Shown: in pieces, positions 1 through 64,000 of the stretch
Layout: the number at the start of each line of letters is the position of its first letter
How positions within the stretch are numbered: the stretch's first letter is position 1
NCBI RefSeq assembly: GCF_014196845.1
Contig: NZ_JACIEM010000006.1
Location: forward strand, 62,001 to 126,000
Direction: 5' to 3'
Length of the DNA stretch: 64,000 nucleotides
DNA from: Aurantimonas endophytica
GTDB lineage: Bacteria > Pseudomonadota > Alphaproteobacteria > Rhizobiales > Rhizobiaceae
Made by a program: the position numbers and the translations under genes
Notes under the pieces: generated by a model
The model's database searches: none
What the model saw: the letters and a program-made list of their open reading frames with translations, nothing else
Told to the model about the DNA's origin: nothing

Positions 1-131
1 GGCCTCGGACGCGAACGGTCTTTGGCGGGAACGACACGGGGTGCCATGTTCGGCACCACCGCGCCTCTCAGGAGGCTGCATTCACACTTCGATATAGCCA
101 GAGCCGGCCGCGGACGCAAGAGCCTCTGACG

Positions 132-695
132 TTAGACAGCGCCAGCAAGGCCGAGCCGTTCGAGGACACGCGCGACCACCGCCGGCGGCGGCACGTCGAC
201 CGTCACCGTCACGCCGTCCTCGTCGGGGCCCAGCGGCTCCAGAGCATCGAACTGCGACTGCAGCAGCGTCGCCGGCATGTAATGGCCGCTGCGATGAGCG
301 AGGCGGGACGCGACGAGCGCAGGATCGGCGGTCAGCGCCACGACCCGTACCCGGGCGCCCGATTCCCGCAGCACGTCGCGATAGCGATGCTTCAGGGCCG
401 AGCAGGTGAGGACGGTGGATCGACCCGCTGCCGCCTGCGCCGTAATCCAGTCGCGGATCTTCGCCAGCCAGGGCCCCCGGTCGGCGTCGTCCAGAGGCAC
501 GCCCGCCGTCATCTTGGCGATGTTGGCGGCCGAGTGGAAGCGATCCGCCTCGGCGAAGGGCCAGCCCAGCGCCGCCGCCAGCGCTTCGGCCGTGGTGGAC
601 TTGCCGACGCCGGACGGGCCCATCACCACCAGCGCCGTGGGGATCTCGTCCGTCGACTCGCCTTGCCGTCCGGACCGGTCGCGGTCGGCCGCCAT
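132..695 (-). CDS. gntK: gluconokinase GntK
   Basis: Phosphorylates D-gluconate to 6-phosphogluconate in the cytosol, feeding the pentose phosphate and Entner-Doudoroff routes. The 187-residue protein has a P-loop GPSGVGKST at residues 26-34. A DRFHSAANIAKM segment matches the gluconokinase DxxHPxxNIxKM substrate motif, and a DRGPWL motif follows. The length is typical of the family. The start was chosen because its ATG overlaps the hemJ stop (ATGA), so the gene is probably translationally coupled to hemJ and read in the hemE-hemJ-gntK direction. The frame stays open upstream, but that part is antisense-like hemJ shadow. Pairing a gluconate kinase with haem genes looks accidental. The 131 bp beyond its stop to the window edge hold only short inverted repeats (e.g. 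GGTGCC/GGCACC at 40-57) and no gene. Confidence 0.88.
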   Translation of the reverse strand: MAADRDRSGRQGESTDEIPTALVVMGPSGVGKSTTAEALAAALGWPFAEADRFHSAANIAKMTAGVPLDDADRGPWLAKIRDWITAQAAAGRSTVLTCSALKHRYRDVLRESGARVRVVALTADPALVASRLAHRSGHYMPATLLQSQFDALEPLGPDEDGVTVTVDVPPPAVVARVLERLGLAGAV

Positions 696-1213
696 CAGAA
701 CGGCTTCACCACGACGAGAATGACGATCAGGATCAACAGGATGGTCGGCGCCTCGTTCATGATGCGCCAGTGCTTGACGGACCGGGTGTTGGCGTCGTTG
801 GCGAAGCGCCGCACCGAGGCCGAGTAGTAGCCATGCAGGCCGGACATCAGCACCACGAGGACGATCTTGGCGTGGAGCCAACCATTGCCGTCAGCTGCGA
901 ACCAGCCGCCCTTGAACGCAAGCCACAGACCGGCCACCCAGGTGACGATCATCGCCGGGTTCATGATCGCCTTCAAAAGCCGGCGTTCCATGACCTTGAA
1001 GGTTTCCGACTGCGGCGTGCCGGGTCCGATTTCGGCGTGGTAGACGAACAGCCGCGGCAGATACAGCGTGCCGGCCATCCAGGCGATCAGCGCGATGATG
1101 TGCAGCGACTTCATCCAGAGATAGCCGGTGCTGTTGTAGTCGCCCGGGATCAGCAGAAAGACCAGCGCCACGGCGGCGGCGGTGACGACGAGGGCGATCA
1201 CGGCGTTCTTCAT
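695..1213 (-). CDS. hemJ: protoporphyrinogen IX oxidase HemJ
   Basis: Membrane enzyme that oxidises protoporphyrinogen IX to protoporphyrin IX, the penultimate step of haem synthesis in bacteria lacking HemG and HemY. The 172-residue protein has four predicted membrane segments. A conserved block MKSLHIIALIAWMAG carries the candidate haem-ligand His38. A YLPRLFVYH motif ends in His59, and the family block ERRLLKAIMNP is present. The ATG at 1213 is chosen over upstream starts because the first hydrophobic segment begins directly after it. It follows hemE by 97 bp in the same direction, so the two act in one pathway and possibly one transcript. Its stop overlaps the gntK start. Confidence 0.9.
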   Translation of the reverse strand: MKNAVIALVVTAAAVALVFLLIPGDYNSTGYLWMKSLHIIALIAWMAGTLYLPRLFVYHAEIGPGTPQSETFKVMERRLLKAIMNPAMIVTWVAGLWLAFKGGWFAADGNGWLHAKIVLVVLMSGLHGYYSASVRRFANDANTRSVKHWRIMNEAPTILLILIVILVVVKPF

Positions 1214-1310
1214 GCGAAAACGATCCTTCGGGGCGGCAGTTGCTGACAGGGCATAGACCGAAGCCGGCCGCGGCGAAAGGCTGGAGCCTGACGCCATCGG
1301 CCAGGGCGTC

Positions 1311-2330
1311 CTAGCCTCGGATACGCCGGAGCAGGGCCTCGACATGCTCGACCGGAGCGTTCGGCGTGATGCCGTGGCCGAGATTGAACACCAGCGGGCC
1401 GCTGCCGAGGCTTTCGAGGATCCGGTCGACGCCCTCGTCGAGCGCCCGCCCGCCGGCGATCAGCCGCAGCGGGTCGAGATTGCCCTGCACGGCGCCGTCC
1501 TTCTGCAGCTCCTTGGCGAAGGACAGCGGCACGGCCCAGTCGAGCCCCACCCCGTCGACGCCGGTCTTCTGGCGATAGGTGGACAGAAGCGCGCCGGCAC
1601 CCTTGGCAAAGCCGATGATCTTGGCACCGGGCACCGCGGCGCGGACCTTCTCGACCATCCGCGCCACAGGCTTGACCGCATAGGCCTCGAACGAGGCCTC
1701 ATCCAGCACGCCGGCCCAGGAATCGAAGATCTGCACGCAGTCCGCGCCCGCCTGCAACTGCCGGATCAGGTAATCGGCACTCATCTCGGCGAGCATGTAG
1801 AGCAGCGTCTCCATCGCTTCGGGATTTGTGTAGCCGAACAGCCGGGCCGGTGCCTGGTCGGGCGTTCCGTGCCCGGCGATCATGTAGGTCGCCACCGTCC
1901 AGGGCGCGCCGCAGAAGCCGATCAGCGTCGTCTCCTCGGGCAGCTGATCGCGAAGCCGCGCCACCGTCGCGATCACCGGCGCGAGATGCGTGTCGGCATT
2001 GGACGGATCCAGCCGCTCGATCTCGTCGACCCGAAGCGGCGTCAGCTTCGGTCCCTCGCCCTCGACGAAATGCAGGCCGCGATCGAGCGCGTCCGGGATC
2101 ACCAGGATGTCGGAGAACAGGATCGCCGCGTCGAAGCCGAAGCGCCTTATCGGCTGCAGGGTGACCTCTGTCGCCAGATCCGGGTTGTAGCAGAGATCGA
2201 GGAAGCCTCCGGCCTTGGCCCGGGTAGCCCTGTATTCCGGGAGATACCGCCCGGCCTGCCGCATCAGCCATACCGGAGGGGGAGAGACGCTTTCGCCCTC
2301 GAGGACACGGACGAGCTTGCGCTTCTCCAT
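1311..2330 (-). CDS. hemE: uroporphyrinogen decarboxylase HemE
   Basis: Cytosolic enzyme removing four acetate carboxyls from uroporphyrinogen III to give coproporphyrinogen III. The N-terminal signature [13 protein letters not shown] carries the substrate-binding arginines (about residues 24-28). The FSDIL motif supplies the catalytic-site aspartate, and the GFCGAPWT and FNLGHGI blocks are typical. At 339 residues the length is normal. An ATG lies 21 bp upstream (2351), but only the start at 2330 has a ribosome site (GGGAG, 10 nt upstream). The gene reads away from the putative replication origin, exactly as in Caulobacter and Sinorhizobium, where hemE marks the origin. Its promoter must lie in the AT-rich end of that block. 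Confidence 0.93.
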
Positions 2331-2351
2331 CAGGTCTTGGCTCCCATTCAA

Positions 2352-2845
2352 TAAAGAAAAGATTCTCTTAGAGAGAGATTATGATTCTTAGAGTCGGTGA
2401 ATAGTCGGAATTCACACGGCCCGGTAGATGGAGGCGCTGCCGCCATCGTCCACAGCCAATCGCTTCGGGTTTCGGCCAGGGTGGGGATCAGCGGGAGATT
2501 ATCGAGGCGGGAAGGGAGCTTACCGGGCCACTTTGCAACCTGCCGCCTGGGGATGACCGGGGGACGCCCGGATCCTCGTCCACAAATTCCCGCAGGTCCT
2601 GCGCACAGCGCCCGTCGCGTCGCCGATTGGGGACAACCGCACCCTTGTCCCCCGCCCTTCGGTGGACGAACGGGGTTCGGCCCGTAACCCTTCGTTAACC
2701 CACAGGCCGACGAAGAATCATGGGTGCTGTCCCCGTGCCGGGTTGCCGGCGGGGGGCGAATCGAGTCCGGCACTCCGTGGCGTTTGCCGATCCGAAGCGC
2801 TATCAAGCCCGGCGTCCTTAAAGAAATCGTTAAAAGGCGAGCGAA
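2352..2845. other. oriC: putative chromosomal replication origin (oriC)
   Basis: A 494-bp non-coding block between divergent hemE and maf. Seen in the sequence: a strongly AT-rich stretch at 2346-2415 containing the near-repeat GATTCTCTTAGAG/GATTCTTAGAG, a candidate unwinding element. There are six GANTC sites (2361, 2383, 2391, 2716, 2758, 2763). Two copies of TCGTCCACA (2577 and about 2447) differ from the DnaA box TTATCCACA at two positions, and a third near-copy lies inverted at about 2662. There is an 8-bp inverted repeat GGGGACAA/TTGTCCCC (2629-2652) and a CtrA-like box at 2684. Known: origins of several alphaproteobacteria lie beside hemE. Inferred: this is oriC. No perfect DnaA box was found, so the call rests on position plus these elements. 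Confidence 0.72.
2684..2700 (+). promoter_or_regulatory. CtrA-like box in the putative origin
   Basis: GTAA-N7-TTAACC differs from the CtrA consensus TTAA-N7-TTAACC at one base. A second pair, TTAA-N8-TTAA, lies at 2818-2833 and has one extra spacer base. In Caulobacter, CtrA bound at such sites represses origin firing. Function here is inferred. Confidence 0.5.
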
Positions 2846-3445
2846 ATGGCCAAGGGCATCGTACTGGCATCGAGCAGCGTCCATCGACGCGAACTCCTCA
2901 AGAATGCCGGCATCGACTTCACCGTCGAGGCGAGCGACCTCGACGAGCGGGCGATCGAGGCGCCGCTCCTCGAAAGCGGCGTGTCGCCGGAAGACATTGC
3001 CGGCATCCTGGCCGAGGCCAAGGCGACCGACGTCTCGACGCGCCACCAGGGCACGATCGTCATCGGCGCCGACCAGACCCTGTCGCTCGGCGACGAGGTG
3101 CTGCACAAGCCGGCCACGATGGAGGACGCGCGCCGCACGCTGTTGAAGCTTTCCGGCCGCACCCACCATCTCAACAGCGCGGTGGTGCTGGTCGAGGACG
3201 GCGCGGTCACCTGGCGGCACGTCGCCACCGCAGCGATCACGCTGCGCGACCTCGATCCGGGCTTCATCGGCCGTTATCTCGCCCATGCCGGCCAAAAGGC
3301 GCTGACGAGCGTCGGCGCCTACCAGATCGAGAAGGAGGGGATCCAGCTGATGGATTCGATCGAGGGCGACTTCTTCACCATCATCGGGCTGCCGCTGCTG
3401 CCGCTGCTCAAGGAATTGCGGCGGCGCGGAGAGATCGATGGCTGA
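2846..3445 (+). CDS. maf: Maf/YceF-type nucleoside triphosphate pyrophosphatase
   Basis: Maf-family house-cleaning enzyme that hydrolyses non-canonical or modified nucleotides to the monophosphate and pyrophosphate. The 199-residue protein opens with [11 protein letters not shown], the substrate-binding SxxR motif. It has the catalytic aspartate in GADQTL (D76), and a [11 protein letters not shown] segment resembles the m7GTP-preferring YceF branch more than YhdE. It is the first gene rightward of the putative origin. It overlaps aroE by 8 bp and is therefore probably the first gene of a maf-aroE-coaE operon. In some rhizobia a PEP-synthase regulatory gene sits between the origin and maf; none is present here. 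Substrate preference is inferred from one motif. Confidence 0.88.
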
Positions 3446-4400
3446 GCAGGACTGGACGCCAGAGCCCTATGTCAGCGGCGCCCAGCGCCCGCGCGGCGAA
3501 GGCTCGATCTTCGATCCCAATCTGGTTCAAGCAGCCACGGACGGGCCCCGCGCCTTCGTCACCGGCTGGCCGGTGTGGCATTCGCGCTCGCCGCTGATCC
3601 ACCGCGCCTGGCTGAAGCAATTCGGCCTGCCGGGCTCCTATGACCGCGTCGGTGTGCCGCCGGAGGAGATCGGCGAATTCTTCCGGACGCTGCGCAGACA
3701 AGGCTTTGTCGGCGGCAATGTCACGCTGCCGCACAAGCTGGCGGCGCTCGAGGCGGTTGCGCGCCGCGATGCGGCGGCGGAGGCCATCGGCGCGGTCAAC
3801 ACGCTGTGGTTCGAGAAATCCGGCCGCCTCGTCGGCGGCAACACCGATGCCTATGGTTTCGCCGCCAATCTCGATGCGCAGCTGCCCGGCTGGGCCGATG
3901 CGGGCACCGCGACCGTGCTCGGCGCCGGCGGTGCGGCGCGGGCGGTGATCTTTGCCCTTCTGAAGGGCGGCATCAAATCGGTGCGGATCGTCAACCGCAC
4001 GGTTGCCCGGGCCGAGGAACTGGCCGAGCGCTTCGGGCCGCTCGTCTCGGCACATGGCGAGGACGAGAAGCCGGCGCTGCTCGCTACCACCGACCTCCTG
4101 GTCAACACGACGCCGATTCCCGCGCCCGATCCGGACGACGAGACGCCGGACTGGTTCGCGCCCAAGCTTCCCGATCTCTCGGCGCTGCCCGATCACGCCA
4201 TGGTCGCCGACATCGTCTACGTGCCGCTCCAGACGCCGATCCTTCAGGCGGCGACCGCCCGGGGTCTGCGGACATCCGACGGGCTCGGCATGCTGCTGCA
4301 CCAGGCGGTACCGGGCTTCGAGCGCTGGTTCGGCCGGCGCCCGACGGTCGATAAGGCGCTGCGCGATGCGATCGTCCGCGACATCGAAAGCGGCGTCTGA
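3438..4400 (+). CDS. aroE: shikimate dehydrogenase AroE
   Basis: NADP-dependent reduction of 3-dehydroshikimate to shikimate in aromatic amino acid synthesis. The substrate-binding SRSPLIH motif is at residues 49-55. The catalytic lysine is in NVTLPHK (K100) and its partner aspartate is in NTDAYGF (D137). The nucleotide loop GAGGAARA is at 162-169. At 320 residues it is about 35 longer than the usual enzyme. The extra sequence is N-terminal ([12 protein letters not shown]...), proline-rich and without clear homology. A later start cannot be excluded, but the overlap with maf favours the long form. Its stop overlaps the coaE start by one base. Confidence 0.92.
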
Positions 4401-4984
4401 TGATCGTGCTCGGCCTCACCGGCTCGATCGGCATGGGCAAGACCACCACGTCGCACATGTTCGCCGCCGAGGGTGCGCCGGTGCATTCGGCCGACGCCGT
4501 GGTGCATCAACTCTATGCCGGTAAGGCCGCGCCGCTGATCGAGGCGGCGTTTCCGGGTACGGTAGCGAACGGCGTCGTCGATCGTGAGCGCCTCGCCGCC
4601 CGGGTTCTCGACGATCCTGAGGCACTGAAGCGGCTCGAGGCGATCGTCCATCCGCTGGTGCGGGCCGAGGAGGAGGCGTTTCTCGAGTCGGCCCGCCAGC
4701 GCAATGCGCGGCTTGCCGTGCTCGATGTGCCGCTGCTGTTCGAGACCGGTGCCGACAGTCGCTGCGACAAGATCGTCGTGGTCACGGCACCGCCCGAGAT
4801 CCAGCGCGAGCGGGTACTGTCGCGGCCGGGCATGACCGAGGCGAAGCTGGCGGCGATCCTCGCCCGCCAGGTCCCGGACGAGGAGAAGCGCGCCCGCGCC
4901 GACTTCATCGTCGACACCAGCAACGGCATGGAAGCGGCCCGGCTGGCGGTGAAGGCGATCGTCAAGCGCTGCCGGGCGCTCTAG
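4400..4984 (+). CDS. coaE: dephospho-CoA kinase CoaE
   Basis: Catalyses the last step of coenzyme A synthesis, phosphorylating the ribose 3'-hydroxyl of dephospho-CoA. The P-loop GSIGMGKT lies at residues 8-15. Further motifs are the family's [12 protein letters not shown] segment and the lid-region arginine in RPGMTEAKL. The length of 194 residues is normal. The ATG overlaps the aroE stop (TGATG), giving tight coupling. Downstream, a 25-bp gap with a weak 5-bp hairpin separates it from the convergent tetR gene. CoaA, at the other end of the same pathway, is encoded at 16.8 kb. Confidence 0.93.
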
Positions 4985-5009
4985 AGGCGCTTTCCGGAAG
5001 CGTTGATAC

Positions 5010-5612
5010 TTAGACCTCGGACCGCAGCATGCCTTCCGCCAGATGCCGGAACGCCGCAACGGCCTTGCCGAGAACGGCGGGCGGGTCGCCGGCGGCGGCG
5101 ATCCACAGGGCGGCGTTGAGCGCCGCGCCGTTGAGCAGCCTTGCGGCGGCCTCGGCATCCAGGGGCTTCAGCGTTCCCGCGTCGATCAGCGCCTGGATGG
5201 TCTGCGTGGTCGTGGCAAGGCAGGCGTTCTGGTTCGGCCAGCGCGACGGATCGCCGAGCACGGCCGGCCCGTCCAGCAGCATGATGCGCTGGATCTCCGG
5301 CTCCAGCGCCATCTCGATATAGGCGATGCTCTCGGCCAGGAAGCCGAGCCATGGCGATTCAGCGTCCGCCTTCGCCGCGCGCATCCGGTCCAGCATCTCG
5401 GCGTCGATCTGGTCGATGACGGCCTGCAGCAGGCCCTTCTTGTCGCCGAAATTGTGATAGAGCGCGCCGCGCGTCAGGCCGGCCTCGGCCGTCAACTCGT
5501 CCATCGACGCGTCGGCATAGCCCTTGGCGGCGAAAGCGCGCCGCGCGGCGTGGACCAGCTTGCCACGGGTCTCCTCCACCATTTCTGCACGACGTCTTCC
5601 GGCCAAGCTCAC
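5010..5612 (-). CDS. TetR/AcrR family transcriptional regulator
   Basis: DNA-binding repressor of the TetR family. The N-terminal helix-turn-helix is clear (ETRGKLVHAARRAF, then LTRGALYHNFGDKKGLL). The C-terminal ligand domain has no recognisable specificity. The frame is open from an ATG at 5648, but that start would place an operator inside the coding sequence. A GTG at 5612 or an ATG at 5582 fits better; 5612 is given because TetR proteins usually carry 10-15 residues before this helix. It is divergent from a RidA-family gene. The space between them holds three copies of one palindrome, so it very likely represses itself and that gene. The effector is unknown. Confidence 0.85.
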   Translation of the reverse strand: MSLAGRRRAEMVEETRGKLVHAARRAFAAKGYADASMDELTAEAGLTRGALYHNFGDKKGLLQAVIDQIDAEMLDRMRAAKADAESPWLGFLAESIAYIEMALEPEIQRIMLLDGPAVLGDPSRWPNQNACLATTTQTIQALIDAGTLKPLDAEAAARLLNGAALNAALWIAAAGDPPAVLGKAVAAFRHLAEGMLRSEV

Positions 5613-5622
5613 TCTCCGTTCG

Positions 5623-5689
5623 CATACGTGCCGTATGTGTATTGACATACGACGCGTATGCCATCACCTATGCACATACGCGACGTATA
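5623..5689. promoter_or_regulatory. three tandem TetR operator palindromes
   Basis: CATACG-N3-CGTATG occurs at 5623-5637 and 5646-5660, and as CATACG-N3-CGTATA at 5675-5689, with centres 23 and 29 bp apart. The second copy overlaps a TTGACA (5642-5647) that would serve the rightward gene. The third lies in the spacer of a leftward TTGATA-N17-TAGGTG (5693-5665). The arrangement fits repression of both divergent genes by the adjacent TetR protein. Confidence 0.8.
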
Positions 5690-5786
5690 TCAATCCCGCC
5701 CCCAACGACAGTGGGCGGCCTGCGGCGCGACGTACGGTAGACGGATGCGACGTTCGACTGCCGCGAGTTCCCACAACAGGAGTGCC

Positions 5787-6182
5787 ATGATGGCCCAGCG
5801 CGACGCGATCTTCCCTGCCGGACGGCAGGCTCTCTACGACATCAACAAATACTCGGCGGCGATCCGGTCGGGCGACCTGCTGTTCGTCTCCGGCCAGGTC
5901 GGGAGCCGCGAGGACGGTTCGCCCGAGCCGGACTTCCCGGCGCAGGTCCAGCTGGCCTTCGACAATCTCGCCGCCGTGCTGACGGCAGCCGGCGCTACGT
6001 TCGATGACATCGTCGACGTGACGACGTTCCACACCGACCCGGAAAACCAGTTCGCGACCGTCAACGAAGTCCGCGCGACGGTCTTCGGCGAGCCGCCTTA
6101 CCCGAACTGGACCGCGGTGGGCGTCAACTGGCTCTCCGGATTCGATTTCGAGATCAAGGTAATCGCGCGCCTGGCCGGTTGA
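5787..6182 (+). CDS. RidA/YjgF-family protein lacking the catalytic arginine
   Basis: A 131-residue Rid-family protein. RidA itself hydrolyses reactive enamines and imines made by PLP enzymes. The fold signature is clear (LLFVSGQVG, FDNLAAVLTAAGATFDDIVDVTTF, FATVNEVRATVFGEPPYP). The arginine that binds the substrate carboxylate in true RidA falls in a segment that here reads NWTAVGV, with Trp at the aligned place. The protein therefore belongs to a Rid subfamily whose activity is not the classical deaminase, and the name RidA should not be transferred. Start: ATG at 5787 with AGGAG 4 nt upstream; an upstream open frame would begin inside the operators. It is probably controlled by the divergent TetR protein. 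Confidence 0.85.
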   Translation: MMAQRDAIFPAGRQALYDINKYSAAIRSGDLLFVSGQVGSREDGSPEPDFPAQVQLAFDNLAAVLTAAGATFDDIVDVTTFHTDPENQFATVNEVRATVFGEPPYPNWTAVGVNWLSGFDFEIKVIARLAG

Positions 6183-6317
6183 CGGCGCAAGCAGACGGAC
6201 AGAAAGAACATAGAGAGAACATGTACTTAAGCTGGTGGATAGGGGCGCCTCGCCGTCCCTGTCGCCTTGCCTCGCCGACCGGCCTGCCCGAAAAGGAGAC
6301 CGGAAGCGGAGTATCCC

Positions 6318-7040
6318 ATGCGCGAAATCGTCTTCGACACCGAAACCACCGGGCTCGACCCGGCGGTCGAGCGCGTGGTCGAGATCGGTGCCGTGGAATT
6401 GTGGAACCACATCCCGACGGGCCGTAACTATCACACCTTCGTGCGGCCGGCCGGCCGCAAGGTCGATCCCGCCGCCTTCGACGTCCACGGCATCTCCGAC
6501 GCCTTCCTCGTCGACAAGCCGCTGTTCGAGGAGATCGCGGAGGATTTCCTCGAGTTCTTCGCCGGGGCGCGGCTGATCGCCCACAATGCCGCCTTCGACG
6601 TGCAGTTCCTCAATGCCGAGCTGGCGCGGATCGGCCAGCCGCCGATCGATTCCAGCATGGTCATCGACACGCTGCCGATGGCGCGGCGCAAGTTCCCGAT
6701 GGCGCCGGCGACGCTCGATGCGCTCTGCTCGCGCTTTTCGGTGGATACCAGCCGCCGCGACAAACACGGCGCGCTCCTCGACTCCGAGCTCCTCGCGGAG
6801 GTCTATATCGAGCTGATCGGCGGCCGGCAGGCAGCCCTGGGCCTCGTCGTCGACACTGGCGAGCCGCTGGAGGGCTCGGAGGCGGATCTCGGCCGCATCG
6901 GGCCGCGGCCGGTTCCGCTGCCGCCGCGCCTCTCGGCAGAAGAGATCGCCGCCCATGCCGGCTTCGTCGCCAGCCTCGGCAAGGACGCGCTGTGGTGGCG
7001 CTACATCGAGCGGCCGGAACCGGCCGCCGCGGCGTCCTGA
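6318..7040 (+). CDS. dnaQ: DNA polymerase III epsilon subunit (3'-5' proofreading exonuclease)
   Basis: DEDDh exonuclease that proofreads for the replicative polymerase. All three exo motifs are present: FDTETTGL at residues 6-13 (D, E), LIAHNAAFD (D), and DKHGALLDS with the histidine and aspartate of the DEDDh type. At 240 residues it matches alphaproteobacterial DnaQ; the C-terminal part after about 185 should bind the alpha subunit. The start is the ATG after CGGAG at 6306-6310; an open frame from 6267 lacks a site. It continues the origin-proximal gene order. A strong bidirectional terminator separates it from the convergent secB gene. Confidence 0.93.
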   Translation: MREIVFDTETTGLDPAVERVVEIGAVELWNHIPTGRNYHTFVRPAGRKVDPAAFDVHGISDAFLVDKPLFEEIAEDFLEFFAGARLIAHNAAFDVQFLNAELARIGQPPIDSSMVIDTLPMARRKFPMAPATLDALCSRFSVDTSRRDKHGALLDSELLAEVYIELIGGRQAALGLVVDTGEPLEGSEADLGRIGPRPVPLPPRLSAEEIAAHAGFVASLGKDALWWRYIERPEPAAAAS

Positions 7041-7060
7041 TCGACTGAAAGTCGAAAATG

Positions 7061-7098
7061 AAAAGGCCGGCGACATCGAACGATGCGCCGGCCTCTTT
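7061..7098. terminator. bidirectional terminator between dnaQ and secB
   Basis: GGCCGGCG (7065-7072) pairs with CGCCGGCC (7086-7093). A small inner ATCG/CGAT stem lies in the loop. The hairpin is preceded by AAAA and followed by TCTTT, so it can stop both converging transcripts. Confidence 0.8.
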
Positions 7099-7131
7099 CG
7101 TCTGCGATCTGCGCCGGAGCGCGCCGTCGCC

Positions 7132-7650
7132 TCAGGTCGTCTGGACCTGCTGGCGGGCGCGTTCCTCGGCCATGCGCTGCTGGAACAGCTGCGCGAAGTC
7201 GATCGGGTCGATCATCAGCGGCGGGAAGCCGCCATTGCGGGTGACGTCGGCGATCACCTGACGGGCGAACGGGAAGAGCAGCCGCGGGCACTCGATGAAC
7301 AGCACCGGCAGGAGATGCTCCTGCGGGAAGTTCTGCAGCTTGAAGACGCCGCCATAGTCGAGCTCGACATTGAACATCAGGTCGGCGCCCTCGCCGGCCT
7401 TTGCGTTGAGGCTCAGCCGCACGTCGTACTCGCCCTCGGTGCCCTGGATCGGGTTGGCTCCGACATTGACGCCGATATTGATCGCCGGCGCGCGCTTCTG
7501 GCCGCGCAGCGCCGCGGGCGCGTTGGGGCTCTCGAAGGACATGTCGCGGATGTACTGGGTGAGGATGTTGATGCTCGGCGGCGTGGCCGATGCCGGCGTC
7601 GCCGGCGTGCCGCCGTTGCCGCCTGACTGATGGTCGGTGGTGTCGGACAT
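7132..7650 (-). CDS. secB: protein-export chaperone SecB
   Basis: Cytosolic tetrameric chaperone that keeps precursor proteins unfolded and hands them to SecA. The recognisable blocks are [14 protein letters not shown] near residue 32, then [22 protein letters not shown] and [29 protein letters not shown] (each quoted in part only). The 172-residue length includes a Gly/Ala/Pro/Thr-rich N-terminal tail of about 25 residues and is normal for rhizobial SecB. It lies 174 bp downstream of fxsA in the same orientation and ends at the terminator shared with dnaQ. Confidence 0.95.
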
Positions 7651-7824
7651 GACTGCTCCCGTCTCGCTTGTATCGTCGGCTTGGCGACCGCCTGCAGCGG
7701 CTCGTGCCGGGCTTGGGCCTGCCGAACGCCGCAGCGTCCTAGCCGGCCTGAAAGATCGGCGCGAGCGCTATCATGCGGGCGCTATCAGGACAAGGCGAGG
7801 TCGGCCGGGGGGCTGGAACAGACC

Positions 7825-8355
7825 TCAGTGCAGGATGCGGCGCGGCGGTTCGCCGTCCGGCGCGGACTGCCCGTCGGTCCCGCGCCATGGCGTGGTCGGG
7901 TCCGGGCGCCGCTCGAACTCGGCACCCGACAGGTCGACCACATCGGGATCGCCACGCGGTGCGGGTCCCGAGCCCCTGCCGAAGCCACCAGCCGCGACCA
8001 CGACGACCCGGGCCTTCAGGAAATTCCAGACCGCGTCGCGGATCGCCGGCACGAACAGCAGGAAACCGAGCGTGTCGGTGACGAGGCCGGGCGTCAGCAG
8101 CAGGACACCGGCAATGGCGATCATCACGCCGTTGACGAGCTCACGCGCCGGCACCCGCCCGGCCCGCGTCTCGGCCTGGATGCGAGCCAGCGTGTCGAGC
8201 CCCTGGCGCCGCAGCAGCAGCGTCCCGAAGATGGCGGTGACGACCACGAGTCCCAGCGTCGGCCACAGGCCGATGAGGTTGCCGACGAGGATGAAGACGG
8301 CGATCTCGAGGATCGGGATCACCAGGAGCAGGACCGGGATCAGGGCAATGGGCAT
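7825..8355 (-). CDS. fxsA: FxsA family membrane protein
   Basis: Small inner-membrane protein of the FxsA family; in E. coli its overproduction relieves phage T7 exclusion by the F plasmid, and its normal role is unknown. The 176-residue protein starts directly with hydrophobic segments (IPVLLLVIPILEIAVFILVG). It has the family GTLLLRRQGL motif after the second segment, then a third segment around AIAGVLLLTPGLVTD. The C-terminal third is polar and rich in Arg/Gly/Pro. The ATG at 8355 is chosen because it begins the first membrane segment; the open frame further upstream would overlap the divergent timA promoter region. Confidence 0.85.
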   Translation of the reverse strand: MPIALIPVLLLVIPILEIAVFILVGNLIGLWPTLGLVVVTAIFGTLLLRRQGLDTLARIQAETRAGRVPARELVNGVMIAIAGVLLLTPGLVTDTLGFLLFVPAIRDAVWNFLKARVVVVAAGGFGRGSGPAPRGDPDVVDLSGAEFERRPDPTTPWRGTDGQSAPDGEPPRRILH

Positions 8356-8531
8356 GGTCGGAATTCTCCTGCAGCTGTCTCTCCCGGCGTCCCGCCGGCG
8401 CGTTGCGGCATTCGGTCCGGGCCGTCCGCTGCGATCACAGAGATAGGAACGGTCGAAAGGAATTTGAATGCGTTGCCGTGCGTCTCTATATGGGGACGAC
8501 AAGTGGTTCGGCGGAGAGGTGGCGACGCGCA

Positions 8532-9242
8532 ATGAGTTTTGGGACGATCTTCTTCATAGTGCTCGCGGTGATCGTCCTGTTTCAGCTGCGTAACGTGCTC
8601 GGCCGTCGCACTGGCAACGAGCGCCCCCCCTTCGACCCCTACACGCGCACCGAAAAGCCGCGCGAGGATGCCGCCGCCGGCGGCAATGTCGTGACACTGC
8701 CGCATCGGCGCCTGCCAGACAACGGCGACCCGGCAACGCCTCGGCAGCCGTATGAGTCCATCGATCTCGTGGCACCGGCGGGTACCCCGCTGAACGCCGA
8801 GCTGCGGCGGATCTACGACAACGATCCGTCCTTCGATCCCAAGGAATTCCTCGAGGGCGCTAAGATCGCCTACGAGATGATCGTCACGGCCTTTGCCGAC
8901 GGCGACCGCAAGCTCTTGAAGAACCTGCTGACTCCAGAGGTCTACCAGGGCTTCGAGCAGGCCATCATCGACCGTGAATCGCGGGGTGAGCGCATGCAGT
9001 CCTCCTTCGTCGGCATCGACGATGCGACGCTGGTCTCGGCCGAGCTCAAGGCGCGCGAGGCGCTGGTCACCGTGCGCATCGTCGCGCAGATGATCACTGC
9101 GGTCGTCACCCCTTCGGGCGAGGTCACCGACGGTGATCCCGAGACGGTCGTCGAAGTGAAGGACGTCTGGACGTTCTCGCGCGACACGCGCTCCCGCGAT
9201 CCGAACTGGAAGCTCGCCGGCACCGAATCCGAAGAAGGCTGA
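8532..9242 (+). CDS. timA: Tim44/TimA family adaptor protein
   Basis: Membrane-anchored protein with a C-terminal Tim44-like domain, related to the mitochondrial import-motor adaptor. The bacterial homologue is thought to assist inner-membrane or periplasmic protein handling. The 236-residue protein has one N-terminal membrane anchor (residues 5-20) and a polar linker of about 80 residues. The Tim44 domain (KEFLEGAKIAYEMIVTAFADGD, quoted in part) ends in a DVWTFSRD strand. It is probably the first gene of a timA-mltA-smr-xre operon and faces away from fxsA. The ATG at 8532 directly precedes the anchor. The gene name is from family naming, not direct evidence. Confidence 0.85.
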   Translation: MSFGTIFFIVLAVIVLFQLRNVLGRRTGNERPPFDPYTRTEKPREDAAAGGNVVTLPHRRLPDNGDPATPRQPYESIDLVAPAGTPLNAELRRIYDNDPSFDPKEFLEGAKIAYEMIVTAFADGDRKLLKNLLTPEVYQGFEQAIIDRESRGERMQSSFVGIDDATLVSAELKAREALVTVRIVAQMITAVVTPSGEVTDGDPETVVEVKDVWTFSRDTRSRDPNWKLAGTESEEG

Positions 9243-9252
9243 GCCGGGGGCG

Positions 9253-10359
9253 ATGGTCGCCTTCCGCCGCCGCCGCTTCGCCGACCTTCCCGAATGGTCG
9301 GCGGCGGAACACGGGCTCGCCTATGCCGCCTTCCGCCGCGGCGCGGGGAGGTTCCTTGCGAACGCCGTCCGCACCGGCACGCTCGGCATCGATGCCGCCG
9401 CCTTCCATGATGCCGCCGCGGCGGCCGTCGCGACAGAGCGCGACGGTGCTGAAGCGCGGGCGTTCTTCGAGCAGCATTTCGTGCCCCTGCAGATCGTTCC
9501 GGACGCCGTCGCGCCTGAAGGCGAGCACGGTTTCGTGACCGGCTACTACGAACCGGTCGTCGAAGCCTCGGCAGTCGAGACCTCGCGCTTCCGCTTCCCG
9601 CTCTACGCCCCGCCGCCGGAACTCGTGAAGATCGATGACGTGTCCCGTCCGCCGGGCATGGATCCCTCCTTCCGCTTCGCCCGGCGCAAATCCTGCGGTC
9701 TGCTCGAGGAGCATCCCGATCGCGCCGCCATCGAGGCCGGCCTGCTGCGCGGCCGCGGTCTGGAAATCGCCTGGCTCGCCGATCCCGTCGAGGCGTTCTT
9801 CATCCATATCCAGGGCTCGGCCCGGCTCCAGATAACCGACGGAAGCCAGCTGCGGGTCGGCTTTGCGGCAAAGTCCGGCCACCCGTTCACCGCGATCGGC
9901 CGGCTGCTGGTGGATTCCGGCGAACTCACCCTCGCCGAGGCCGACATGGACGGCATCCGGGCTTGGCTGGCGGCGCATCCGGAGCGCCAGCGCGCGCTGT
10001 TCGATCGCAACCGCTCGTTCATCTTCTTCCAGGAAACGGCCGTCGACGATCCGTCGCTCGGACCGGTCGGCGCGGCGCAGGTGCCGCTGACGGCGCTTGC
10101 CTCCATCGCCGTCGACCGCGAGCTCGCGACCTTCGGCGTGCCCTATTTCATCACCGCGTCGCAGCTCCCGATCGACAGCCGGCCGTTCCGCCGGCTGATG
10201 ATCGCCCAGGATACCGGCTCGGCGATCATCGGGCCGGCGCGCGCCGACATCTATGTCGGCTCCGGCCCCGAAGCCGGGAAGATCGCCGGGCGCATCCGGC
10301 ACGCCGCCGACTTCACCGTGCTGGTGCCGCCCTCGCTGGCCGAGAGCCTGGCGCGATGA
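9253..10359 (+). CDS. mltA: lytic murein transglycosylase MltA
   Basis: Cleaves the MurNAc-GlcNAc bond of peptidoglycan to form 1,6-anhydromuramyl products. The 368-residue protein contains the MltA domain (GFVTGYYEP; FFIHIQGSARL) followed by a C-terminal 3D domain. The 3D domain is recognised by its aspartates in AQDTGSAIIGPARADIY. No convincing signal peptide or lipobox is seen at this start (MVAFRRRRFADL), which is odd for a periplasmic enzyme, although rhizobial MltA proteins often begin this way. It lies 10 bp after timA, and its stop overlaps the smr start, so it belongs to that operon. Confidence 0.9.
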   Translation: MVAFRRRRFADLPEWSAAEHGLAYAAFRRGAGRFLANAVRTGTLGIDAAAFHDAAAAAVATERDGAEARAFFEQHFVPLQIVPDAVAPEGEHGFVTGYYEPVVEASAVETSRFRFPLYAPPPELVKIDDVSRPPGMDPSFRFARRKSCGLLEEHPDRAAIEAGLLRGRGLEIAWLADPVEAFFIHIQGSARLQITDGSQLRVGFAAKSGHPFTAIGRLLVDSGELTLAEADMDGIRAWLAAHPERQRALFDRNRSFIFFQETAVDDPSLGPVGAAQVPLTALASIAVDRELATFGVPYFITASQLPIDSRPFRRLMIAQDTGSAIIGPARADIYVGSGPEAGKIAGRIRHAADFTVLVPPSLAESLAR

Positions 10360-10907
10360 GGCGCCGGCGCGGCCTCAGCGCCGAGGAAGCGCGGCTCTGG
10401 GCCGGCGTCGCGCGGTCGGCGATCCCGCTGAAGGGCCGATCCTATCCGCCGCTGCCGCCGGAGGTCCGGGTGGAGAAGCCGGCCACCCCGGCAAAACCCG
10501 CCGCCAAGCCGAATGCCGTACTGGCGCCCGTCAGGCCGAAGCACGAGCCACCCGTCTACCTCAGCCAGCATGCGATCGAGAAGCCGACGCGCCGCAAGCT
10601 CGCCAAGGGGCGGCTGGCGATCGACGCGCGGATCGATCTGCACGAGATGACCCAGCAGCGTGCCCATGACGCCCTGGTGGGCTTCCTGCGCCAGTCCCAG
10701 GCGATGGGGCTGCGGCATGTGCTGGTGATCACCGGCCGGGGCGGGACGGCCGGTTCCGCCTTCGGCTCGCGCGGCGTGCTGCGGCGGGTGGTGCCGCAAT
10801 GGTTCACCGGGCCCGAGTTCCGCCCGCTCGTGTCGGGCTTCGACAGCGCCGAACGCCATCACGGCGGCGACGGCGCGCTCTACGTGCGGGTACGGCGGCC
10901 GCGATGA
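10356..10907 (+). CDS. Smr domain protein
   Basis: A 183-residue protein with a C-terminal Smr (MutS2-related) domain, a small nucleic-acid endonuclease fold. Seen: ARIDLHEMTQQRAHDAL, corresponding to the family LDLHG motif, and VLVITGRGG, the family TGxG loop. The N-terminal 80 residues are basic and proline-rich with no domain. The start codon overlaps the mltA stop (ATGAG), and its own stop overlaps the next gene, so it is tightly coupled within the timA-mltA-smr-xre operon. Whether the substrate is DNA or RNA cannot be said. Confidence 0.88.
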   Translation: MRRRRGLSAEEARLWAGVARSAIPLKGRSYPPLPPEVRVEKPATPAKPAAKPNAVLAPVRPKHEPPVYLSQHAIEKPTRRKLAKGRLAIDARIDLHEMTQQRAHDALVGFLRQSQAMGLRHVLVITGRGGTAGSAFGSRGVLRRVVPQWFTGPEFRPLVSGFDSAERHHGGDGALYVRVRRPR

Positions 10908-11329
10908 CCCCCTTCGGCGAACGCATCCGGGCGCTGCGCAAGGAGCGCGGCGTCACCCAGGGCCAGATGGCCGCGGCACTCAACGTGTCCAGCGCTTATC
11001 TTTCCGCACTGGAGCATGGCCGCAGGGGCCGCCCGACATGGGATCTGCTGCAGCGCATCATCGGCTATCTGAACGTGATCTGGGACGATGCGGAGGAGCT
11101 CGAGCGCCTGGCGGCCCTGTCGCATCCCAAGGTGACGGTGGAGACCGCCGGGCTGAGCGCCGAGGCGACGACGCTCGCCAACCGGCTGGCGGAGTCCATC
11201 GCGATCCTGGCGCCGGACGACATCAGGAAGATCCTGGCGGAGGTCGAGCAGGCCGCCGAGCGCGCCGAGGCGGCGGTGCGCGAGAAGCGCCGCCGCCAAG
11301 CGGCCGGGAAAGGCCGCAGTTTCACGTGA
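10904..11329 (+). CDS. XRE-family helix-turn-helix regulator
   Basis: A 141-residue putative regulator. Residues 4-60 form a Cro/CI-type helix-turn-helix (RIRALRKERGVTQGQMAAAL, then SSAYLSALEHG). The C-terminal half is helical and ends in a long acidic/basic stretch (EQAAERAEAAVREKRRR) that may be a coiled coil. It overlaps the smr stop by 4 bp. Similar genes follow mltA-smr in many rhizobia, so it belongs to the conserved block, but no target is known. The last codons and stop lie inside a parS-like sequence. Confidence 0.88.
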   Translation: MTPFGERIRALRKERGVTQGQMAAALNVSSAYLSALEHGRRGRPTWDLLQRIIGYLNVIWDDAEELERLAALSHPKVTVETAGLSAEATTLANRLAESIAILAPDDIRKILAEVEQAAERAEAAVREKRRRQAAGKGRSFT

Positions 11330-11333
11330 AACC
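11318..11333. promoter_or_regulatory. parS: parS-like centromere site 1
   Basis: The 14-bp palindrome GTTTCACGTGAAAC (11319-11332) equals the core of the ParB site TGTTTCACGTGAAACA; only the two outer bases differ. It spans the stop codon of the XRE gene, about 9 kb from the putative origin. parA and parB are not in the window. Centromere function is inferred. Confidence 0.7.
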
Positions 11334-11340
11334 GTCAGCT

Positions 11341-11359
11341 TTAACCTGGCATTAACCAT
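11341..11359 (+). promoter_or_regulatory. perfect CtrA binding box
   Basis: TTAA-N7-TTAACCAT matches the full CtrA consensus at every fixed base. It lies 62 bp before the start of the glutamine amidotransferase gene, a normal promoter distance. Binding has not been shown. Confidence 0.65.
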
Positions 11360-11420
11360 GCTTGGCGAAACGTGGAGGATGGGCCCGCAAGCGGCCCGCT
11401 CTAGCCCGGTGCCCCGCCAA

Positions 11421-12215
11421 ATGTGCCGACTTCTCGCTTATGCCGGTCCGCCCATCCTCTTGGAAAAGCTGCTGGTCGAGCCGCGCGCCTCGCTGATTTC
11501 CCAGTCGCTGGCAGCGCGGGAGGCACGCACCATCGTCAATGGCGATGGCTGCGGGATCGGCTGGTACGGCGAGCGGCCCGAGCCCGGCGTCTATCGCGGC
11601 ATCCTGCCAGCGTGGTCAGACGCCAACCTCGTCTCGCTCTGCCGCCAGATCCGCTCGCCGATGTTCGTGGCACATGTGCGCTCGGCGACCTCCGGCGAGG
11701 TGTCGACGGCCAATTGCCATCCCTTCACCGACGGGCGGCACCTCTTCATGCACAATGGCCAGATCGGCGGTTACCCGACACTGCGCCGCGCCGTCGACGC
11801 GATGATCCCGGACGCGCTCTATGCGCGCCGCCGCGGCACCAGCGATTCCGAAGCGATCTTCCTGGCGGCGCTTGGGAACGGGCTCGACGCTGATCCGGTC
11901 GGCGCGCTCGGCGCCACGCTGGAAGCCATCGAGGCGAAGGCCGCGGCGCAGGGCGTTGCCGAGCCGCTACGCTTTGCCGCCGTTCATGCCGATGGAGACA
12001 GTCTGTGGGCCTATCGCTGGTCCAGCGACGGCCACCCCCCGACGCTCTACTGGCGCCAGGCCGGCGACGGCGTGGTCGTGGCGTCCGAGCCCTGCGATGC
12101 GGGCTCCGAAGCCTGGAGCATGGTGCCGCCCGACTCCGTCATGACGATCGGCCGGGACGGATCACGCGAGATCAGCGCCTTCCGCCGGCCGGCCGTCACG
12201 CGCCAAGCGGCGTGA
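11421..12215 (+). CDS. class II glutamine amidotransferase (YafJ/EgtC type)
   Basis: Ntn-type glutamine amidotransferase of 264 residues. Cys2 (MCRLLAYAG) becomes the N-terminal nucleophile after methionine removal, which fixes the start at 11421; an open frame from 11358 would hide it. Further motifs are GDGCGIGWYG, FVAHVRSAT and the HNGQI glutamine-binding segment followed by GTSDSEAIF. It is a stand-alone glutaminase domain without a synthetase domain, so its acceptor is unknown. A perfect CtrA box precedes it, suggesting cell-cycle control. A strong hairpin terminator follows 34 bp after the stop. Confidence 0.85.
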   Translation: MCRLLAYAGPPILLEKLLVEPRASLISQSLAAREARTIVNGDGCGIGWYGERPEPGVYRGILPAWSDANLVSLCRQIRSPMFVAHVRSATSGEVSTANCHPFTDGRHLFMHNGQIGGYPTLRRAVDAMIPDALYARRRGTSDSEAIFLAALGNGLDADPVGALGATLEAIEAKAAAQGVAEPLRFAAVHADGDSLWAYRWSSDGHPPTLYWRQAGDGVVVASEPCDAGSEAWSMVPPDSVMTIGRDGSREISAFRRPAVTRQAA

Positions 12216-12249
12216 AGCCGGGCCACGGTCGACGACAAGAACCACCAAT

Positions 12250-12290
12250 GAAGAAGGGCGGGCGCCGAAGCTGCCCGCCCTTCTTCTGAC
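12250..12290. terminator. strong bidirectional terminator
   Basis: A 14-bp perfect stem, GAAGAAGGGCGGGC (12250-12263) with its complement at 12273-12286, and a 9-nt loop. The pyrimidine-rich side TTCTTCT follows the stem rightward, and the mirrored A/G side serves the leftward sugar dehydrogenase gene. Confidence 0.85.
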
Positions 12291-12312
12291 GTCCGTTCGA
12301 ACCTTGCGCCGC

Positions 12313-13623
12313 CTACTGCTCGCGGGTCAGGCGCAGGATGGCCGAGGTGTCGGCATCCGGGTCTTCCGTGACGGCGTAGACAGCCCCGTCCGGACCGACG
12401 CGAACGTCGCGGATGCGGGCATCCAGCGGAACGCGCTCCTCGAAGGCAACCTGTTCGCCGGCCTCGTCCAGATGCACGACGACGAGTCCGGTGGTGACGA
12501 GCCCGCCGATCAGGAACGCATCCTGCCAGCTCGGGAACTCCTCGCCCTCGTAGAGCGCCATGCCGGAGGGGCCGATCACCGGATCCCAGTAATAGACCGG
12601 CTGCTCCATGCCCTCCTGGCTGGTGATGCCACCCTCGACCTGTTCGCCGGAATAGGCGACGCCGTAGGTGATGACGGGCCAGCCGTAATTGAGCCCTGCC
12701 TCCGGCATGTTCAGCTCGTCGCCGCCGCGCGGGCCGTGCTCGACGGTCCAAAGACGGCCCTCGGCGTCCAGTGCGGCCGACTGAAGATTGCGGTGGCCGT
12801 AGCTCCAGATTTCCGGCTGCGCGCCGTCCTCATCGGCGAAGGGATTGCCGTCGACCGCCTCGCCCGTCTCCGGATTGATGCGGAACACCTTGCCGAGGCC
12901 CGAATCGAGGTCCTGCGCCTGGTCGCGCGGCGGATCGTCCGACCGCTCGCCGACCGTCACGTAGAGGTCGCCATCGGGCGAGAACACCAGGCGCGAGCCG
13001 AAATGCTTGTCGCCGTCATAGCTCGGCATCTGCTGGAAGATGACCTCGACATCCTCCACGCTCCCGCCGCCATTGTCGTCGAGATTCAGCGTCGCGCGGC
13101 CGACCGACGTGCCGTTGCCGTCGTCTCTCGGCTCGGCGAACGAGAAGAAGATGCGGTTGCTGGTCTCGAAGTCGGGCGCCAGCGCAACGTCGAGCAGGCC
13201 GCCCTGGCCGGCCGATGCCACTTCGATCATGCCGCTGAGCGCGGTTCCGGCCTCGCCTTCCGCCGAGATCACGTGAAAGGCGCCTTCCTTGGTGGTCACC
13301 AGCATGCGGCCGTCCGGCAGGAACTCCATGGCCCAAAGCTGCGGCAGGTCCTCGGCCAGGGTCTCGACCGCCACCTCCGGCATGTCCGCCGGCTGCGGCG
13401 CGCGCGTCTGTTCCGGGAAGGCCGGCTGCTGGTCTGGTGCGTTGGCTGGCTGGGTCTCGACCGGCTCACCGGCCTGGACGCCCTCGTTTCCTTCAGCGGG
13501 CGGCTGGCCCTCGACCTGCTCGACGGGCGAGGCGTCACCGGTGGAGCCCTGGGAATAAGCCGGCGCGACGGCGAGACCGGCCGACAGGACGGTCCCGGTT
13601 AGCAGCAAGGTAAGTGTCTTCAT
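12313..13623 (-). CDS. PQQ-dependent sugar dehydrogenase (soluble GDH/YliI type)
   Basis: Secreted beta-propeller aldose dehydrogenase, a family that oxidises sugars with PQQ as cofactor. The first 22-25 residues are a Sec signal peptide (KTLTLLLTGTVLSAGLAVAPAYSQ, in part). A Pro/Glu/Gln-rich linker of about 70 residues follows, and then the propeller starts near EDLPQLWAMEFLPDGRMLV. Family motifs include GLLDVALAPDF, YGHRNLQ and WTVEHGPRGGDELN. A start at 13749 is possible, but the signal peptide and GGAGA (13632-13636) fix 13623. The linker is unusual for the family. No PQQ synthesis genes are in the window, so cofactor supply is unknown. Confidence 0.87.
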   Translation of the reverse strand: MKTLTLLLTGTVLSAGLAVAPAYSQGSTGDASPVEQVEGQPPAEGNEGVQAGEPVETQPANAPDQQPAFPEQTRAPQPADMPEVAVETLAEDLPQLWAMEFLPDGRMLVTTKEGAFHVISAEGEAGTALSGMIEVASAGQGGLLDVALAPDFETSNRIFFSFAEPRDDGNGTSVGRATLNLDDNGGGSVEDVEVIFQQMPSYDGDKHFGSRLVFSPDGDLYVTVGERSDDPPRDQAQDLDSGLGKVFRINPETGEAVDGNPFADEDGAQPEIWSYGHRNLQSAALDAEGRLWTVEHGPRGGDELNMPEAGLNYGWPVITYGVAYSGEQVEGGITSQEGMEQPVYYWDPVIGPSGMALYEGEEFPSWQDAFLIGGLVTTGLVVVHLDEAGEQVAFEERVPLDARIRDVRVGPDGAVYAVTEDPDADTSAILRLTREQ

Positions 13624-13714
13624 GGGGAAATCTCCTCGAAGAAGGCATTGATTTGCAGCCGGAATCGGCCGCTGCGATGAATTCCACATGGGGCGCAGGC
13701 AAGCGGAGGAAACG

Positions 13715-13742
13715 AAAAAGCCCCGCGTCGGGGACGCGGGGC
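13715..13742 (-). terminator. rho-independent terminator of hslU
   Basis: A 10-bp stem, GCCCCGCGTC (13720-13729) with GACGCGGGGC (13733-13742), and a 3-nt loop. Read leftward it is followed by TTTTT (13719-13715), a textbook terminator about 40 bp after the hslU stop. Confidence 0.9.
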
Positions 13743-13783
13743 CGTTCACTTAAAATCTATGGAACGCAGGGTGCGACGAATCG

Positions 13784-15088
13784 TCAGAGAATGAAGCGCG
13801 ACAGGTCGACATTACCGGCGATGCCATCGAGCGCCTTGTGGACATAGGCCGCATCGACCCGATAGCTCTCGCCGCCCTTGTCGGGCGCCTCGAACGAGAT
13901 GTCGTCGAGGACCCGCTCCATCACCGTCTGCAGCCGCCGCGCGCCGATATTCTCGATCGAGCCGTTGAGCGACACGGCAAGGTCGGCGATGGCGTCGATC
14001 GCGTCGTCGGTGATCTCCAGGTCGACATTCTCGGTCTTCATCAGCGCCACGTACTGCTTGATCAGCGAGGCCTCGGTCTCGGTGAGGATGCGGCGGAAAT
14101 CCTCCTTGGTCAGCGCCCGCAGCTCGACGCGGATCGGCAGGCGGCCCTGCAGCTCGGGCAAGAGGTCCGACGGCTTGGACACGTGAAATGCGCCCGAGGC
14201 GATGAACAGGATGTGATCGGTCTTCACCGGCCCGTGCTTGGTCGCCACCGTCGTACCCTCGACCAGCGGCAGCAGATCGCGCTGCACGCCTTCGCGGGAA
14301 ACGCCGGCGCCACCGTGGCCGTCCTTGTTCGCCACCTTGTCGATCTCGTCGAGGAAGACGATGCCGTTGTTCTCGACGGCCGAGACGGCCTCGCGCACCA
14401 GCTGGTCCTGGTCGAGCAGCTTGTCGGATTCCTCGCCGATCAGAAGCTCGTAGCTCGCCTTGACGCTGGTCCGGCGCTGCTTGGTGCGCTGGCCCATCTT
14501 GCCGAACATTTCTGACAGGTTGAGCACGCCGATATTGGCGCCCGGCATGCCGGGAATCTCCATGCCGCCCATCGGATTGCCGCTATCGGCGATCTCGATG
14601 TCGATCTCCTTGTCGTCGAGTTCGCCGGCGCGCAGCTTCTTGCGGAAACTGTCGCGCGTCGCCGGCGAGGCGGTCTTGCCGACCAGCGCGTCGAGGACAC
14701 GCTCCTCCGCGCCCTGGTGGGCCTTGGCCTTCACCTCCTCGCGCTTCTTCTCGCGCACCAGGCCGATGCCGATCTCGACGAGGTCGCGGATGATCTGCTC
14801 GACGTCGCGGCCGACATAGCCGACCTCGGTGAACTTGGTGGCCTCGACCTTGATGAAGGGCGCGCCGGCGAGCCGGGCGAGACGGCGGGAGATCTCGGTC
14901 TTGCCGACGCCGGTGGGTCCGATCATCAGGATGTTCTTGGGCATCACCTCTTCGCGCAGCGAACCTTCCAGCTGCTGCCGGCGCCAGCGATTGCGGAGCG
15001 CGACGGCGACCGCGCGCTTGGCGTCCTTCTGGCCAATGATGTGGCGGTCGAGTTCGGAAACGATCTCGCGGGGGGAAAAATCTGACAT
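13784..15088 (-). CDS. hslU: ATP-dependent protease ATPase subunit HslU
   Basis: AAA+ unfoldase that feeds substrates into the HslV peptidase. Walker A GPTGVGKT lies near residue 58. The [14 protein letters not shown] pore/I-domain boundary is present, as are Walker [10 protein letters not shown] and the sensor region [15 protein letters not shown]. The C-terminal FIL tail inserts into HslV. The length of 434 residues is normal. Unlike the common hslVU operon, hslV lies about 8 kb away on the other strand with the his cluster between, so the two subunits must be expressed from separate promoters. A strong terminator follows. Confidence 0.96.
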
Positions 15089-15322
15089 GGATATCTTCTT
15101 TTCGGGGAGTGCCGCCCCGTGTCGGCGGCAGAACGGTCGGCGCCAGCTGCGAGCGCCCTGCCGCTAGATGGGGGCCCGGGTCCGTCGCTGCCACCCCGGT
15201 GGCCGCGACCGGGTCCGCCGGCACGGGAAGGGTTCAATGTGGCAAGGTTTGCGGCCACACTGGCGGGGACCCGAATCGCGGTCGAATCGGCGGGGACAAT
15301 TGAATCGGATAGCGAGCACGGC

Positions 15323-16132
15323 ATGCCGTCTGGAATGCGCGGGGACCAAGCGAATGACACCCCAGGCAAGGACAAGGGGGACAGGATCGAGGCTTGCCTG
15401 CCCGCCCTCCGGGCTGCCGGCATGACGGGCGCCCTGGCCCGCCTTGCCGCCTTTCCGACGGACTGGGACGAGCCGTCGCTCCGCCGGCTTCTCGACGATG
15501 TCGCCGGCGATTACGGCTTTTCCCATGCGGCAGCGCTGGTCATGCCCTCGACCGACGATGGCGGCACCGCGACGCGGTTCCTGTTCGGCAACTGGTCCGA
15601 CGGCTTCGTGCGCAGCTACGACCAGCTCGGGCTGCATCGCTTCAAGCTGGTGCTGGGCGCGCTCAAGACCGATCCGATGCCCTTCGTCTGGGACATCGAC
15701 ACGCTGTACGGCGCCGACGAGCCCGATCCGAGCCCGGCGGCCCGGATGCTCACGGCGGAGTCCTATCTGGCCGGCGCGCTGTTTCCCGTGCACGGGCTGA
15801 CCGCCTTCAACGGCGCGCTGTCGCTCGCCGGGGCCGAACCCGATCTCTCGGCCCAGGCGCTGCGCGAGCTGCATGTCTTCGCCTTCGCCCTCTTCGGCAT
15901 GCTGGCGGCGGCAAGATTCGAGGAAAACCGCCGCAACAATCCGCTTTCGGGGCGCGAGCGCGACTGCCTGAAGCTGGCCATGCTGGGCAAGACGTCCTCG
16001 GAGATCGGCCTCATCCTGTCCCTGTCGGAATACACGATCTCGCAATATCTGACTGCGGCGCAGCGCAAGATGAACGCCTCCAACCGCACCCATGCCGTCG
16101 CCCTCGCCGCGCAGCTCGGCTACCTGTCCTGA
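15323..16132 (+). CDS. LuxR family regulator with autoinducer-binding domain (orphan)
   Basis: About 269 residues. The N-terminal part resembles an acyl-homoserine-lactone binding domain, with the pattern NW-x-FVRSYDQLGLHRF and a DPMPFVWD motif. The C-terminal LuxR-type helix-turn-helix is clear (PLSGRERDCLKLAMLGKTSSEI, in part, then YTISQYLTAAQRKM). No luxI-type synthase gene is in the window, so it is an orphan or solo receptor as far as can be seen. The start is uncertain: the frame is open from 15119, and ATGs at 15323, 15335 and 15422 all lack a strong ribosome site. It reads away from hslU and is followed by alkB. Confidence 0.8.
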   Translation: MPSGMRGDQANDTPGKDKGDRIEACLPALRAAGMTGALARLAAFPTDWDEPSLRRLLDDVAGDYGFSHAAALVMPSTDDGGTATRFLFGNWSDGFVRSYDQLGLHRFKLVLGALKTDPMPFVWDIDTLYGADEPDPSPAARMLTAESYLAGALFPVHGLTAFNGALSLAGAEPDLSAQALRELHVFAFALFGMLAAARFEENRRNNPLSGRERDCLKLAMLGKTSSEIGLILSLSEYTISQYLTAAQRKMNASNRTHAVALAAQLGYLS

Positions 16133-16168
16133 GCGACGCGCCGGCCCGGCGGCAATGAGGCCCTATCC

Positions 16169-16783
16169 GTGAACGTACTGCCCAAAGGCGTCCGGCACAT
16201 ACCGGGCCATCTCGACCGCGACGCGCAGATCGCGCTGCTGGACAGCATTCGGGCGGTGGTGGCGGAGGCGCCGCTCTATTCTCCGGAAATGCCCCGCACC
16301 GGCAAGAAGCTGTCGGTGCGCATGACCAATTGCGGTTCGCTCGGCTGGGTATCCGACCGCGCCGGCTACCGATACCAGCCGACCCATCCGGTGACCGGCA
16401 GGCCATGGCCGGCCATGCCGTCGTCGCTGCTGGCGCTGTGGGAGGAGGTCTCGGCCTACGACCATCCGCCGGAGGCCTGCCTGGTCAATTTCTATGCCGA
16501 GACGGCGAAGATGGGCCTCCACCAGGACCGCGACGAAAAGGATCTGGCGGCGCCCGTCGTCTCGATCTCGCTCGGCGACGACTGCCTGTTCCGCATCGGC
16601 GAGACGACACGGGGCGGACGCACCACATCGCTGCGGCTGCGCTCGGGCGACGTGGTGATCCTCGGCGGCGAGGGGCGGCTCTGCCACCACGGCGTCGACC
16701 GGATCTATCCGGCGACCTCGACGCTCCTGAAGAATGGCGGCCGGATCAACCTGACGCTGCGCCGGGTGACGGTTCCTGGCTGA
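16169..16783 (+). CDS. alkB: alpha-ketoglutarate-dependent dioxygenase AlkB
   Basis: Fe(II)/2-oxoglutarate enzyme that repairs 1-methyladenine and 3-methylcytosine in DNA by oxidative demethylation. The iron triad is visible: HxD at residues 118-120 (LHQDRDEKD) and the distal histidine in LCHHGVDRIY (about 174). The 2-oxoglutarate-binding arginines sit in GRINLTLRR. The substrate-lid segment RMTNCGSLGW is typical. At 204 residues the length is normal. The start is a GTG at 16169; a nearby ATG (16155) is in another frame. No Ada box or ada gene is seen nearby. Confidence 0.9.
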   Translation: MNVLPKGVRHIPGHLDRDAQIALLDSIRAVVAEAPLYSPEMPRTGKKLSVRMTNCGSLGWVSDRAGYRYQPTHPVTGRPWPAMPSSLLALWEEVSAYDHPPEACLVNFYAETAKMGLHQDRDEKDLAAPVVSISLGDDCLFRIGETTRGGRTTSLRLRSGDVVILGGEGRLCHHGVDRIYPATSTLLKNGGRINLTLRRVTVPG

Positions 16784-16797
16784 GCGGCCGGCCGCTC
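16782..16797. repeat. 16-bp perfect palindrome between alkB and coaA
   Basis: GAGCGGCCGGCCGCTC starts in the alkB stop codon and fills the gap between two convergent genes. It could form a transcript hairpin, but no T-run follows on either side, so terminator function is only possible. Confidence 0.4.
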
Positions 16798-16816
16798 GGC
16801 GCTTGCGCCCCCACGT

Positions 16817-17779
16817 TCAGAGTTTGCGCAGCGCCACCTGTTCGATGAGATGGTTCGGGCCCTTGCGCAGGATCAGGTCGGCGCGGGGCCGGGTCGGCAG
16901 GATGTTCTCGTAGAGATTCTTGCCGTTGATGTCGCGCCACAGCGCCTCGGCGATGGCCTGCGCCTCGTCCTCGGGGATCTGCGAGTAGCGGTGGAAGAAG
17001 GAATCCGCCTCGCGGAAGGCGGTCTCGCGCAGCCGCATGAAGCGCTCGACATACCAGCGGCGGATCTCCGCCTCGTCGGCGTCGATATAGATCGAATGGT
17101 CGAAGAAGTCGGAGACGAACGGCACTGCCTTTCCGTCCTTCGGCATCTCGCGCACCTGCAGGACGTTCAGCCCCTCGAAGATCAATATGTCCGGCCGGTC
17201 GATGGTGATCCGCTGGCCGGGCACGACGTCGTAGACGAAATGCGAATAGACCGGCGCCTCGACGCGGGGCCGGCCGGCCTTGATGTCGGAGAGGAAGCGC
17301 AGGATCGACCCGACGTCGTAGCTTTCCGGAAAGCCCTTGCGCTGCATCAGCCCTTCGGCCTCCAGCACGGCGTTCGGATAGAGGAAGCCGTCGGTGGTGA
17401 CGAGATCGACCTTGGGAGAGGACGGCCAGCGGGCCAAAAGCTCCTTCAGGATGCGCGCCGTGGTCGACTTGCCGACCGCCACCGAGCCGGCGATGCCGAT
17501 GATGAACGGGGTCTTCTTCACCGGCAGGCCGCCCGACAGGAAGCTCTGGCGCTGGCGGAACAGCAGCTGCGAGGATTCGACATGCGCGTAGAGCAGTCGC
17601 GACACCGCCAGATAGATCCGCGCCACCTCGTCGAGATCGACCGGATCGCCGATCGAACGCAGCCGGCGGACTTCGTCCTCGGTCAGCGTCAGTGGCGTGT
17701 CGGCCCGAAACTTCGCCCATTCCGCCGCGGTGAAGACGCGGTAGGGCGAGAATTTCGAGGGTGTCAGCTGGTCCATCAT
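16817..17779 (-). CDS. coaA: type I pantothenate kinase CoaA
   Basis: First and controlling step of coenzyme A synthesis: ATP-dependent phosphorylation of pantothenate. The P-loop [15 protein letters not shown] is near residues 96-110. Family blocks include [19 protein letters not shown] and [12 protein letters not shown]. At 320 residues it is full length. Its ATG overlaps the hisE stop (ATGA, with a second in-frame ATG directly after), so it is translated with hisE as the last gene of the hisF-hisE-coaA unit. This order is common in Rhizobiales. It converges on alkB. Confidence 0.95.
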
Positions 17780-18123
17780 TCGTCGTGCGTACCGGCCCCG
17801 GATGCATCGGGCCTGGCGGCCTTCTCGGCGATGCCGCTCTGGCTGGTGCGGCGACCGAGCTCGGCCATGACGTCGGCCAGCGGCACCTTTCGGACCTGCA
17901 GCAGCACGATCAGGTGATAGAGCAGGTCGGCGCTTTCCGAGACGAGGCTTGCATCGTCCTGCGAGACGGCCGCGATCACCGTCTCCGTTGCCTCTTCGCC
18001 GAGCTTCTTGGCGACGTGTTCGACGCCGCGTGCCGCAAGCGTTGCCGTATAGGACGCTTTCGTGTCGCCGGATGCGGCTCGCGCGGCGACGATGGTCTCG
18101 AGATCGGCGAGGGTGAACTGCAA
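17776..18123 (-). CDS. hisE: phosphoribosyl-ATP pyrophosphatase HisE
   Basis: Second step of histidine synthesis: hydrolyses phosphoribosyl-ATP to phosphoribosyl-AMP. Of 115 residues, the core [13 protein letters not shown] with the metal-binding glutamates and [13 protein letters not shown] is diagnostic. No ATG lies between the hisF stop and the first conserved residues ([10 protein letters not shown]). The most likely start is the TTG at 18123, preceded by AAGG about 9 nt upstream. The C-terminal 25 residues are a polar tail not needed for the fold. It sits between hisF (29-bp gap) and coaA (overlap). Confidence 0.9.
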
Positions 18124-18152
18124 GCTTTTGAGCCTTTCGAAGAGCCGGGCGG

Positions 18153-18959
18153 TCAGGCCCGGTCGGCGATCGCCTGGAAGGCCGGATCGAGCCGCATCGG
18201 GATGCCGGCCTCCGCCATGTGGGCCTTGGCTTCGGCTATCGTGTGGGTGCCGAAATGGAAGATCGAGGCGGCCAGCACCGCCGCTGCGTGGCCGTCGCGC
18301 ACGCCCTCGACCAGATGGTCGAGCGTGCCGACCCCGCCCGAAGCGATGACCGGCACGGCGACGGCATCGGCGACGGCGCGGGTCAGGTCGATGTCGAAGC
18401 CGGACTTGGTGCCGTCGCGGTCCATCGAGGTCAGCAGGATCTCGCCGGCGCCGAGCGAGACGACGCGGCGGGCGAACTCCACTGCGTCGATGCCCGTCGC
18501 GGTGCGGCCGCCATGGGTGAATATCTCCCAGCGCGGCGCGGCCGAGCCGTCGGCCACGCGCCGCGCATCGATGGCGACGACGATGCACTGGTCGCCGAAT
18601 TTATGCGCCGCCTCGGCGACGAGCTCGGGGCGCTGCACCGCGGCGGTGTTGATCGACACCTTGTCGGCGCCGGCCAGCAGCAGGCGGCGCACATCCGCGA
18701 CGGTGCGCACGCCGCCGCCGACGGTGACCGGCATGAAGCACTGCTCGGCGGTCCGGGAGACGACGTCGAGGATCGTCTCGCGATTGTCGGAGGAGGCGGT
18801 GATGTCGAGGAAGCAGAGCTCGTCGGCGCCGGCGGCGTCATAGGCGCGCGCCGCCTCCACCGGATCGCCCGCGTCGACCAGACCCTCGAAATTGACGCCC
18901 TTGACCACCCGTCCGTCCTTGACGTCGAGACACGGAATGATGCGCGCCTTGAGGGTCAT
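18153..18959 (-). CDS. hisF: imidazole glycerol phosphate synthase cyclase subunit HisF
   Basis: TIM-barrel cyclase that uses ammonia from HisH to make imidazole-glycerol phosphate and AICAR. The catalytic aspartates are in [10 protein letters not shown] (D12) and [10 protein letters not shown]. The phosphate loops VTVGGGVR and VIASGGVG are present. At 268 residues it has about 10 extra C-terminal residues compared with usual HisF. The ATG at 18959 directly precedes the barrel. It is cut off from hisA by a hydrolase gene on the opposite strand, so hisF-hisE-coaA needs its own promoter in the 314-bp divergent gap 18960-19273. That gap otherwise holds only a 32-bp palindrome. Confidence 0.95.
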
Positions 18960-19167
18960 GGAAGGTGCCTGGTCTGCCGCGGCGCGCCGCGAGCCATCGC
19001 GGCGCCGGGAGCGGCGCATTGCTGGCGAAAAAGGATCGGATCGGGAACGGGCATCGTCGAGGGCGCCGGCCGGTTGCTGTGCTGGTGCGCGCCTTATGCG
19101 ACGCCGCGAGGGAACTCGGCAAGAGGCAGCGCGAATCGGCTCCTGGCGGCGAACCATCGCCGAAGCC

Positions 19168-19199
19168 GCAAGTCGGCCGCGAATTCGCGGCCGACTTGC
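19168..19199. repeat. 32-bp perfect palindrome upstream of the hydrolase gene
   Basis: A perfect inverted repeat with no spacer: each 16-base arm reads GCAAGTCGGCCGCGAA and its complement, centred on AATT at 19182-19185. It lies in the divergent gap between hisF and the hydrolase, about 75 bp before the hydrolase start. There is no T-run, so it is not a standard terminator. It could be a cruciform-forming operator or a remnant of a mobile repeat. No second copy was noticed in the window. Confidence 0.75.
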
Positions 19200-19273
19200 C
19201 GACCGATGCCTGTATAGGCTTGGCGGGACCACCGTCCGGTCGGACGAAGCAGCCATCAGCGGGAAGCCTGATC

Positions 19274-20113
19274 GTGACATTGCAAGAGACCCTGGCCACG
19301 CGATCGGTCGTCGCCGGCGACCTCACCGTCGCCTATCTCGAGGCAGGCCCGGTATCGGCCCTGCCGGTGCTGTGCCTGCACGGCGCGGTGCAGACCAAAT
19401 CCGTCTGGCGTCCGCAGATCGCCGGGCTGGCGAGCGACTACCGCCTGCTGGCGCCGGACCTGCGCGGCCATGGCGAGACGCTGGGCGATACGACCGCGAT
19501 GTCCGTCGAGAGCCTCGCGGTCGACGCGTTCGGCTTCCTCGACGCGCTGGGGATCGAGCGCGCCGCCCTCTGCGGCGTCTCGCTGGGCGGCATGGTGGCG
19601 CTGGAAATGGCGGCGCACCGGCCGGCGCGCGTCGCCGCGATGGTGCTCGCCGACACGCCGCTGGCATTGTCGCTCCACGGGCCGTTGCGGGCGGCGCTGG
19701 AATGGCTCGGGCCGCAGCGCATCCTGCCGGCGGCGTTCGCGCTTCTCGGCCAGCACCGCACGGCGCGCTGGGGCATTGCCGGCGCAAAGAGGATCTTCGG
19801 CGAGGAATGGGTCGGCGCGGATGCCGAGCGGCATTTCGTCGAAGGATTTTCAACCATGCCGGCCGACGCCGTGGTGGCCGCCTATGCGGCGATCGTCGCG
19901 GCCGACCCGGCGGCGATCCGCGCCCTCGACATCGCCTGCCTCGTCATCATCGGCCGCCACGAGACGCAGCTGGTCATCGACCACGCCGGCGAGATCGCCC
20001 GCCGCATCGGACGGGCGGAGATCGTCACCGTCGAGGCCGGGCACGTCTCCAATCTCGACGCGCCGGAAGCGTTCAACGCCGCGGTGGCGTCGTTCCTGGC
20101 GGAGTCGTCATAA
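19274..20113 (+). CDS. alpha/beta fold hydrolase
   Basis: A 279-residue hydrolase of the peroxidase/esterase (HydB-like) type. Seen: the oxyanion segment CLHGAVQT, the nucleophile elbow [11 protein letters not shown] (Ser), a cap region, then IGRHETQ with the acid position and [12 protein letters not shown] with the catalytic His. The segments resemble 3-oxoadipate enol-lactonase-like proteins, but substrate cannot be assigned. The start is a GTG at 19274 with GGGAAG about 8 nt upstream; the frame is open further up but without a site. The gene is inserted on the opposite strand between hisA and hisF and breaks the usual his order. Confidence 0.82.
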
Positions 20114-20140
20114 GCCTCCGAATGATGGTGCCGGCTGAAG

Positions 20141-20881
20141 TCAGCCCGCCGCGCCGAGCACCCGCAGCGCCTCGGCGGCGTCGATCCGCCCGTCATAGAG
20201 CGCCCGGCCGGAGATCGCGCCTTCCAGGAGCTGCGCGTCCGGCATGGTGAGCCGCACCACGTCGGCGATCGAGGCAAGGCCGCCCGAGGCGATCACCGGG
20301 ACCGACACGGCGCCGGCGAGATCGATGGTCGCCTCCCAGTTGATGCCGGCCAGGATCCCGTCCCGGTCGACGTCGGTGTAGATGATCGCCGCGACGCCGG
20401 CATCCTCGAACTGCCGGGCGAGGTCGACGGCGGTCAGCTGCGACGTCTCCGCCCAGCCCTCGACCGCCACCTTGCCGCCCTTGGCGTCGATGCCGACGGC
20501 GATGCGGCCGGGAAACCGCTTCGCCGCCGCCCTGACGAGGTCCGGATCGCGCACCGCCACGGTGCCGAGGATCACCCGTGACAGGCCCTTTTCGAGCCAG
20601 GCCTCGATGTCGGCCATCGTCCGGATGCCGCCGCCGAGCTGCACGCGCATGTCCTGGCCGACCGCCGCGATGATCGCGTCGACGGCTGCGCCATTGACCG
20701 CCCGGCCCTCGAAGGCGCCGTTGAGATCGACGACGTGGAGATGGGTGAAGCCCGCATCGCGGAACTCACGCGCCTGCGCCGCCGGATCGGCGTTGTAGAT
20801 CGTGGCCTCTTCCATCAGCCCGAGCTTGAGGCGCACGCAGGCGCCGTCCTTGAGGTCGATGGCGGGAAAGAGAATGGGCAT
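20141..20881 (-). CDS. hisA: ProFAR isomerase HisA
   Basis: Isomerises N'-((5'-phosphoribosyl)formimino)-AICAR ribonucleotide in histidine synthesis. The (beta-alpha)8 half-barrel motifs are visible: [14 protein letters not shown] with the catalytic Asp, [27 protein letters not shown] and VIASGGLAS. At 246 residues it is normal. It is convergent with the inserted hydrolase (27-bp gap) and is the last gene of the leftward hisB-DUF2628-hisH-small membrane gene-hisA run. Confidence 0.95.
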
Positions 20882-20970
20882 GGGCTCTCGCAGAAGGGTC
20901 GGGAAGACCGCTTCTTCCACCCTCCGCTGCATCCGGCAACCCCGTATGCTTCCTCCGCGAAGGCCGGGAC

Positions 20971-21186
20971 CTATCGGTCCCGCCAATAGCGGGCGCGCAG
21001 GCGCGGGGCGATCATCCAGGCGATCGGCGCGGCGATGATGAAGCTCGCCACCACGACGACCGGGATGATGTACGGCCAAGCCTCGGAAATCTCCGGGAAG
21101 CTCAGCACCAGGATGATGCCGAAGCCGAAGATGACGGCGTTGATCATGCCGTAGAGCAGCATCGCGATTCGAAAGCGTGTCGACAT
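20971..21186 (-). CDS. small two-helix membrane protein in the his cluster
   Basis: A 71-residue protein with two predicted membrane segments (about residues 6-26 and 34-58) and a basic tail ([11 protein letters not shown]). No known domain was recognised. The ATG at 21186 is taken as the start; an open frame runs to 21264 but adds only polar residues. It lies between hisH and hisA, in the same orientation, where small uncharacterised genes are common in Rhizobiales. A link to histidine synthesis is not supported by the sequence itself. Confidence 0.7.
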
Positions 21187-21286
21187 GCCTTGCCTCGGCG
21201 TCAGGAGTGGGGTCGCCCGCCCCCGATACCGCGGCTCATGCCCCGGCGGATTGACCTGGATCATATCGCCGTGGCGAAACGGTCTC

Positions 21287-21940
21287 TTACGGCTTCCATT
21301 TCAGGAAATTGCCGATGAGCGCGAGACCCAGCGCCTGGCTCTTCTCCGGATGAAACTGCGTGCCCGCCTTGTTGCCGCTGGCGACGATCGCGGTGACCGT
21401 GCCGCCATACTCGGCGCTCGCCAGGACATCGGCCGCGTTTTCCGCGACGAGGTGGTAGGAGTGCACGAAATAGGCGTGCAGCCCGGACTCGCCGGTGGGA
21501 ATGCCGGCGAGCAGCGCATGCTCGCGATGCGCCTTGATGGTGTTCCAGCCGATCTGCGGCACTTTCAGCGCCGGGTCCGACGGCGTGATGTGGACGACGT
21601 CGCCGGGGATCCAGCCGAAGCCTTCCGTCACGCTCTTCTCGTGGCCGCGCGAAGCCATCAGCTGCATGCCGACGCAGATTCCGAGGAAGGGTTTCGCCTG
21701 AACCTCCACCGCCTCGCGCAGCGCCTCGGTGAGGCCGGACACCGCGTCGATGCCGGCGCGGCAATCGGCGAAGGCGCCGACACCCGGCAGGACCACCCGG
21801 TCGGCCCGGCGCACCGTCTCGGGATCGTCGGTGAGGACGATGTCGGCGTCTGCGCCCGCCTCGCGGGCCGCGCGCTCGAAGGCCTTGGCGGCCGAGCGCA
21901 GATTGCCGGAGCCGTAGTCGATGATGGCGACAGTCTGCAT
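21287..21940 (-). CDS. hisH: imidazole glycerol phosphate synthase glutaminase subunit HisH
   Basis: Class I glutamine amidotransferase that supplies ammonia to HisF. The nucleophile Cys89 is in [10 protein letters not shown]. The catalytic His and Glu are in [10 protein letters not shown], and the [10 protein letters not shown]-terminus is typical. It has 217 residues. Its partner hisF lies 2.3 kb away past hisA and the reversed hydrolase gene, so the two subunits of one complex are probably transcribed separately. Its start is 3 bp from the stop of the DUF2628 gene. Confidence 0.95.
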
Positions 21941-21943
21941 CGG

Positions 21944-22426
21944 TCAGCGGGCCTTCATGGCGTCGAAGAAGCCGCCGGTCGCGGCGGGGCGGGGCGCCCG
22001 CGGCACGCTCTTCCACGGTGCCTGGGCGAGCACCGGCGTGGGCTCGGCGGCCTCGCGGCGGGGCGAGCCGTAATAGATCAGCTCGGCCTCGGCAGGGTCG
22101 TCGGCATGGAAGGCCGCCGCCTCGCGCCAGCCCTTGCGACGGTATTTCGCGGCGCGCAGGCTCGGCCCCTCAAGCGCGACGAGGATGCCGACGAGGATCG
22201 GCAGCACCGTCCCGGCAAGGCCGAAGCCCTCGACGCTGCCCAGCCAGGCGAGGCCGAAGCCGGCGACGAGCACGACCACGGCCGAGACCCAGAGCCCGTA
22301 GCGCAGCAGCCAGAGGAACGGCACCAGCAACGCCCAGACCGAGAACCGGTCGCGCACGAACACCGCCGCGTCGGTGGCGCCCGACGAAGCCGGCGGCTCG
22401 AAGACGATGTAGCGGGTCAGCGCCAT
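21944..22426 (-). CDS. DUF2628 family membrane protein
   Basis: A 160-residue protein of a family found between hisB and hisH in Rhizobiales. The N-terminus TRYIVFEPP is typical. Two or three membrane segments lie between residues 28 and 80 ([45 protein letters not shown]). After these come a basic GWREAAAF motif and a proline-rich tail. The ATG at 22426 lies 8 bp after the hisB stop, indicating co-transcription. Function is unknown. Confidence 0.82.
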
Positions 22427-22433
22427 GGGCCGC

Positions 22434-23042
22434 TCACGCCAGCATGCCCTTGGTAGAAGGCACGAGGTCGCCCTGCCGCGGATCGATCGCGACGGCGTCG
22501 CCGAGCACCCGCGCCACCGCCTTGAAGCAGGTCTCGGCGACATGGTGGGCGTTGGTGCCATAGAGGCTGGTGATGTGCAGCGTCACGCCGGCGTTCTGGG
22601 CCAGCGCCTGGAAGAATTCCTGCACCAGCTCGGTGTCGAAGCTGCCGATCTTCTCGCGCTGGAATCGCGCGTCGAAGACCAGGAACGGCCGGCCCGAGAC
22701 GTCGATCGCCGCGCGGGTCAGGCACTCGTCCATGGCGAGGTCCAGCGAGGCATAGCGGCGGATGCCGCGCCGCTCGCCGAGCGCCTTGCGGATCGCCTGG
22801 CCGAGCGCGATGCCGGTGTCCTCGACCGAGTGGTGGTCGTCGATGTGGCGGTCGCCGTCGGCTTCGATCTCCATGTCGATCAGCGAGTGGCGGGAGAGCT
22901 GTTCGAGCATGTGGTCGAAGAATCCGACGCCGGTGGCGATCGTCGAACGGCCGGTGCCGTCGAGATCGACGCGGACGCGGATCTTGGTCTCGTTGGTCTT
23001 GCGCTCGACGACGGCGTCGCGCCGCCCGGCTGTCTCGGCCAT
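22434..23042 (-). CDS. hisB: imidazoleglycerol-phosphate dehydratase HisB
   Basis: Manganese enzyme removing water from imidazole-glycerol phosphate in histidine synthesis. The metal motifs are seen as [11 protein letters not shown] and GTNAHHVAE, with the FFDHMLEQ segment upstream. At 202 residues it is the single-function form without the phosphatase domain found in enterobacteria. The ATG at 23042 has AAGG upstream. It heads the leftward his operon and is divergent from hslV, with 162 bp between them. Confidence 0.95.
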
Positions 23043-23204
23043 CTCGTCACCTTTGAGGGGTTGCGCCCGGCTTCTATCATCCGGCCCGCATCGATGCCAA
23101 CTGGCGAGGGCCAACTTGGAAAAACCCGGCCGAGCGCCCACATGCGGCGCGGATCGGCGGCCGCCGCGGCTTTCGAGGCGGCGCCGGATGAAAGGATCGC
23201 AAGT

Positions 23205-23771
23205 ATGAGCATGGAAAGCCACGACCCGGCGACGATGTACGGCACCACCATCGTCGCCGTCCGCAAGGGCGGCAAGGTGGTGATCGCCGGCGACGGCCAG
23301 GTCTCGCTCGGCAACACGGTGATGAAGGGCAACGCCCGCAAGGTCCGTCGTATCGGCAAGGGCGGCGAGGTCATCGCCGGCTTCGCCGGGGCGACCGCCG
23401 ACGCCTTCACCCTGCTGGAGCGGCTCGAGGCGAAGCTCGAGCAATATCCCGACCAGCTGATGCGCGCCTGCGTCGAGCTCGCCAAGGACTGGCGCACCGA
23501 CCGCTACCTGCGCCGGCTGGAGGCGATGATGATCGTCGCCGACCGCCAGGTGACGCTGACGCTGACCGGCAACGGCGACGTTCTGGAGCCCGAGCATGGC
23601 GTCATCGCCATCGGCTCAGGCGGCAATTTCGCCCTGGCCGCGGCGCGGGCGCTGGCCGACACGGAGTACGACGCCGAGGAGATCGCCCGGCGCGCGATGA
23701 AGATCGCCGGCGAGATCTGCATCTACACCAACGGCAACGTCATCGTCGAAAGCCTGGACGAAGCCGCCTGA
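23205..23771 (+). CDS. hslV: ATP-dependent protease peptidase subunit HslV
   Basis: Threonine peptidase that forms the proteolytic chamber of HslUV. The precursor is expected to be cut before [13 protein letters not shown], exposing Thr14 as nucleophile, after a 13-residue propeptide. [20 protein letters not shown] (20 residues) is the diagnostic block, and [11 protein letters not shown] follows. The total is 188 residues; an ATG 6 bp downstream is an alternative start. It is separated from hslU by about 8 kb and on the other strand, against the usual operon. A strong terminator follows. Confidence 0.95.
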
Positions 23772-23819
23772 CGCGGCCGGGCGCGACGGCCTGTCGGCTT
23801 CTTCCTCCGGCGCACCAAC

Positions 23820-23860
23820 GAAAAAGGCCCGCAGCGAGTGATCGCCGCGGGCCTTTTGTT
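23820..23860. terminator. bidirectional terminator between hslV and rpsA
   Basis: AAAGGCCCGC (23823-23832) pairs with GCGGGCCTTT (23847-23856). It is flanked by an A-run on the left and TTTTGTTT on the right, so it ends hslV and the converging rpsA transcript. Confidence 0.88.
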
Positions 23861-23872
23861 TCACGTGGAACC
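23857..23872. promoter_or_regulatory. parS: parS-like centromere site 2
   Basis: TGTTTCACGTGGAACC matches the ParB consensus TGTTTCACGTGAAACA at 14 of 16 positions. It directly follows the hslV terminator, about 21 kb from the putative origin. Function is inferred. Confidence 0.6.
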
Positions 23873-23891
23873 GGCCGGAGCCGGTTGCCGA

Positions 23892-25592
23892 CTATTCCTC
23901 GTCGCCGCGGCCCTTGAGGGCTGCGCCGAGAATGTCGCCGAGCGAAGCGCCGGAGTCGGACGAACCGTACTGCTGCACCGCTTCCTTCTCCTCGAAGATC
24001 TGCAGCGCTTTGATCGACACGCCGACGCGGCGCGCCTTCTTGTCGAACTGCGTGACGCGGGCGTCGAGCTTCTGGCCGACCTGGAAGCGCTCGGGACGCT
24101 GTTCGTCCCGGTCGCGGGCGAGATCGGAGCGACGGATGAACGAGGTGAGATCGGTGTCGACGATCTTGACCTCAAGCCCGCCTTCCTTGATCTCGGTGAT
24201 CTCGCAGGTGACCACCGCACCGCGGCGGACTTCGCCGGCCTCGGCAGCATCGACGAACGGATCGCCGCCGACCTGCTTCATGCCGAGCGAGATGCGCTCC
24301 TTCTCGACGTCGATGTCGAGAACCTGAGCCTTCACCATGTCGCCCTTGTTGAACTCCTCGATGACCTGCTCGCCCGGACGGTTCCAGTCGAGATCGGAGA
24401 GGTGGACCATGCCGTCGACATCGCCATCCAGACCGATGAACAGGCCGAACTCGGTCTTGTTCTTGACCTCGCCCTCGACGATCGTGCCGATCGGGAACTG
24501 GTCGCGGAACGACTCCCACGGATTGGAGAGCGTCTGCTTCAGGCCGAGCGAGATGCGGCGCTTGTTCGGATCGACCTCCAGCACGACGACCTCGACCTCC
24601 TGGGAGGTGGAGAGGATCTTGCCCGGATGGACGTTCTTCTTGGTCCAGGACATTTCCGAGACGTGGATGAGGCCTTCGATGCCCGGCTCCAGCTCGACGA
24701 ACGCACCGTAGTCGGTGATGTTGGTGACGCGTCCGGTGACCTTGACGCCCATCGGGTACTTGACCCCGATGCCGTCCCAGGGATCCGCCTCGAGCTGCTT
24801 CATGCCCAGCGAGATGCGATGCGTCTCCTGGTTGATGCGGATGATCTGGACCTTCACCGTCTGGCCGATCTGCAGGATCTCGGTCGGATGGTTGACGCGG
24901 CGCCAGGCCATGTCGGTGACGTGCAGCAGGCCGTCGATGCCACCGAGATCGACGAAGGCGCCGTAGTCGGTGATGTTCTTGACGATGCCGTCGACCGTCT
25001 GGCCCTCTTCGAGGTTCTGGACGATCTCCGAACGCTGCTCGGCCCGGCTCTCCTCGAGGACGGTACGACGCGACACGACGATGTTGCCGCGGCGCTTGTC
25101 CATCTTGAGGATCTGGAAGGGCTGCGGCGTGTTCATCAGCGGCGTGACGTCGCGGATCGGCCGGATGTCGACCTGGCTGCGCGGCAGGAAGGCCACGGCG
25201 CCGTCGAGGTCGACCGTGAAGCCGCCCTTGACCTGGTTGAAGATCTGGCCTTCGACCTTCTCGTTGGCGTTGAACTTCTCTTCGAGCTTGACCCAGCTCT
25301 CTTCGCGGCGCGCCTTGTCGCGCGACAGCACGGCCTCGCCGAGGGCATTCTCGATGCGCTCGACATAGACCTCGACGGTGTCGCCGACCTTCAGGTCGCC
25401 ACCGGCGCGGCCGCCGAATTCCTTGAGGGCGACACGGCCCTCGACCTTCAGGCCGGCATCGATGACGGCCATGTCCTTTTCGATCGCGACGACGGTCCCC
25501 TTGACCACCATGCCCTCGGCCACGTCCTGTTCATGGAACGAGGCTTCGAGCAGCGAGGCGAAATCCTCGCGCGACGGGTTTGCGTTCGACAT
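23892..25592 (-). CDS. rpsA: 30S ribosomal protein S1
   Basis: Large mRNA-binding ribosomal protein needed for translation initiation on most messages. The 566-residue protein shows the expected series of S1/OB repeats. Copies of the G-(A/F)-F-V-x-L repeat can be followed through TDYGAFVDLGGIDGLLHVTD, TDYGAFVELEPGIEGLIHVS and TEFGLFIGLDGDVDGMVHLS (each 20 residues or fewer). The acidic C-terminus KGRGDEE follows. The ATG at 25592 is preceded by GGAGACAG. The 273-bp leader back to cmk holds a 7-bp hairpin (25819-25837) that could be part of a regulatory leader. Downstream of cmk in the same orientation, a common bacterial pairing. Confidence 0.96.
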   Translation of the reverse strand: MSNANPSREDFASLLEASFHEQDVAEGMVVKGTVVAIEKDMAVIDAGLKVEGRVALKEFGGRAGGDLKVGDTVEVYVERIENALGEAVLSRDKARREESWVKLEEKFNANEKVEGQIFNQVKGGFTVDLDGAVAFLPRSQVDIRPIRDVTPLMNTPQPFQILKMDKRRGNIVVSRRTVLEESRAEQRSEIVQNLEEGQTVDGIVKNITDYGAFVDLGGIDGLLHVTDMAWRRVNHPTEILQIGQTVKVQIIRINQETHRISLGMKQLEADPWDGIGVKYPMGVKVTGRVTNITDYGAFVELEPGIEGLIHVSEMSWTKKNVHPGKILSTSQEVEVVVLEVDPNKRRISLGLKQTLSNPWESFRDQFPIGTIVEGEVKNKTEFGLFIGLDGDVDGMVHLSDLDWNRPGEQVIEEFNKGDMVKAQVLDIDVEKERISLGMKQVGGDPFVDAAEAGEVRRGAVVTCEITEIKEGGLEVKIVDTDLTSFIRRSDLARDRDEQRPERFQVGQKLDARVTQFDKKARRVGVSIKALQIFEEKEAVQQYGSSDSGASLGDILGAALKGRGDEE

Positions 25593-25818
25593 TCTGTCTC
25601 CTTGGAAACTCTTCGCCGCTTCGATGGGCGAAAAGCGCCGCGCCGTGAGGCTGAGGCCCCGGTCTGGTGTTGCGTTTACCCGTGGCGCGGTCCGGTCCGG
25701 TGCCGCGATGATGCGGGCGGACCCGAAATTCCTCCGCTCTTGGCAGGAGGCGATTTCGTTCGGCGCGAGGAACCGCGGCCGGGCAGTGTTCATCATGCAG
25801 GACGGGCAGATGGCCCGC

Positions 25819-25837
25819 TTTCGGCCGATAGCCGAAA
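25819..25837 (-). promoter_or_regulatory. hairpin in the rpsA leader
   Basis: TTTCGGC-CGATA-GCCGAAA, a 7-bp perfect stem in the 273-bp gap between cmk and rpsA. It lacks a T-run in the leftward direction. It may be an attenuating or protective leader hairpin; S1 synthesis is autoregulated in E. coli, but that mechanism is not visible here. Confidence 0.3.
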
Positions 25838-25865
25838 GGGCGGACCGTCTTGCGAAGGCCGCCCT

Positions 25866-26516
25866 CTAATCGTCGTCCGGGTTGGCGAGAGATCGATCGA
25901 TCACGTCGCAGGCCGCCCGGAACGCCGCTTCTATACCCAATTCGCTGGTGTCCAGCAAGTGCGCGTCGGCCGCCGGCCTGAGCGGCGCGACGCTGCGTCC
26001 GGCGTCGCGGGCGTCGCGTTCCTTCACCTCCGCCAGGATCCGCTCATAGGCGACATCGCGGCCCTTGGCCCGCAATTCGTCGGTGCGCCTTCGGGCCCGC
26101 ACCTCGGCGCTGGCGGTGACGAAGATCTTCACCCGCGCCTGGGGGCAGATCACCGTGCCGATGTCGCGGCCGTCGAGGACGGCGCCCGCCTCGCCCATGG
26201 CAAAGCTGCGCTGGAACGCCGTCAGCGCGTCGCGGACCGGCGGGTGGACGGCGACGCGCGAGGCGAGTTCTCCGGCCTCGTGGCCGCGCAGCGTGCCGTC
26301 GTCGAGATGCGACGTGTCGAGGCGCGCGGCGAAGGCCGCCATCGCGTCGGGGTCGTCGAGATCGCCGCCGGCTTCGGCAGCGAGCTTGCCGACCGCCCGG
26401 TAGAGCAAGCCCGTATCGAGATAGGGCAGGCCGTAATGCGCCGCCACGCGCTTGGCGAGCGTGCCCTTGCCGGCCGCCGCCGGCCCGTCGATGGCGATGG
26501 TGAGGGGACGGCTCAT
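25866..26516 (-). CDS. cmk: (d)CMP kinase
   Basis: Phosphorylates CMP and dCMP to the diphosphates. The P-loop is AIDGPAAAGKGTLAKR, residues 8-23. The substrate segment YLDTGLLYRAVG follows, and VLDGRDIGTVICPQA with the CMP-binding Arg/Asp is diagnostic. RRRTDELRAKGRD forms the lid. At 216 residues it is full length. Its ATG overlaps the end of the preceding membrane-protein gene, so aroA-membrane protein-cmk-rpsA is one directional run, as in many proteobacteria. Confidence 0.95.
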   Translation of the reverse strand: MSRPLTIAIDGPAAAGKGTLAKRVAAHYGLPYLDTGLLYRAVGKLAAEAGGDLDDPDAMAAFAARLDTSHLDDGTLRGHEAGELASRVAVHPPVRDALTAFQRSFAMGEAGAVLDGRDIGTVICPQARVKIFVTASAEVRARRRTDELRAKGRDVAYERILAEVKERDARDAGRSVAPLRPAADAHLLDTSELGIEAAFRAACDVIDRSLANPDDD

Positions 26517-26926
26517 GACAAGGGATCCTTGGCAACGGTGTCGTCTAGACCCGGCGCGAGGGGCACCGGTGCGGCGAGCGTGAGGAAGCCGCGCGCGTCG
26601 AGCGCGAGCAGCAAGGCGGCGATCAGGACGCCGAGGAGGTAGGGCCCGGCGACCATGAACAGGATCAGCTCGATCTGGCCGATCCAGCGTCCGAGGGTCA
26701 GCACCGCGTCGATGACGCCGTTGCCGGTGACGAGCGCGCCGGCGTCTCCGGTCTCATGGACGATCGCCATCGCCCCGCATGCCGCCAGGAAGGCCGGCAT
26801 CGGCAGCAGCCCCGCCAGCCGGCCCCCGAGCGTCGGGCGGCTCTGCCTGAGATGTCGAGCCCGGAACCGCCCGTAGATGAAGGCGGCCGGCAGGAACAGG
26901 ACCACAAGGACGACGGCCGCCGTCAA
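26513..26926 (-). CDS. small membrane protein between aroA and cmk
   Basis: A 137-residue protein with four predicted membrane segments: VVLVVLFLPAAFIYG, LLPMPAFLAACGAMAI, IGQIELILFMVAGPYLLGV and IAALLLALDARG (partial). A Pro/Ala-rich tail follows. No family was recognised. The frame opens with a TTG at 26926, just 4 bp after the aroA stop; no ATG or GTG gives a comparable product, so the start is uncertain. The 4-bp overlap with cmk supports a real gene. Function unknown. Confidence 0.62.
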   Translation of the reverse strand: MTAAVVLVVLFLPAAFIYGRFRARHLRQSRPTLGGRLAGLLPMPAFLAACGAMAIVHETGDAGALVTGNGVIDAVLTLGRWIGQIELILFMVAGPYLLGVLIAALLLALDARGFLTLAAPVPLAPGLDDTVAKDPLS

Positions 26927-26929
26927 TGC

Positions 26930-28546
<1,617 letters not shown>

Positions 28547-28602
28547 TCATCCGCCGCGCCTGCGGCCGGAGGGTACGGCGGCAGAACGACGACGAGGCAA
28601 GC

Positions 28603-29010
28603 ATGGCCAAACCCGAACTCGGCACCAAGCGGATCGATCCGGAAACGGGCCGCAAATTCTACGATCTGAACAAGGACCCGATCGTCTCGCCCTATACCGG
28701 CAAGACCTACCCGCGCTCCTATTTCGAGATCGAAGCCGTCGCCTCCAAGAAGAAGGTGGTGAAGGAAGCGGAAGAGGAAGAGGAGGAGGTCGAGACCGTC
28801 GAGGTCGAGGCCACCCCGAACACCGTCTCACTCAGCGAGGTCGAGGAAGAGGAATCGGACGACGCGACGCCCGATCTTCCGGATGTCGACGAGACCGACG
28901 ACGAGGACACGGCCGACGACGACGACACGTTCCTGCCGGACGAGGAAGACGAGGACGACGACGACGTCGCCGACATCATCGGCGGCGGCCGCGACGACGA
29001 CGACGACTGA
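28603..29010 (+). CDS. TIGR02300 family acidic protein
   Basis: A 135-residue protein of an alphaproteobacterial family of unknown function. The first 45 residues are conserved: GTKRIDPETGRKFYDLNKDP, then PIVSPYTGKTYPRSYF, a small module that looks like a degenerate zinc-ribbon without cysteines. The rest is extremely acidic, with runs of Glu (EEEEEE-like) and Asp, ending in GGGRDDDDD. It is divergent from aroA and just upstream of tRNA-Ala. The ATG at 28603 follows GAGG. Role unknown; the tail suggests binding to a basic partner. Confidence 0.85.
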   Translation: MAKPELGTKRIDPETGRKFYDLNKDPIVSPYTGKTYPRSYFEIEAVASKKKVVKEAEEEEEEVETVEVEATPNTVSLSEVEEEESDDATPDLPDVDETDDEDTADDDDTFLPDEEDEDDDDVADIIGGGRDDDDD

Positions 29011-29082
29011 ACGTCCGACGGCGCGGCTGCCCTCGCGGTGGCCGCCCTCCCGACGCCCTTGTCCGGTGCTGTCGGAAATCGC

Positions 29083-29111
29083 TTGATCTTCGTGGCGGAC
29101 TTTCATATGAA
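29083..29111 (+). promoter_or_regulatory. tRNA-Ala promoter
   Basis: TTGATC (29083-29088), 17-bp spacer, TATGAA (29106-29111), ending 57 bp before the mature tRNA start. Spacing and sequence are good for a housekeeping sigma factor. Confidence 0.6.
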
Positions 29112-29168
29112 CCCGCCACACCACGCGGCCCGCACCCAGGGGCCGCGTCTTCCGCCTGACGGCGGCGT

Positions 29169-29244
<76 letters not shown>

Positions 29245-29349
29245 AATCACTTCCACCTGAACACGCCCAGCAACCACCCGCTCGCGATTTGGCTGGCTTA
29301 TCTAACAGTCGGACTGCGCGGCGATGATCAGCCTGCCGGCTGCCAGCGC

Positions 29350-30885
29350 CTACCCCGCACCCTCTCCCCTCGAATCGACCGACTGCCCCACCATGCCGAC
29401 GAGCCGGAAGGTCACGCCCTCCGGTTCGAAGCCGAGCGTTGCCTTGCCGTCGAAATACGGGCCGACGATGCGCTCGATCAGCCGCGTGCCGAAGCCGGTG
29501 CGCGTCGGCGGCGTGACCGCCGGGCCGCCATGTTCGCGCCAGTCGAAGACGAAGCCGTTGTCTTCCGTGTGCTGCCAGGTGATGTCGACGCAGCCGCCGG
29601 GCTCCGACAGCGCGCCGTGCTTGACGGCGTTGGTGGCGAGTTCGTGCAGCGCCAGCGACAGGCCGACCACCTGCTGGGCGGTCAGTTCGAGTTCCGGGCC
29701 GTTCACGTCGAACCGTCCCTCGCCGGTGCGATACGGCGCCAGCGCGTCCCGCACGACCTCGCCGATCGCCGCATGGGTGCCGCTGGTCTGGGTGAGGATG
29801 TCCTGCGCGCGGGCCAGCGCCTCGATGCGCGTGCCGATCGAGTCGCGAGCCTCGGCGACCGAGGATGCCGTGCGCAGGCTCTGGCCGACGATCGACTGGA
29901 CCATCGCGAAGCTGTTCTTCATCCGGTGCGACATTTCGCGCGTCAGCTCGAGGCGCTGCGCCTCGGCCTGGTGCTGCAGCGTGCGGTCGCGCAGGATCTT
30001 GACGTAGCCGAGGTGATTGGCGTCGTCATCGCGCAACGGCATCATCTCGCCCGAAGCCCAGAACTGGCTGCCGTCGCGGCGCTTGTGCCAGCGTTCGTCG
30101 GAGCCGCGGCCGCGTTCCTGCGCAGCCTGCATCTCTTGGTCGGGAACGCGGGCGACCTGGTCGTCCTCGGTGAAGAACACGTCCGCGGGCCGGCCGATCA
30201 TCTCGGCCTCGCTCCAGCCGAGGATCTCCTCCGCACCGACGCTCCAGGAGGTGACGCGGCCGTCGAGGTCGAGCGTGATGATGCCGAAATCGACGGCGCT
30301 GTCGACGATCTGGCGGTGCCGCGTTTCCAGCTCCTTCGCCTCGCGCAGCGCCTGTTGCGTCGCCGCCAGCGAGCGGCGCAGCTCCAGCTGCGTCATCGCC
30401 TGCCGCGCCAGCAGCCGCAGCGTCCGGAGCTGGTTCTCGTCGAGCTCGCGCGGCTTGTGGTCGAGGACGCACATCGTGCCAATTGGCACGCCCTCGCGGG
30501 TCTTCAGGAGGGCGCCGGCATAGAAGCGGACCTTCGGGTCCTCGTAGACCAGCGGATTGCCGTCGAAGCGCGAATCCTTCGTCGCGTCGGGAATGACGAG
30601 AATGTCGTCCACCAGCAGCGCATGGGCGCAGAACGACGTCGCGATCGGCGTCTCGCGCACGCCGAGCCCGAGTTCGGCCTTGAAGAATTGCCGTTCCACG
30701 TCGACGAGGCTGACCAGCGCGATCGGCGTTCCGCAGACTTCCGCCGCGATCCGGGCCAGATCGTCGAACTCCGCTTCCGGCGGCGTATCGAGAATATCGA
30801 AGCTCCGGATCGCTTCGCTTCGCTCGCTCTCGGTAAAGCCTGGCTTTTCTTGCGTCACACACACTGTCCTGTTCGCGCCCAGCAA
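29350..30885 (-). CDS. GAF-PAS-HWE family sensor histidine kinase
   Basis: A 511-residue cytosolic kinase with no membrane segment. Residues 30-170 form a GAF domain (AEVCGTPIALVSLVDVERQF; FCAHALL; FYAGALLKT). Residues 190-305 form a PAS/PAC domain (DSAVDFGIITLDLDGRVTSW). From 310 the HWE kinase core follows: phospho-acceptor His320 in EMSHRMKNSFAMVQ, N-box HELATNAVKHG (414-424) and the family WRE motif (449-451). HWE kinases with GAF/PAS input often sense light or general stress and signal to PhyR-like or single-domain regulators. No response regulator is adjacent, so the partner is unknown. Confidence 0.9.
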   Translation of the reverse strand: MLGANRTVCVTQEKPGFTESERSEAIRSFDILDTPPEAEFDDLARIAAEVCGTPIALVSLVDVERQFFKAELGLGVRETPIATSFCAHALLVDDILVIPDATKDSRFDGNPLVYEDPKVRFYAGALLKTREGVPIGTMCVLDHKPRELDENQLRTLRLLARQAMTQLELRRSLAATQQALREAKELETRHRQIVDSAVDFGIITLDLDGRVTSWSVGAEEILGWSEAEMIGRPADVFFTEDDQVARVPDQEMQAAQERGRGSDERWHKRRDGSQFWASGEMMPLRDDDANHLGYVKILRDRTLQHQAEAQRLELTREMSHRMKNSFAMVQSIVGQSLRTASSVAEARDSIGTRIEALARAQDILTQTSGTHAAIGEVVRDALAPYRTGEGRFDVNGPELELTAQQVVGLSLALHELATNAVKHGALSEPGGCVDITWQHTEDNGFVFDWREHGGPAVTPPTRTGFGTRLIERIVGPYFDGKATLGFEPEGVTFRLVGMVGQSVDSRGEGAG

Positions 30886-30986
30886 CGGCCCGTCCCTACC
30901 GGCTTAGAGGCGAAGGTGCCGTCGTGGCAACCGCCGGGACGCTGCTTCGCGGCGAAAGCAGCATCCGGCCCGCTGCCCGGGCGCAA

Positions 30987-32348
30987 TTAGTCGCGCAATT
31001 CGATCCAGATGACGTCGCTCGCGTCATCCGGCGTCGTCCGCGCCGCGATGGTCTCGCCGTCGAACCCGCCGATGACGGCACGTGCTGCCGTATCGGGAAC
31101 CGCGACCGCCGAGATCCAGACGGCGGGCACCGGCTCGGCTTCCGGCCGGCTCGCCACCGGCAGCGCGTCGAGCGTCGCATTGTCGTCGATGCCGAAATAG
31201 CCGCGCGGGCGCATCATGTTGACCACCTCGCCGGACAAGAGCTGGCCGGCGACGGGCGCCGCCTCGGCGGGAAACAGCCGGAGGTCGGCGATCTCGGTGG
31301 AGCGCGGAAAGGCGGCGCGATAGATGCGCGTCGTCGGATGGCCCTCGGCCTCGACGACGAATTCGTAGGGCTGGTCGGGCTCGACAGTCAGCGGGCCATA
31401 GCGCCCGTCCGCGGCGACGGTCTGGCGCAGGACCGGCTCTCCCTGGCGTTCGGCCGTCTCGGCATCGACGGCGTAGACGGTGAGCCTCGCGCCCTCGAGG
31501 GCCACGTTGGTCGGGGCGCCGTTGGCCCAGCCGGAAATCTCGCCCGAAATCTGCGGCGCCGTCTCGGGCTCGATGTCGAGACGCGCCGGCGGTTGGCCGG
31601 CGACTGCGTTGTGGATGGCGATGAAGGCCTCCGGCGCGGTCGCGGTCTCGCGGTGGTCGAGTCCTTCCAGGACGAGGTTGTCGGCGCCTTCGAGCGCCGG
31701 AGCGTCATAGGACACGCCCGTCGACTCCCCCGGCAGGCCGATGAACCGTCCGTCCGGCTGGGCGTAGAGGTCGAAGCGGTCCGAGCGCAGCACGGTGGTC
31801 GGAATGCCCTCCGGCACCTCGCCGCCGGCATTGAGGCTGGTCAGGAAGTGCCCGGCGCCGTTAAACTCGGCGTCAAGCTGCTCCTGCGGATTGCGATAGG
31901 CGCCGTGGCTGAGGCAGCCGGCGAGCACCAGCCGGGCGACCTTCGCGGCGCCGCCGAAATTCTTCACGTAGTTGCGCGCCGTCTGACAGCCGCGGCCGTG
32001 GGCGACGATCGCCACTTGCGCGGCGCCGGTCTCGGCGAGCGCCCGATCCACCGTCGTCGCGACGGCGCTGGCGGCGTCCCCGGTCGAGGAGCGGTTCTCC
32101 TCCGGCACCGTGTCGAGGGTCGGCGCGGCCGGATGGTCGATGTCCGCCGCGAACAGGAAGTCGGCGGGGTAGCCGTTGGATTCGAACCGCCAGAGCGTGG
32201 TGGTCCAGAACCCGGCGCCGTCGCGGTCGCCATGGACGAAGACGATGGGCGGCGCGGAGTCGCCCATGGCTGCGTCTTGACCGGCCGCCGGCGTCACGAC
32301 CAAGGCAAGGGCAAGCGCCGCCAGGGCGCGGCGATAGAACAAGGCCAT
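30987..32348 (-). CDS. secreted alpha/beta-hydrolase-like protein with altered nucleophile elbow
   Basis: A 453-residue protein with a Sec signal peptide (ALAALALALVVTPAAGQ). Residues 30-255 form an alpha/beta-hydrolase fold: PPIVFVHGDRDGAGFW, the elbow VAIVAHGRGCQ, and GLDHRETATAPEAF with the expected His. A C-terminal beta-rich region of about 200 residues follows. Related secreted lipases have GHSxG at the elbow. Here the codon is GGC, so the serine position is glycine (AHGRG), and ordinary ester hydrolysis should not be possible unless another residue serves. It may be an inactive relative or use a different chemistry. The start at 32348 opens the signal peptide. Substrate unknown. Confidence 0.75.
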   Translation of the reverse strand: MALFYRRALAALALALVVTPAAGQDAAMGDSAPPIVFVHGDRDGAGFWTTTLWRFESNGYPADFLFAADIDHPAAPTLDTVPEENRSSTGDAASAVATTVDRALAETGAAQVAIVAHGRGCQTARNYVKNFGGAAKVARLVLAGCLSHGAYRNPQEQLDAEFNGAGHFLTSLNAGGEVPEGIPTTVLRSDRFDLYAQPDGRFIGLPGESTGVSYDAPALEGADNLVLEGLDHRETATAPEAFIAIHNAVAGQPPARLDIEPETAPQISGEISGWANGAPTNVALEGARLTVYAVDAETAERQGEPVLRQTVAADGRYGPLTVEPDQPYEFVVEAEGHPTTRIYRAAFPRSTEIADLRLFPAEAAPVAGQLLSGEVVNMMRPRGYFGIDDNATLDALPVASRPEAEPVPAVWISAVAVPDTAARAVIGGFDGETIAARTTPDDASDVIWIELRD

Positions 32349-32422
32349 GCGGCTTCCTTCGATGGCAGGGCGAGCGGCGGCGCGGCCCGTGGCTATCCGC
32401 CGGAGCGCGGTGCGCCGGCAGG

Positions 32423-33040
32423 TCAGACCGAGTGGGAGAAAATGTCTTCCTCGTCCCAGCCTGCGAGATCGAGGCGGGCGCGCGTCGGCAGGAAGGCGAA
32501 GCAGGCCTTGGCGAGGTCCATGCGGTCCTCGCGCTCCAGCCGCTTGTAGAGCCCGCCCATGATGTCGTGGAGGTAGAGGACGTCGGAGGCGGCATATTCG
32601 ACCTGCGCCGGGGTCAGCGTCTCGGCCGCCCAGTCGGAGGATTGCTGCTGCTTGGAGAGGTCGACGCCGATCAGCTCGCGCGCCAAGTCCTTCAGCCCGT
32701 GCCGGTCGGTATAGGTGCGGGTCAGGCGCGAGGCGATCTTGGTGCAGAAGATGCCGTCGGTCATCACGCCGAAGGCGTGATAGAGCGCCGCCACGTCGAA
32801 GCGGGCATAGTGGAAGATCTTGGTCTTCGAGGCGTCGCGGAGCAGCGCGGCGATGTTCGGCGCCTCGCGCTGGCCCTTGGCGATCTGCACCACGTCCGCC
32901 GTGCCGTCGCCCGGCGACAGCTGGATGACGCAGAGCCGGTCCCGCCGCGTGTCGAGGCCGAGCGTCTCGGTGTCGATGGCGACAGGCCCGCTATAGCGGG
33001 AAATGTCGGGAAGATCGCCTTTATGGACGCGGATGGTCAT
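32423..33040 (-). CDS. nrnC: NanoRNase C (NrnC), DEDDy exoribonuclease
   Basis: A 205-residue RNase D-like protein made only of the DEDDy exonuclease domain, lacking the HRDC domains of true RNase D. This length and the blocks VAIDTETLGLDTRRDRLCVI (D23/E25), IFHYARFDVAAL and TYTDRHGLKDLARELIGVDL match Bartonella/Brucella NrnC. So do the later KQQQSSDWAAETL and YAASDVLYLHD. NrnC degrades the 2-5 nt RNAs left by other RNases and replaces oligoribonuclease (Orn), which is missing in many Alphaproteobacteria. It stands alone between the hydrolase gene and the divergent sugar transport operon. Confidence 0.9.
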   Translation of the reverse strand: MTIRVHKGDLPDISRYSGPVAIDTETLGLDTRRDRLCVIQLSPGDGTADVVQIAKGQREAPNIAALLRDASKTKIFHYARFDVAALYHAFGVMTDGIFCTKIASRLTRTYTDRHGLKDLARELIGVDLSKQQQSSDWAAETLTPAQVEYAASDVLYLHDIMGGLYKRLEREDRMDLAKACFAFLPTRARLDLAGWDEEDIFSHSV

Positions 33041-33129
33041 CGCCTGCCTTCGCTTTCGCTAGTTCCTGCGCCCGCTCTAGCGGATTTCGCCGGCGACGCA
33101 AAAGCCTGATGACCGCGCCGTCACGGAGC

Positions 33130-33153
33130 TTGACAGCAAAAGTATTATCATAC
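33130..33153. promoter_or_regulatory. candidate promoter/operator of the ytf operon
   Basis: A TTGACA at 33130-33135 is followed by the 12-bp inverted repeat GTAT-TATC-ATAC (33142-33153), 52 bp before ytfQ. Regulators of the FadR/GntR class bind short palindromes of this kind; the operon's last gene encodes one. No convincing -10 was found at 17 bp, so the site is tentative. Confidence 0.4.
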
Positions 33154-33204
33154 GACCTTAAGCGGTCGGCGGGAGACCGGCTTTCAACACTGGGAGGTGA
33201 TCGC

Positions 33205-34167
33205 ATGCGTTTCATGAAACATGCCGGCGCGGCCGTTCTTGCCGCAGCCTTGCTGTCCTCGTCGGCGATGGCCGCCGACATGACGGTCGGATTTTCGCAG
33301 ATCGGTTCGGAGTCCGGCTGGCGCGCCGCCGAGACTTCGGTGACCCGGCAGGAGGCCGAGAAGCGCGGCATCGACCTGAAATTCGCCGACGCGCAGCAGA
33401 AGCAGGAGAACCAGATCAAGGCGATCCGCTCCTTCATCGCGCAGGGCGTCGACGCGATCCTGCTCGCCCCGGTCGTCGCCACCGGCTGGGACCAGGTGCT
33501 GGAAGAGGCGCAGGAGGCCGAGATCCCCGTCGTCTTGCTCGACCGCATGGTCGATTCCTCGGACGACCTTTACCTGACGGCGGTCGGCTCCGATCTCGTG
33601 CATGAGGGCCGGGTCGCCGGCGAATGGCTGGTCGAAACGGTCGGCGACAAGGAATGCAACGTCGTCGAGCTGGAAGGCACGACCGGCTCCTCGCCGGCGA
33701 TCGACCGCAAGAACGGCTTCGCCGAGGCGATCGCCGGGCACGACAACATCGAGATCGTGCGGGCACAGACCGGCGACTTCACCCGCACCAAGGGCAAGGA
33801 AGTCATGGAGAGCTTCCTGAAGGCGGAAGGCGGCGGCCAGAACATCTGCGCGCTCTACGCCCACAACGACGACATGGCGGTCGGCGCGATTCAGGCGATC
33901 AAGGAAGCCGGCCTGAAGCCGGGCGAGGACATCCTCGTCGTGTCGATCGACGCGGTGCCGGACATCTTCCAGGCGATGGCGGCGGGCGAGGCGAACGCCA
34001 CGGTCGAGCTGACGCCGAACATGGCGGGCCCGGCCTTCGACGCGCTGGAGAAGTTCAAGGCCGACGGCACCATGCCGCCGAAGTTCATCCAGACGGAATC
34101 CAAGCTCTACACGCAGGCCGACGACCCGATGGCGGTCTACGAGGAGAAGAAGGGCCTCGGCTACTGA
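33205..34167 (+). CDS. ytfQ: sugar ABC transporter substrate-binding protein (YtfQ, galactofuranose type)
   Basis: Periplasmic binding protein of a pentose/hexose ABC importer. The signal peptide MRFMKHAGAAVLAAALL is cut near SAMAAD. The mature domain begins MTVGFSQIGSESGWR and has the periplasmic-binding type 1 fold, with DAQQKQENQIKAIRSFIAQG and NICALYAHNDDMAVGAIQAI. These segments closely resemble E. coli YtfQ, which binds galactofuranose. The start at 33205 follows GGGAGGTGATCGC; an earlier open frame has no site. It is the first gene of the five-gene operon ytfQ-ytfR-ytfT-yjfF-fadR-type regulator. The sugar is inferred from family. Confidence 0.9.
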   Translation: MRFMKHAGAAVLAAALLSSSAMAADMTVGFSQIGSESGWRAAETSVTRQEAEKRGIDLKFADAQQKQENQIKAIRSFIAQGVDAILLAPVVATGWDQVLEEAQEAEIPVVLLDRMVDSSDDLYLTAVGSDLVHEGRVAGEWLVETVGDKECNVVELEGTTGSSPAIDRKNGFAEAIAGHDNIEIVRAQTGDFTRTKGKEVMESFLKAEGGGQNICALYAHNDDMAVGAIQAIKEAGLKPGEDILVVSIDAVPDIFQAMAAGEANATVELTPNMAGPAFDALEKFKADGTMPPKFIQTESKLYTQADDPMAVYEEKKGLGY

Positions 34168-34260
34168 CGAGCGGAGCGGGAGCCGCGCTACGGCAGCGGC
34201 TCCCGGCCTTGCATGGGCCAGTCTTGGCAATCCTTGAATAACGCGTGCGCGGAGCAGGCA

Positions 34261-35777
<1,517 letters not shown>

Positions 35778-35781
<4 letters not shown>

Positions 35782-36800
35782 GCCTGCCCGCACCCGTCGT
35801 CCGGTTGTTGCCGCAGATCATCGCCCTGTTCGTCATCCTGGCGCTCAACACGGCGATCTCGCCCGGCTTCCTCGACATCGCCTACCAGAACGGCCGGCTC
35901 TACGGCAGCCTGATCGACGTGGTCAATCGCGGCGCGCCGGTGGCGCTGCTGGCGATCGGCATGACCCTCGTCATCGCCACCAGGGGCATCGACCTGTCGG
36001 TCGGCGCGGTGATGGCGATCACCGGCGCCGTCGCGGCGGCAGCCATCACCGGCGGCTATTCGCTTGGCGCGACGATCGGCGCGGCGCTTGGCATCGGCAT
36101 TCTCTGCGGCCTCTGGAACGGCGCGCTGGTCGCCTTCTTCAGCATCCAGCCGATCATCGCGACGCTGATCCTGATGGTCGCCGGGCGCGGCATCGCCCAG
36201 CTGGTCACCGAAGGCGTCATCCTGACCTTCAACGATCCCGGCCTGATCTTCCTCGGCAGCGGGTCGGTGGCCGGCATGCCGGTGCCGGTCATCCTCTGGG
36301 TCGTGCTCGGGCTTCTCGTCGCAGCCCTCGTCCGCTTCACCGCGCTCGGCATGCTGATCGAGGCGATCGGCATCAACCGCCGGGCCTCGCGTCTCGCCGG
36401 CATCGGCACCAGCTCGCTGCTGGTCGCGGTCTACGCCGCATCGGGCCTCTGCGCCGCCGTCGCCGGCATCGTCGCGGCGGCCGACATCAGAGGCGCCGAC
36501 GCCAACAATGCCGGGCTGTGGCTGGAGCTCGACGCGATCCTCGCCGTCGTCGTCGGCGGCAATTCCCTGCTCGGCGGCCGCTTCTCCATCGCCGGCTCGC
36601 TGATCGGCGCGATGATCATCCAGTCGGTCAATACCGGCATCCTGCTCGCGGGCTTCCCGCCGGAATTCAACCTGATCATCAAGGCGGCGATCATCGTCGT
36701 CATCCTCGTCGTCCAGTCGCCGACCAGCCGCTCGGCCTTCGGCTTCTTCGGCCGGGCCCGCGAGCGGTCCGAAAGCCGCAAGCGGAGCCCCGTGCGATGA
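35778..36800 (+). CDS. ytfT: sugar ABC transporter permease (YtfT)
   Basis: A 340-residue inner-membrane permease of the RbsC/AraH family with about nine or ten hydrophobic segments. The family motif TRGIDLSVGAVMAITGAVAA and the EAIGINRRASRLAGI coupling region are visible, and a basic tail (RARERSESRKRSPVR) ends the protein. It overlaps ytfR and yjfF by 4 bp each, so all three are translated together. It should pair with YjfF as a heterodimeric channel. Confidence 0.93.
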
Positions 36801-37786
36801 TCACCTCGCGCTATTTCGCCCTCGTCACGACGCTTGCGGTGTTCCTGATCGCCTATGCGCTCTGCATCGCGCAGTTCCCCAACATGCTGTCGACCCGGGT
36901 CATCGGCAATCTTTTGACCGACAACGCCTTTCTCGGCATCGCCGCGGTGGGCATGACCTTCGTCATCCTTTCGGGCGGCATCGATCTGTCGATCGGCTCG
37001 GTCATCGCCTTCGCCGGCATCTTCATCGCCGTGGCGGTCGGCGAGTGGGGAATTCACCCGATCGCCGCGATCGTCCTCGTCCTACTGCTCGCGACAGCCT
37101 TCGGCGGAGTGATGGGCGCGATGATCCATTATCTCGCCATGCCGGCCTTCATCGTGACGCTGGCCGGCATGTTCTTCGCCCGCGGCATGGCCTTCGTCGT
37201 GTCGACCCAGTCGGTGGCGATCGACCATCCCTTCTACGACGGGCTTCAGGACCTGTGGATCCGCCTGCCGGGCGGCGGCCGGCTGACCTTCGTCGGCATG
37301 GTGATGCTGGCGGTCTTCGCCGTCGGCATCCTCGTCGCCCACCGCACGCGCTTCGGCCGCAACGTCTATGCGCTGGGCGGCAGCCGCCAGTCGGCCGAAC
37401 TCATGGGCGTCAAGGTCGCCCGGACCACGATCGGCATCTATGCGATGTCGAGCTTCCTCGCCGGCCTGTCGGGGATCGTGCTTTCCCTCTACACCTCCGC
37501 CGGCTATTCGCTGGCCGCCGTCGGCGTCGAGCTCGACGCGATCGCCGCGGTGGTGATCGGCGGCACGCTGCTGACCGGCGGCTCGGGCTTCGTCGCCGGG
37601 ACCTTCCTCGGGATCATGATCATGGGCCTCATCCAGACCTATATCGTCTTCGACGGGACGCTCTCGAGCTGGTGGACGAAGATCGTCATTGGCTTCCTGC
37701 TGTTCGCCTTCATCGTGCTGCAGCGCGGGCTGGTCTGGCTGTCGGCGCGGCGCGGCGGGGCCGCCCTCGGCCACAGCCCGGCGTGA
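36797..37786 (+). CDS. yjfF: sugar ABC transporter permease (YjfF)
   Basis: Second, distinct permease of the same importer: 329 residues, about nine membrane segments. The family block LSGGIDLSIGSVIAFAGIFI is present. The coupling segment ALGGSRQSAELMGV and VIGGTLLTGGSGFVAGTFLG resemble E. coli YjfF closely. Two different permease genes in one operon is characteristic of the ytf type rather than the ribose type. It overlaps ytfT by 4 bp, and its stop shares a base with the regulator's start. Confidence 0.93.
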   Translation: MITSRYFALVTTLAVFLIAYALCIAQFPNMLSTRVIGNLLTDNAFLGIAAVGMTFVILSGGIDLSIGSVIAFAGIFIAVAVGEWGIHPIAAIVLVLLLATAFGGVMGAMIHYLAMPAFIVTLAGMFFARGMAFVVSTQSVAIDHPFYDGLQDLWIRLPGGGRLTFVGMVMLAVFAVGILVAHRTRFGRNVYALGGSRQSAELMGVKVARTTIGIYAMSSFLAGLSGIVLSLYTSAGYSLAAVGVELDAIAAVVIGGTLLTGGSGFVAGTFLGIMIMGLIQTYIVFDGTLSSWWTKIVIGFLLFAFIVLQRGLVWLSARRGGAALGHSPA

Positions 37787-38544
37787 TGGGCCTCCTCGAC
37801 AACACCATCACCGACCGCGCGCCGCGCACCAGCCATGCCCATGTCGTGGCCGCCATCGGCCGCGAGATCGTCCGCGGCGACGTCGCGCCCGGCACCATCC
37901 TGCCCGGCGACAAGGAGCTGAGCGCCCGTTTCGGCGTCTCGCGCACCGTGCTGCGCGAGGCGATGAAGACGCTTGCCGCCAAGGGGCTGATCCAGCCCAA
38001 GGCGCGGGTGGGGACGCGGGTGCTCGACCCGGTCCGCTGGAACCTCCTCGACGCGGAAGTGCTGCGCTGGCGCGTCGAGGCCGGTCTCGACGACGATTTC
38101 GTCTTCGACCTCGCCACCATGCGCCTCGCCTTCGAGCCCGCCGCCGCGGCCCTCGCGGCCCGGCGCGCCACGCCGGAAGACATCGCCCGGCTGCGCGAGA
38201 TCGTCGGACGGCTGGGCGACGCGCGGCACGACCGAGCGAGCATCGCGACCGTCGACCTGGAATTTCATCTCGCCGTCGCCGACATCTCGCGCAACCCGTT
38301 CATGCGGGCGATCGGCAGCCTCATCGAAGCGGCGATGGCGATCACCCTCAAACTGAGTTCGCCGGCCAACGACCCGGCCCTGATCGCCGAAGTCGCCGTC
38401 AATCACGCGCGCATCGTCGACGCGATGGAGGCCGGCGACGAGGACGCGACGCGCGAGGCGATGCGCGCGGTGATCGAGCTCGGCGCCGAGCGCACCCGCA
38501 AGGCGCTCGACCGCTGGATCGCCGGCCCGGCGCTCACCGGATAG
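37786..38544 (+). CDS. FadR/GntR family regulator (FCD domain)
   Basis: A 252-residue regulator: winged helix-turn-helix at residues 20-85 (GTILPGDKELSARFGVSRTV, then LREAMKTLAAKGLI) followed by a helical FCD ligand domain. The metal-binding residues are visible (LEFHLAVADISRN; VNHARIVDAMEAGD). It is the last gene of the ytf operon, coupled to yjfF by a TGATG overlap. It very likely senses the imported sugar or a derivative and controls its own operon through the palindrome near 33142. The many sugar-acid regulators with the DARHDRAS..LEFH spacing suggest a sugar-acid ligand, but this is inference. Confidence 0.9.
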   Translation: MGLLDNTITDRAPRTSHAHVVAAIGREIVRGDVAPGTILPGDKELSARFGVSRTVLREAMKTLAAKGLIQPKARVGTRVLDPVRWNLLDAEVLRWRVEAGLDDDFVFDLATMRLAFEPAAAALAARRATPEDIARLREIVGRLGDARHDRASIATVDLEFHLAVADISRNPFMRAIGSLIEAAMAITLKLSSPANDPALIAEVAVNHARIVDAMEAGDEDATREAMRAVIELGAERTRKALDRWIAGPALTG

Positions 38545-38589
38545 GCGGCTGGCGCCTTTCCGGGGGGGCGCCGCCCTCGCCGCGCCGCG

Positions 38590-39051
38590 CTATTGCGCGG
38601 CCGGAGCAGCCGGAGGCGCCGCGGGAGCGACTGGCGTTGCCGGCTCCTCGAGGATCACGGTCTGCTGGCCCTTCTCGATCTGATCGATGACCAGGAGGCG
38701 CACCTTCTCGCTGCCGATGGCCTCGCCATAGTGCCACTGCCCGATCGCCTCGATGATGAAATCGCCGGCCTTGTAGATCGTGGCCTCGTCCATCTCCGTG
38801 TTGACGACGCGCAATTCGCCGCTCAGCACGTAGGCGTAGCGGGTCGAGGGATGCTCGTGCGACGGCAGCTTCGCGCCGGCGGCGATCTCGTAGGTCGAGA
38901 CGATCACCTCGACATTGTCCTGCGGCAGGACGATCGGCTGGCCGGTCGCCGTCACGCCGGTGGTCAGCAGCTTCTCGACCGTCACCTGTGCGGCGGCGGG
39001 GAAGGCGAGGGCGGCCAATAAGGCGGCGAGCAGCAGGAGGCGGGTCGGCAT
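38590..39051 (-). CDS. secreted cupin-domain protein
   Basis: A 153-residue protein: signal peptide [19 protein letters not shown], then a single cupin barrel with the metal-type motif [16 protein letters not shown] and a second half around GQWHYGEA. A Pro/Ala-rich tail of about 20 residues ([18 protein letters not shown]) follows. Small periplasmic cupins of this kind are common in Rhizobiales and of unknown function. The start at 39051 is chosen because the signal peptide begins there. It converges on the fadR-type gene and is divergent from pntA. Confidence 0.83.
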
Positions 39052-39293
39052 GGCTTGTACTCGCTGGTTTGCAGCGCCGAGGACAGCCTCGGTGCCGACG
39101 ATGTCCCGACGGTACCGCGCATCGCCCGGGCAGGACAGCTTGTTGGTGCGCGGGCTTGCGATTTTGTGATCCATCAGCCAGTGGAAATACAGCGTTCGGA
39201 GAGGCCCGGGGCCAGACGTCCGATATGCCATGGACGACGGGTTCGTGCCGGGGTTTCCCGGCGGCGCAGCCAGACGCGCGAGGAGAGACGCGA

Positions 39294-40865
39294 ATGAAGA
39301 TCGGAACACCGCGCGAGAGCCATCCGGGAGAGCGCCGGGTCGCCCTGACGCCCGACAGCGCAACCCGGCTGCAGAAGCTCGGCTACCAGTGCTTCCTCGA
39401 GGCAGGCGCCGGCGAGGCAGCGAACTTCGCCGACGCCGACTATCGCGCAGCCGGCGTCGAGATCGTCCCCGACGCCGATAGCCTCTGGCAGGCCTCCGAC
39501 ATCGTCCTCAAGGTGCGCCCGCCGCAGGATGGCGAGATCGCCCGGCTGCACGCCGGCAAGACGCTGATCGGCTTCGTCAATGCGGCCAGCGACGCCGAGC
39601 TCCTGCAGCGCCTCGCGGCGACCGGCGGCTCGGTCATCGCCATGGACGCGGTGCCGCGGATCAGCCGCGCCCAGAAGATGGACGCGCTGTCGTCGATGGC
39701 CAACATCGCCGGCTATCGCGCCGTGATGGAGGCGGGCAATCATTTCGGCCGCTTCTTCACCGGCCAGATCACCGCGGCGGGCAAGGTGCCGCCGGCCAAG
39801 GTCCTGGTGGTCGGCGCCGGCGTCGCCGGCCTCGCCGCCATCGGCACCGCCACCTCGCTCGGCGCCATCACCCATGCCTTCGACGTGCGGCCGGAAGTCG
39901 CCGAGCAGATCGAATCGATGGGGGCGCAGTTCGTCTATCTCGACTTCGAGGAGGCCCAGGACGGTGCCGCCACCGGCGGCTACGCCGCGCCGTCGAGCCC
40001 GGAATTCCGCGAGAAGCAGCTGGCCCGCTTCCGGGAGCTGGCGCCGGAGATGGACATCGTCATCACCACGGCGCTGATCCCCGGCCGGCCGGCCCCCAAG
40101 CTCTGGACCGCCGACATGGTCGCGGCGATGAAGCCGGGTTCGGTGGTCGTCGATCTCGCCGCCGAGCGCGGCGGCAATTGCGACCTCACCGTCGCCGACG
40201 AGGTCGTCACCAGTCCGAACGGCGTGACCATCGTCGGCTACACCGACTATCCGAGCCGGATGGCGGCGCAGGCCTCGACCCTCTACGCCACCAATCTGCG
40301 CCACATGCTGGACGATCTGACGCCGGCCAAGGACGGCGTCGCCGTCATCAACATGGATGACGACGTCATCCGCGGCGCCACCGTCGTCAAGGACGGCGCC
40401 GTCACCTGGCCGCCGCCGCCGCCGAAGATCAAGGCGATCGCCGCCGGCAAGCCGAAGGAGAAGGTCAAGGAGCTGACGCCCGCCGAGAAGCGGGCCGGCG
40501 AGGCCGCCGCCTTCAAGGCCCAGACCCGCAGCCAGCTCGGCCTGCTGGTCGTTGGCGGGCTGCTGATGGCGCTGGTCGGCGCCTTCGCGCCGGCCGAGTT
40601 CATGAGCCACCTGATCGTCTTCGTGCTCGCCTGCTTCGTCGGCTTCCAGGTGATCTGGAACGTCAGCCACTCGCTGCACACGCCGCTGATGGCGGTGACC
40701 AACGCCATCTCCGGCATCGTCATCCTCGGCGCCCTGCTGCAGATCGGCTCGGGCAGCTGGCTGGTCGTCACCCTGGCCGCACTTTCGGTGCTGATCGCCT
40801 CGATCAACATCGTCGGCGGCTTCCTCGTCACACGGCGCATGCTCGCCATGTTCCAGAAGTCCTGA
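39294..40865 (+). CDS. pntA: NAD(P) transhydrogenase subunit alpha PntA
   Basis: Alpha subunit of the proton-translocating transhydrogenase, which makes NADPH from NADH using the proton gradient. Residues 1-375 form the NAD-binding dI domain ([43 protein letters not shown]). A charged linker ([19 protein letters not shown]) follows. Four C-terminal membrane segments end the protein, so this is the long, fused alpha form seen in E. coli rather than the split PntAA/PntAB. The ATG at 39294 is preceded by AGGAGAG. pntB follows after 16 bp. Confidence 0.94.
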
Positions 40866-40881
40866 GGGGCAGGGGCCAGAC

Positions 40882-42324
40882 ATGACATTCGGTATCGTTT
40901 CCGCGGCCTATATCGCCGCCTCCGTCCTCTTCATCCTGTCGCTCGGCGGGCTCTCCGGCCAGGAAAGCGCCAAGCGCGCCGTCTGGTACGGCATCGTCGG
41001 CATGGCGCTCGCCGTCATCGCCACGGTCTTCGGGCCGGGCATCGGCCACGGCCTGATCATCCTGGTGATGATCGTCGCCGGCTCGGCCATGGGCTATGTC
41101 GTCGCCTCCCGCGTCCAGATGACCGAGATGCCGCAGCTGGTGGCGGCGCTCCACTCCTTCGTCGGCCTCGCCGCCGTGTTCATCGGCTACAATGCCGAGA
41201 TCGAGCTCGGCCGCGTGGCGGCGATGGATCCGGTCGCGCGCGAGGCGCTCACCGGCTTCGCCGGGGTGCTGGCGCACAAGCTCGCCGATCCGACCGGCGC
41301 GCTCATCGCCATCCTCAAGGTCGAGGTGTTCCTCGGCGTGTTCATCGGCGCGGTGACCTTCACCGGCTCGGTCGTCGCCTTCGGCAAGCTCGCCGGCAAG
41401 GTCGACGGCAAGGCCAGGAAGCTGCCGGGCGGCCATATGCTGAACGCCGGCGCGGCCATCGCCTCGCTGATCCTCCTGGTGCTCTACTTCAACGGCGCCG
41501 GCATCTGGACCCTCGTCCTGATGACGCTTCTCGCCTTCTTCATCGGCTACCACCTGATCATGGGCATCGGCGGCGCCGACATGCCGGTGGTCGTGTCGAT
41601 GCTGAACAGCTATTCCGGCTGGGCGGCGGCGGCGATCGGCTTCACGCTCGGCAACGACCTCCTGATCGTCACCGGCGCGCTGGTCGGCTCCTCGGGCGCG
41701 ATCCTCTCCTACATCATGTGCAAGGCGATGAACCGCTCCTTCATCTCGGTCATCCTCGGCGGCTTTGGCGGCACGAGCGGCCCGGCGATGGAGATCGAGG
41801 GCGAGCAGATCGCGATCGACGCCGAGGGCGTCGCCGCAGCGCTTTCGGAGGCCGACAGCGTCATCATCGTGCCGGGCTACGGCATGGCGGTGGCGCAGGC
41901 CCAGCAGGCGGTGTCGGAACTGACCCGCAAGCTGCGCGCCGACGGCAAGAATGTCCGCTTCGCCATCCATCCGGTGGCGGGCCGCCTGCCCGGCCACATG
42001 AACGTGCTCTTGGCCGAGGCGAAGGTGCCCTACGACATCGTCATGGAGATGGACGAGATCAACGAGGACTTCCCCTCGACCGACGTCGTCATCGTCATCG
42101 GCTCCAACGACATCGTCAATCCGGCCGCCCAGGAAGACCCGAACTCGCCGATCGCCGGCATGCCGGTGCTGGAAGTCTGGAAGGCCAAGCAGGTCTTCGT
42201 GTCCAAGCGCGGCCAGGGCACCGGCTATTCCGGCATCGAGAACCCGCTGTTCTACAAGGACAACACCCGCATGTTCTACGGCGACGCAAAGACCTCGCTC
42301 GAGGCCCTGCTCAAGCTCCTCTGA
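40882..42324 (+). CDS. pntB: NAD(P) transhydrogenase subunit beta PntB
   Basis: Beta subunit, 480 residues. The N-terminal half has about nine membrane segments (d[22 protein letters not shown] is diagnostic). The C-terminal half is the NADP-binding dIII domain ([64 protein letters not shown], 20 residues). It is complete. Together with pntA it forms a two-gene operon that ends at a hairpin before the convergent HXXEE gene. Confidence 0.95.
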
Positions 42325-42354
42325 GCTGCGGCTGCGATATCCCGCAATCCGACA

Positions 42355-42375
42355 CGCGCGGCGACGAGCCGCGCG
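42355..42375. terminator. hairpin between convergent pntB and HXXEE genes
   Basis: CGCGCGGC (42355-42362), 5-nt loop, GCCGCGCG (42368-42375). A stable stem without a T-run on either side; terminator function is plausible but not certain. Confidence 0.45.
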
Positions 42376-42380
42376 GGTCG

Positions 42381-42857
42381 TCAGGCCCGGTCCTGGCGGA
42401 AATACGGCCGGTTCCTGACATTGAGCAGGACGATCGGCAGGGCCATCAGGCCCGCGCCGATCAAGAGGGACACGACCACGCTTCCCACCGAGAGCGCCTC
42501 TTGGCGGCCTGCCGCGACGTAGCAGGCCAGCGCGATCGGCAGCATCAGCACGACCGCGCTGGCGACGCCCGGCGAGAACCGGCCGCCTGTCCGGATCACC
42601 GGGACGATGTGGAAGACGATGGCGTTGATGATCATCAGTGCCGGAAAGCCCAGCGCGACCGCAGGGGCGGCGGCCGCGAGATTGGCAGAGACGATGCCGA
42701 TCACCACGACCAGCGCGTTGACGACATAGAAGTCGCTCCACTCGACCGGCAGCCCGATCACCGCCCGCGCCCAGTCCCGCCAGTTGAGCATGAACTCCTC
42801 GAGAATGTGGACGCCGTAGGCCGCGGTCGCCAGCCAGAGCCAATGCGAAAGGTCCAT
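42381..42857 (-). CDS. HXXEE domain membrane protein
   Basis: A 158-residue inner-membrane protein with four or five hydrophobic segments and the family motif HILEEF (HxxEE) in the first one. Later histidines in the membrane (NAIVFHIVPV) complete the pattern expected for a metal-dependent or diiron-like membrane domain. Function is unknown. An ATG at 42875 is also in frame, but only the ATG at 42857 has a strong ribosome site (GGAGG, 11 nt). It stands alone, converging on pntB. Confidence 0.8.
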   Translation of the reverse strand: MDLSHWLWLATAAYGVHILEEFMLNWRDWARAVIGLPVEWSDFYVVNALVVVIGIVSANLAAAAPAVALGFPALMIINAIVFHIVPVIRTGGRFSPGVASAVVLMLPIALACYVAAGRQEALSVGSVVVSLLIGAGLMALPIVLLNVRNRPYFRQDRA

Positions 42858-43050
42858 GACGTCGCCGACCTCCATCGTGCCGAGGGTGCAGGCTCGTGGC
42901 CTGCCCCGGCTCTGTCAAGCGGCGGGCGCTGCAGCTCACATGCCATCGAGCGACGGCGGATTGACGCCGCCCCTGCGTAGGGGCTCCTGTGTCGCGTGCG
43001 AACGGCCATGGTATGCACTTGGCCGGAACCTATCAGTCACAGGAGCGGCC

Positions 43051-43312
43051 ATGGCGCCTCAGCAAGATTCCGCCAGCCGCGTGGACCGGATCTGTTCCGT
43101 CGTCCGCCGGGCGATCATCGAGCGGGCGCTGGCGCCCGGCGACAAGCTGCCCGAGGATGCGCTCGGCGAACGCTTCGGCGTCAGCCGCACGATTGCGCGA
43201 CAGGCGCTCGGCCAACTGGCGGGCGAAGGCCTTGTCGACCTGCGCCGCAACCGGATTGCGGTCGTCGCGACTCCGACCTTCGAGGAGGCGCGCGACACTT
43301 TCGACATCCGAA
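43051..43312 (+). pseudogene. 5' fragment of a GntR family regulator gene
   Basis: ATG with AGGAG upstream. It encodes about 87 residues that form a complete winged helix-turn-helix (RAIIERALAPGDKLPEDALG, then ERFGVSRTIARQALGQLAGE). It ends just where the ligand domain should begin (EEARDTFDIR). From about 43300 the sequence turns into the tail of a transporter binding-protein gene in another frame. The GntR frame happens to stay open for another 1.7 kb because of the high GC content, but its translation there is meaningless (Arg-rich shadow of the downstream genes). The regulator has lost its FCD domain by deletion. A DNA-binding-only protein could still be made with a junk tail. Confidence 0.72.
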
Positions 43313-43522
43313 ATGGCCGTCGTCGAGCGCCTGGCGACCGGCGAGCAGTATTCGATGATGTTCGCCAAGGACAGCGAGCTCGCGACCAAGGCGAACGACG
43401 TGCTGACCACCCTCAAGAACGAAGGCTTCATCGCCGAGCTGCACGAGAAGTGGTTCGGCACCGAGGCGGAAGCCACGACCAGCACGGTCGAGGTGCGCGA
43501 CATGCCAAAGCCGAAGTCCTAA
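43313..43522 (+). pseudogene. 3' fragment of an amino-acid ABC transporter substrate-binding protein gene
   Basis: Encodes the last 69 residues typical of family 3 solute-binding proteins: AVVERLATGEQYSMMFAKDS, then ELATKANDVLTTLKNEGFIA and ELHEKWFG, followed by a polar tail and TAA. The signal peptide and about three quarters of the protein are missing. The fragment directly joins the truncated GntR gene at about 43300-43313 and lies 72 bp before the permease gene it should have served. An internal deletion fusing the two genes is the simplest explanation. Confidence 0.75.
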
Positions 43523-43594
43523 CGGCCTGTAACCACCCAGCGGGACCGTGCAAGCGCCCGGTCCCGCGACCCATGCGAGGGACGCTGACGCCCG

Positions 43595-44269
43595 ATGGAT
43601 ATCGTCGATACCTTCTTCAATGTCGGCGTCCTGGTGCGCTACTTCCCGCTCCTCCTGGAGGGGCTCTGGCGCACCATCGCGCTGGGCGTCCTGTCGATCG
43701 TGCTCGGCCTCGTCGGCGGGCTGGTCCTCGCCATGCTCCGCCTCTATGGCGGCCGTTTCGTGCGGTTTCTCGTCATCGCCTATGTCGACGTGTTCCGGGC
43801 GCTGCCGGTGCTGGTCTGGCTGGTCATCGTCTATTACGCGCTGCCCTTCGTCGGCATCCGCCTCTCGGCCTTCGCCTCGGCGACCACCGCCCTGACGATG
43901 ATCTCCAGCGCCTATACGGCCGAGATCTACCGCGCCGGCATCCAGGCCATTCCGCGCGGCCAGTTCGAGGCGGCGCAGTCGATCGGGCTCAGCCAGTGGT
44001 ATCTGATGCGCGACGTGGTGCTGCCGCAGGCCTTCCGGATCGTCATCCCGCCGCTGACCAACAACTCGATCAACGTCATGAAGGACACCGCGCTCGCCTC
44101 CGTCGTGGCGCTGCCGGACCTTCTCAAGCAGGCGACGCAGGCGCAGGCGCTCGCCGCCAACCCGACGCCGCTGATCGGCGCCGCTCTCCTCTATCTGCTG
44201 CTGCTGTTGCCGCTGGTCCGGCTCGTCGCCGTCTTCGAGGCGCGCTATGCCGCCAAGGGGGCGCGCTGA
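43595..44269 (+). CDS. amino acid ABC transporter permease
   Basis: A 224-residue polar amino acid-type permease (HisM/GlnP family) with about five membrane segments. Its EAA-loop motif is EAAQSIGLSQWYLMRDVVLP (20 residues), followed by QAFRIVIPPLTNNSINVMKD. The VFRALPVLVWL segment is typical. Stop and start overlap the ATPase gene by one base. Its binding protein is reduced to a fragment just upstream, so import would need a binding protein from elsewhere. Confidence 0.92.
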   Translation: MDIVDTFFNVGVLVRYFPLLLEGLWRTIALGVLSIVLGLVGGLVLAMLRLYGGRFVRFLVIAYVDVFRALPVLVWLVIVYYALPFVGIRLSAFASATTALTMISSAYTAEIYRAGIQAIPRGQFEAAQSIGLSQWYLMRDVVLPQAFRIVIPPLTNNSINVMKDTALASVVALPDLLKQATQAQALAANPTPLIGAALLYLLLLLPLVRLVAVFEARYAAKGAR

Positions 44270-45006
44270 TGGCCCGCCCGATCATCGAGATGCGCGGCGT
44301 CGGCAAGAGCTTCGGCCGGTTCCAGGCGCTGAAGCAGATCGATCTCGCGGTCGAGGCCGGCGAGGTCGTGGTTCTGCTCGGCCCCTCCGGCTCGGGCAAG
44401 TCGACGCTGATCCGCTGCATCAACCTGCTCGAGGAATACGATACCGGCGACGTCATCGTCGACGGCACGCGGGTCGAGCCCGGACGTCAGCTGCAGAGCG
44501 TGCGCCAGGAAGTCGCGATGGTCTTTCAGGCCTTCAATCTCTTCCCCAACCACACCGTCCTCGACAATGTCGCGCTCGGCCCGGTGCGGGTGCGCAAGCT
44601 GTCCTGGGAGGACGCCCGGGCCCGCGCCCGCCGCCTGCTGGAGCGCGTCGGCATCGCGGAACAGGCAGAGAAATACCCGAGCCAGCTCTCCGGCGGCCAG
44701 CAGCAGCGCGTCGGCATCGCCCGCGCCCTGGCGATGGAGCCGCGCATCCTGTTGTTCGACGAGCCGACCTCGGCGCTCGATCCGGAAATGGTCGGCGAGG
44801 TCCTCGACGTCATCAAGGGCCTGGCCGGCGAGGGCGTGACCATGCTGCTGGTCACTCACGAAATGGGCTTCGCCCGTCAGGTGGCCGACCGGATCGTCTT
44901 CATGGAGGCGGGCGAGATCAAGGAGATCGCCACGCCCGAACAATTCTTCACGGCGACGACGAACGAGCGCGCCCGCGCCTTCCTCGACGCCGTCCTCAAT
45001 CACTGA
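44269..45006 (+). CDS. amino acid ABC transporter ATP-binding protein
   Basis: A 245-residue ATPase of the GlnQ/HisP class: Walker [10 protein letters not shown] (about residues 39-47), Q-loop MVFQAFNLF, signature LSGGQQQRV, Walker [13 protein letters not shown] and H-loop VTHEM. All key residues are intact. It is coupled to the permease (TGATG) and followed after 58 bp by the aminotransferase gene, so transport and catabolic genes are probably in one transcript. Confidence 0.95.
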
Positions 45007-45064
45007 CGGCTCGGCCACCGACGCCCGGGGCGGCGAGCCGCCGACACCATTCAGAAGGCAAGTC

Positions 45065-46285
45065 ATGACACTCGACATCGATTTCGTCCGCCGCCAGTTC
45101 CCGGCGCTCTCCGGCGACTGGGTCTTCATGGACAATGCCGGCGGCAGCCAGGTTCTGTCGCGCGTCGCGGCCCGCATCTCCGACTACCTGCTGACCTCGA
45201 ACGTCCAGACCGGCGCGAGCTACGCGCCGAGCCAGCGCTCGACCGAGCGGGTACGCGAGGCGCGGCGGGCCTTCGCCGGCTTTGTCAACGCCGCCGATCC
45301 CGGCGAGATCGTCATGGGTGCCTCGACGACGATGCTGATCCGCGCGCTGTCCGAGGCGATGACCGGCAAGCTGCATCCCGGTGACGAGATCATCGTCACC
45401 AACACCGATCACGAGGCCAATATCGGCCCCTGGCTGAAGCACGAGTGCCGCGGCGTCGTCGTCAAGTTCTGGCGCTGTGATCCCGAGACGCTGGAACTCG
45501 ACCTGGGCGACCTCAAGGCGCTGATGACCGACCGCACCAAGCTCGTCTGCGTCACCCACGCCTCCAACATCCTCGGCACGATCAACCCGATTGCCGAGAT
45601 CGCCGCGATCGCCCATGCCGGCGGCGCCGAGCTCTGCGTCGACGCCGTCGCCTATGCGCCGCACCGCGCCATCGACGTGCAGGCGCTCCAGTGCGACTAC
45701 TACATCTTCAGCGTCTACAAGGTGTTCGGGCCGCATTTCGGGGTGATGTGGGGCAAGCGCGAGAAGCTGCTCGAGCTCGACAACATCTACCATTATTTCT
45801 TCGGCAAGGACTCCGTGCCGCACAAGCTCGAGCCCGGCAACATCAACTACGAGCTGGCCTACGGCTCGATTGGCACCGTCGACTATGTCGAGGAGCTCGG
45901 CCGCATGGCCGGCGCCGCCGCCGGCAGGCCGGCGATCGAGGCGGGCTTCGCCGACATCGCCGAACAGGAGCGAGCGATCACCGCGCGGCTGATGGATTTC
46001 CTCAAGAGCCGCAACTCGATCCGCATCGTCGGCCGCACCACCAGCGCCATCGCCGACCGCGTCGCGACGGTCAGCTTCACCGCCGGCGAGCGCAATTCGA
46101 AGGAGATCGTCGATCAGGTCGATCCCGCCTTCATCGGCATCCGCTACGGCGACTTCTACGCCAGGCGGCTGGTCGAGGATCTCGGCCTGATGCCGCAGAA
46201 CGGCGTCGTGCGGGTCTCCATGGTCCACTACAACACGCTGGAAGAAGTCGACCGGCTGATCGCCGCGCTGGAGCCAGCGCTCTAG
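45065..46285 (+). CDS. class V aminotransferase (cysteine desulfurase-like)
   Basis: A 406-residue PLP enzyme of the fold-type I, class V family. The PLP lysine sits in FSVYKVFGPHFGVMWG. The aspartate that contacts the PLP ring is in CVDAVAYAPHR, with the histidine two turns on. TNTDHEANIGPWL is the substrate-side block. It lacks the cysteine loop expected of true sulfur-donating IscS or SufS, so it more likely acts as an aminotransferase or lyase on the cluster's substrate. It resembles a family often called cysteine desulfurase-like (VC1184). It lies between the ABC ATPase and the dihydropyrimidinase gene. Confidence 0.85.
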   Translation: MTLDIDFVRRQFPALSGDWVFMDNAGGSQVLSRVAARISDYLLTSNVQTGASYAPSQRSTERVREARRAFAGFVNAADPGEIVMGASTTMLIRALSEAMTGKLHPGDEIIVTNTDHEANIGPWLKHECRGVVVKFWRCDPETLELDLGDLKALMTDRTKLVCVTHASNILGTINPIAEIAAIAHAGGAELCVDAVAYAPHRAIDVQALQCDYYIFSVYKVFGPHFGVMWGKREKLLELDNIYHYFFGKDSVPHKLEPGNINYELAYGSIGTVDYVEELGRMAGAAAGRPAIEAGFADIAEQERAITARLMDFLKSRNSIRIVGRTTSAIADRVATVSFTAGERNSKEIVDQVDPAFIGIRYGDFYARRLVEDLGLMPQNGVVRVSMVHYNTLEEVDRLIAALEPAL

Positions 46286-46330
46286 CCAACGGCACGCCCC
46301 TATCCCCGCATCCCTGCCCGGAGTTTTCCC

Positions 46331-47761
46331 ATGCGCTTCGACCTCGTCATCCGCAACGGCATGATCGCCACCGCCTCGGACGTCTTCGCCGCCGATATCG
46401 GCATCAAGGACGGCGTCATCGTCCAGATCGGCGGCGCCATGGACGAGGCGGCGGAGACGATCGACGCGGCCGGCAAATACGTGCTGCCGGGCGGCATCGA
46501 CAGCCATGTCCACATCGCCCAGCCCTCCGGCGAGGGGATCATCATGGCCGACGATTTCGAAAGCGGCACGCGTTCGGCGCTGTTCGGCGGCAACACCATG
46601 GTCCTGCCCTTCTGCCTGCAGGAGAAGGGCCGGCCGCTGCGCGAGGCGCTGAAGGCCTATCATGCGCTGGCCGAGGGCAATTGCTACACCGACGTCAGTT
46701 TCCATCTGATCGTCTCGGATCCGAGCGAGGCGGTGCTCGGGCAGGAGCTGCCGGCTCTGGTGGAGGACGGCTACACCTCCTTCAAGGTGTTCATGACCTA
46801 CGAGAACCTGCGGCTGAGCGACGCGCAGATCCTCGACACGATGGACGTCGCGCGGCGCACCGGCGCGCTGGTCATGGTCCATTGCGAGAACGAGGACGCG
46901 ATCCGCTACCTCATCGGCCGGCACGAGGCGGACGGCGACGTCGCACCGAAGGCGCACGCGACGACGCGGCCGATCGCCGTCGAGCGCGAGGCCACCCACC
47001 GCGCCGTCTCGCTGGCCGAGGTCGCCGACGTGCCGCTGGTCATCGTCCATGTCTCCAACCGCGAGGCGATGGAGGAGATCGAGCGCGCCCGCCGCCGCGG
47101 CCGCAAGGTGATCGGCGAGACCTGCCCGCAATATCTGATGCTGACGGCGGACGATCTCGACGGCATGGACTGGGAGGGGGCGAAATTCGTCTGCTCGCCG
47201 CCGCCGCGCGACGCGGCCAGCCAGGAGGCCTGCTGGGACGGGCTGGAGCGCGGCGTCTTCGACCTGTTCTCCTCCGACCACTGCCCGTTCCGCTACGACG
47301 ACCCGGCCGGCAAGCTCAACCCGAAAGGGTCCCGCAGCTTCCGCCACATCCCGAACGGCATCCCGGGCGTCGAGCTGCGCCTGCCGATCCTGTTCTCCGA
47401 AGGGGTGATGAAGGGCCGCATCGACCTGCCGCGCTTCGTCGCGCTGACCGCCACCAACCAGGCCCGCACCTACGGCCTCTACCCGCAGAAGGGCACGATC
47501 GCCGTCGGCGCCGACGCCGACATCGCCATCTGGGATCCGCAGCTTGTCCGCACCGTCCGCCACGCCGACATGCACGACGGCGCCGACTACACGCCCTACG
47601 AGGGAACCGAGCTGACCGGCTGGCCCACGACGGTGGTGCTTGGCGGCAAGGTGATGATCCGCGACGGTGATCTGGCCGGCACGAAGGCCGACGGGAGCTA
47701 CCGCCCCCGCGGCCACTCGCAGTTTGCGGTGGTGCCGCCGAAGGTCGGCGCGGCGGTGTAG
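46331..47761 (+). CDS. hydA: dihydropyrimidinase/D-hydantoinase family hydrolase
   Basis: A 476-residue binuclear-zinc amidohydrolase that opens cyclic ureides (dihydropyrimidines, hydantoins). Metal ligands are visible: H59 and H61 in GGIDSHVHIAQ, the carboxylated Lys in SFKVFMTYEN, histidines in MVHCENED and VIVHVSNREAM, and the final Asp in LFSSDHCPFR. The stereochemistry-loop region differs from the best known D-hydantoinases, so the true substrate is unknown. No N-carbamoyl-amino-acid hydrolase gene is nearby. It lies 45 bp after the aminotransferase gene. Confidence 0.88.
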   Translation: MRFDLVIRNGMIATASDVFAADIGIKDGVIVQIGGAMDEAAETIDAAGKYVLPGGIDSHVHIAQPSGEGIIMADDFESGTRSALFGGNTMVLPFCLQEKGRPLREALKAYHALAEGNCYTDVSFHLIVSDPSEAVLGQELPALVEDGYTSFKVFMTYENLRLSDAQILDTMDVARRTGALVMVHCENEDAIRYLIGRHEADGDVAPKAHATTRPIAVEREATHRAVSLAEVADVPLVIVHVSNREAMEEIERARRRGRKVIGETCPQYLMLTADDLDGMDWEGAKFVCSPPPRDAASQEACWDGLERGVFDLFSSDHCPFRYDDPAGKLNPKGSRSFRHIPNGIPGVELRLPILFSEGVMKGRIDLPRFVALTATNQARTYGLYPQKGTIAVGADADIAIWDPQLVRTVRHADMHDGADYTPYEGTELTGWPTTVVLGGKVMIRDGDLAGTKADGSYRPRGHSQFAVVPPKVGAAV

Positions 47762-47810
47762 GGCGGAGCCTGTGCCCGCCTGGCCTGTTGGCTTGGCGCG
47801 GATCGGCGGG

Positions 47811-47838
47811 CTGACGGCTAACGGAAACACGATATAAC
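47811..47838 (+). promoter_or_regulatory. candidate promoter of sdaA
   Basis: CTGACG (47811-47816), 16-bp spacer, TATAAC (47833-47838), ending 46 bp before the sdaA start. It suggests that sdaA can be expressed apart from the upstream cluster. Confidence 0.4.
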
Positions 47839-47884
47839 GGGGAAGTTTGGACACCGCCGCGCATGCGGTGACCAGGGGGTCCCG

Positions 47885-49282
47885 ATGTTCCTGAGCGTAT
47901 TCGACATCTTCAAGATCGGCATCGGCCCGTCGAGTTCGCACACGATGGGTCCGATGGTGGCGGCGGGGCGGTTCCTCGAGGCCTTGCAGCGGGAAAACGG
48001 TCGGGTCGCGGGTTCGGGCCCGGCGGCGCGGATCGAGGTCACGCTGCATGGCAGCCTCGCCTTCACCGGCAAGGGCCACGCCACCGACCGCGCCGTGGTC
48101 CTCGGGCTGCTCGGCTTCCGCCCGGACGATTTCGACCCTGAACGCGCCGCCGAGCGGCAGGCGGAACTCGCCGCGACACGGCAGATCATGGTGCCGGGCC
48201 TCGGGCCGGTCGGCTTTGATGGCCTTGATGGGGTCGTCTTCGATTACGGGCCGCCGCTGGAGGCTCATCCGAACGCGCTGGTCCTGCGCGCCTTCGATGC
48301 CGCGGGCGGGCTGCATCTGTCGGAAACCTATTATTCGGTCGGGGGCGGCTTCGTGCTGACCGAACGCGAACTCGCCGCGGCCGGCCTGCGTGGCGGCGAT
48401 GCGGCGGCGGACCGGCCGTATCCCTTCGCGAGCGCCGCTGAAATGCTGCGCATGGGGGCGCTGTCCGGCCTGCGGATCGCCGAGATGAAGCGCGCCAACG
48501 AGATGGACGGCAGCATCGGCGAGGGGCTCGACGCCGGGCTCGACCGGATCTGGGCGGTGATGGACGACTGCATCGACCGCGGCCTGCGCACCGAGGGCAC
48601 GCTGCCCGGCGGGCTCAACGTGCGGCGCCGGGCGCCGGCCATCCACCGGGCGCTGGTCGCCGAGCGGGGCAGCAACTCCGCCCAGCCGCACGCGGTCAAC
48701 GACTGGCTGTCGATCTACGCAATGGCGGTCAACGAGGAGAACGCCGCCGGCGGGCGGATCGTCACCGCCCCGACCAATGGGGCGGCTGGCGTGCTGCCGG
48801 CGGTGATCCGCTATTATCGCGATCATTGCGTCGGCGCGCACCATGAGGGAATCCGCGACCTGCTGCTTACCGCCGCCGCAGTCGGCGGCATCATCAAGAC
48901 CAACGCCTCGATCTCCGGCGCCGAGGTCGGGTGCCAGGGCGAGGTGGGCTCAGCCGCCGCCATGGCGGCGGCGGGGCTCTGCGCGGCGCTCGGCGGCAGC
49001 AACGCCCAGGTCGAGAACGCCGCCGAGATCGCGCTGGAGCACCATCTCGGCATGACCTGCGATCCGGTCCGCGGCCTCGTCCAAGTGCCCTGCATCGAGC
49101 GCAACGGCCTCGGCGCGATCAAGGCCGTCGCCGCGGCCTCGCTGGCGCTCCGCGGCGACGGCGAACACGTCATCCCGCTCGACAACTGCATCGAGACGAT
49201 GCGCCAGACCGGCCTCGACATGCACACCCGCTACAAGGAGACGAGCCTCGGCGGCCTCGCGGTCAACCTGCCGGAATGCTGA
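47885..49282 (+). CDS. sdaA: L-serine ammonia-lyase (iron-sulfur type)
   Basis: Deaminates L-serine to pyruvate and ammonia. The 465-residue single-chain form has an N-terminal beta domain ([20 protein letters not shown], 20 residues) and a C-terminal catalytic domain. The 4Fe-4S cluster cysteines are visible in [34 protein letters not shown] (20 residues) and the distal PLDNCIETM. Length and motifs are complete. It follows the dihydropyrimidinase gene by 123 bp in the same direction; a promoter-like sequence lies in that gap. It is probably the last gene of the cluster, turning a freed amino acid into pyruvate. Confidence 0.94.
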
Positions 49283-49448
49283 TCGCGCGTCGGGCGGACC
49301 CGAGTTCCTGGCAAGGTCCGAGAAACCGATGGCTGGCTGCTTGAAAGAATGTGACGTCGCAAGAGTCGGCGACTACCCGGCCACCGCGGGAGCCATCAAC
49401 TTCATTGATCTTGCGGAAACTCCTGCATCTCAGAGTCTGAGAGAGGAT

Positions 49449-49535
49449 TGGTGCCCAGGAAAGGACTCGAACCTTCACGCCTCGCGGCACACGGACCTGA
49501 ACCGTGCGCGTCTACCAATTCCGCCACCTGGGCAC
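49449..49535 (-). tRNA. tRNA-Leu (anticodon CAG)
   Basis: An 87-nt class II tRNA on the reverse strand. Acceptor GTGCCCA pairs with TGGGCAC, and the 3' ACCA is encoded. Anticodon stem CACGG/CCGTG encloses TTCAGGT with CAG. A long variable arm (TGCCGCGAGGCGT) and T-loop TTCGAGT are present. It reads CUG codons. Confidence 0.97.
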
Positions 49536-49779
49536 GGCGCGGACCATTAGAAGCTGGGCCGGTCGCTGTCAACGCGGTTTCTGCGGATGTTCGCCAAAGC
49601 GGTGCCGCTTGAAAGCGGTGGCGAGCTGCGGATGCGGGAAACTTGGCCGCGGCGGGCTCGATTTGCAGCGGGCGATCCCCTTCTCCGGCAGCGTTTCGCC
49701 TTCACCTCCTCAGGCGAACCGGCTATGACCGCGCGGGAAAGTGCCGTCATGCGGCAGGTGATCGAAGGAGCGGTGCCAG

Positions 49780-50784
49780 ATGGCTGTCGATACGAACAAG
49801 ACGGTGACGGTGTTCGGCGGATCGGGCTTCATCGGCCGCTATGTCGTGCGGGCGCTGGCCAAGCGCGGTCACCGGATCAAGGTCGCCTGCCGACGGCCCG
49901 ACCTGGCCTACCATTTGCAGCCGAACGGCAATATGGGCCAGATCATGCCGATCCAGGCCAATCTGCGCTATCCGTGGTCGGTAGAGCGGGCGGTGGATGG
50001 CGCCGACTACGTGATCAATCTCGTCGGGATCCTCGCCGAGAGCGGCCAGCAGCGTTTCGAGACGCTGCAGGCCGAGGGCGCCCGGCTGGTGGCCGAGGCG
50101 GCGCGCGGGGCCGGCGCCGGCATGACCCAGATCTCGGCGATCGGCGTCGAGGCGGGTGGCGACACGGCCTATGGCCGGACCAAGGCGCTGGGCGAAAAGG
50201 CGGTGTTCGAGACCATCCCCGATGCCACGGTCATCAGGCCCTCTATCGTGTTCGGCGCCGAGGACCAGTTCTTCAACCGCTTCGCCGACATGGCGCGTTT
50301 CTCGCCGTTCCTGCCGCTGATCGGCGGCGGTAACACCCGCTTTCAGCCGGTCTTCGTGGGCGACGTCGCCGAGGCGATCGCCGCCACGGTGGACGGTGCG
50401 GTGCCGGGCGGGCGGGCCTACGAGCTGGGCGGGCCGGAAGTGCTGACCTTCCGCGAGATGATGGAGGAGATGCTGCGGATCATCGGCCGCCGCCGCCACC
50501 TCCTGACCATCCCCTTCGGCGCCGCCGGGGCGATGGCCAGTGTCATGCGCTACCTGCCCGGTGCGCCGCTGACGCCCGACCAGGTGCGCCAGCTGCGCCA
50601 CGACAACGTCGTCTCGGACGCCGCCGAAGCCGAGGGCCGCACGCTTGCCGCCTTCGGTATCAGGGGCCGCACGCTCGAGGCGGTGCTGCCGACCTATCTC
50701 GTGCGCTTCCGCCCGCAGGGCCAGTTCACCCAGCCGCGGCCCCAGGCCGGCGGCCTCGACCGGGACGACGACGAGCGCAGCTAG
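49780..50784 (+). CDS. complex I NDUFA9 subunit family protein (atypical SDR)
   Basis: A 334-residue Rossmann-fold protein related to the mitochondrial complex I accessory subunit NDUFA9. Dinucleotide loop TVFGGSGFIGRYVVRALAKR (20 residues) is at about residues 9-28. DYVINLVGILAESG replaces the usual SDR active-site region, and YGRTKALGEKAV keeps the YxxxK pair. In alphaproteobacteria such proteins are thought to assist complex I or act in quinone or lipid metabolism. The ATG at 49780 follows GAAGGAG. It precedes the TauE/SafE gene by 14 bp. Confidence 0.86.
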   Translation: MAVDTNKTVTVFGGSGFIGRYVVRALAKRGHRIKVACRRPDLAYHLQPNGNMGQIMPIQANLRYPWSVERAVDGADYVINLVGILAESGQQRFETLQAEGARLVAEAARGAGAGMTQISAIGVEAGGDTAYGRTKALGEKAVFETIPDATVIRPSIVFGAEDQFFNRFADMARFSPFLPLIGGGNTRFQPVFVGDVAEAIAATVDGAVPGGRAYELGGPEVLTFREMMEEMLRIIGRRRHLLTIPFGAAGAMASVMRYLPGAPLTPDQVRQLRHDNVVSDAAEAEGRTLAAFGIRGRTLEAVLPTYLVRFRPQGQFTQPRPQAGGLDRDDDERS

Positions 50785-50798
50785 CCCCGGTCGATCCG

Positions 50799-51551
50799 AT
50801 GCCGTTTCTGCCGCCGGAGCTCGGCGCCGCCGGCGCCGCCATTCTCGTCGTCGCCAGCTTCTGCACCTCGGCGCTGACCGCCGCCTTCGGCCTTGGTGGA
50901 GGCCTGTCGCTGCTAGCGGTGATGACCGCCTTCCTGCCGGTGGCGGTGCTGATCCCTCTGCACGGCATCGTCCAGCTCGCCTCCAATGGCGGCCGCGTGG
51001 TCATCCAGCGTCGCGGCGTCGCTTGGGCAGCGCTGCCGCCTTTCCTGCTGGGCGGGGCGATCGGGGCGCTGATCGGCGCGCGCTTCGTCGTGGCGCTGCC
51101 CGAGGCGACGCTGCAGGTCTCGATTGGCCTGTTCATCCTGATCGTCACCTTCGTGCCGATCCCGCGGCTCGGCGTGCTCGGCTTCGGCGGCTTTGCGCTG
51201 ACCGGCGCGGTGACCACCTTCCTGTCGATGTTCTTCGGTGCCACGGCGCCGATCATGGCCGCCCTGTTCGCGCAGACCTTCAAGGAGCGCGAGACGGTGG
51301 TGGCGACGCTGGCGGCGGTGACCGCGATCCAGCATGCGCTGAAGGCGGTGGCCTTCTTCGCCATGGGTGTCGTCCTGTGGCCGTATGCGGCGCTGCTTCT
51401 GGCGATGATCGTCACCGGCTTCCTCGGAACCCTCGCCGGCACGGCCGTGCTGCGCCGGCTCGACGATCGGTTCTTCCGCCTGGTGCTGCGGATCATCCTG
51501 GCCGTGCTCGCGCTCGATCTGGTGCGGCGCGGCGTGCTCGGCCTGCTCTGA
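50799..51551 (+). CDS. TauE/SafE family sulfite/anion exporter
   Basis: A 250-residue membrane protein with about eight hydrophobic segments. The family half-repeat TAAFGLGGGLSLLAVMTAFL (20 residues) occurs near the N-terminus and a related FLSMFFGATAPIMAALFAQT segment in the second half. The family exports sulfite, sulfoacetate or other small anions, or takes part in taurine metabolism; the substrate cannot be told here. It follows the NDUFA9-like gene by 14 bp, probably co-transcribed, and converges on uppP (16-bp gap). Confidence 0.87.
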   Translation: MPFLPPELGAAGAAILVVASFCTSALTAAFGLGGGLSLLAVMTAFLPVAVLIPLHGIVQLASNGGRVVIQRRGVAWAALPPFLLGGAIGALIGARFVVALPEATLQVSIGLFILIVTFVPIPRLGVLGFGGFALTGAVTTFLSMFFGATAPIMAALFAQTFKERETVVATLAAVTAIQHALKAVAFFAMGVVLWPYAALLLAMIVTGFLGTLAGTAVLRRLDDRFFRLVLRIILAVLALDLVRRGVLGLL

Positions 51552-51567
51552 CTCCGCCGAGCGCCGC

Positions 51568-52446
51568 CTACTGACCGTCCGGCGTGCCGTGATCGGTGAC
51601 CCTTTCGCCGCGTCCGTCCGCAGCGCTCTCGTCGATTGCGGGAGACAGGGTCAGCAGCAGGACCATGCCGACGATGCCGACGCCGATGCGCCACCAGGCG
51701 AAGGGGGCGAAGCCGTGCCGCGAGACGAAGTCGAGCAGCCGGCGCACCACGAACAGAGCCGCCAGGAAGGCTGCCACGAATCCGATGACCACCAGCCAGA
51801 GATCGTCGACCGACAGCAGCGCGTGATTCTTGGCGAGATCGTAGGTGAAGGCCCCTAGCATGGTCGGCATCGCCAGGAAGAAGGAGAACTCGGCCGCCGA
51901 GCGCTTGTCGGTCCCCATCAGCAGCGAGCCGGCGATGGTGGCGCCGGAGCGCGACGTGCCGGGGATCATCGCGAGGCACTGGAAGAGGCCGATCTTCAGG
52001 CAGAGTGACAGCGGATAGTCCATGATGTTGTCGTAGCGGACCTTGATCGTCATGCGATCGATGATCAGCAGGACTATGCCGCCGACGATCAACGCCACGC
52101 AGACCACCATCGGCGTCTCGAACAGCACCGTCTTGATGAAGTCGTGCGCCAAAACGCCGATGAAGGCGGCCGGCAGGAAGGCCAGCACGATGCCGCCGAC
52201 GAAGTGACGGCTCCGGGGGTTCGACGGCAGGCTGATGAAGAGCTGCCACAGCCGGGCGAAATAGACCGACAGGATCGCCAGGATCGCGCCGAGCTGGATC
52301 AAAACCTCGAAGCTGCGCGCCGTCGACTGGAAGCCGAGGAAATGCCCGAGCAGCAGGATATGGCCGGTGGAGGAGACCGGGATGAACTCGGTCAGGCCCT
52401 CGGTGACGCCGAGGATGACGGCGTCGAGGATCGCTTTGATGTCCAT
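51568..52446 (-). CDS. uppP: undecaprenyl-diphosphatase UppP (BacA)
   Basis: Recycles the lipid carrier undecaprenyl diphosphate for cell-wall synthesis; overproduction gives bacitracin resistance. The 292-residue membrane protein has both catalytic regions: [20 protein letters not shown] (20 residues, near residue 15) and [19 protein letters not shown] with the arginine and serine. About eight membrane segments. A polar C-terminal tail of about 25 residues ([20 protein letters not shown]) is unusual but harmless-looking. Divergent from the GST gene. Confidence 0.95.
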
Positions 52447-52764
52447 TCTCGTTCCGTGCTCGCAGGGGGTTTGACGCCGCTCTAGCGCCGATGGCTGGGC
52501 CGAACCTGTCGCCGGGGACTCCGGCCTTTCTGCGGCATGGTGTGCGGTCCCCGAGCCCTTTGGCCGGCTTTGGAAGGGATTGCAACGTCTTGCCTGCGGC
52601 AGCGAGGCTGCTATGTCGCGAGGAACGCCCGCTGGCAGCCGTTCAGACTTAGTTGACGCATTGCTGCGACGATCCCCGGGAGCGGCCTCAGGCTGCCGCT
52701 ATCCCTTGCATCCATGCCACGCGCCGGTCGATCCGGGCGAACGGCCGAGAGCCCACCCTCCTTC
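52447..52764. other. 318-bp gene-free divergent region between uppP and the GST gene
   Basis: Must hold the promoters of two divergent genes. A TTGACG at 52653-52658 is the only promoter-like hexamer noticed, and no matching -10 was found. No convincing gene, palindrome or RNA structure was seen. Confidence 0.5.
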
Positions 52765-53457
52765 ATGTTGAAGCTCTATCATCACCCGATGTCCGCCGCC
52801 TCGCGTTTCGCGCGGCTCGTCCTCGGGGAGTACGGCGAGCGGGTGGAACTCCTCGAGGAACGGCCCTGGGAGAAGCGGCGCGACTTCCTGGCGCTCAATC
52901 CGGCCGCCACCCTGCCGGTGATGATCGAGGACGAGGGGCCGGCGATCGTCGGGGCCAGCGTCGTCGGGGAATATCTCGACGAGACCCGCGGCGTCTTCCA
53001 GCGCGACAAGCGGCTGATGCCGGAAAAGCCGATCGAGCGGGCGGAATCCCGCCGGCTGACGGAATGGTTCCTGGTCAAGCTCGACGGCGAGGTGACGCGC
53101 TACCTGGTGCGCGAGCGGGTGTTCAAGCTGGAGATGCGGCCGGAGGCCGGCGGCGGGCCGCCCGACGCCTCGGCAATTCGCGCCGCAAGGGCCAATCTCA
53201 AGCATCATCTGCGCTATCTCGGCTGGTTGGCCGAGAGCCGCGACTGGCTCGCCGGGCCGCGCCTGTCCTATGCCGACATCGCCGCCGCGGCCGCCATGTC
53301 GATCCTCGACTATCTGGGTGAGGTCACCTGGGACGAGGAGCCCGCGGCCAAGGACTGGTACATGCGGCTGAAGTCGCGCCCGTCCTTCCGCCCGCTGCTG
53401 ACCGAGCGCATCCGCGGCCTGCCGCCGGTGCATCACTACACCCAGCTGGATTTCTGA
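52765..53457 (+). CDS. fzlA: glutathione S-transferase-like protein, probable FzlA
   Basis: A 230-residue GST-fold protein: thioredoxin-like domain at residues 1-80 (KLYHHPMSAASRFARLVL; NPAATLPVMIEDEG) and helical domain beyond (LSYADIAAAAAMSILDYLGE, 20 residues). The ASRF segment replaces the usual active Ser/Cys context. In Alphaproteobacteria, FzlA is a GST-like protein that binds FtsZ and is needed for division. The position next to uppP and queG resembles that of fzlA in Agrobacterium as I recall it, but sequence alone cannot exclude an ordinary GST. The start at 52765 opens the conserved first strand. Confidence 0.72.
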   Translation: MLKLYHHPMSAASRFARLVLGEYGERVELLEERPWEKRRDFLALNPAATLPVMIEDEGPAIVGASVVGEYLDETRGVFQRDKRLMPEKPIERAESRRLTEWFLVKLDGEVTRYLVRERVFKLEMRPEAGGGPPDASAIRAARANLKHHLRYLGWLAESRDWLAGPRLSYADIAAAAAMSILDYLGEVTWDEEPAAKDWYMRLKSRPSFRPLLTERIRGLPPVHHYTQLDF

Positions 53458-53536
53458 ACCGACCGGCCAGGGCGGTCGGCAGCGAAGCGCCAGGTCGTCG
53501 CGCCGGATCGGCGCCGGCCGGGCGACCGCGCGACGC

Positions 53537-53896
53537 CTACTTGGCGAGGATCCGCAGCTGCTGGGGGCGTCCGGCATCCACCGTCACGTCCCGCTCCAGC
53601 CATCTTCCGTCGCTGCCGGGGGTCTTGAGCGTGTAGGTGCCGCTCTCCAGATTCTCGAACTGATAGTAGCCTTGCCCGTCGGTGACCTGGCTCTCGCAGC
53701 TGCCATCCCCTTTGTCGCAGAGCTCGACCGGCTGGTTGGGCAAAGGCCGCAGGGATGCCTCGCCGTGGGTCGCGGCGAGAACGTCGCCATACAGATCGCC
53801 GGCCAAGGCCGGGCCGGATCCGAACGAAAGGCACGCTCCCGCCGCCAGGAGCGACGACAGGAGACGGCGTCTACTCGAGCAGGACGACGGTCGCAT
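53537..53896 (-). CDS. secreted protein with one prealbumin/SdrD-B-like domain
   Basis: A 119-residue protein: signal peptide [20 protein letters not shown] ending near ALAGD, then a single Ig-like or carboxypeptidase-regulatory-type domain (DGQGYYQFENLESGTYTLKT, 20 residues, is the characteristic turn). Two cysteines (ELCDKGDGSCES) may form a disulfide. Such domains are usually parts of larger surface proteins; here it stands alone. It overlaps the end of the preceding membrane-protein gene by 26 bp, so the two are probably coupled. Function unknown. Confidence 0.75.
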   Translation of the reverse strand: MRPSSCSSRRRLLSSLLAAGACLSFGSGPALAGDLYGDVLAATHGEASLRPLPNQPVELCDKGDGSCESQVTDGQGYYQFENLESGTYTLKTPGSDGRWLERDVTVDAGRPQQLRILAK

Positions 53897-54455
53897 CGCT
53901 CTCTCCGATCGGGGTCAGGGGCCGCTTCCTCGGCAGGGTGACGGGCTCGAACATCAGTGACGCCGCGGACCCGTTTGGCCGCGCGGCGGACAGCGTGAGC
54001 TTCTGTGTGACGAAATCCGGATAGCCGATCAGGATGTGGTCCAGCGGCCTGTAGCCGGCGGCGCCCGGATCTGTGGGCTGCAGCGCCTCCACCTTCCAGT
54101 CGAGCTGACCCTCGCCATAGGGCCGACCGATTTCGTAGGAGCGCGGCGCGTAGCTGATGGTCAGCTGGCGGTAGTCCGGCTCCTCGGTCATGCCCTCCAG
54201 TTTCACCGTTCCGGCAATCGTGTACAACCGATAGCGATCGGTTCCGGCGACATCGTCGAGGCTTACATAGTTGACGCCGATGATCAGGACGACGACGTAA
54301 CCGGCGATCGAGCCGGTCAGCTTGATGGGCACGCCGTAGAGCGTGCCGCCCACCTCGCCGGCTGCCGGAAGAAAACGGTAAAGCACGAAAGCCGGGACCA
54401 TGGGCAAAAGGAACAGCAGTCCCAAGGTTATCCAGTTGACAATAGCCGCGTCCAT
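53871..54455 (-). CDS. membrane-anchored protein of unknown function
   Basis: A 194-residue protein with two membrane segments ([20 protein letters not shown], 20 residues, and [20 protein letters not shown]) followed by a beta-rich soluble domain of about 120 residues facing the periplasm ([20 protein letters not shown], then [20 protein letters not shown]). No known family was recognised. It lies upstream of, and overlaps, the secreted Ig-like protein gene, suggesting that both act at the envelope. Divergent from queG with only 33 bp between. Confidence 0.72.
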
Positions 54456-54488
54456 CGGAACACTCCATCAGCCATCGGCAAGATTTAC

Positions 54489-55757
54489 ATGACCGGTGAT
54501 GAAATTCAATCTGCATCGAGAAATCGTGACTATGGAAATAGTCAGAGAACTCGCCGATCTGATGGCGCGGGGACACATGACGACGCAGCGTCAGGTTCTT
54601 TGCCGGCTTCCTGGGGCGACCGGCTGCGGCAATTCATCGAGGCCGACGCCCGCCGCCTCGGCTTCGACGCGGTCGGCGTCGCACCGGCGTCGAGCGAAGG
54701 CGTCCTGATCGGCGAGCGGCTCGACGCCTTCGTCGAAGCCGGGCACCACGGCACCATGGACTGGCTGCCGGAAACCGCCGGCCGCCGCCGCTCGGCGCGG
54801 GCACTCTGGCCGCAGGTGCGCTCGATCATCGTCCTCGGCATGAATTACGGACCGGACGAGGACCCGCTGGCGATCCTCTCGCGCCCCGACCGCGGCGCGA
54901 TTTCCGTCTATGCCCGCCACCGCGACTATCACGAGCTGATCAAGGGCCGGCTGAAGGAACTCGCCGGCCGGCTTTTGGCGCAGGCGCGCCAGGCCGGTGC
55001 CGGCGAGCATGAGGTGAAGGTCTTCGTCGACACCGCGCCGGTGATGGAAAAGCCGATGGGCGAGATGGCCGGGCTCGGCTGGCAGGGCAAGCACACCAAC
55101 CTCGTCTCCCGCGAGCACGGCTCCTGGCTGTTCCTCGGCTCGATCTTCACCACGCTGGACCTGCCGCCGGATGCGCCGAGGCGGGATCTCTGCGGCTCCT
55201 GCCGCGCCTGCCAGGATGTCTGCCCGACAAACGCATTCCCGGTGCCCTACCAGCTCGATGCGCGCCGCTGCATCTCCTACCTCACCATCGAGACGCGGAA
55301 TGTGGTGCCGCGCGAATTCCGGCGGGCAATGGGCAATCGCATCTATGGCTGCGACGACTGCCTCGCCGTCTGCCCGTGGAACAAGTTCGCCGGCACGGCG
55401 AGGGAGGCCAGGCTGATCGCCCGGGACGATCTGCGGGCGCCCTCGCTGGATCATCTGCTCGGCCTCGACGACGCTGAATTCCGCGCCCTGTTCTCCGGCT
55501 CGCCGATCAAGCGCATCGGTCGGGCGAAGTTCGTGTCGAATTGCCTGATCGCCGCCGGCAATTCCGGCCTGGCGGCGTTGCTGCCGCCGGTCGAGCAGCT
55601 CCTGTGCGACCCCGCGCCGCTGGTCCGGGCGATGGCGGTCTGGGCGCTCGACCGGCTTTCTCCGCACGACGCCTTGCGCCGGCGCACTTCTGCGCTTGAT
55701 AGGGAGGAGGACCCTCTGGTCAGGAGCGAATGGCATGCGCTGGGGCAGGAAGACTGA
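54489..55757 (+). CDS. queG: epoxyqueuosine reductase QueG
   Basis: Cobalamin- and iron-sulfur-dependent last step of queuosine tRNA modification. The catalytic region includes [29 protein letters not shown] (20 residues) and [20 protein letters not shown] (20 residues). The two 4Fe-4S motifs are [20 protein letters not shown] (20 residues) and [15 protein letters not shown]-terminal HEAT-like segment ends the protein. As called it has 422 residues; the first 35-40 ([16 protein letters not shown]...) are not conserved and the ribosome site is weak, so the true start may be a later TTG near 54609. It overlaps the next gene by 23 bp. Confidence 0.92.
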
Positions 55758-56133
55758 AGCGACCGTCGCGGCGGTCGAGAAGGCGGCGGAGACGGTTGCC
55801 GAGGCGGCCGGCGACGCACGCAAGGCCGGGCTGGAAAAGGCCCGCCAGTCGCTACGCTGGACGAGCGACAACATGCCGGAGGCGCTTCGGCGCCAGGAAC
55901 TCCTCGGCAGCGGTGCCGTCGGCGCTGGCGCGATGGGCGCCGGGGCGATCGGGGCGCTGGCGCTGGGCGCGGTCGCCATCGGCGCGCTCGCGGTCGGCGC
56001 CTTCGCCATCGGGCGGCTCTCGGTGGGCCGGGCAAGGGTCGGGGAAGCCGAGATCGGCCGGCTGCGGATCGGCCAGCTCGAGATCGGCGAAGTGGTGCGG
56101 CCAGGCTGGCGCTTCGGGCCGTTCCGGCATTGA
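55735..56133 (+). CDS. glycine-pentad repeat protein
   Basis: A 132-residue protein with an N-terminal amphipathic region rich in Ala, Glu and Lys (residues 5-50). An exact run of twelve pentads then follows, with glycine at residues 63, 68, 73 and every fifth residue to 118. The residue before each glycine is V, M, I or L. The first seven pentads are nearly all Ala/Gly/hydrophobic, and the last five carry Arg, Glu and Gln. Such a pattern fits a regular beta-solenoid or an oligomerising membrane-active helix. No family was recognised. The ATG follows AGGAG and overlaps the queG end; its stop overlaps the SDR start. Confidence 0.72.
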
Positions 56134-57083
56134 CCGGGCCGCGGTACTTCGTCTTCGGCCACGGCTATTCCGCGGGGCACTACGTCGCGACGCTTGACCC
56201 GAAGAGCGTCGAGGGCGTCACCGTGCGGACCCGCGACAAGGCATCCCAGCTCGCCGCGCATGGCCTCAAGCCCTTCGTCTTCGACGGCGAGCATCCGACC
56301 GACGGCATCGCCTCGGCCCTCTATCGCGCGACGCACCTGCTGATCTCGGTGCCGCCCGGCCACGAGGCGCCCGCCGGCGCCCATGTCGGCGGAGCCAATG
56401 CGAGGCCCGGCGACCCGGTGCTGCGCTGGTACGAGAACGAGATCGCCCATGGCAGCCCGAACCTTCAATGGATCGGCTATCTCTCGACGGTGGGCGTCTA
56501 TGGCGACCATGATGGCGGCTGGGTAGACGAGACCGCCGATGTGCGGCCGGTCTCCGCACGGTCGCGCGAACGCGTCGCGGCGGAACAGGCCTGGCAGAAG
56601 GCGGCTGCGACAAGAGGCGTGCCGCTCGCCATACTTCGCCTGTCGGGAATCTACGGCCCCGGGCGCAACGGCTTCGTCAACCTCGCCAACGGCACGGCAC
56701 GGCGGCTGGTCAAGCCCGGGCAGGTGTTCAACCGGATCCATGTCGACGACATCGCCGGCGCCCTGCAGCTCCTCGCCGAGCAGCGACAGGGCGGCATCTT
56801 CAACGTCACCGACGACGAACCCGCCCCGCCGCAGGACGTCATCGCCCATGCGGCCGAACTGGCGGGCATCGCGCCGCCGCCGGAAACCCCGTTCGACACG
56901 GCCACGCTGTCGCCGATGGCGCGCAGCTTCTACGGCGAGAACAAGCGCGTCTCCAACGCGGGCATCAAGGCGGCCGGCTACGTCTTCCGCTATCCGACCT
57001 ACCGGGAGGGGCTGGCCGGCCTGACGGCGGACGCCGAGCGGGCGAAGGCGGCTCCGGGCGGCAGCGAACCGTCGACAGGCTGA
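56130..57083 (+). CDS. NAD-dependent epimerase/dehydratase family protein (YeeZ-like SDR)
   Basis: A 317-residue extended SDR. The dinucleotide loop reads FVFGHGYSAGHYV near residue 7, with His/Tyr in place of two glycines. YLSTVGVYGDHDGGWVDET is the typical central block, and LAILRLSGIYGPGRNGFVNL (20 residues) and HVDDIAGALQLL close the domain. The YxxxK catalytic pair is not evident (SRERVAAEQAW), as in the YeeZ-type subgroup. The start is a TTG at 56130 overlapping the previous stop, so it is coupled to the pentad-repeat gene. Substrate unknown. Confidence 0.82.
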   Translation: MTGPRYFVFGHGYSAGHYVATLDPKSVEGVTVRTRDKASQLAAHGLKPFVFDGEHPTDGIASALYRATHLLISVPPGHEAPAGAHVGGANARPGDPVLRWYENEIAHGSPNLQWIGYLSTVGVYGDHDGGWVDETADVRPVSARSRERVAAEQAWQKAAATRGVPLAILRLSGIYGPGRNGFVNLANGTARRLVKPGQVFNRIHVDDIAGALQLLAEQRQGGIFNVTDDEPAPPQDVIAHAAELAGIAPPPETPFDTATLSPMARSFYGENKRVSNAGIKAAGYVFRYPTYREGLAGLTADAERAKAAPGGSEPSTG

Positions 57084-57126
57084 CCGCATCTTGCGGCGAC
57101 GCGGCCGAAGCCTCATCTTCAGGCCC

Positions 57127-57176
57127 AAGCAGGACGACCTCGCTTCCAAGATCGACCACTGTCCGGGACGACCCGG
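57127..57176 (+). promoter_or_regulatory. guanidine-II (mini-ykkC) riboswitch
   Basis: Two consecutive hairpins each end in the loop ACGA, matching the ACGR loops of this class. P1 is AAGC-AGG-ACGA-CCT-C-GCTT (57127-57145, one bulged C). P2 is CCGGG-ACGA-CCCGG (57163-57176), with a 17-nt linker. The ribosome site AAGGG (57186-57190) follows directly, and the next gene encodes a Gdx/SugE exporter, the classic target. Guanidine binding should stabilise the hairpins and free the ribosome site. Confidence 0.88.
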
Positions 57177-57197
57177 CCCTCACACAAGGGTTGGACC

Positions 57198-57518
57198 ATG
57201 GCCTGGATTTTTCTCTTCGCCGCCGGAGTGCTGGAAGTCGTCTGGGCGTATTTCATGAAGCGCTCGGAGGGGTTCACCCTCCTCTGGCCGACGATCATCA
57301 CGCTGGTCGTTATGGCAGGAAGCTTCGCGCTGCTGTCGGTTTCCATGAAGACGCTGCCGCTCGGCACGGCCTACACGATATGGACCGGCATCGGCGCCGT
57401 CGGGGCGTTCATGGTCGGCATCGTCGTCCTCGGCGAATCGGTGACGCCGATGCGGCTCGTCGCCGCCGCGCTAATCCTCGCCGGACTGGTGATGATGAAG
57501 CTGTCGAGCCCGCATTAG
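57198..57518 (+). CDS. gdx: guanidinium exporter Gdx (SugE-type SMR protein)
   Basis: A 106-residue small multidrug resistance protein with four membrane helices. The essential Glu13 is in the first helix (AAGVLEVVWAYFMK). GTAYTIWTGIGAVGAFMVGI (20 residues) is diagnostic of the Gdx/SugE branch rather than EmrE. These dimers export guanidinium in exchange for protons. A guanidine-II riboswitch lies just upstream, which confirms the specificity. It converges on an AtzH-like gene. The ATG at 57198 follows AAGGG. Confidence 0.93.
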   Translation: MAWIFLFAAGVLEVVWAYFMKRSEGFTLLWPTIITLVVMAGSFALLSVSMKTLPLGTAYTIWTGIGAVGAFMVGIVVLGESVTPMRLVAAALILAGLVMMKLSSPH

Positions 57519-57605
57519 CCCTGCCCGCGGCTTCTACGCGCGGTGCGAAGGGGGCGCGATCATCGGGAAAGTGCCCCCGCCGCTATGCCTGGACGTCTCG
57601 CACCC

Positions 57606-57980
57606 TCACTCCGCCAGGCTGACATGCGCGGCGACGATCTGCCAGCCGGCCTCGGTGCGGACCCAGGTCTGGCTCTGGCGACCGACGCGGGCGACGGTGT
57701 CGCGCTCGAACAGCGTCATCGCGGTCGCGAAGTCGCGGCCGAAGGTGGTGATCCGCGTGCGCCGGAGCGTCCGCGCCAGTCCCTTCGGGCTGCGACCCGC
57801 CCGGAAGGCCCGGATCTCGTCATAGCCGTAGAGATTCTCGGTGGCGCCGTAGCGGACCGTGCGCGGGTCGTTCCAAAAGAGCTCGTCGAGAACCGCGACG
57901 TCGTTGGTCACGAGCGCGGTCTCGTAGCGGGCGAACGCCGCCTCGACCTCCGCCACGATCTCCGGCAGATCGATATCCAT
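57606..57980 (-). CDS. AtzH-like protein (DUF3225, SnoaL-like fold)
   Basis: A 124-residue protein of the AtzH-like family. Seen: [20 protein letters not shown] (20 residues), [20 protein letters not shown] (20 residues), [12 protein letters not shown] and [17 protein letters not shown]. In s-triazine degraders AtzH acts with the AtzE/AtzG amidase on urea-type intermediates of cyanuric acid breakdown; family members next to an amidase gene are found widely. Here the amidase gene is 98 bp upstream in the same direction, so the two probably work together. The start at 57980 opens the conserved region. Confidence 0.82.
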
Positions 57981-58078
57981 GTGTCCGTTCCTTTCTACGA
58001 GCGGATGCCCAGGCGAGACGAGCAGCCTGAAGCAGGCGTCAGGCCGGAGCACGGCTTGCCGCAGAAAAGTCCCCGGCG

Positions 58079-59290
58079 TCAGGCGGTCGCCGGCGCCAGT
58101 CTGGCCGCCAAGGCGAGCAGCGCCCGGTCGCTGCCGCGCGGCCCCAGCAGCGAGAGCCCGATCGGCATGCCCTCGTGCGTCGCCAGCGGCAGCGAAATCT
58201 GCGGCAGGCCGGCAAGGCCGGCGCAGCAGAGCAAGTTCATCGCAGCGTGCCGGTAGGCGACTTCGACTTCCGCGGCGGCGAGATTGCGCAGCGGGGCGAC
58301 GCGCGGCACGGTCGGCATGAGGATCGCCGCCTCCGGCGTCAGGAGACCGTCCAGCCGGGCCCGTATCGCCAGCCGCCGTTGCTTTGCCGCTTCGATGGCA
58401 TCCTGATCCAGCAGTTTGGCCGCGGCGAAGCGTTCGCTGACGCCCGGGCCGAAGCGGGGCTTTACCGCCTCGATCCAGTCGCCGAGTGACGCCCAGATTT
58501 CGCCGGCCTGCACGGTCCGGAACGTTTCGGACCACTGGTCGAGACCATCTTCCGCCAGGGTGACCGGGGTCGTCGGCGCGACGGCCGCCTCGACCTGTAC
58601 GATCGAAGCCGCGAATGCCTGGCGAAGCGCCGGGTCGAGCAGCGCGAAGGCGTCCTCAGCGAGGAGGAGACTCGTCACCGGCTCGGCCGGCGCGTCGTCG
58701 GGCAGCAGCAACTTGCCGACGCGCGCGAAAGTGTCCGGGTCCCGCGCGAACCAGCCGACGCAATCGAGGCTCGGCGCGAAGGGCACGACGCCGGCTGCCG
58801 TGACCGCGCCGTGGGTGGGCCGCATGCCGTAGAGGCCGCAATAGCTCGCCGGCACCCGCACCGAGCCGCCGCAATCGGTGCCCAGCGCGAAATCGACCAG
58901 CCCCGCCGCCGTGGCCGAAGCCGAACCGCTGGAGGAACCGCCGGGGACGCGCGCCGGGTCATGGACGTTCACGGGCGTGCCGTAGTGATAGTTCTCCCCG
59001 GTCAGCGAGTAGCTGAGCTCGTCGGCGATCGTCTTGCCCACCAGATCAGCTCCGGCATCCAGCATGCGTTGCACGGCTGGCGCGGTGCGGCTCGCCGGCT
59101 CCTGGGTGCGCAGCCAGTCGGGGTGGCCGTTTCCGGTTTTCGTCCCGGTAATGTCGAAGACATCCTTGGCCGCGAAGCGGAGACCCGCCAGTTCGCCCGC
59201 GGCCGCGCCGCTGAGGGCGATCTGGTTGTCTTCGGGGCAGAAGGCGCCGCTCGCCTCGCGCGAAAGGGCTGGCTGGTTCGATTGAGGCAT
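58079..59290 (-). CDS. amidase (amidase signature family)
   Basis: A 403-residue amidase-signature hydrolase. The Ser-cisSer-Lys triad is visible: Lys42 ([12 protein letters not shown]), the glycine/serine loop [12 protein letters not shown] (117-126), and nucleophile Ser143 in [16 protein letters not shown]. Family enzymes include AtzE, AtzF (allophanate hydrolase) and GatA; it is shorter than GatA and has no AtzF C-terminal domain. Next to the AtzH-like gene and across from a guanidine-responsive exporter, it may hydrolyse a carboxylated guanidine or urea compound, but this is inference. The ATG at 59290 is chosen; an upstream open frame to 59470 is not conserved. Confidence 0.85.
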
Positions 59291-59469
59291 CGGCACTTCT
59301 CGATTCGGTCGATGGATCTGCCACCGCGGCGGCGGGTGTCTTGCATCGATGACATATTTCGACGCTTCAATGCCATGCCCGCCGGGATGGCCAGCGGGCC
59401 CACCGGATTTGACCGCGACGCGGTGGGCCGGCGATTCAGGATGCTCGTGGGCCGTGGACGGAGCCAGCA

Positions 59470-60621
59470 ATGATCACGACGCTTGCGGTGTCCGGCTACC
59501 GCTCGATCCGCAGCCTCGTCGTTCCTCTCGGAAGGCTGACGGTCGTCACGGGTCCGAACGGCAGCGGCAAGACCAGCCTCTACCGCTCGCTGCGCCTTCT
59601 GGCAGAGACGGCGCAGGGCCGGCTGATCCAGACCCTGGCGCGGGAAGGCGGCTTGCAGTCGACGCTATGGGCGGGGCCCGAGACGATCGGGCGGAGCATG
59701 CGCTCCGGGGTTCATCCCGTCCAGGGTACCGTGCGCAAGGGTCCCGTGAGCCTGAAGCTGGGCTTCTGCGATGCCGCCTTCGGCTACGCGATCGATCTTG
59801 GACTGCCGAGCCCGGATAACCCGTTCCCGCTCGATCCGGCGATCAAGGTGGAAGCGATGTGGACCGGCGGGACACTGCGCAAAGGGTCGCTCTTCGCCGA
59901 GCGGCGGGCGTCCCTGGTGCGGCTGCGTACCACGCAGACCCACGAATGGCGGGAGGCCGCATATGGACTGTCGCCCTTCGACTCGATGGTCACGCATTGT
60001 GCCGATCCGGACGACGGCGCCGAGCTTCTCGCGATGCGTGAACGCATGCGCGACTGGCGCTTCTACGATGCCCTTCGCACCGACCCCGAGGCCCCGGCCC
60101 GGCGCCGCCAGGTGATGACCTACACGCCGGTGCTTTCGGGCGATGGCGCGGATCTGGCCGCCGCGCTCGCGACGATCCGCGCCGTCGGCGATCGGCAGGC
60201 GCTGGGCGGAGCGATCGAGCACGCCTTCCCCGGTTCCACGCTTCAGACCAGCATCGACGATCTCGCCGGGCTCCGGCTCGGTCAGCAGGGGCTCCTGCGC
60301 CCCTTGGGGGTAGCCGAGCTCTCGGATGGAACGCTGCGCTACCTGCTGCTCGTGGCGGCGCTCCTGTCGCCGCGCCCTCCCGAACTGATGGTGTTGAACG
60401 AGCCGGAGGGGAGCCTTCATCCATCCCTGATGCCCGCTTTGGCACGACTGGTCGTTCAGGCCTCCGGCTATGGACAGGTCGTTCTCGTCACCCACAGCGA
60501 GGCGCTGATCCAGGCGATCCGCAGCGAGGGCGGCGCCACCGAAATCCGTCTGGAGAAGAGCTTCGGCGAGACTGAAGTGCCCGACTGCGACGCCCCGCCT
60601 TGGGTCTGGCCAAAGCGCTGA
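59470..60621 (+). CDS. AAA family ATPase (RecF/SMC-like, COG4637 type)
   Basis: A 383-residue lone ATPase of the ABC/SMC-like head class. Walker A GPNGSGKTS is at residues 28-36. A signature-like block LSDGTLRYLLLVAALLSPRP (20 residues) follows late. Walker B reads LMVLNEPEGSLHP, with Asn where most ATPases have Asp, a substitution I recall as normal for this COG4637 family. VVLVTHSEALIQAI supplies the switch His. No partner nuclease or reverse transcriptase lies beside it, so it is not obviously a defence system. The ATG follows GGAG. Function unknown. Confidence 0.85.
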   Translation: MITTLAVSGYRSIRSLVVPLGRLTVVTGPNGSGKTSLYRSLRLLAETAQGRLIQTLAREGGLQSTLWAGPETIGRSMRSGVHPVQGTVRKGPVSLKLGFCDAAFGYAIDLGLPSPDNPFPLDPAIKVEAMWTGGTLRKGSLFAERRASLVRLRTTQTHEWREAAYGLSPFDSMVTHCADPDDGAELLAMRERMRDWRFYDALRTDPEAPARRRQVMTYTPVLSGDGADLAAALATIRAVGDRQALGGAIEHAFPGSTLQTSIDDLAGLRLGQQGLLRPLGVAELSDGTLRYLLLVAALLSPRPPELMVLNEPEGSLHPSLMPALARLVVQASGYGQVVLVTHSEALIQAIRSEGGATEIRLEKSFGETEVPDCDAPPWVWPKR

Positions 60622-60768
60622 TGATCCGGGCGGGCGCACCCCGCCGAGCGAACCGTGATGCAGCAGGGGCCCTCGCCGTCTTCCGCCGCAGATGCCGTCC
60701 GGCGGGACCCGGCAGCCCGCCCGGGCAAAATGGCCGCATACATGCGCGGATACGCGGTCGTCATTGCA

Positions 60769-60790
60769 ATGTAAAACGATCGCTTTACAT
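60769..60790. promoter_or_regulatory. operator palindrome of the adjacent TetR gene
   Basis: ATGTAAA (60769-60775) and TTTACAT (60784-60790) flank ACGATCGC, forming a 22-bp near-perfect palindrome centred on CGATCG, with one mismatched pair. It ends 8 bp before the TetR start, ideal for autorepression of the tetR-MFS operon. Confidence 0.7.
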
Positions 60791-60798
60791 GTGTCTGT

Positions 60799-61347
60799 AT
60801 GAACAAGCGAAATGACATGATCGCCGGGGCGGACCTGGCATTCGACGCCGAAGGCTTCCGGGGCATCGGCGTCGACGGCATTCTCGCTCCCTCCGGCGCC
60901 TCGACCCGAACGCTCTACAAGCATTTCGGCTCGCGCGACGGGCTGGTGCTGGCAGTGCTCGAGGAGCGGCACCGGGCTTTCATGGCGCGGCTCGAGGCAG
61001 GAGGCGAGACGGCTGATCCGATCGGCGCGCTCTTCGACGCGCTGGAACAATGGCTGGTCGAGCGGGGCGCGCGCGGCTGCATGCTTCTGCGCGCCCGCAG
61101 CGAATATGCAGGCGCCAACGCCGATGTCGTGGCCCTCGTGCGGCGTCAGAAGCACGAGTTCGAGGCCGAGATCGCCGCCCGCGTGAAGCAGGTCCTGGGC
61201 CGAGCCGACGCCGACCTGACGGTGCAGGTCTGGCTTCTCTTCGAGGGAGCGACGGCGGCGGCAAGCGTTGCCGACCTGTCGGTCGTCGGAGCGGCCAAGC
61301 GCGCGGCCGCCAATCTCCTCGCCGCGGCGGGGAGCCGTGAGCGATGA
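60799..61347 (+). CDS. TetR/AcrR family transcriptional regulator
   Basis: A 182-residue TetR protein. The helix-turn-helix runs from DLAFDAEGFRGIGVDGILAP (20 residues) to GASTRTLYKHFGSRDGLVLA (20 residues). The C-terminal domain has a short loop with CMLLRARSEYAG, seen in regulators of MFS efflux genes. It overlaps the MFS gene by 4 bp and has a palindromic operator directly upstream, so it probably represses both. The effector is likely a substrate of the exporter. Confidence 0.9.
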   Translation: MNKRNDMIAGADLAFDAEGFRGIGVDGILAPSGASTRTLYKHFGSRDGLVLAVLEERHRAFMARLEAGGETADPIGALFDALEQWLVERGARGCMLLRARSEYAGANADVVALVRRQKHEFEAEIAARVKQVLGRADADLTVQVWLLFEGATAAASVADLSVVGAAKRAAANLLAAAGSRER

Positions 61348-62543
61348 ACGGGCGGGGCAATCTCGTCGCGGCCGGCTTCGCGCTGACGGCGCTGAGCTAC
61401 GGGCTGGCGCGTTTCGCCTACGGGCTCCTGCTTCCCGACATCCGCGAAGAACTCTCGCTTGGCGCCACTGCCGCCGGCTGGATCGGCGGCAGTGCCTTTG
61501 CGGCCTATTGCTTCGGTATCGTCTTCGCCCTTTCGGCCGGCGCGCGGCTGGGCGAGCGCGTCCTTACGGTGCTGGCCGGCCTGACCGCGACGGGGGGAAT
61601 GGCGCTCGTCGCCGCCGCGTCGTCGGGCTGGACCCTCGGGCTGGCGATCGCCCTGGCCGGGCTGAGCACGGGACTGACTTCCCCACCGCTCGCGGCCGCC
61701 GTGGGCCGGTGCCTGGGCGATGCGGCGCGGCCGAAGGCGAACGGGGCGATCAACGCCGGCACGGCCGCCGGGATCGTCTTCTCCGGCGTCGCGGTCATTC
61801 TGTTCGCCGGGGACTGGCGGGGGCTCTACGGGCTCTTCGCGGCCGTTGGCGCGGCGGTGACGGTCTGGCTCTGGTTCGCCATGCCGCCCGCAGCCGGCGG
61901 GCGGGCATCGCGCCGGCTGTCCCTCAAGCGGCTGACGCGCCGCGGCGTTGGCGGTCTCTGCGCCGGCGCCTTCCTGATGGGCGCCGCCAGCACCGCGATC
62001 TGGACCTTTGGCGCCAACATCCTGCGTGACGAACTCGGCTTCAGCGACGGCGGCATCGCGCTTGCCTGGAGCGTGCTGGGTGCCGCAGGCATTGCCGGCG
62101 CCGCGACCGGTATCCTGACGGTCCGCTTCGGGATCGGCCAGGTCCATCGGCTGGCCGTGTTCGCCATGGTCGTTGCGCTGACTGGGCTCGTCGGCGCGGG
62201 CCATGCTCCCGCGGTCGCCTTCGCCGTCATGGGCCTGTTCGGCGTTGCCTACATCGTCTCGAGCGGTGCCTTTCTCCTGTGGGGAATCATGCTGTATCCG
62301 GCCCGGCCGGATATCGGGCTCGGCCTGCCCTTCCTGATGATCGCGCTCGGGCAGACGGCCGGCGCACCGCTGTTCGGATTCCTGTGGGACGCGGCCGGGA
62401 GCGCCGCAGCCCTCGCGACCTTCGCGGTGATCATGGCGAGTGCCGCGTTCTGGACTCCAGGCCAGCCCTCGGCACGAAGGAGGAGCAGCCGGGTGGCGTC
62501 CCCTGCCGCGACAGCGAACGCGTTGTCCGCCGATTGCGGTTGA
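61344..62543 (+). CDS. MFS transporter
   Basis: A 399-residue transporter with about twelve membrane segments (ALTALSYGLARFAYGLLLPD, 20 residues, is the first). The polar loop after the sixth segment is PPAAGGRASRRLSLKRLTRR. It resembles the CynX/YbfB-like group. The charged motif A is weak (GARLGERVLTVLAG). Transcribed with the TetR gene (ATGA overlap), it is probably an efflux pump induced by its own substrate. Substrate unknown. Confidence 0.88.
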   Translation: MNGRGNLVAAGFALTALSYGLARFAYGLLLPDIREELSLGATAAGWIGGSAFAAYCFGIVFALSAGARLGERVLTVLAGLTATGGMALVAAASSGWTLGLAIALAGLSTGLTSPPLAAAVGRCLGDAARPKANGAINAGTAAGIVFSGVAVILFAGDWRGLYGLFAAVGAAVTVWLWFAMPPAAGGRASRRLSLKRLTRRGVGGLCAGAFLMGAASTAIWTFGANILRDELGFSDGGIALAWSVLGAAGIAGAATGILTVRFGIGQVHRLAVFAMVVALTGLVGAGHAPAVAFAVMGLFGVAYIVSSGAFLLWGIMLYPARPDIGLGLPFLMIALGQTAGAPLFGFLWDAAGSAAALATFAVIMASAAFWTPGQPSARRRSSRVASPAATANALSADCG

Positions 62544-62654
62544 CGGGATGCGAGGCCGAGGGCTCGGGGGCCGGACGCGACGATGATTGCCCTCGACATG
62601 GTCACGTAATAGGTCCCATGCCCGAGCACTGCATGCCCGGCCAAGGCCTCTGCC

Positions 62655-63266
62655 ATGCGTGACGCAACCGGGCAGAAGGAAGCCGGGATGGGGCTGCTGC
62701 CGTTGGACTTCTTCCGCCGCGATGCCGTCAGCGTCGCCCGGGACCTCCTTGGAACGACCCTCCTGGTCGGAGGCGTCGGCGGCGCGATCGTCGAGACGGA
62801 AGCCTACGGTCACGACGACCCGGCCTCCCACTCGTTTCGCGGCCCCACGCCGCGCAATGCCGCGATGTTCGGGCCGCCGGGGCATGCCTATGTCTACCGG
62901 TCATACGGTATCCACTGGTGTTTCAACGTCGTTTGCGCGGAAGGCCCTGCGGGAAGCGCCGTCCTGATCCGGGCGCTCGAGCCTCTGGTGGAACTGGATG
63001 CGATGCGCGAGCGCCGGCGCGCCGAAGACCCGCGCCTCCTCTGTTCGGGCCCCGGACGGCTGACGCAGGCACTCGGCATCACCAGCGCCCACGATGCCCT
63101 GCCGCTCGATGCGGCACCGTTTCGCCTGGAGCAGGGTTTGCCGCCGGCGGAGATCCTCGTAGGGCCGCGCATCGGCATCACGCGGGCGGCAGACATGCCA
63201 TGGCGCTTCGGCGTGGCCGGCTCGCGCTTCCTCAGCCGTCCGTTTCCCCGGGCGGCGAGACGGTAG
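62655..63266 (+). CDS. DNA-3-methyladenine glycosylase (AAG/Mpg type)
   Basis: A 203-residue monofunctional glycosylase that excises alkylated and deaminated purines. The AAG fold is shown by [10 protein letters not shown], the catalytic Glu in [19 protein letters not shown] (Glu of TEAY), [20 protein letters not shown] (20 residues, with the intercalating Tyr) and [11 protein letters not shown]. Length and motifs are complete. The ATG at 62655 has no strong ribosome site; an ATG 33 bp on is possible. Together with alkB at 16 kb it gives the window two alkylation-repair enzymes, but they are not linked. Confidence 0.9.
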
Positions 63267-63347
63267 ACACCGGTGCGGGCCGGGCGCGCTTCCTGGAGCC
63301 TGCATCCCCCGCCGGGAGATTTGTGGCAAACCGCGCCGGCGGCCATA

Positions 63348-63364
63348 GTTGACCGGGGGTCAAC
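63348..63364. promoter_or_regulatory. inverted repeat upstream of the AGCS symporter gene
   Basis: GTTGACC-GGG-GGTCAAC, 7-bp perfect arms, ending 17 bp before the start codon. It could be an operator or a hairpin covering the ribosome site. No known motif was assigned. Confidence 0.4.
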
Positions 63365-63381
63365 GCGGCGGGAGCGAACGC

Positions 63382-64000
63382 ATGGAACTGATCTACCAGT
63401 TCTTCGGGCTGATCGAAGACCTCACCTGGGGATGGGCGCTCATCCCGATCCTGGTGATCTTCGGCCTGTTCATCACGGCAATGACGGGCTTCGTCCAGTT
63501 CCAGTTCTTCGGCCGGATGTTCCGCGTGCTGTCCTCGAAGAACCAGACGGGGGATCCGAACGCGATCAGCGCGCGCGAAGCGCTGCTCATCTCGGTCGGC
63601 GGGCGGGTCGGCGGCGGCAACATCGCGGGTGTCGCGGTGGCGATCACGATCGGCGGGCCCGGCGCGGTCTTCTGGATGTGGGCGATCGCCCTCGTCGGCA
63701 TGGCGACCAGCCTCGTCGAATCCTCGCTCGCGCAGCTCTACAAGCGGTCCGCCGGTGACGGCACCTACAAGGGCGGCCCGGCCGGCTACATCCTTTACGG
63801 ACTCGGGCACCAGTACCGCTGGCTCGCGGTGATCTACGCCCTGTGCCTGCTTCTGTCCTTCGCGTTCGGATTCAACGCCTTCCAGGGCAACACCTTCGCC
63901 GGCGCGGCCAACGACAGCCTCGGCATCGACCGCATCTGGAGCGCCCTGCTGCTTGCCGTCATCACCGGCTTCATCGTCTATGGCGGCATCAAGCGCATCG
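63382..64000 (+). CDS. AGCS family amino acid:sodium symporter (partial, cut by window edge)
   Basis: The first 206 residues of an alanine/glycine:cation symporter. It starts with a membrane segment (LIPILVIFGLFITAMTGFVQ, 20 residues) and then the family motif SVGGRVGGGNIAGVAVAITI (20 residues), which forms part of the sodium and substrate site. VESSLAQLYKRSAGDGTYKG (20 residues), then GPAGYILYGLG, is also diagnostic. The ATG at 63382 follows GGGAG. Substrate is probably alanine or glycine by family. The rest of the gene lies outside the window. Confidence 0.88.
   Translation, partial: MELIYQFFGLIEDLTWGWALIPILVIFGLFITAMTGFVQFQFFGRMFRVLSSKNQTGDPNAISAREALLISVGGRVGGGNIAGVAVAITIGGPGAVFWMWAIALVGMATSLVESSLAQLYKRSAGDGTYKGGPAGYILYGLGHQYRWLAVIYALCLLLSFAFGFNAFQGNTFAGAANDSLGIDRIWSALLLAVITGFIVYGGIKRI

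What the first reader, a model, noticed from the sequence alone, without database searches (positions are those of the whole stretch)
2352..2845. Likely chromosomal replication origin between hemE and maf
A 494-bp gene-free block separates leftward hemE-hemJ-gntK from rightward maf-aroE-coaE-dnaQ, the arrangement around known alphaproteobacterial origins. It has an AT-rich end next to hemE, three DnaA-like TCGTCCAC(A/C) elements, six GANTC sites, a CtrA-like box and an inverted repeat. The PEP-synthase regulator gene often found beside maf in rhizobia is absent, making this a compact variant.
Basis: partly seen in the sequence, partly recalled or inferred. Interest (0 to 1): 0.75.

Follow-up and report, generated by a model that had tools for sequence, protein, structure and literature searches.

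The report
Chromosome replication origin of an Aurantimonas
This short gene-free stretch is very probably where this bacterium starts copying its chromosome; it looks like a normal origin for its group, a little compact because a neighbouring gene is missing in its close relatives too.

Summary
A gene-free block (better bounds 2331-2845, 515 bp) lies between leftward hemE-hemJ-gntK and rightward maf-aroE-coaE, with the listed motifs. It has six DnaA-box-like 9-mers and six GANTC sites; 0.39 and 0.67 are expected from 286 kb of its contig. Its AT-rich end is the lowest-GC 60-mer there.

The origin reading is supported. Seven of nine parS-like palindromes in the genome lie within 38 kb, and they cluster likewise in three relatives. 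In a single-contig sister genome, GC skew and GGGNAGGG polarity switch here. Against it: the own contig shows no skew minimum here, and no DnaA or CtrA box is perfect.

The missing PEP-synthase regulator is a clade trait: all 21 related gaps are too short for it.

Further details: weak DnaA sites (three TCCCCA, two TCCACA), a conserved tandem GANTC near maf, and a GANTC doublet beside the AT-rich end. A form of that doublet lies upstream of hemE in 29 of 30 fetched loci of the wider family.

An ordinary origin; the doublet is the one lead worth a test. No experiment was done.

The parts
2331..2845 (.). chromosomal origin region, hemE-maf gap
   Evidence: gene calls; motif density; parS-like cluster; skew switch in sister genome G003
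2346..2405 (.). AT-rich end, probable DNA unwinding element (30% GC)
   Evidence: lowest-GC 60-mer of 285,940 on C6:1-286000; unwinding is inferred
2383..2395 (+). conserved GANTC doublet GATTCTTAGAGTC at the edge of the AT-rich end
   Evidence: GATTCTnnGAnTC in 17 of 21 gaps; longer form upstream of hemE in 29 of 30 fetched loci
2396..2404 (-). degenerate DnaA-like site CTATTCACC (CTATCCACC in many relatives)
   Evidence: 3 mismatches from TTATCCACA in the window itself
2446..2454 (+). DnaA-like box TCGTCCACA
2482..2490 (-). weak DnaA-like box TGATCCCCA (W-box-like TCCCCA)
2548..2556 (-). weak DnaA-like box TCATCCCCA
2576..2584 (+). DnaA-like box TCGTCCACA
2628..2636 (-). central DnaA-like box TTGTCCCCA; TTATCCACA at the matching place in Jiella pelagia, Fulvimarina NAT173 and Aurantimonas 22II-16-19i
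2629..2652 (.). inverted repeat of two converging TTGTCCCC
2661..2669 (-). DnaA-like TCGTCCACC (3 mismatches from TTATCCACA)
2684..2698 (+). CtrA-like GTAACCCTTCGTTAA, one mismatch; exact TTAA-N7-TTAA at the matching place in 4 of 21 gaps
2696..2704 (+). DnaA-like TAACCCACA, overlapping the CtrA-like site
2758..2767 (+). tandem GANTC GAATCGAGTC
   Evidence: tandem in 20 of 21 gaps
2819..2833 (+). second CtrA-like site TAAAGAAATCGTTAA, one mismatch
1311..2330 (-). hemE, flanking gene
   Evidence: TIGR01464, 399 bits
2846..3445 (+). maf-like, flanking gene
   Evidence: NF002690, 310 bits
11318..11333 (+). parS-like palindrome AGTTTCACGTGAAACC (C6:73318)
23857..23872 (+). parS-like palindrome TGTTTCACGTGGAACC (C6:85857)

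Best explanation
This is the DnaA-dependent origin (oriC) of the main chromosome. Inferred working: DnaA-ATP fills an array of mostly weak boxes in 2446-2704 cooperatively, melts the AT-rich end at 2346-2405 beside hemE, and the replicative helicase is loaded there for bidirectional copying. CtrA-like sites overlapping or near DnaA sites, and GANTC sites that CcrM would methylate, probably time or limit firing. Shown here: position, motif content, conservation, parS-like clustering, and a skew switch in a sister species. Not shown: any protein binding, unwinding or initiation.
For: Motif density unique in 286 kb. Gene order with rho, mnmE and mnmG further left. parS-like places: 7 of 9 in the own genome at C6:26980-85857, block at C6:64331-64845, reversed control 0; 6 of 8 in G003 within 42 kb, 9 of 9 in G005 within 60 kb, 4 of 5 in Jiella pelagia within 28 kb (the last taking G060:C1 as the record of L033). 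G003, 40 sampled 20-kb stretches: best two-segment skew fit breaks at 4.145 and 1.835 Mb on a 110-kb grid, gap at 4.104 Mb; GGGNAGGG 57:6 forward:reverse on one arm, 4:49 on the other; in 240 contiguous kb the cumulative skew minimum is at 4,090,009, 14 kb away. DnaA, GcrA and a RAMA-domain (CcrM-like) protein are encoded. Control: maf without hemE in F. endophytica has no box cluster or GANTC doublet upstream.
Against: The own contig has no skew minimum here: over C6:1-286000 it is at 241,811, and GGGNAGGG is 14:4 to the right (one of the 14 inside the block) but 4:5 to the left (counted from the lists). No perfect DnaA box and no exact CtrA box. One parS-like place is on another contig and one 171 kb away. 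The skew evidence is from a relative. GANTC excess is modest against shuffles of the block itself (p 0.0265). Two G003 stretches (0.34 and 3.64 Mb) run against their arm's polarity.
Confidence: 0.94

Rival explanations
1. The block is only a divergent regulatory region for hemE and maf, with CcrM/GcrA/CtrA-controlled promoters, and DnaA-like sites that act in transcription.
For: GANTC and CtrA-like sites lie close to both gene starts; the conserved blocks at both ends could be promoters.
Against: No sigma-70-type promoter match (a crude consensus scan). The skew and polarity switch and the parS-like clustering are left unexplained. The tandem GANTC, the doublet and a box cluster are absent upstream of maf in L035 and L043, where maf stands without hemE.
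Confidence: 0.04
2. It is an ancestral origin that is no longer used; initiation now occurs elsewhere, for instance near dnaA (C6:306051, about 242 kb away).
For: Degenerate DnaA boxes in this sub-clade: TTATCCACA in three relatives is TTGTCCCCA here; the skew minimum of C6:1-286000 is at 241,811.
Against: Sister genome G003 has the same box change, yet its skew switches here. The block is 80-85% identical in two same-genus genomes. The GRDHTTVLHA stretch of DnaA is identical in 8 of 8 proteins, and weak boxes are normal in Caulobacter (PMC4285127 and PMC4468827, passages).
Confidence: 0.02

Closest known systems
Caulobacter crescentus Cori
   Same: Next to hemE, AT-rich region, several weak DnaA sites including TCCCCA hexamers, CtrA-like sites near DnaA sites (Cori facts from passages of PMC1914354, PMC4285127 and PMC4468827).
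   Different: No COG1806/DUF299 gene on the other side (maf instead); no exact CtrA box, against five CtrA sites in Cori; no G-box TGATCCACA.
hemE-type chromosomal gap of Mesorhizobium and other rhizobial relatives
   Same: hemE on one side and maf-aroE downstream; GATTCTnnGAnTC doublet beside an AT-rich end next to hemE.
   Different: In 6 of 6 Mesorhizobium loci looked at, hemE-maf is 1397-1614 bp and holds a PF03618 gene; here it is 515 bp without one.
Bacillus subtilis basal unwinding system (DnaA boxes plus DnaA-trios)
   Same: Three triplets with central A (GAT TAT GAT, 2377-2385) lie 10 nt from the DnaA-like site at 2396, read by eye against the rule in PMC8287927 (passages).
   Different: The triplets are not kept in close relatives, the site has 3 mismatches, and I judged strand and orientation from memory.

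Membership tests
alphaproteobacterial hemE-linked oriC | intergenic block directly upstream of hemE | tested here: met
alphaproteobacterial hemE-linked oriC | COG1806 (PF03618) gene as the other boundary, as in Caulobacter and Rickettsia | tested here: not met
   no PF03618 match in the draft genome; maf is the neighbour. Not a universal feature: Wolbachia, Ehrlichia and Anaplasma origins have a hemE/COG1253 boundary (PMC1914354, passages)
alphaproteobacterial hemE-linked oriC | cluster of DnaA boxes beyond chance | tested here: met
   6 against 0.39 expected; 5 of T-N-[AG]-TCC-[AC]-CA, at most 1 in any window elsewhere in 286 kb; none is a perfect box
alphaproteobacterial hemE-linked oriC | AT-rich unwinding region | tested here: met
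   lowest-GC 60-mer in 286 kb; unwinding itself not tested
alphaproteobacterial hemE-linked oriC | CtrA sites TTAA-N7-TTAA | tested here: inconclusive
   two one-mismatch sites; exact at the matching place in 4 of 21 gaps; the CtrA gene was not searched for
alphaproteobacterial hemE-linked oriC | IHF site | not tested
   no scan was run
bacterial oriC | strand-composition switch at the site | tested here: met
   met in sister genome G003; not seen on the own contig, whose local curve is shallow
bacterial oriC | parS cluster nearby | tested here: met
bacterial oriC | replication initiates there in cells | not testable with these tools
   needs sequencing reads of growing cells or experiments
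basal unwinding system (BUS) | DnaA box followed within 16 bp by three or more (.A.) triplets | tested here: inconclusive
   triplets seen by eye, box weak, triplets not conserved

The most novel reading that the evidence does not exclude
The GANTC doublet GATTCTnnGAnTC at the edge of the unwinding region is a dedicated methylation gate of hemE-type origins in the rhizobial family: full, half or no CcrM methylation of two sites spaced 8 bp would change melting or DnaA/GcrA binding, so that one round of copying blocks the next until CcrM acts. The tandem GANTCGANTC at the far end would be its partner in this clade.
Probability: 0.2. Interest if true: 0.6.

Novelty: new member of a known kind. 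Interest (0 to 1): 0.27.

Why it matters
It places the probable chromosome origin for Aurantimonas and kin; my one search for the genus together with 'replication origin' listed a single, unrelated paper. The GANTC doublet at the hemE edge offers a simple mutational test of whether CcrM methylation acts directly on DnaA-dependent origins in rhizobial bacteria; the passages I saw of PMC11514494 treat methylation mainly at repABC origins. It also gives a short sequence signature for hemE-type origins in part of the family (37 of 151 genomes).

Tried and rejected
Skew on the own contig: no minimum at the block. A 33-base signature of the hemE end, up to 1 mismatch, over 297 genomes of the order matched only the own genome, so it is clade-specific. 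The shorter GATTCTNNGANTCNGTKG matched 37 of 151 family genomes, 38 places, reversed control 0; the own genome is not among them because it reads GTGA, and 114 of 151 have no exact match. In the order it matched 5 of 249, all five of the own family; the reversed control matched once. Of the 38 places 30 were fetched. Of the 8 not fetched, G139, G127 and G132 lie within about 400 bp of their genome's PF03618 match, G034's place lies in its hemE-maf gap (L064), and four (G012, G134, G421:C44, G422) were not examined; G134's is on another contig than its PF03618 match, so some are likely chance. Compensating change in DnaA: not seen. Basal unwinding system: not conserved. Coding or RNA gene in the block: none found. 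GcrA's model also rang in one archaeal control genome. Left out of the 21-gap alignment were 18 of the 36 loci: L035 and L043 (no hemE match), L039 (contig end), L040-L042, L045-L047 and L050 (long gap with a PF03618 gene; looked at apart) and L051-L058 (no hemE match); also genome-search loci that repeat genomes already in. The 21 are not independent (A. coralicida and A. manganoxydans are nearly identical).

Full report
Where it lies. The window is contig C6:62001-126000 of a 5.04-Mb, nine-contig genome. Its Maf protein is 95% identical to that of Aurantimonas aggregata, the nearest hit listed (which may leave out the own record). The block lies between hemE (minus) and maf (plus); hemJ and gntK follow hemE, and aroE, coaE, dnaQ and, on the other strand, secB follow maf, with a TetR gene and a Rid-family gene between coaE and dnaQ. 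Further left lie rho, mnmE and mnmG. The hemE start shared by the 21 aligned relatives is at 2330, so the block is 2331-2845.

Motifs against chance. From the density on C6:1-286000 one expects 0.39, 0.67 and 0.021; of 5711 windows of that size only windows that overlap the block reach these values. In 2000 dinucleotide shuffles of the block, boxes never reached 6 and GANTC reached 6 in 2.65%, so the GANTC excess is clear against the contig but modest against the block's own composition. The 60-mer starting at 2346 has 30% GC, the lowest of 285,940. A tighter box form, T-N-[AG]-TCC-[AC]-CA, occurs 5 times in the block and at most once in any window elsewhere. CtrA: no exact TTAA-N7-TTAA, two forms with one mismatch; at the place of the first, 4 of 21 gaps have an exact site.

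Independent evidence for an origin. A search for the parS consensus (recalled), up to two mismatches, gave 9 palindromic places in the own genome, 7 of them at C6:26980-85857 around the block at C6:64331-64845; one is at C6:235947 and one on C3; the reversed control gave none. In G003 6 of 8, in G005 9 of 9 and in Jiella pelagia 4 of 5 lie within 42, 60 and 28 kb of the homologous gap. On the own contig the skew minimum of C6:1-286000 is at 241,811, not at the block, in a shallow noisy curve. I therefore used G003, a same-genus genome in one 4.43-Mb contig. Over 40 stretches of 20 kb, the best two-segment fit of GC skew breaks at 4.145 and 1.835 Mb on a 110-kb grid, and the gap is at 4.104 Mb. 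GGGNAGGG runs 57 forward to 6 reverse on one arm (19 stretches) and 4 to 49 on the other (21 stretches); the stretches at 0.34 and 3.64 Mb run against their arm. In 240 contiguous kb around the gap the cumulative minimum is at 4,090,009, 14 kb from the gap.

Conservation. The 21 gaps (514-610 bp) of Aurantimonas, Jiella, Fulvimarina, Aureimonas and the unnamed G030 mostly share an AT-rich end next to hemE, a block reading TGATTCTnnGAnTCgGTGgAT....GGaATtCaca, a central TGTGGA box, CCCACAgg, and GAATCGA(G/A)TC (the middle of that output was cut from view). The doublet GATTCTnnGAnTC is in 17 of 21, the tandem GANTCGANTC in 20 of 21. The central box is TTATCCACA in three relatives (Jiella pelagia, Fulvimarina NAT173, Aurantimonas 22II-16-19i) but TTGTCCCCA in the window, A. 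aggregata and G003. The GRDHTTVLHA stretch of DnaA is unchanged (8 of 8; that it is the box-reading part is recalled), so these sites are probably simply weak, like Caulobacter's W-boxes with consensus TCCCCA (PMC4285127 and PMC4468827, passages).

The missing regulator gene. PF03618 has no match in the own draft genome and is present in 92 of 121 sampled genomes of the wider family. The 21 gaps are too short for its 256-position domain, while 6 of 6 Mesorhizobium loci looked at (gaps 1397-1614 bp) and one Hyphomicrobiales MAG (1328 bp) hold a PF03618 gene between hemE and maf. The compact layout is thus a clade trait.

A wider signature. GATTCTNNGANTCNGTKG matches 37 of 151 family genomes at 38 places, reversed control 0. 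Thirty places were fetched; in 29 of these hemE begins 42-176 bp away in divergent orientation, and in one (L139) no hemE match was found in its 1.5-kb flank. In the order 5 of 249 genomes match, all of the same family, with one match of the reversed control. The motif is thus not universal: 114 of 151 family genomes have no exact match. In F. endophytica (L035) and Mesorhizobium loti LU (L043) maf lies without hemE, and neither the doublet, the tandem GANTC nor a box cluster is found upstream of maf: the features go with the hemE-side origin, not with maf.

Mechanism. Shown: position, motif content, conservation, clustering of parS-like sites, strand switch in a relative. Inferred: DnaA loads on the weak array, melts the AT-rich end beside hemE, and CtrA and CcrM/GcrA tune it. 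GcrA and a RAMA-domain protein are encoded; CtrA itself was not searched for. [quoted passage not shown]

Verdict. A normal hemE-type origin, confidently placed by sequence evidence, with no experiment behind it. The GANTC doublet is the only part that I would call a lead; searches for GANTC with origin terms listed no paper whose title or the start of whose abstract describes it, but I read only passages of one of the listed papers (PMC11514494), and subscription journals are mostly not in that library.

Noticed in passing
window 5010-6182: A TetR-type regulator and a Rid-family gene sit between coaE and dnaQ, and the stretch between them (about 5625-5700) holds repeated CATACG/CGTATG half sites that look like the regulator's operator.
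   Followed up: no
L035 (Fulvimarina endophytica) and L043 (Mesorhizobium loti LU), about 6001: maf has no hemE match in the 12.6-kb locus and none of the origin features upstream, so maf or the origin has moved; a natural negative control.
   Followed up: partly
L051 (Marinosulfonomonas MAG), 3481-3812: Six DnaA-like 9-mers lie between hemJ and maf although the locus has no hemE match, possibly an origin with another neighbour.
   Followed up: no
G003 contig C1, 40 sampled stretches: GGGNAGGG is strongly strand-biased on both arms (57:6 and 4:49), a good origin/terminus marker in this genus; stretches at 0.34 and 3.64 Mb run the other way, perhaps local inversions.
   Followed up: partly
window 2628-2636 against the matching places in L032, L033, L034: The central DnaA box is TTATCCACA in three relatives but TTGTCCCCA in this sub-clade, without a change in the GRDHTTVLHA stretch of DnaA.
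   Followed up: partly
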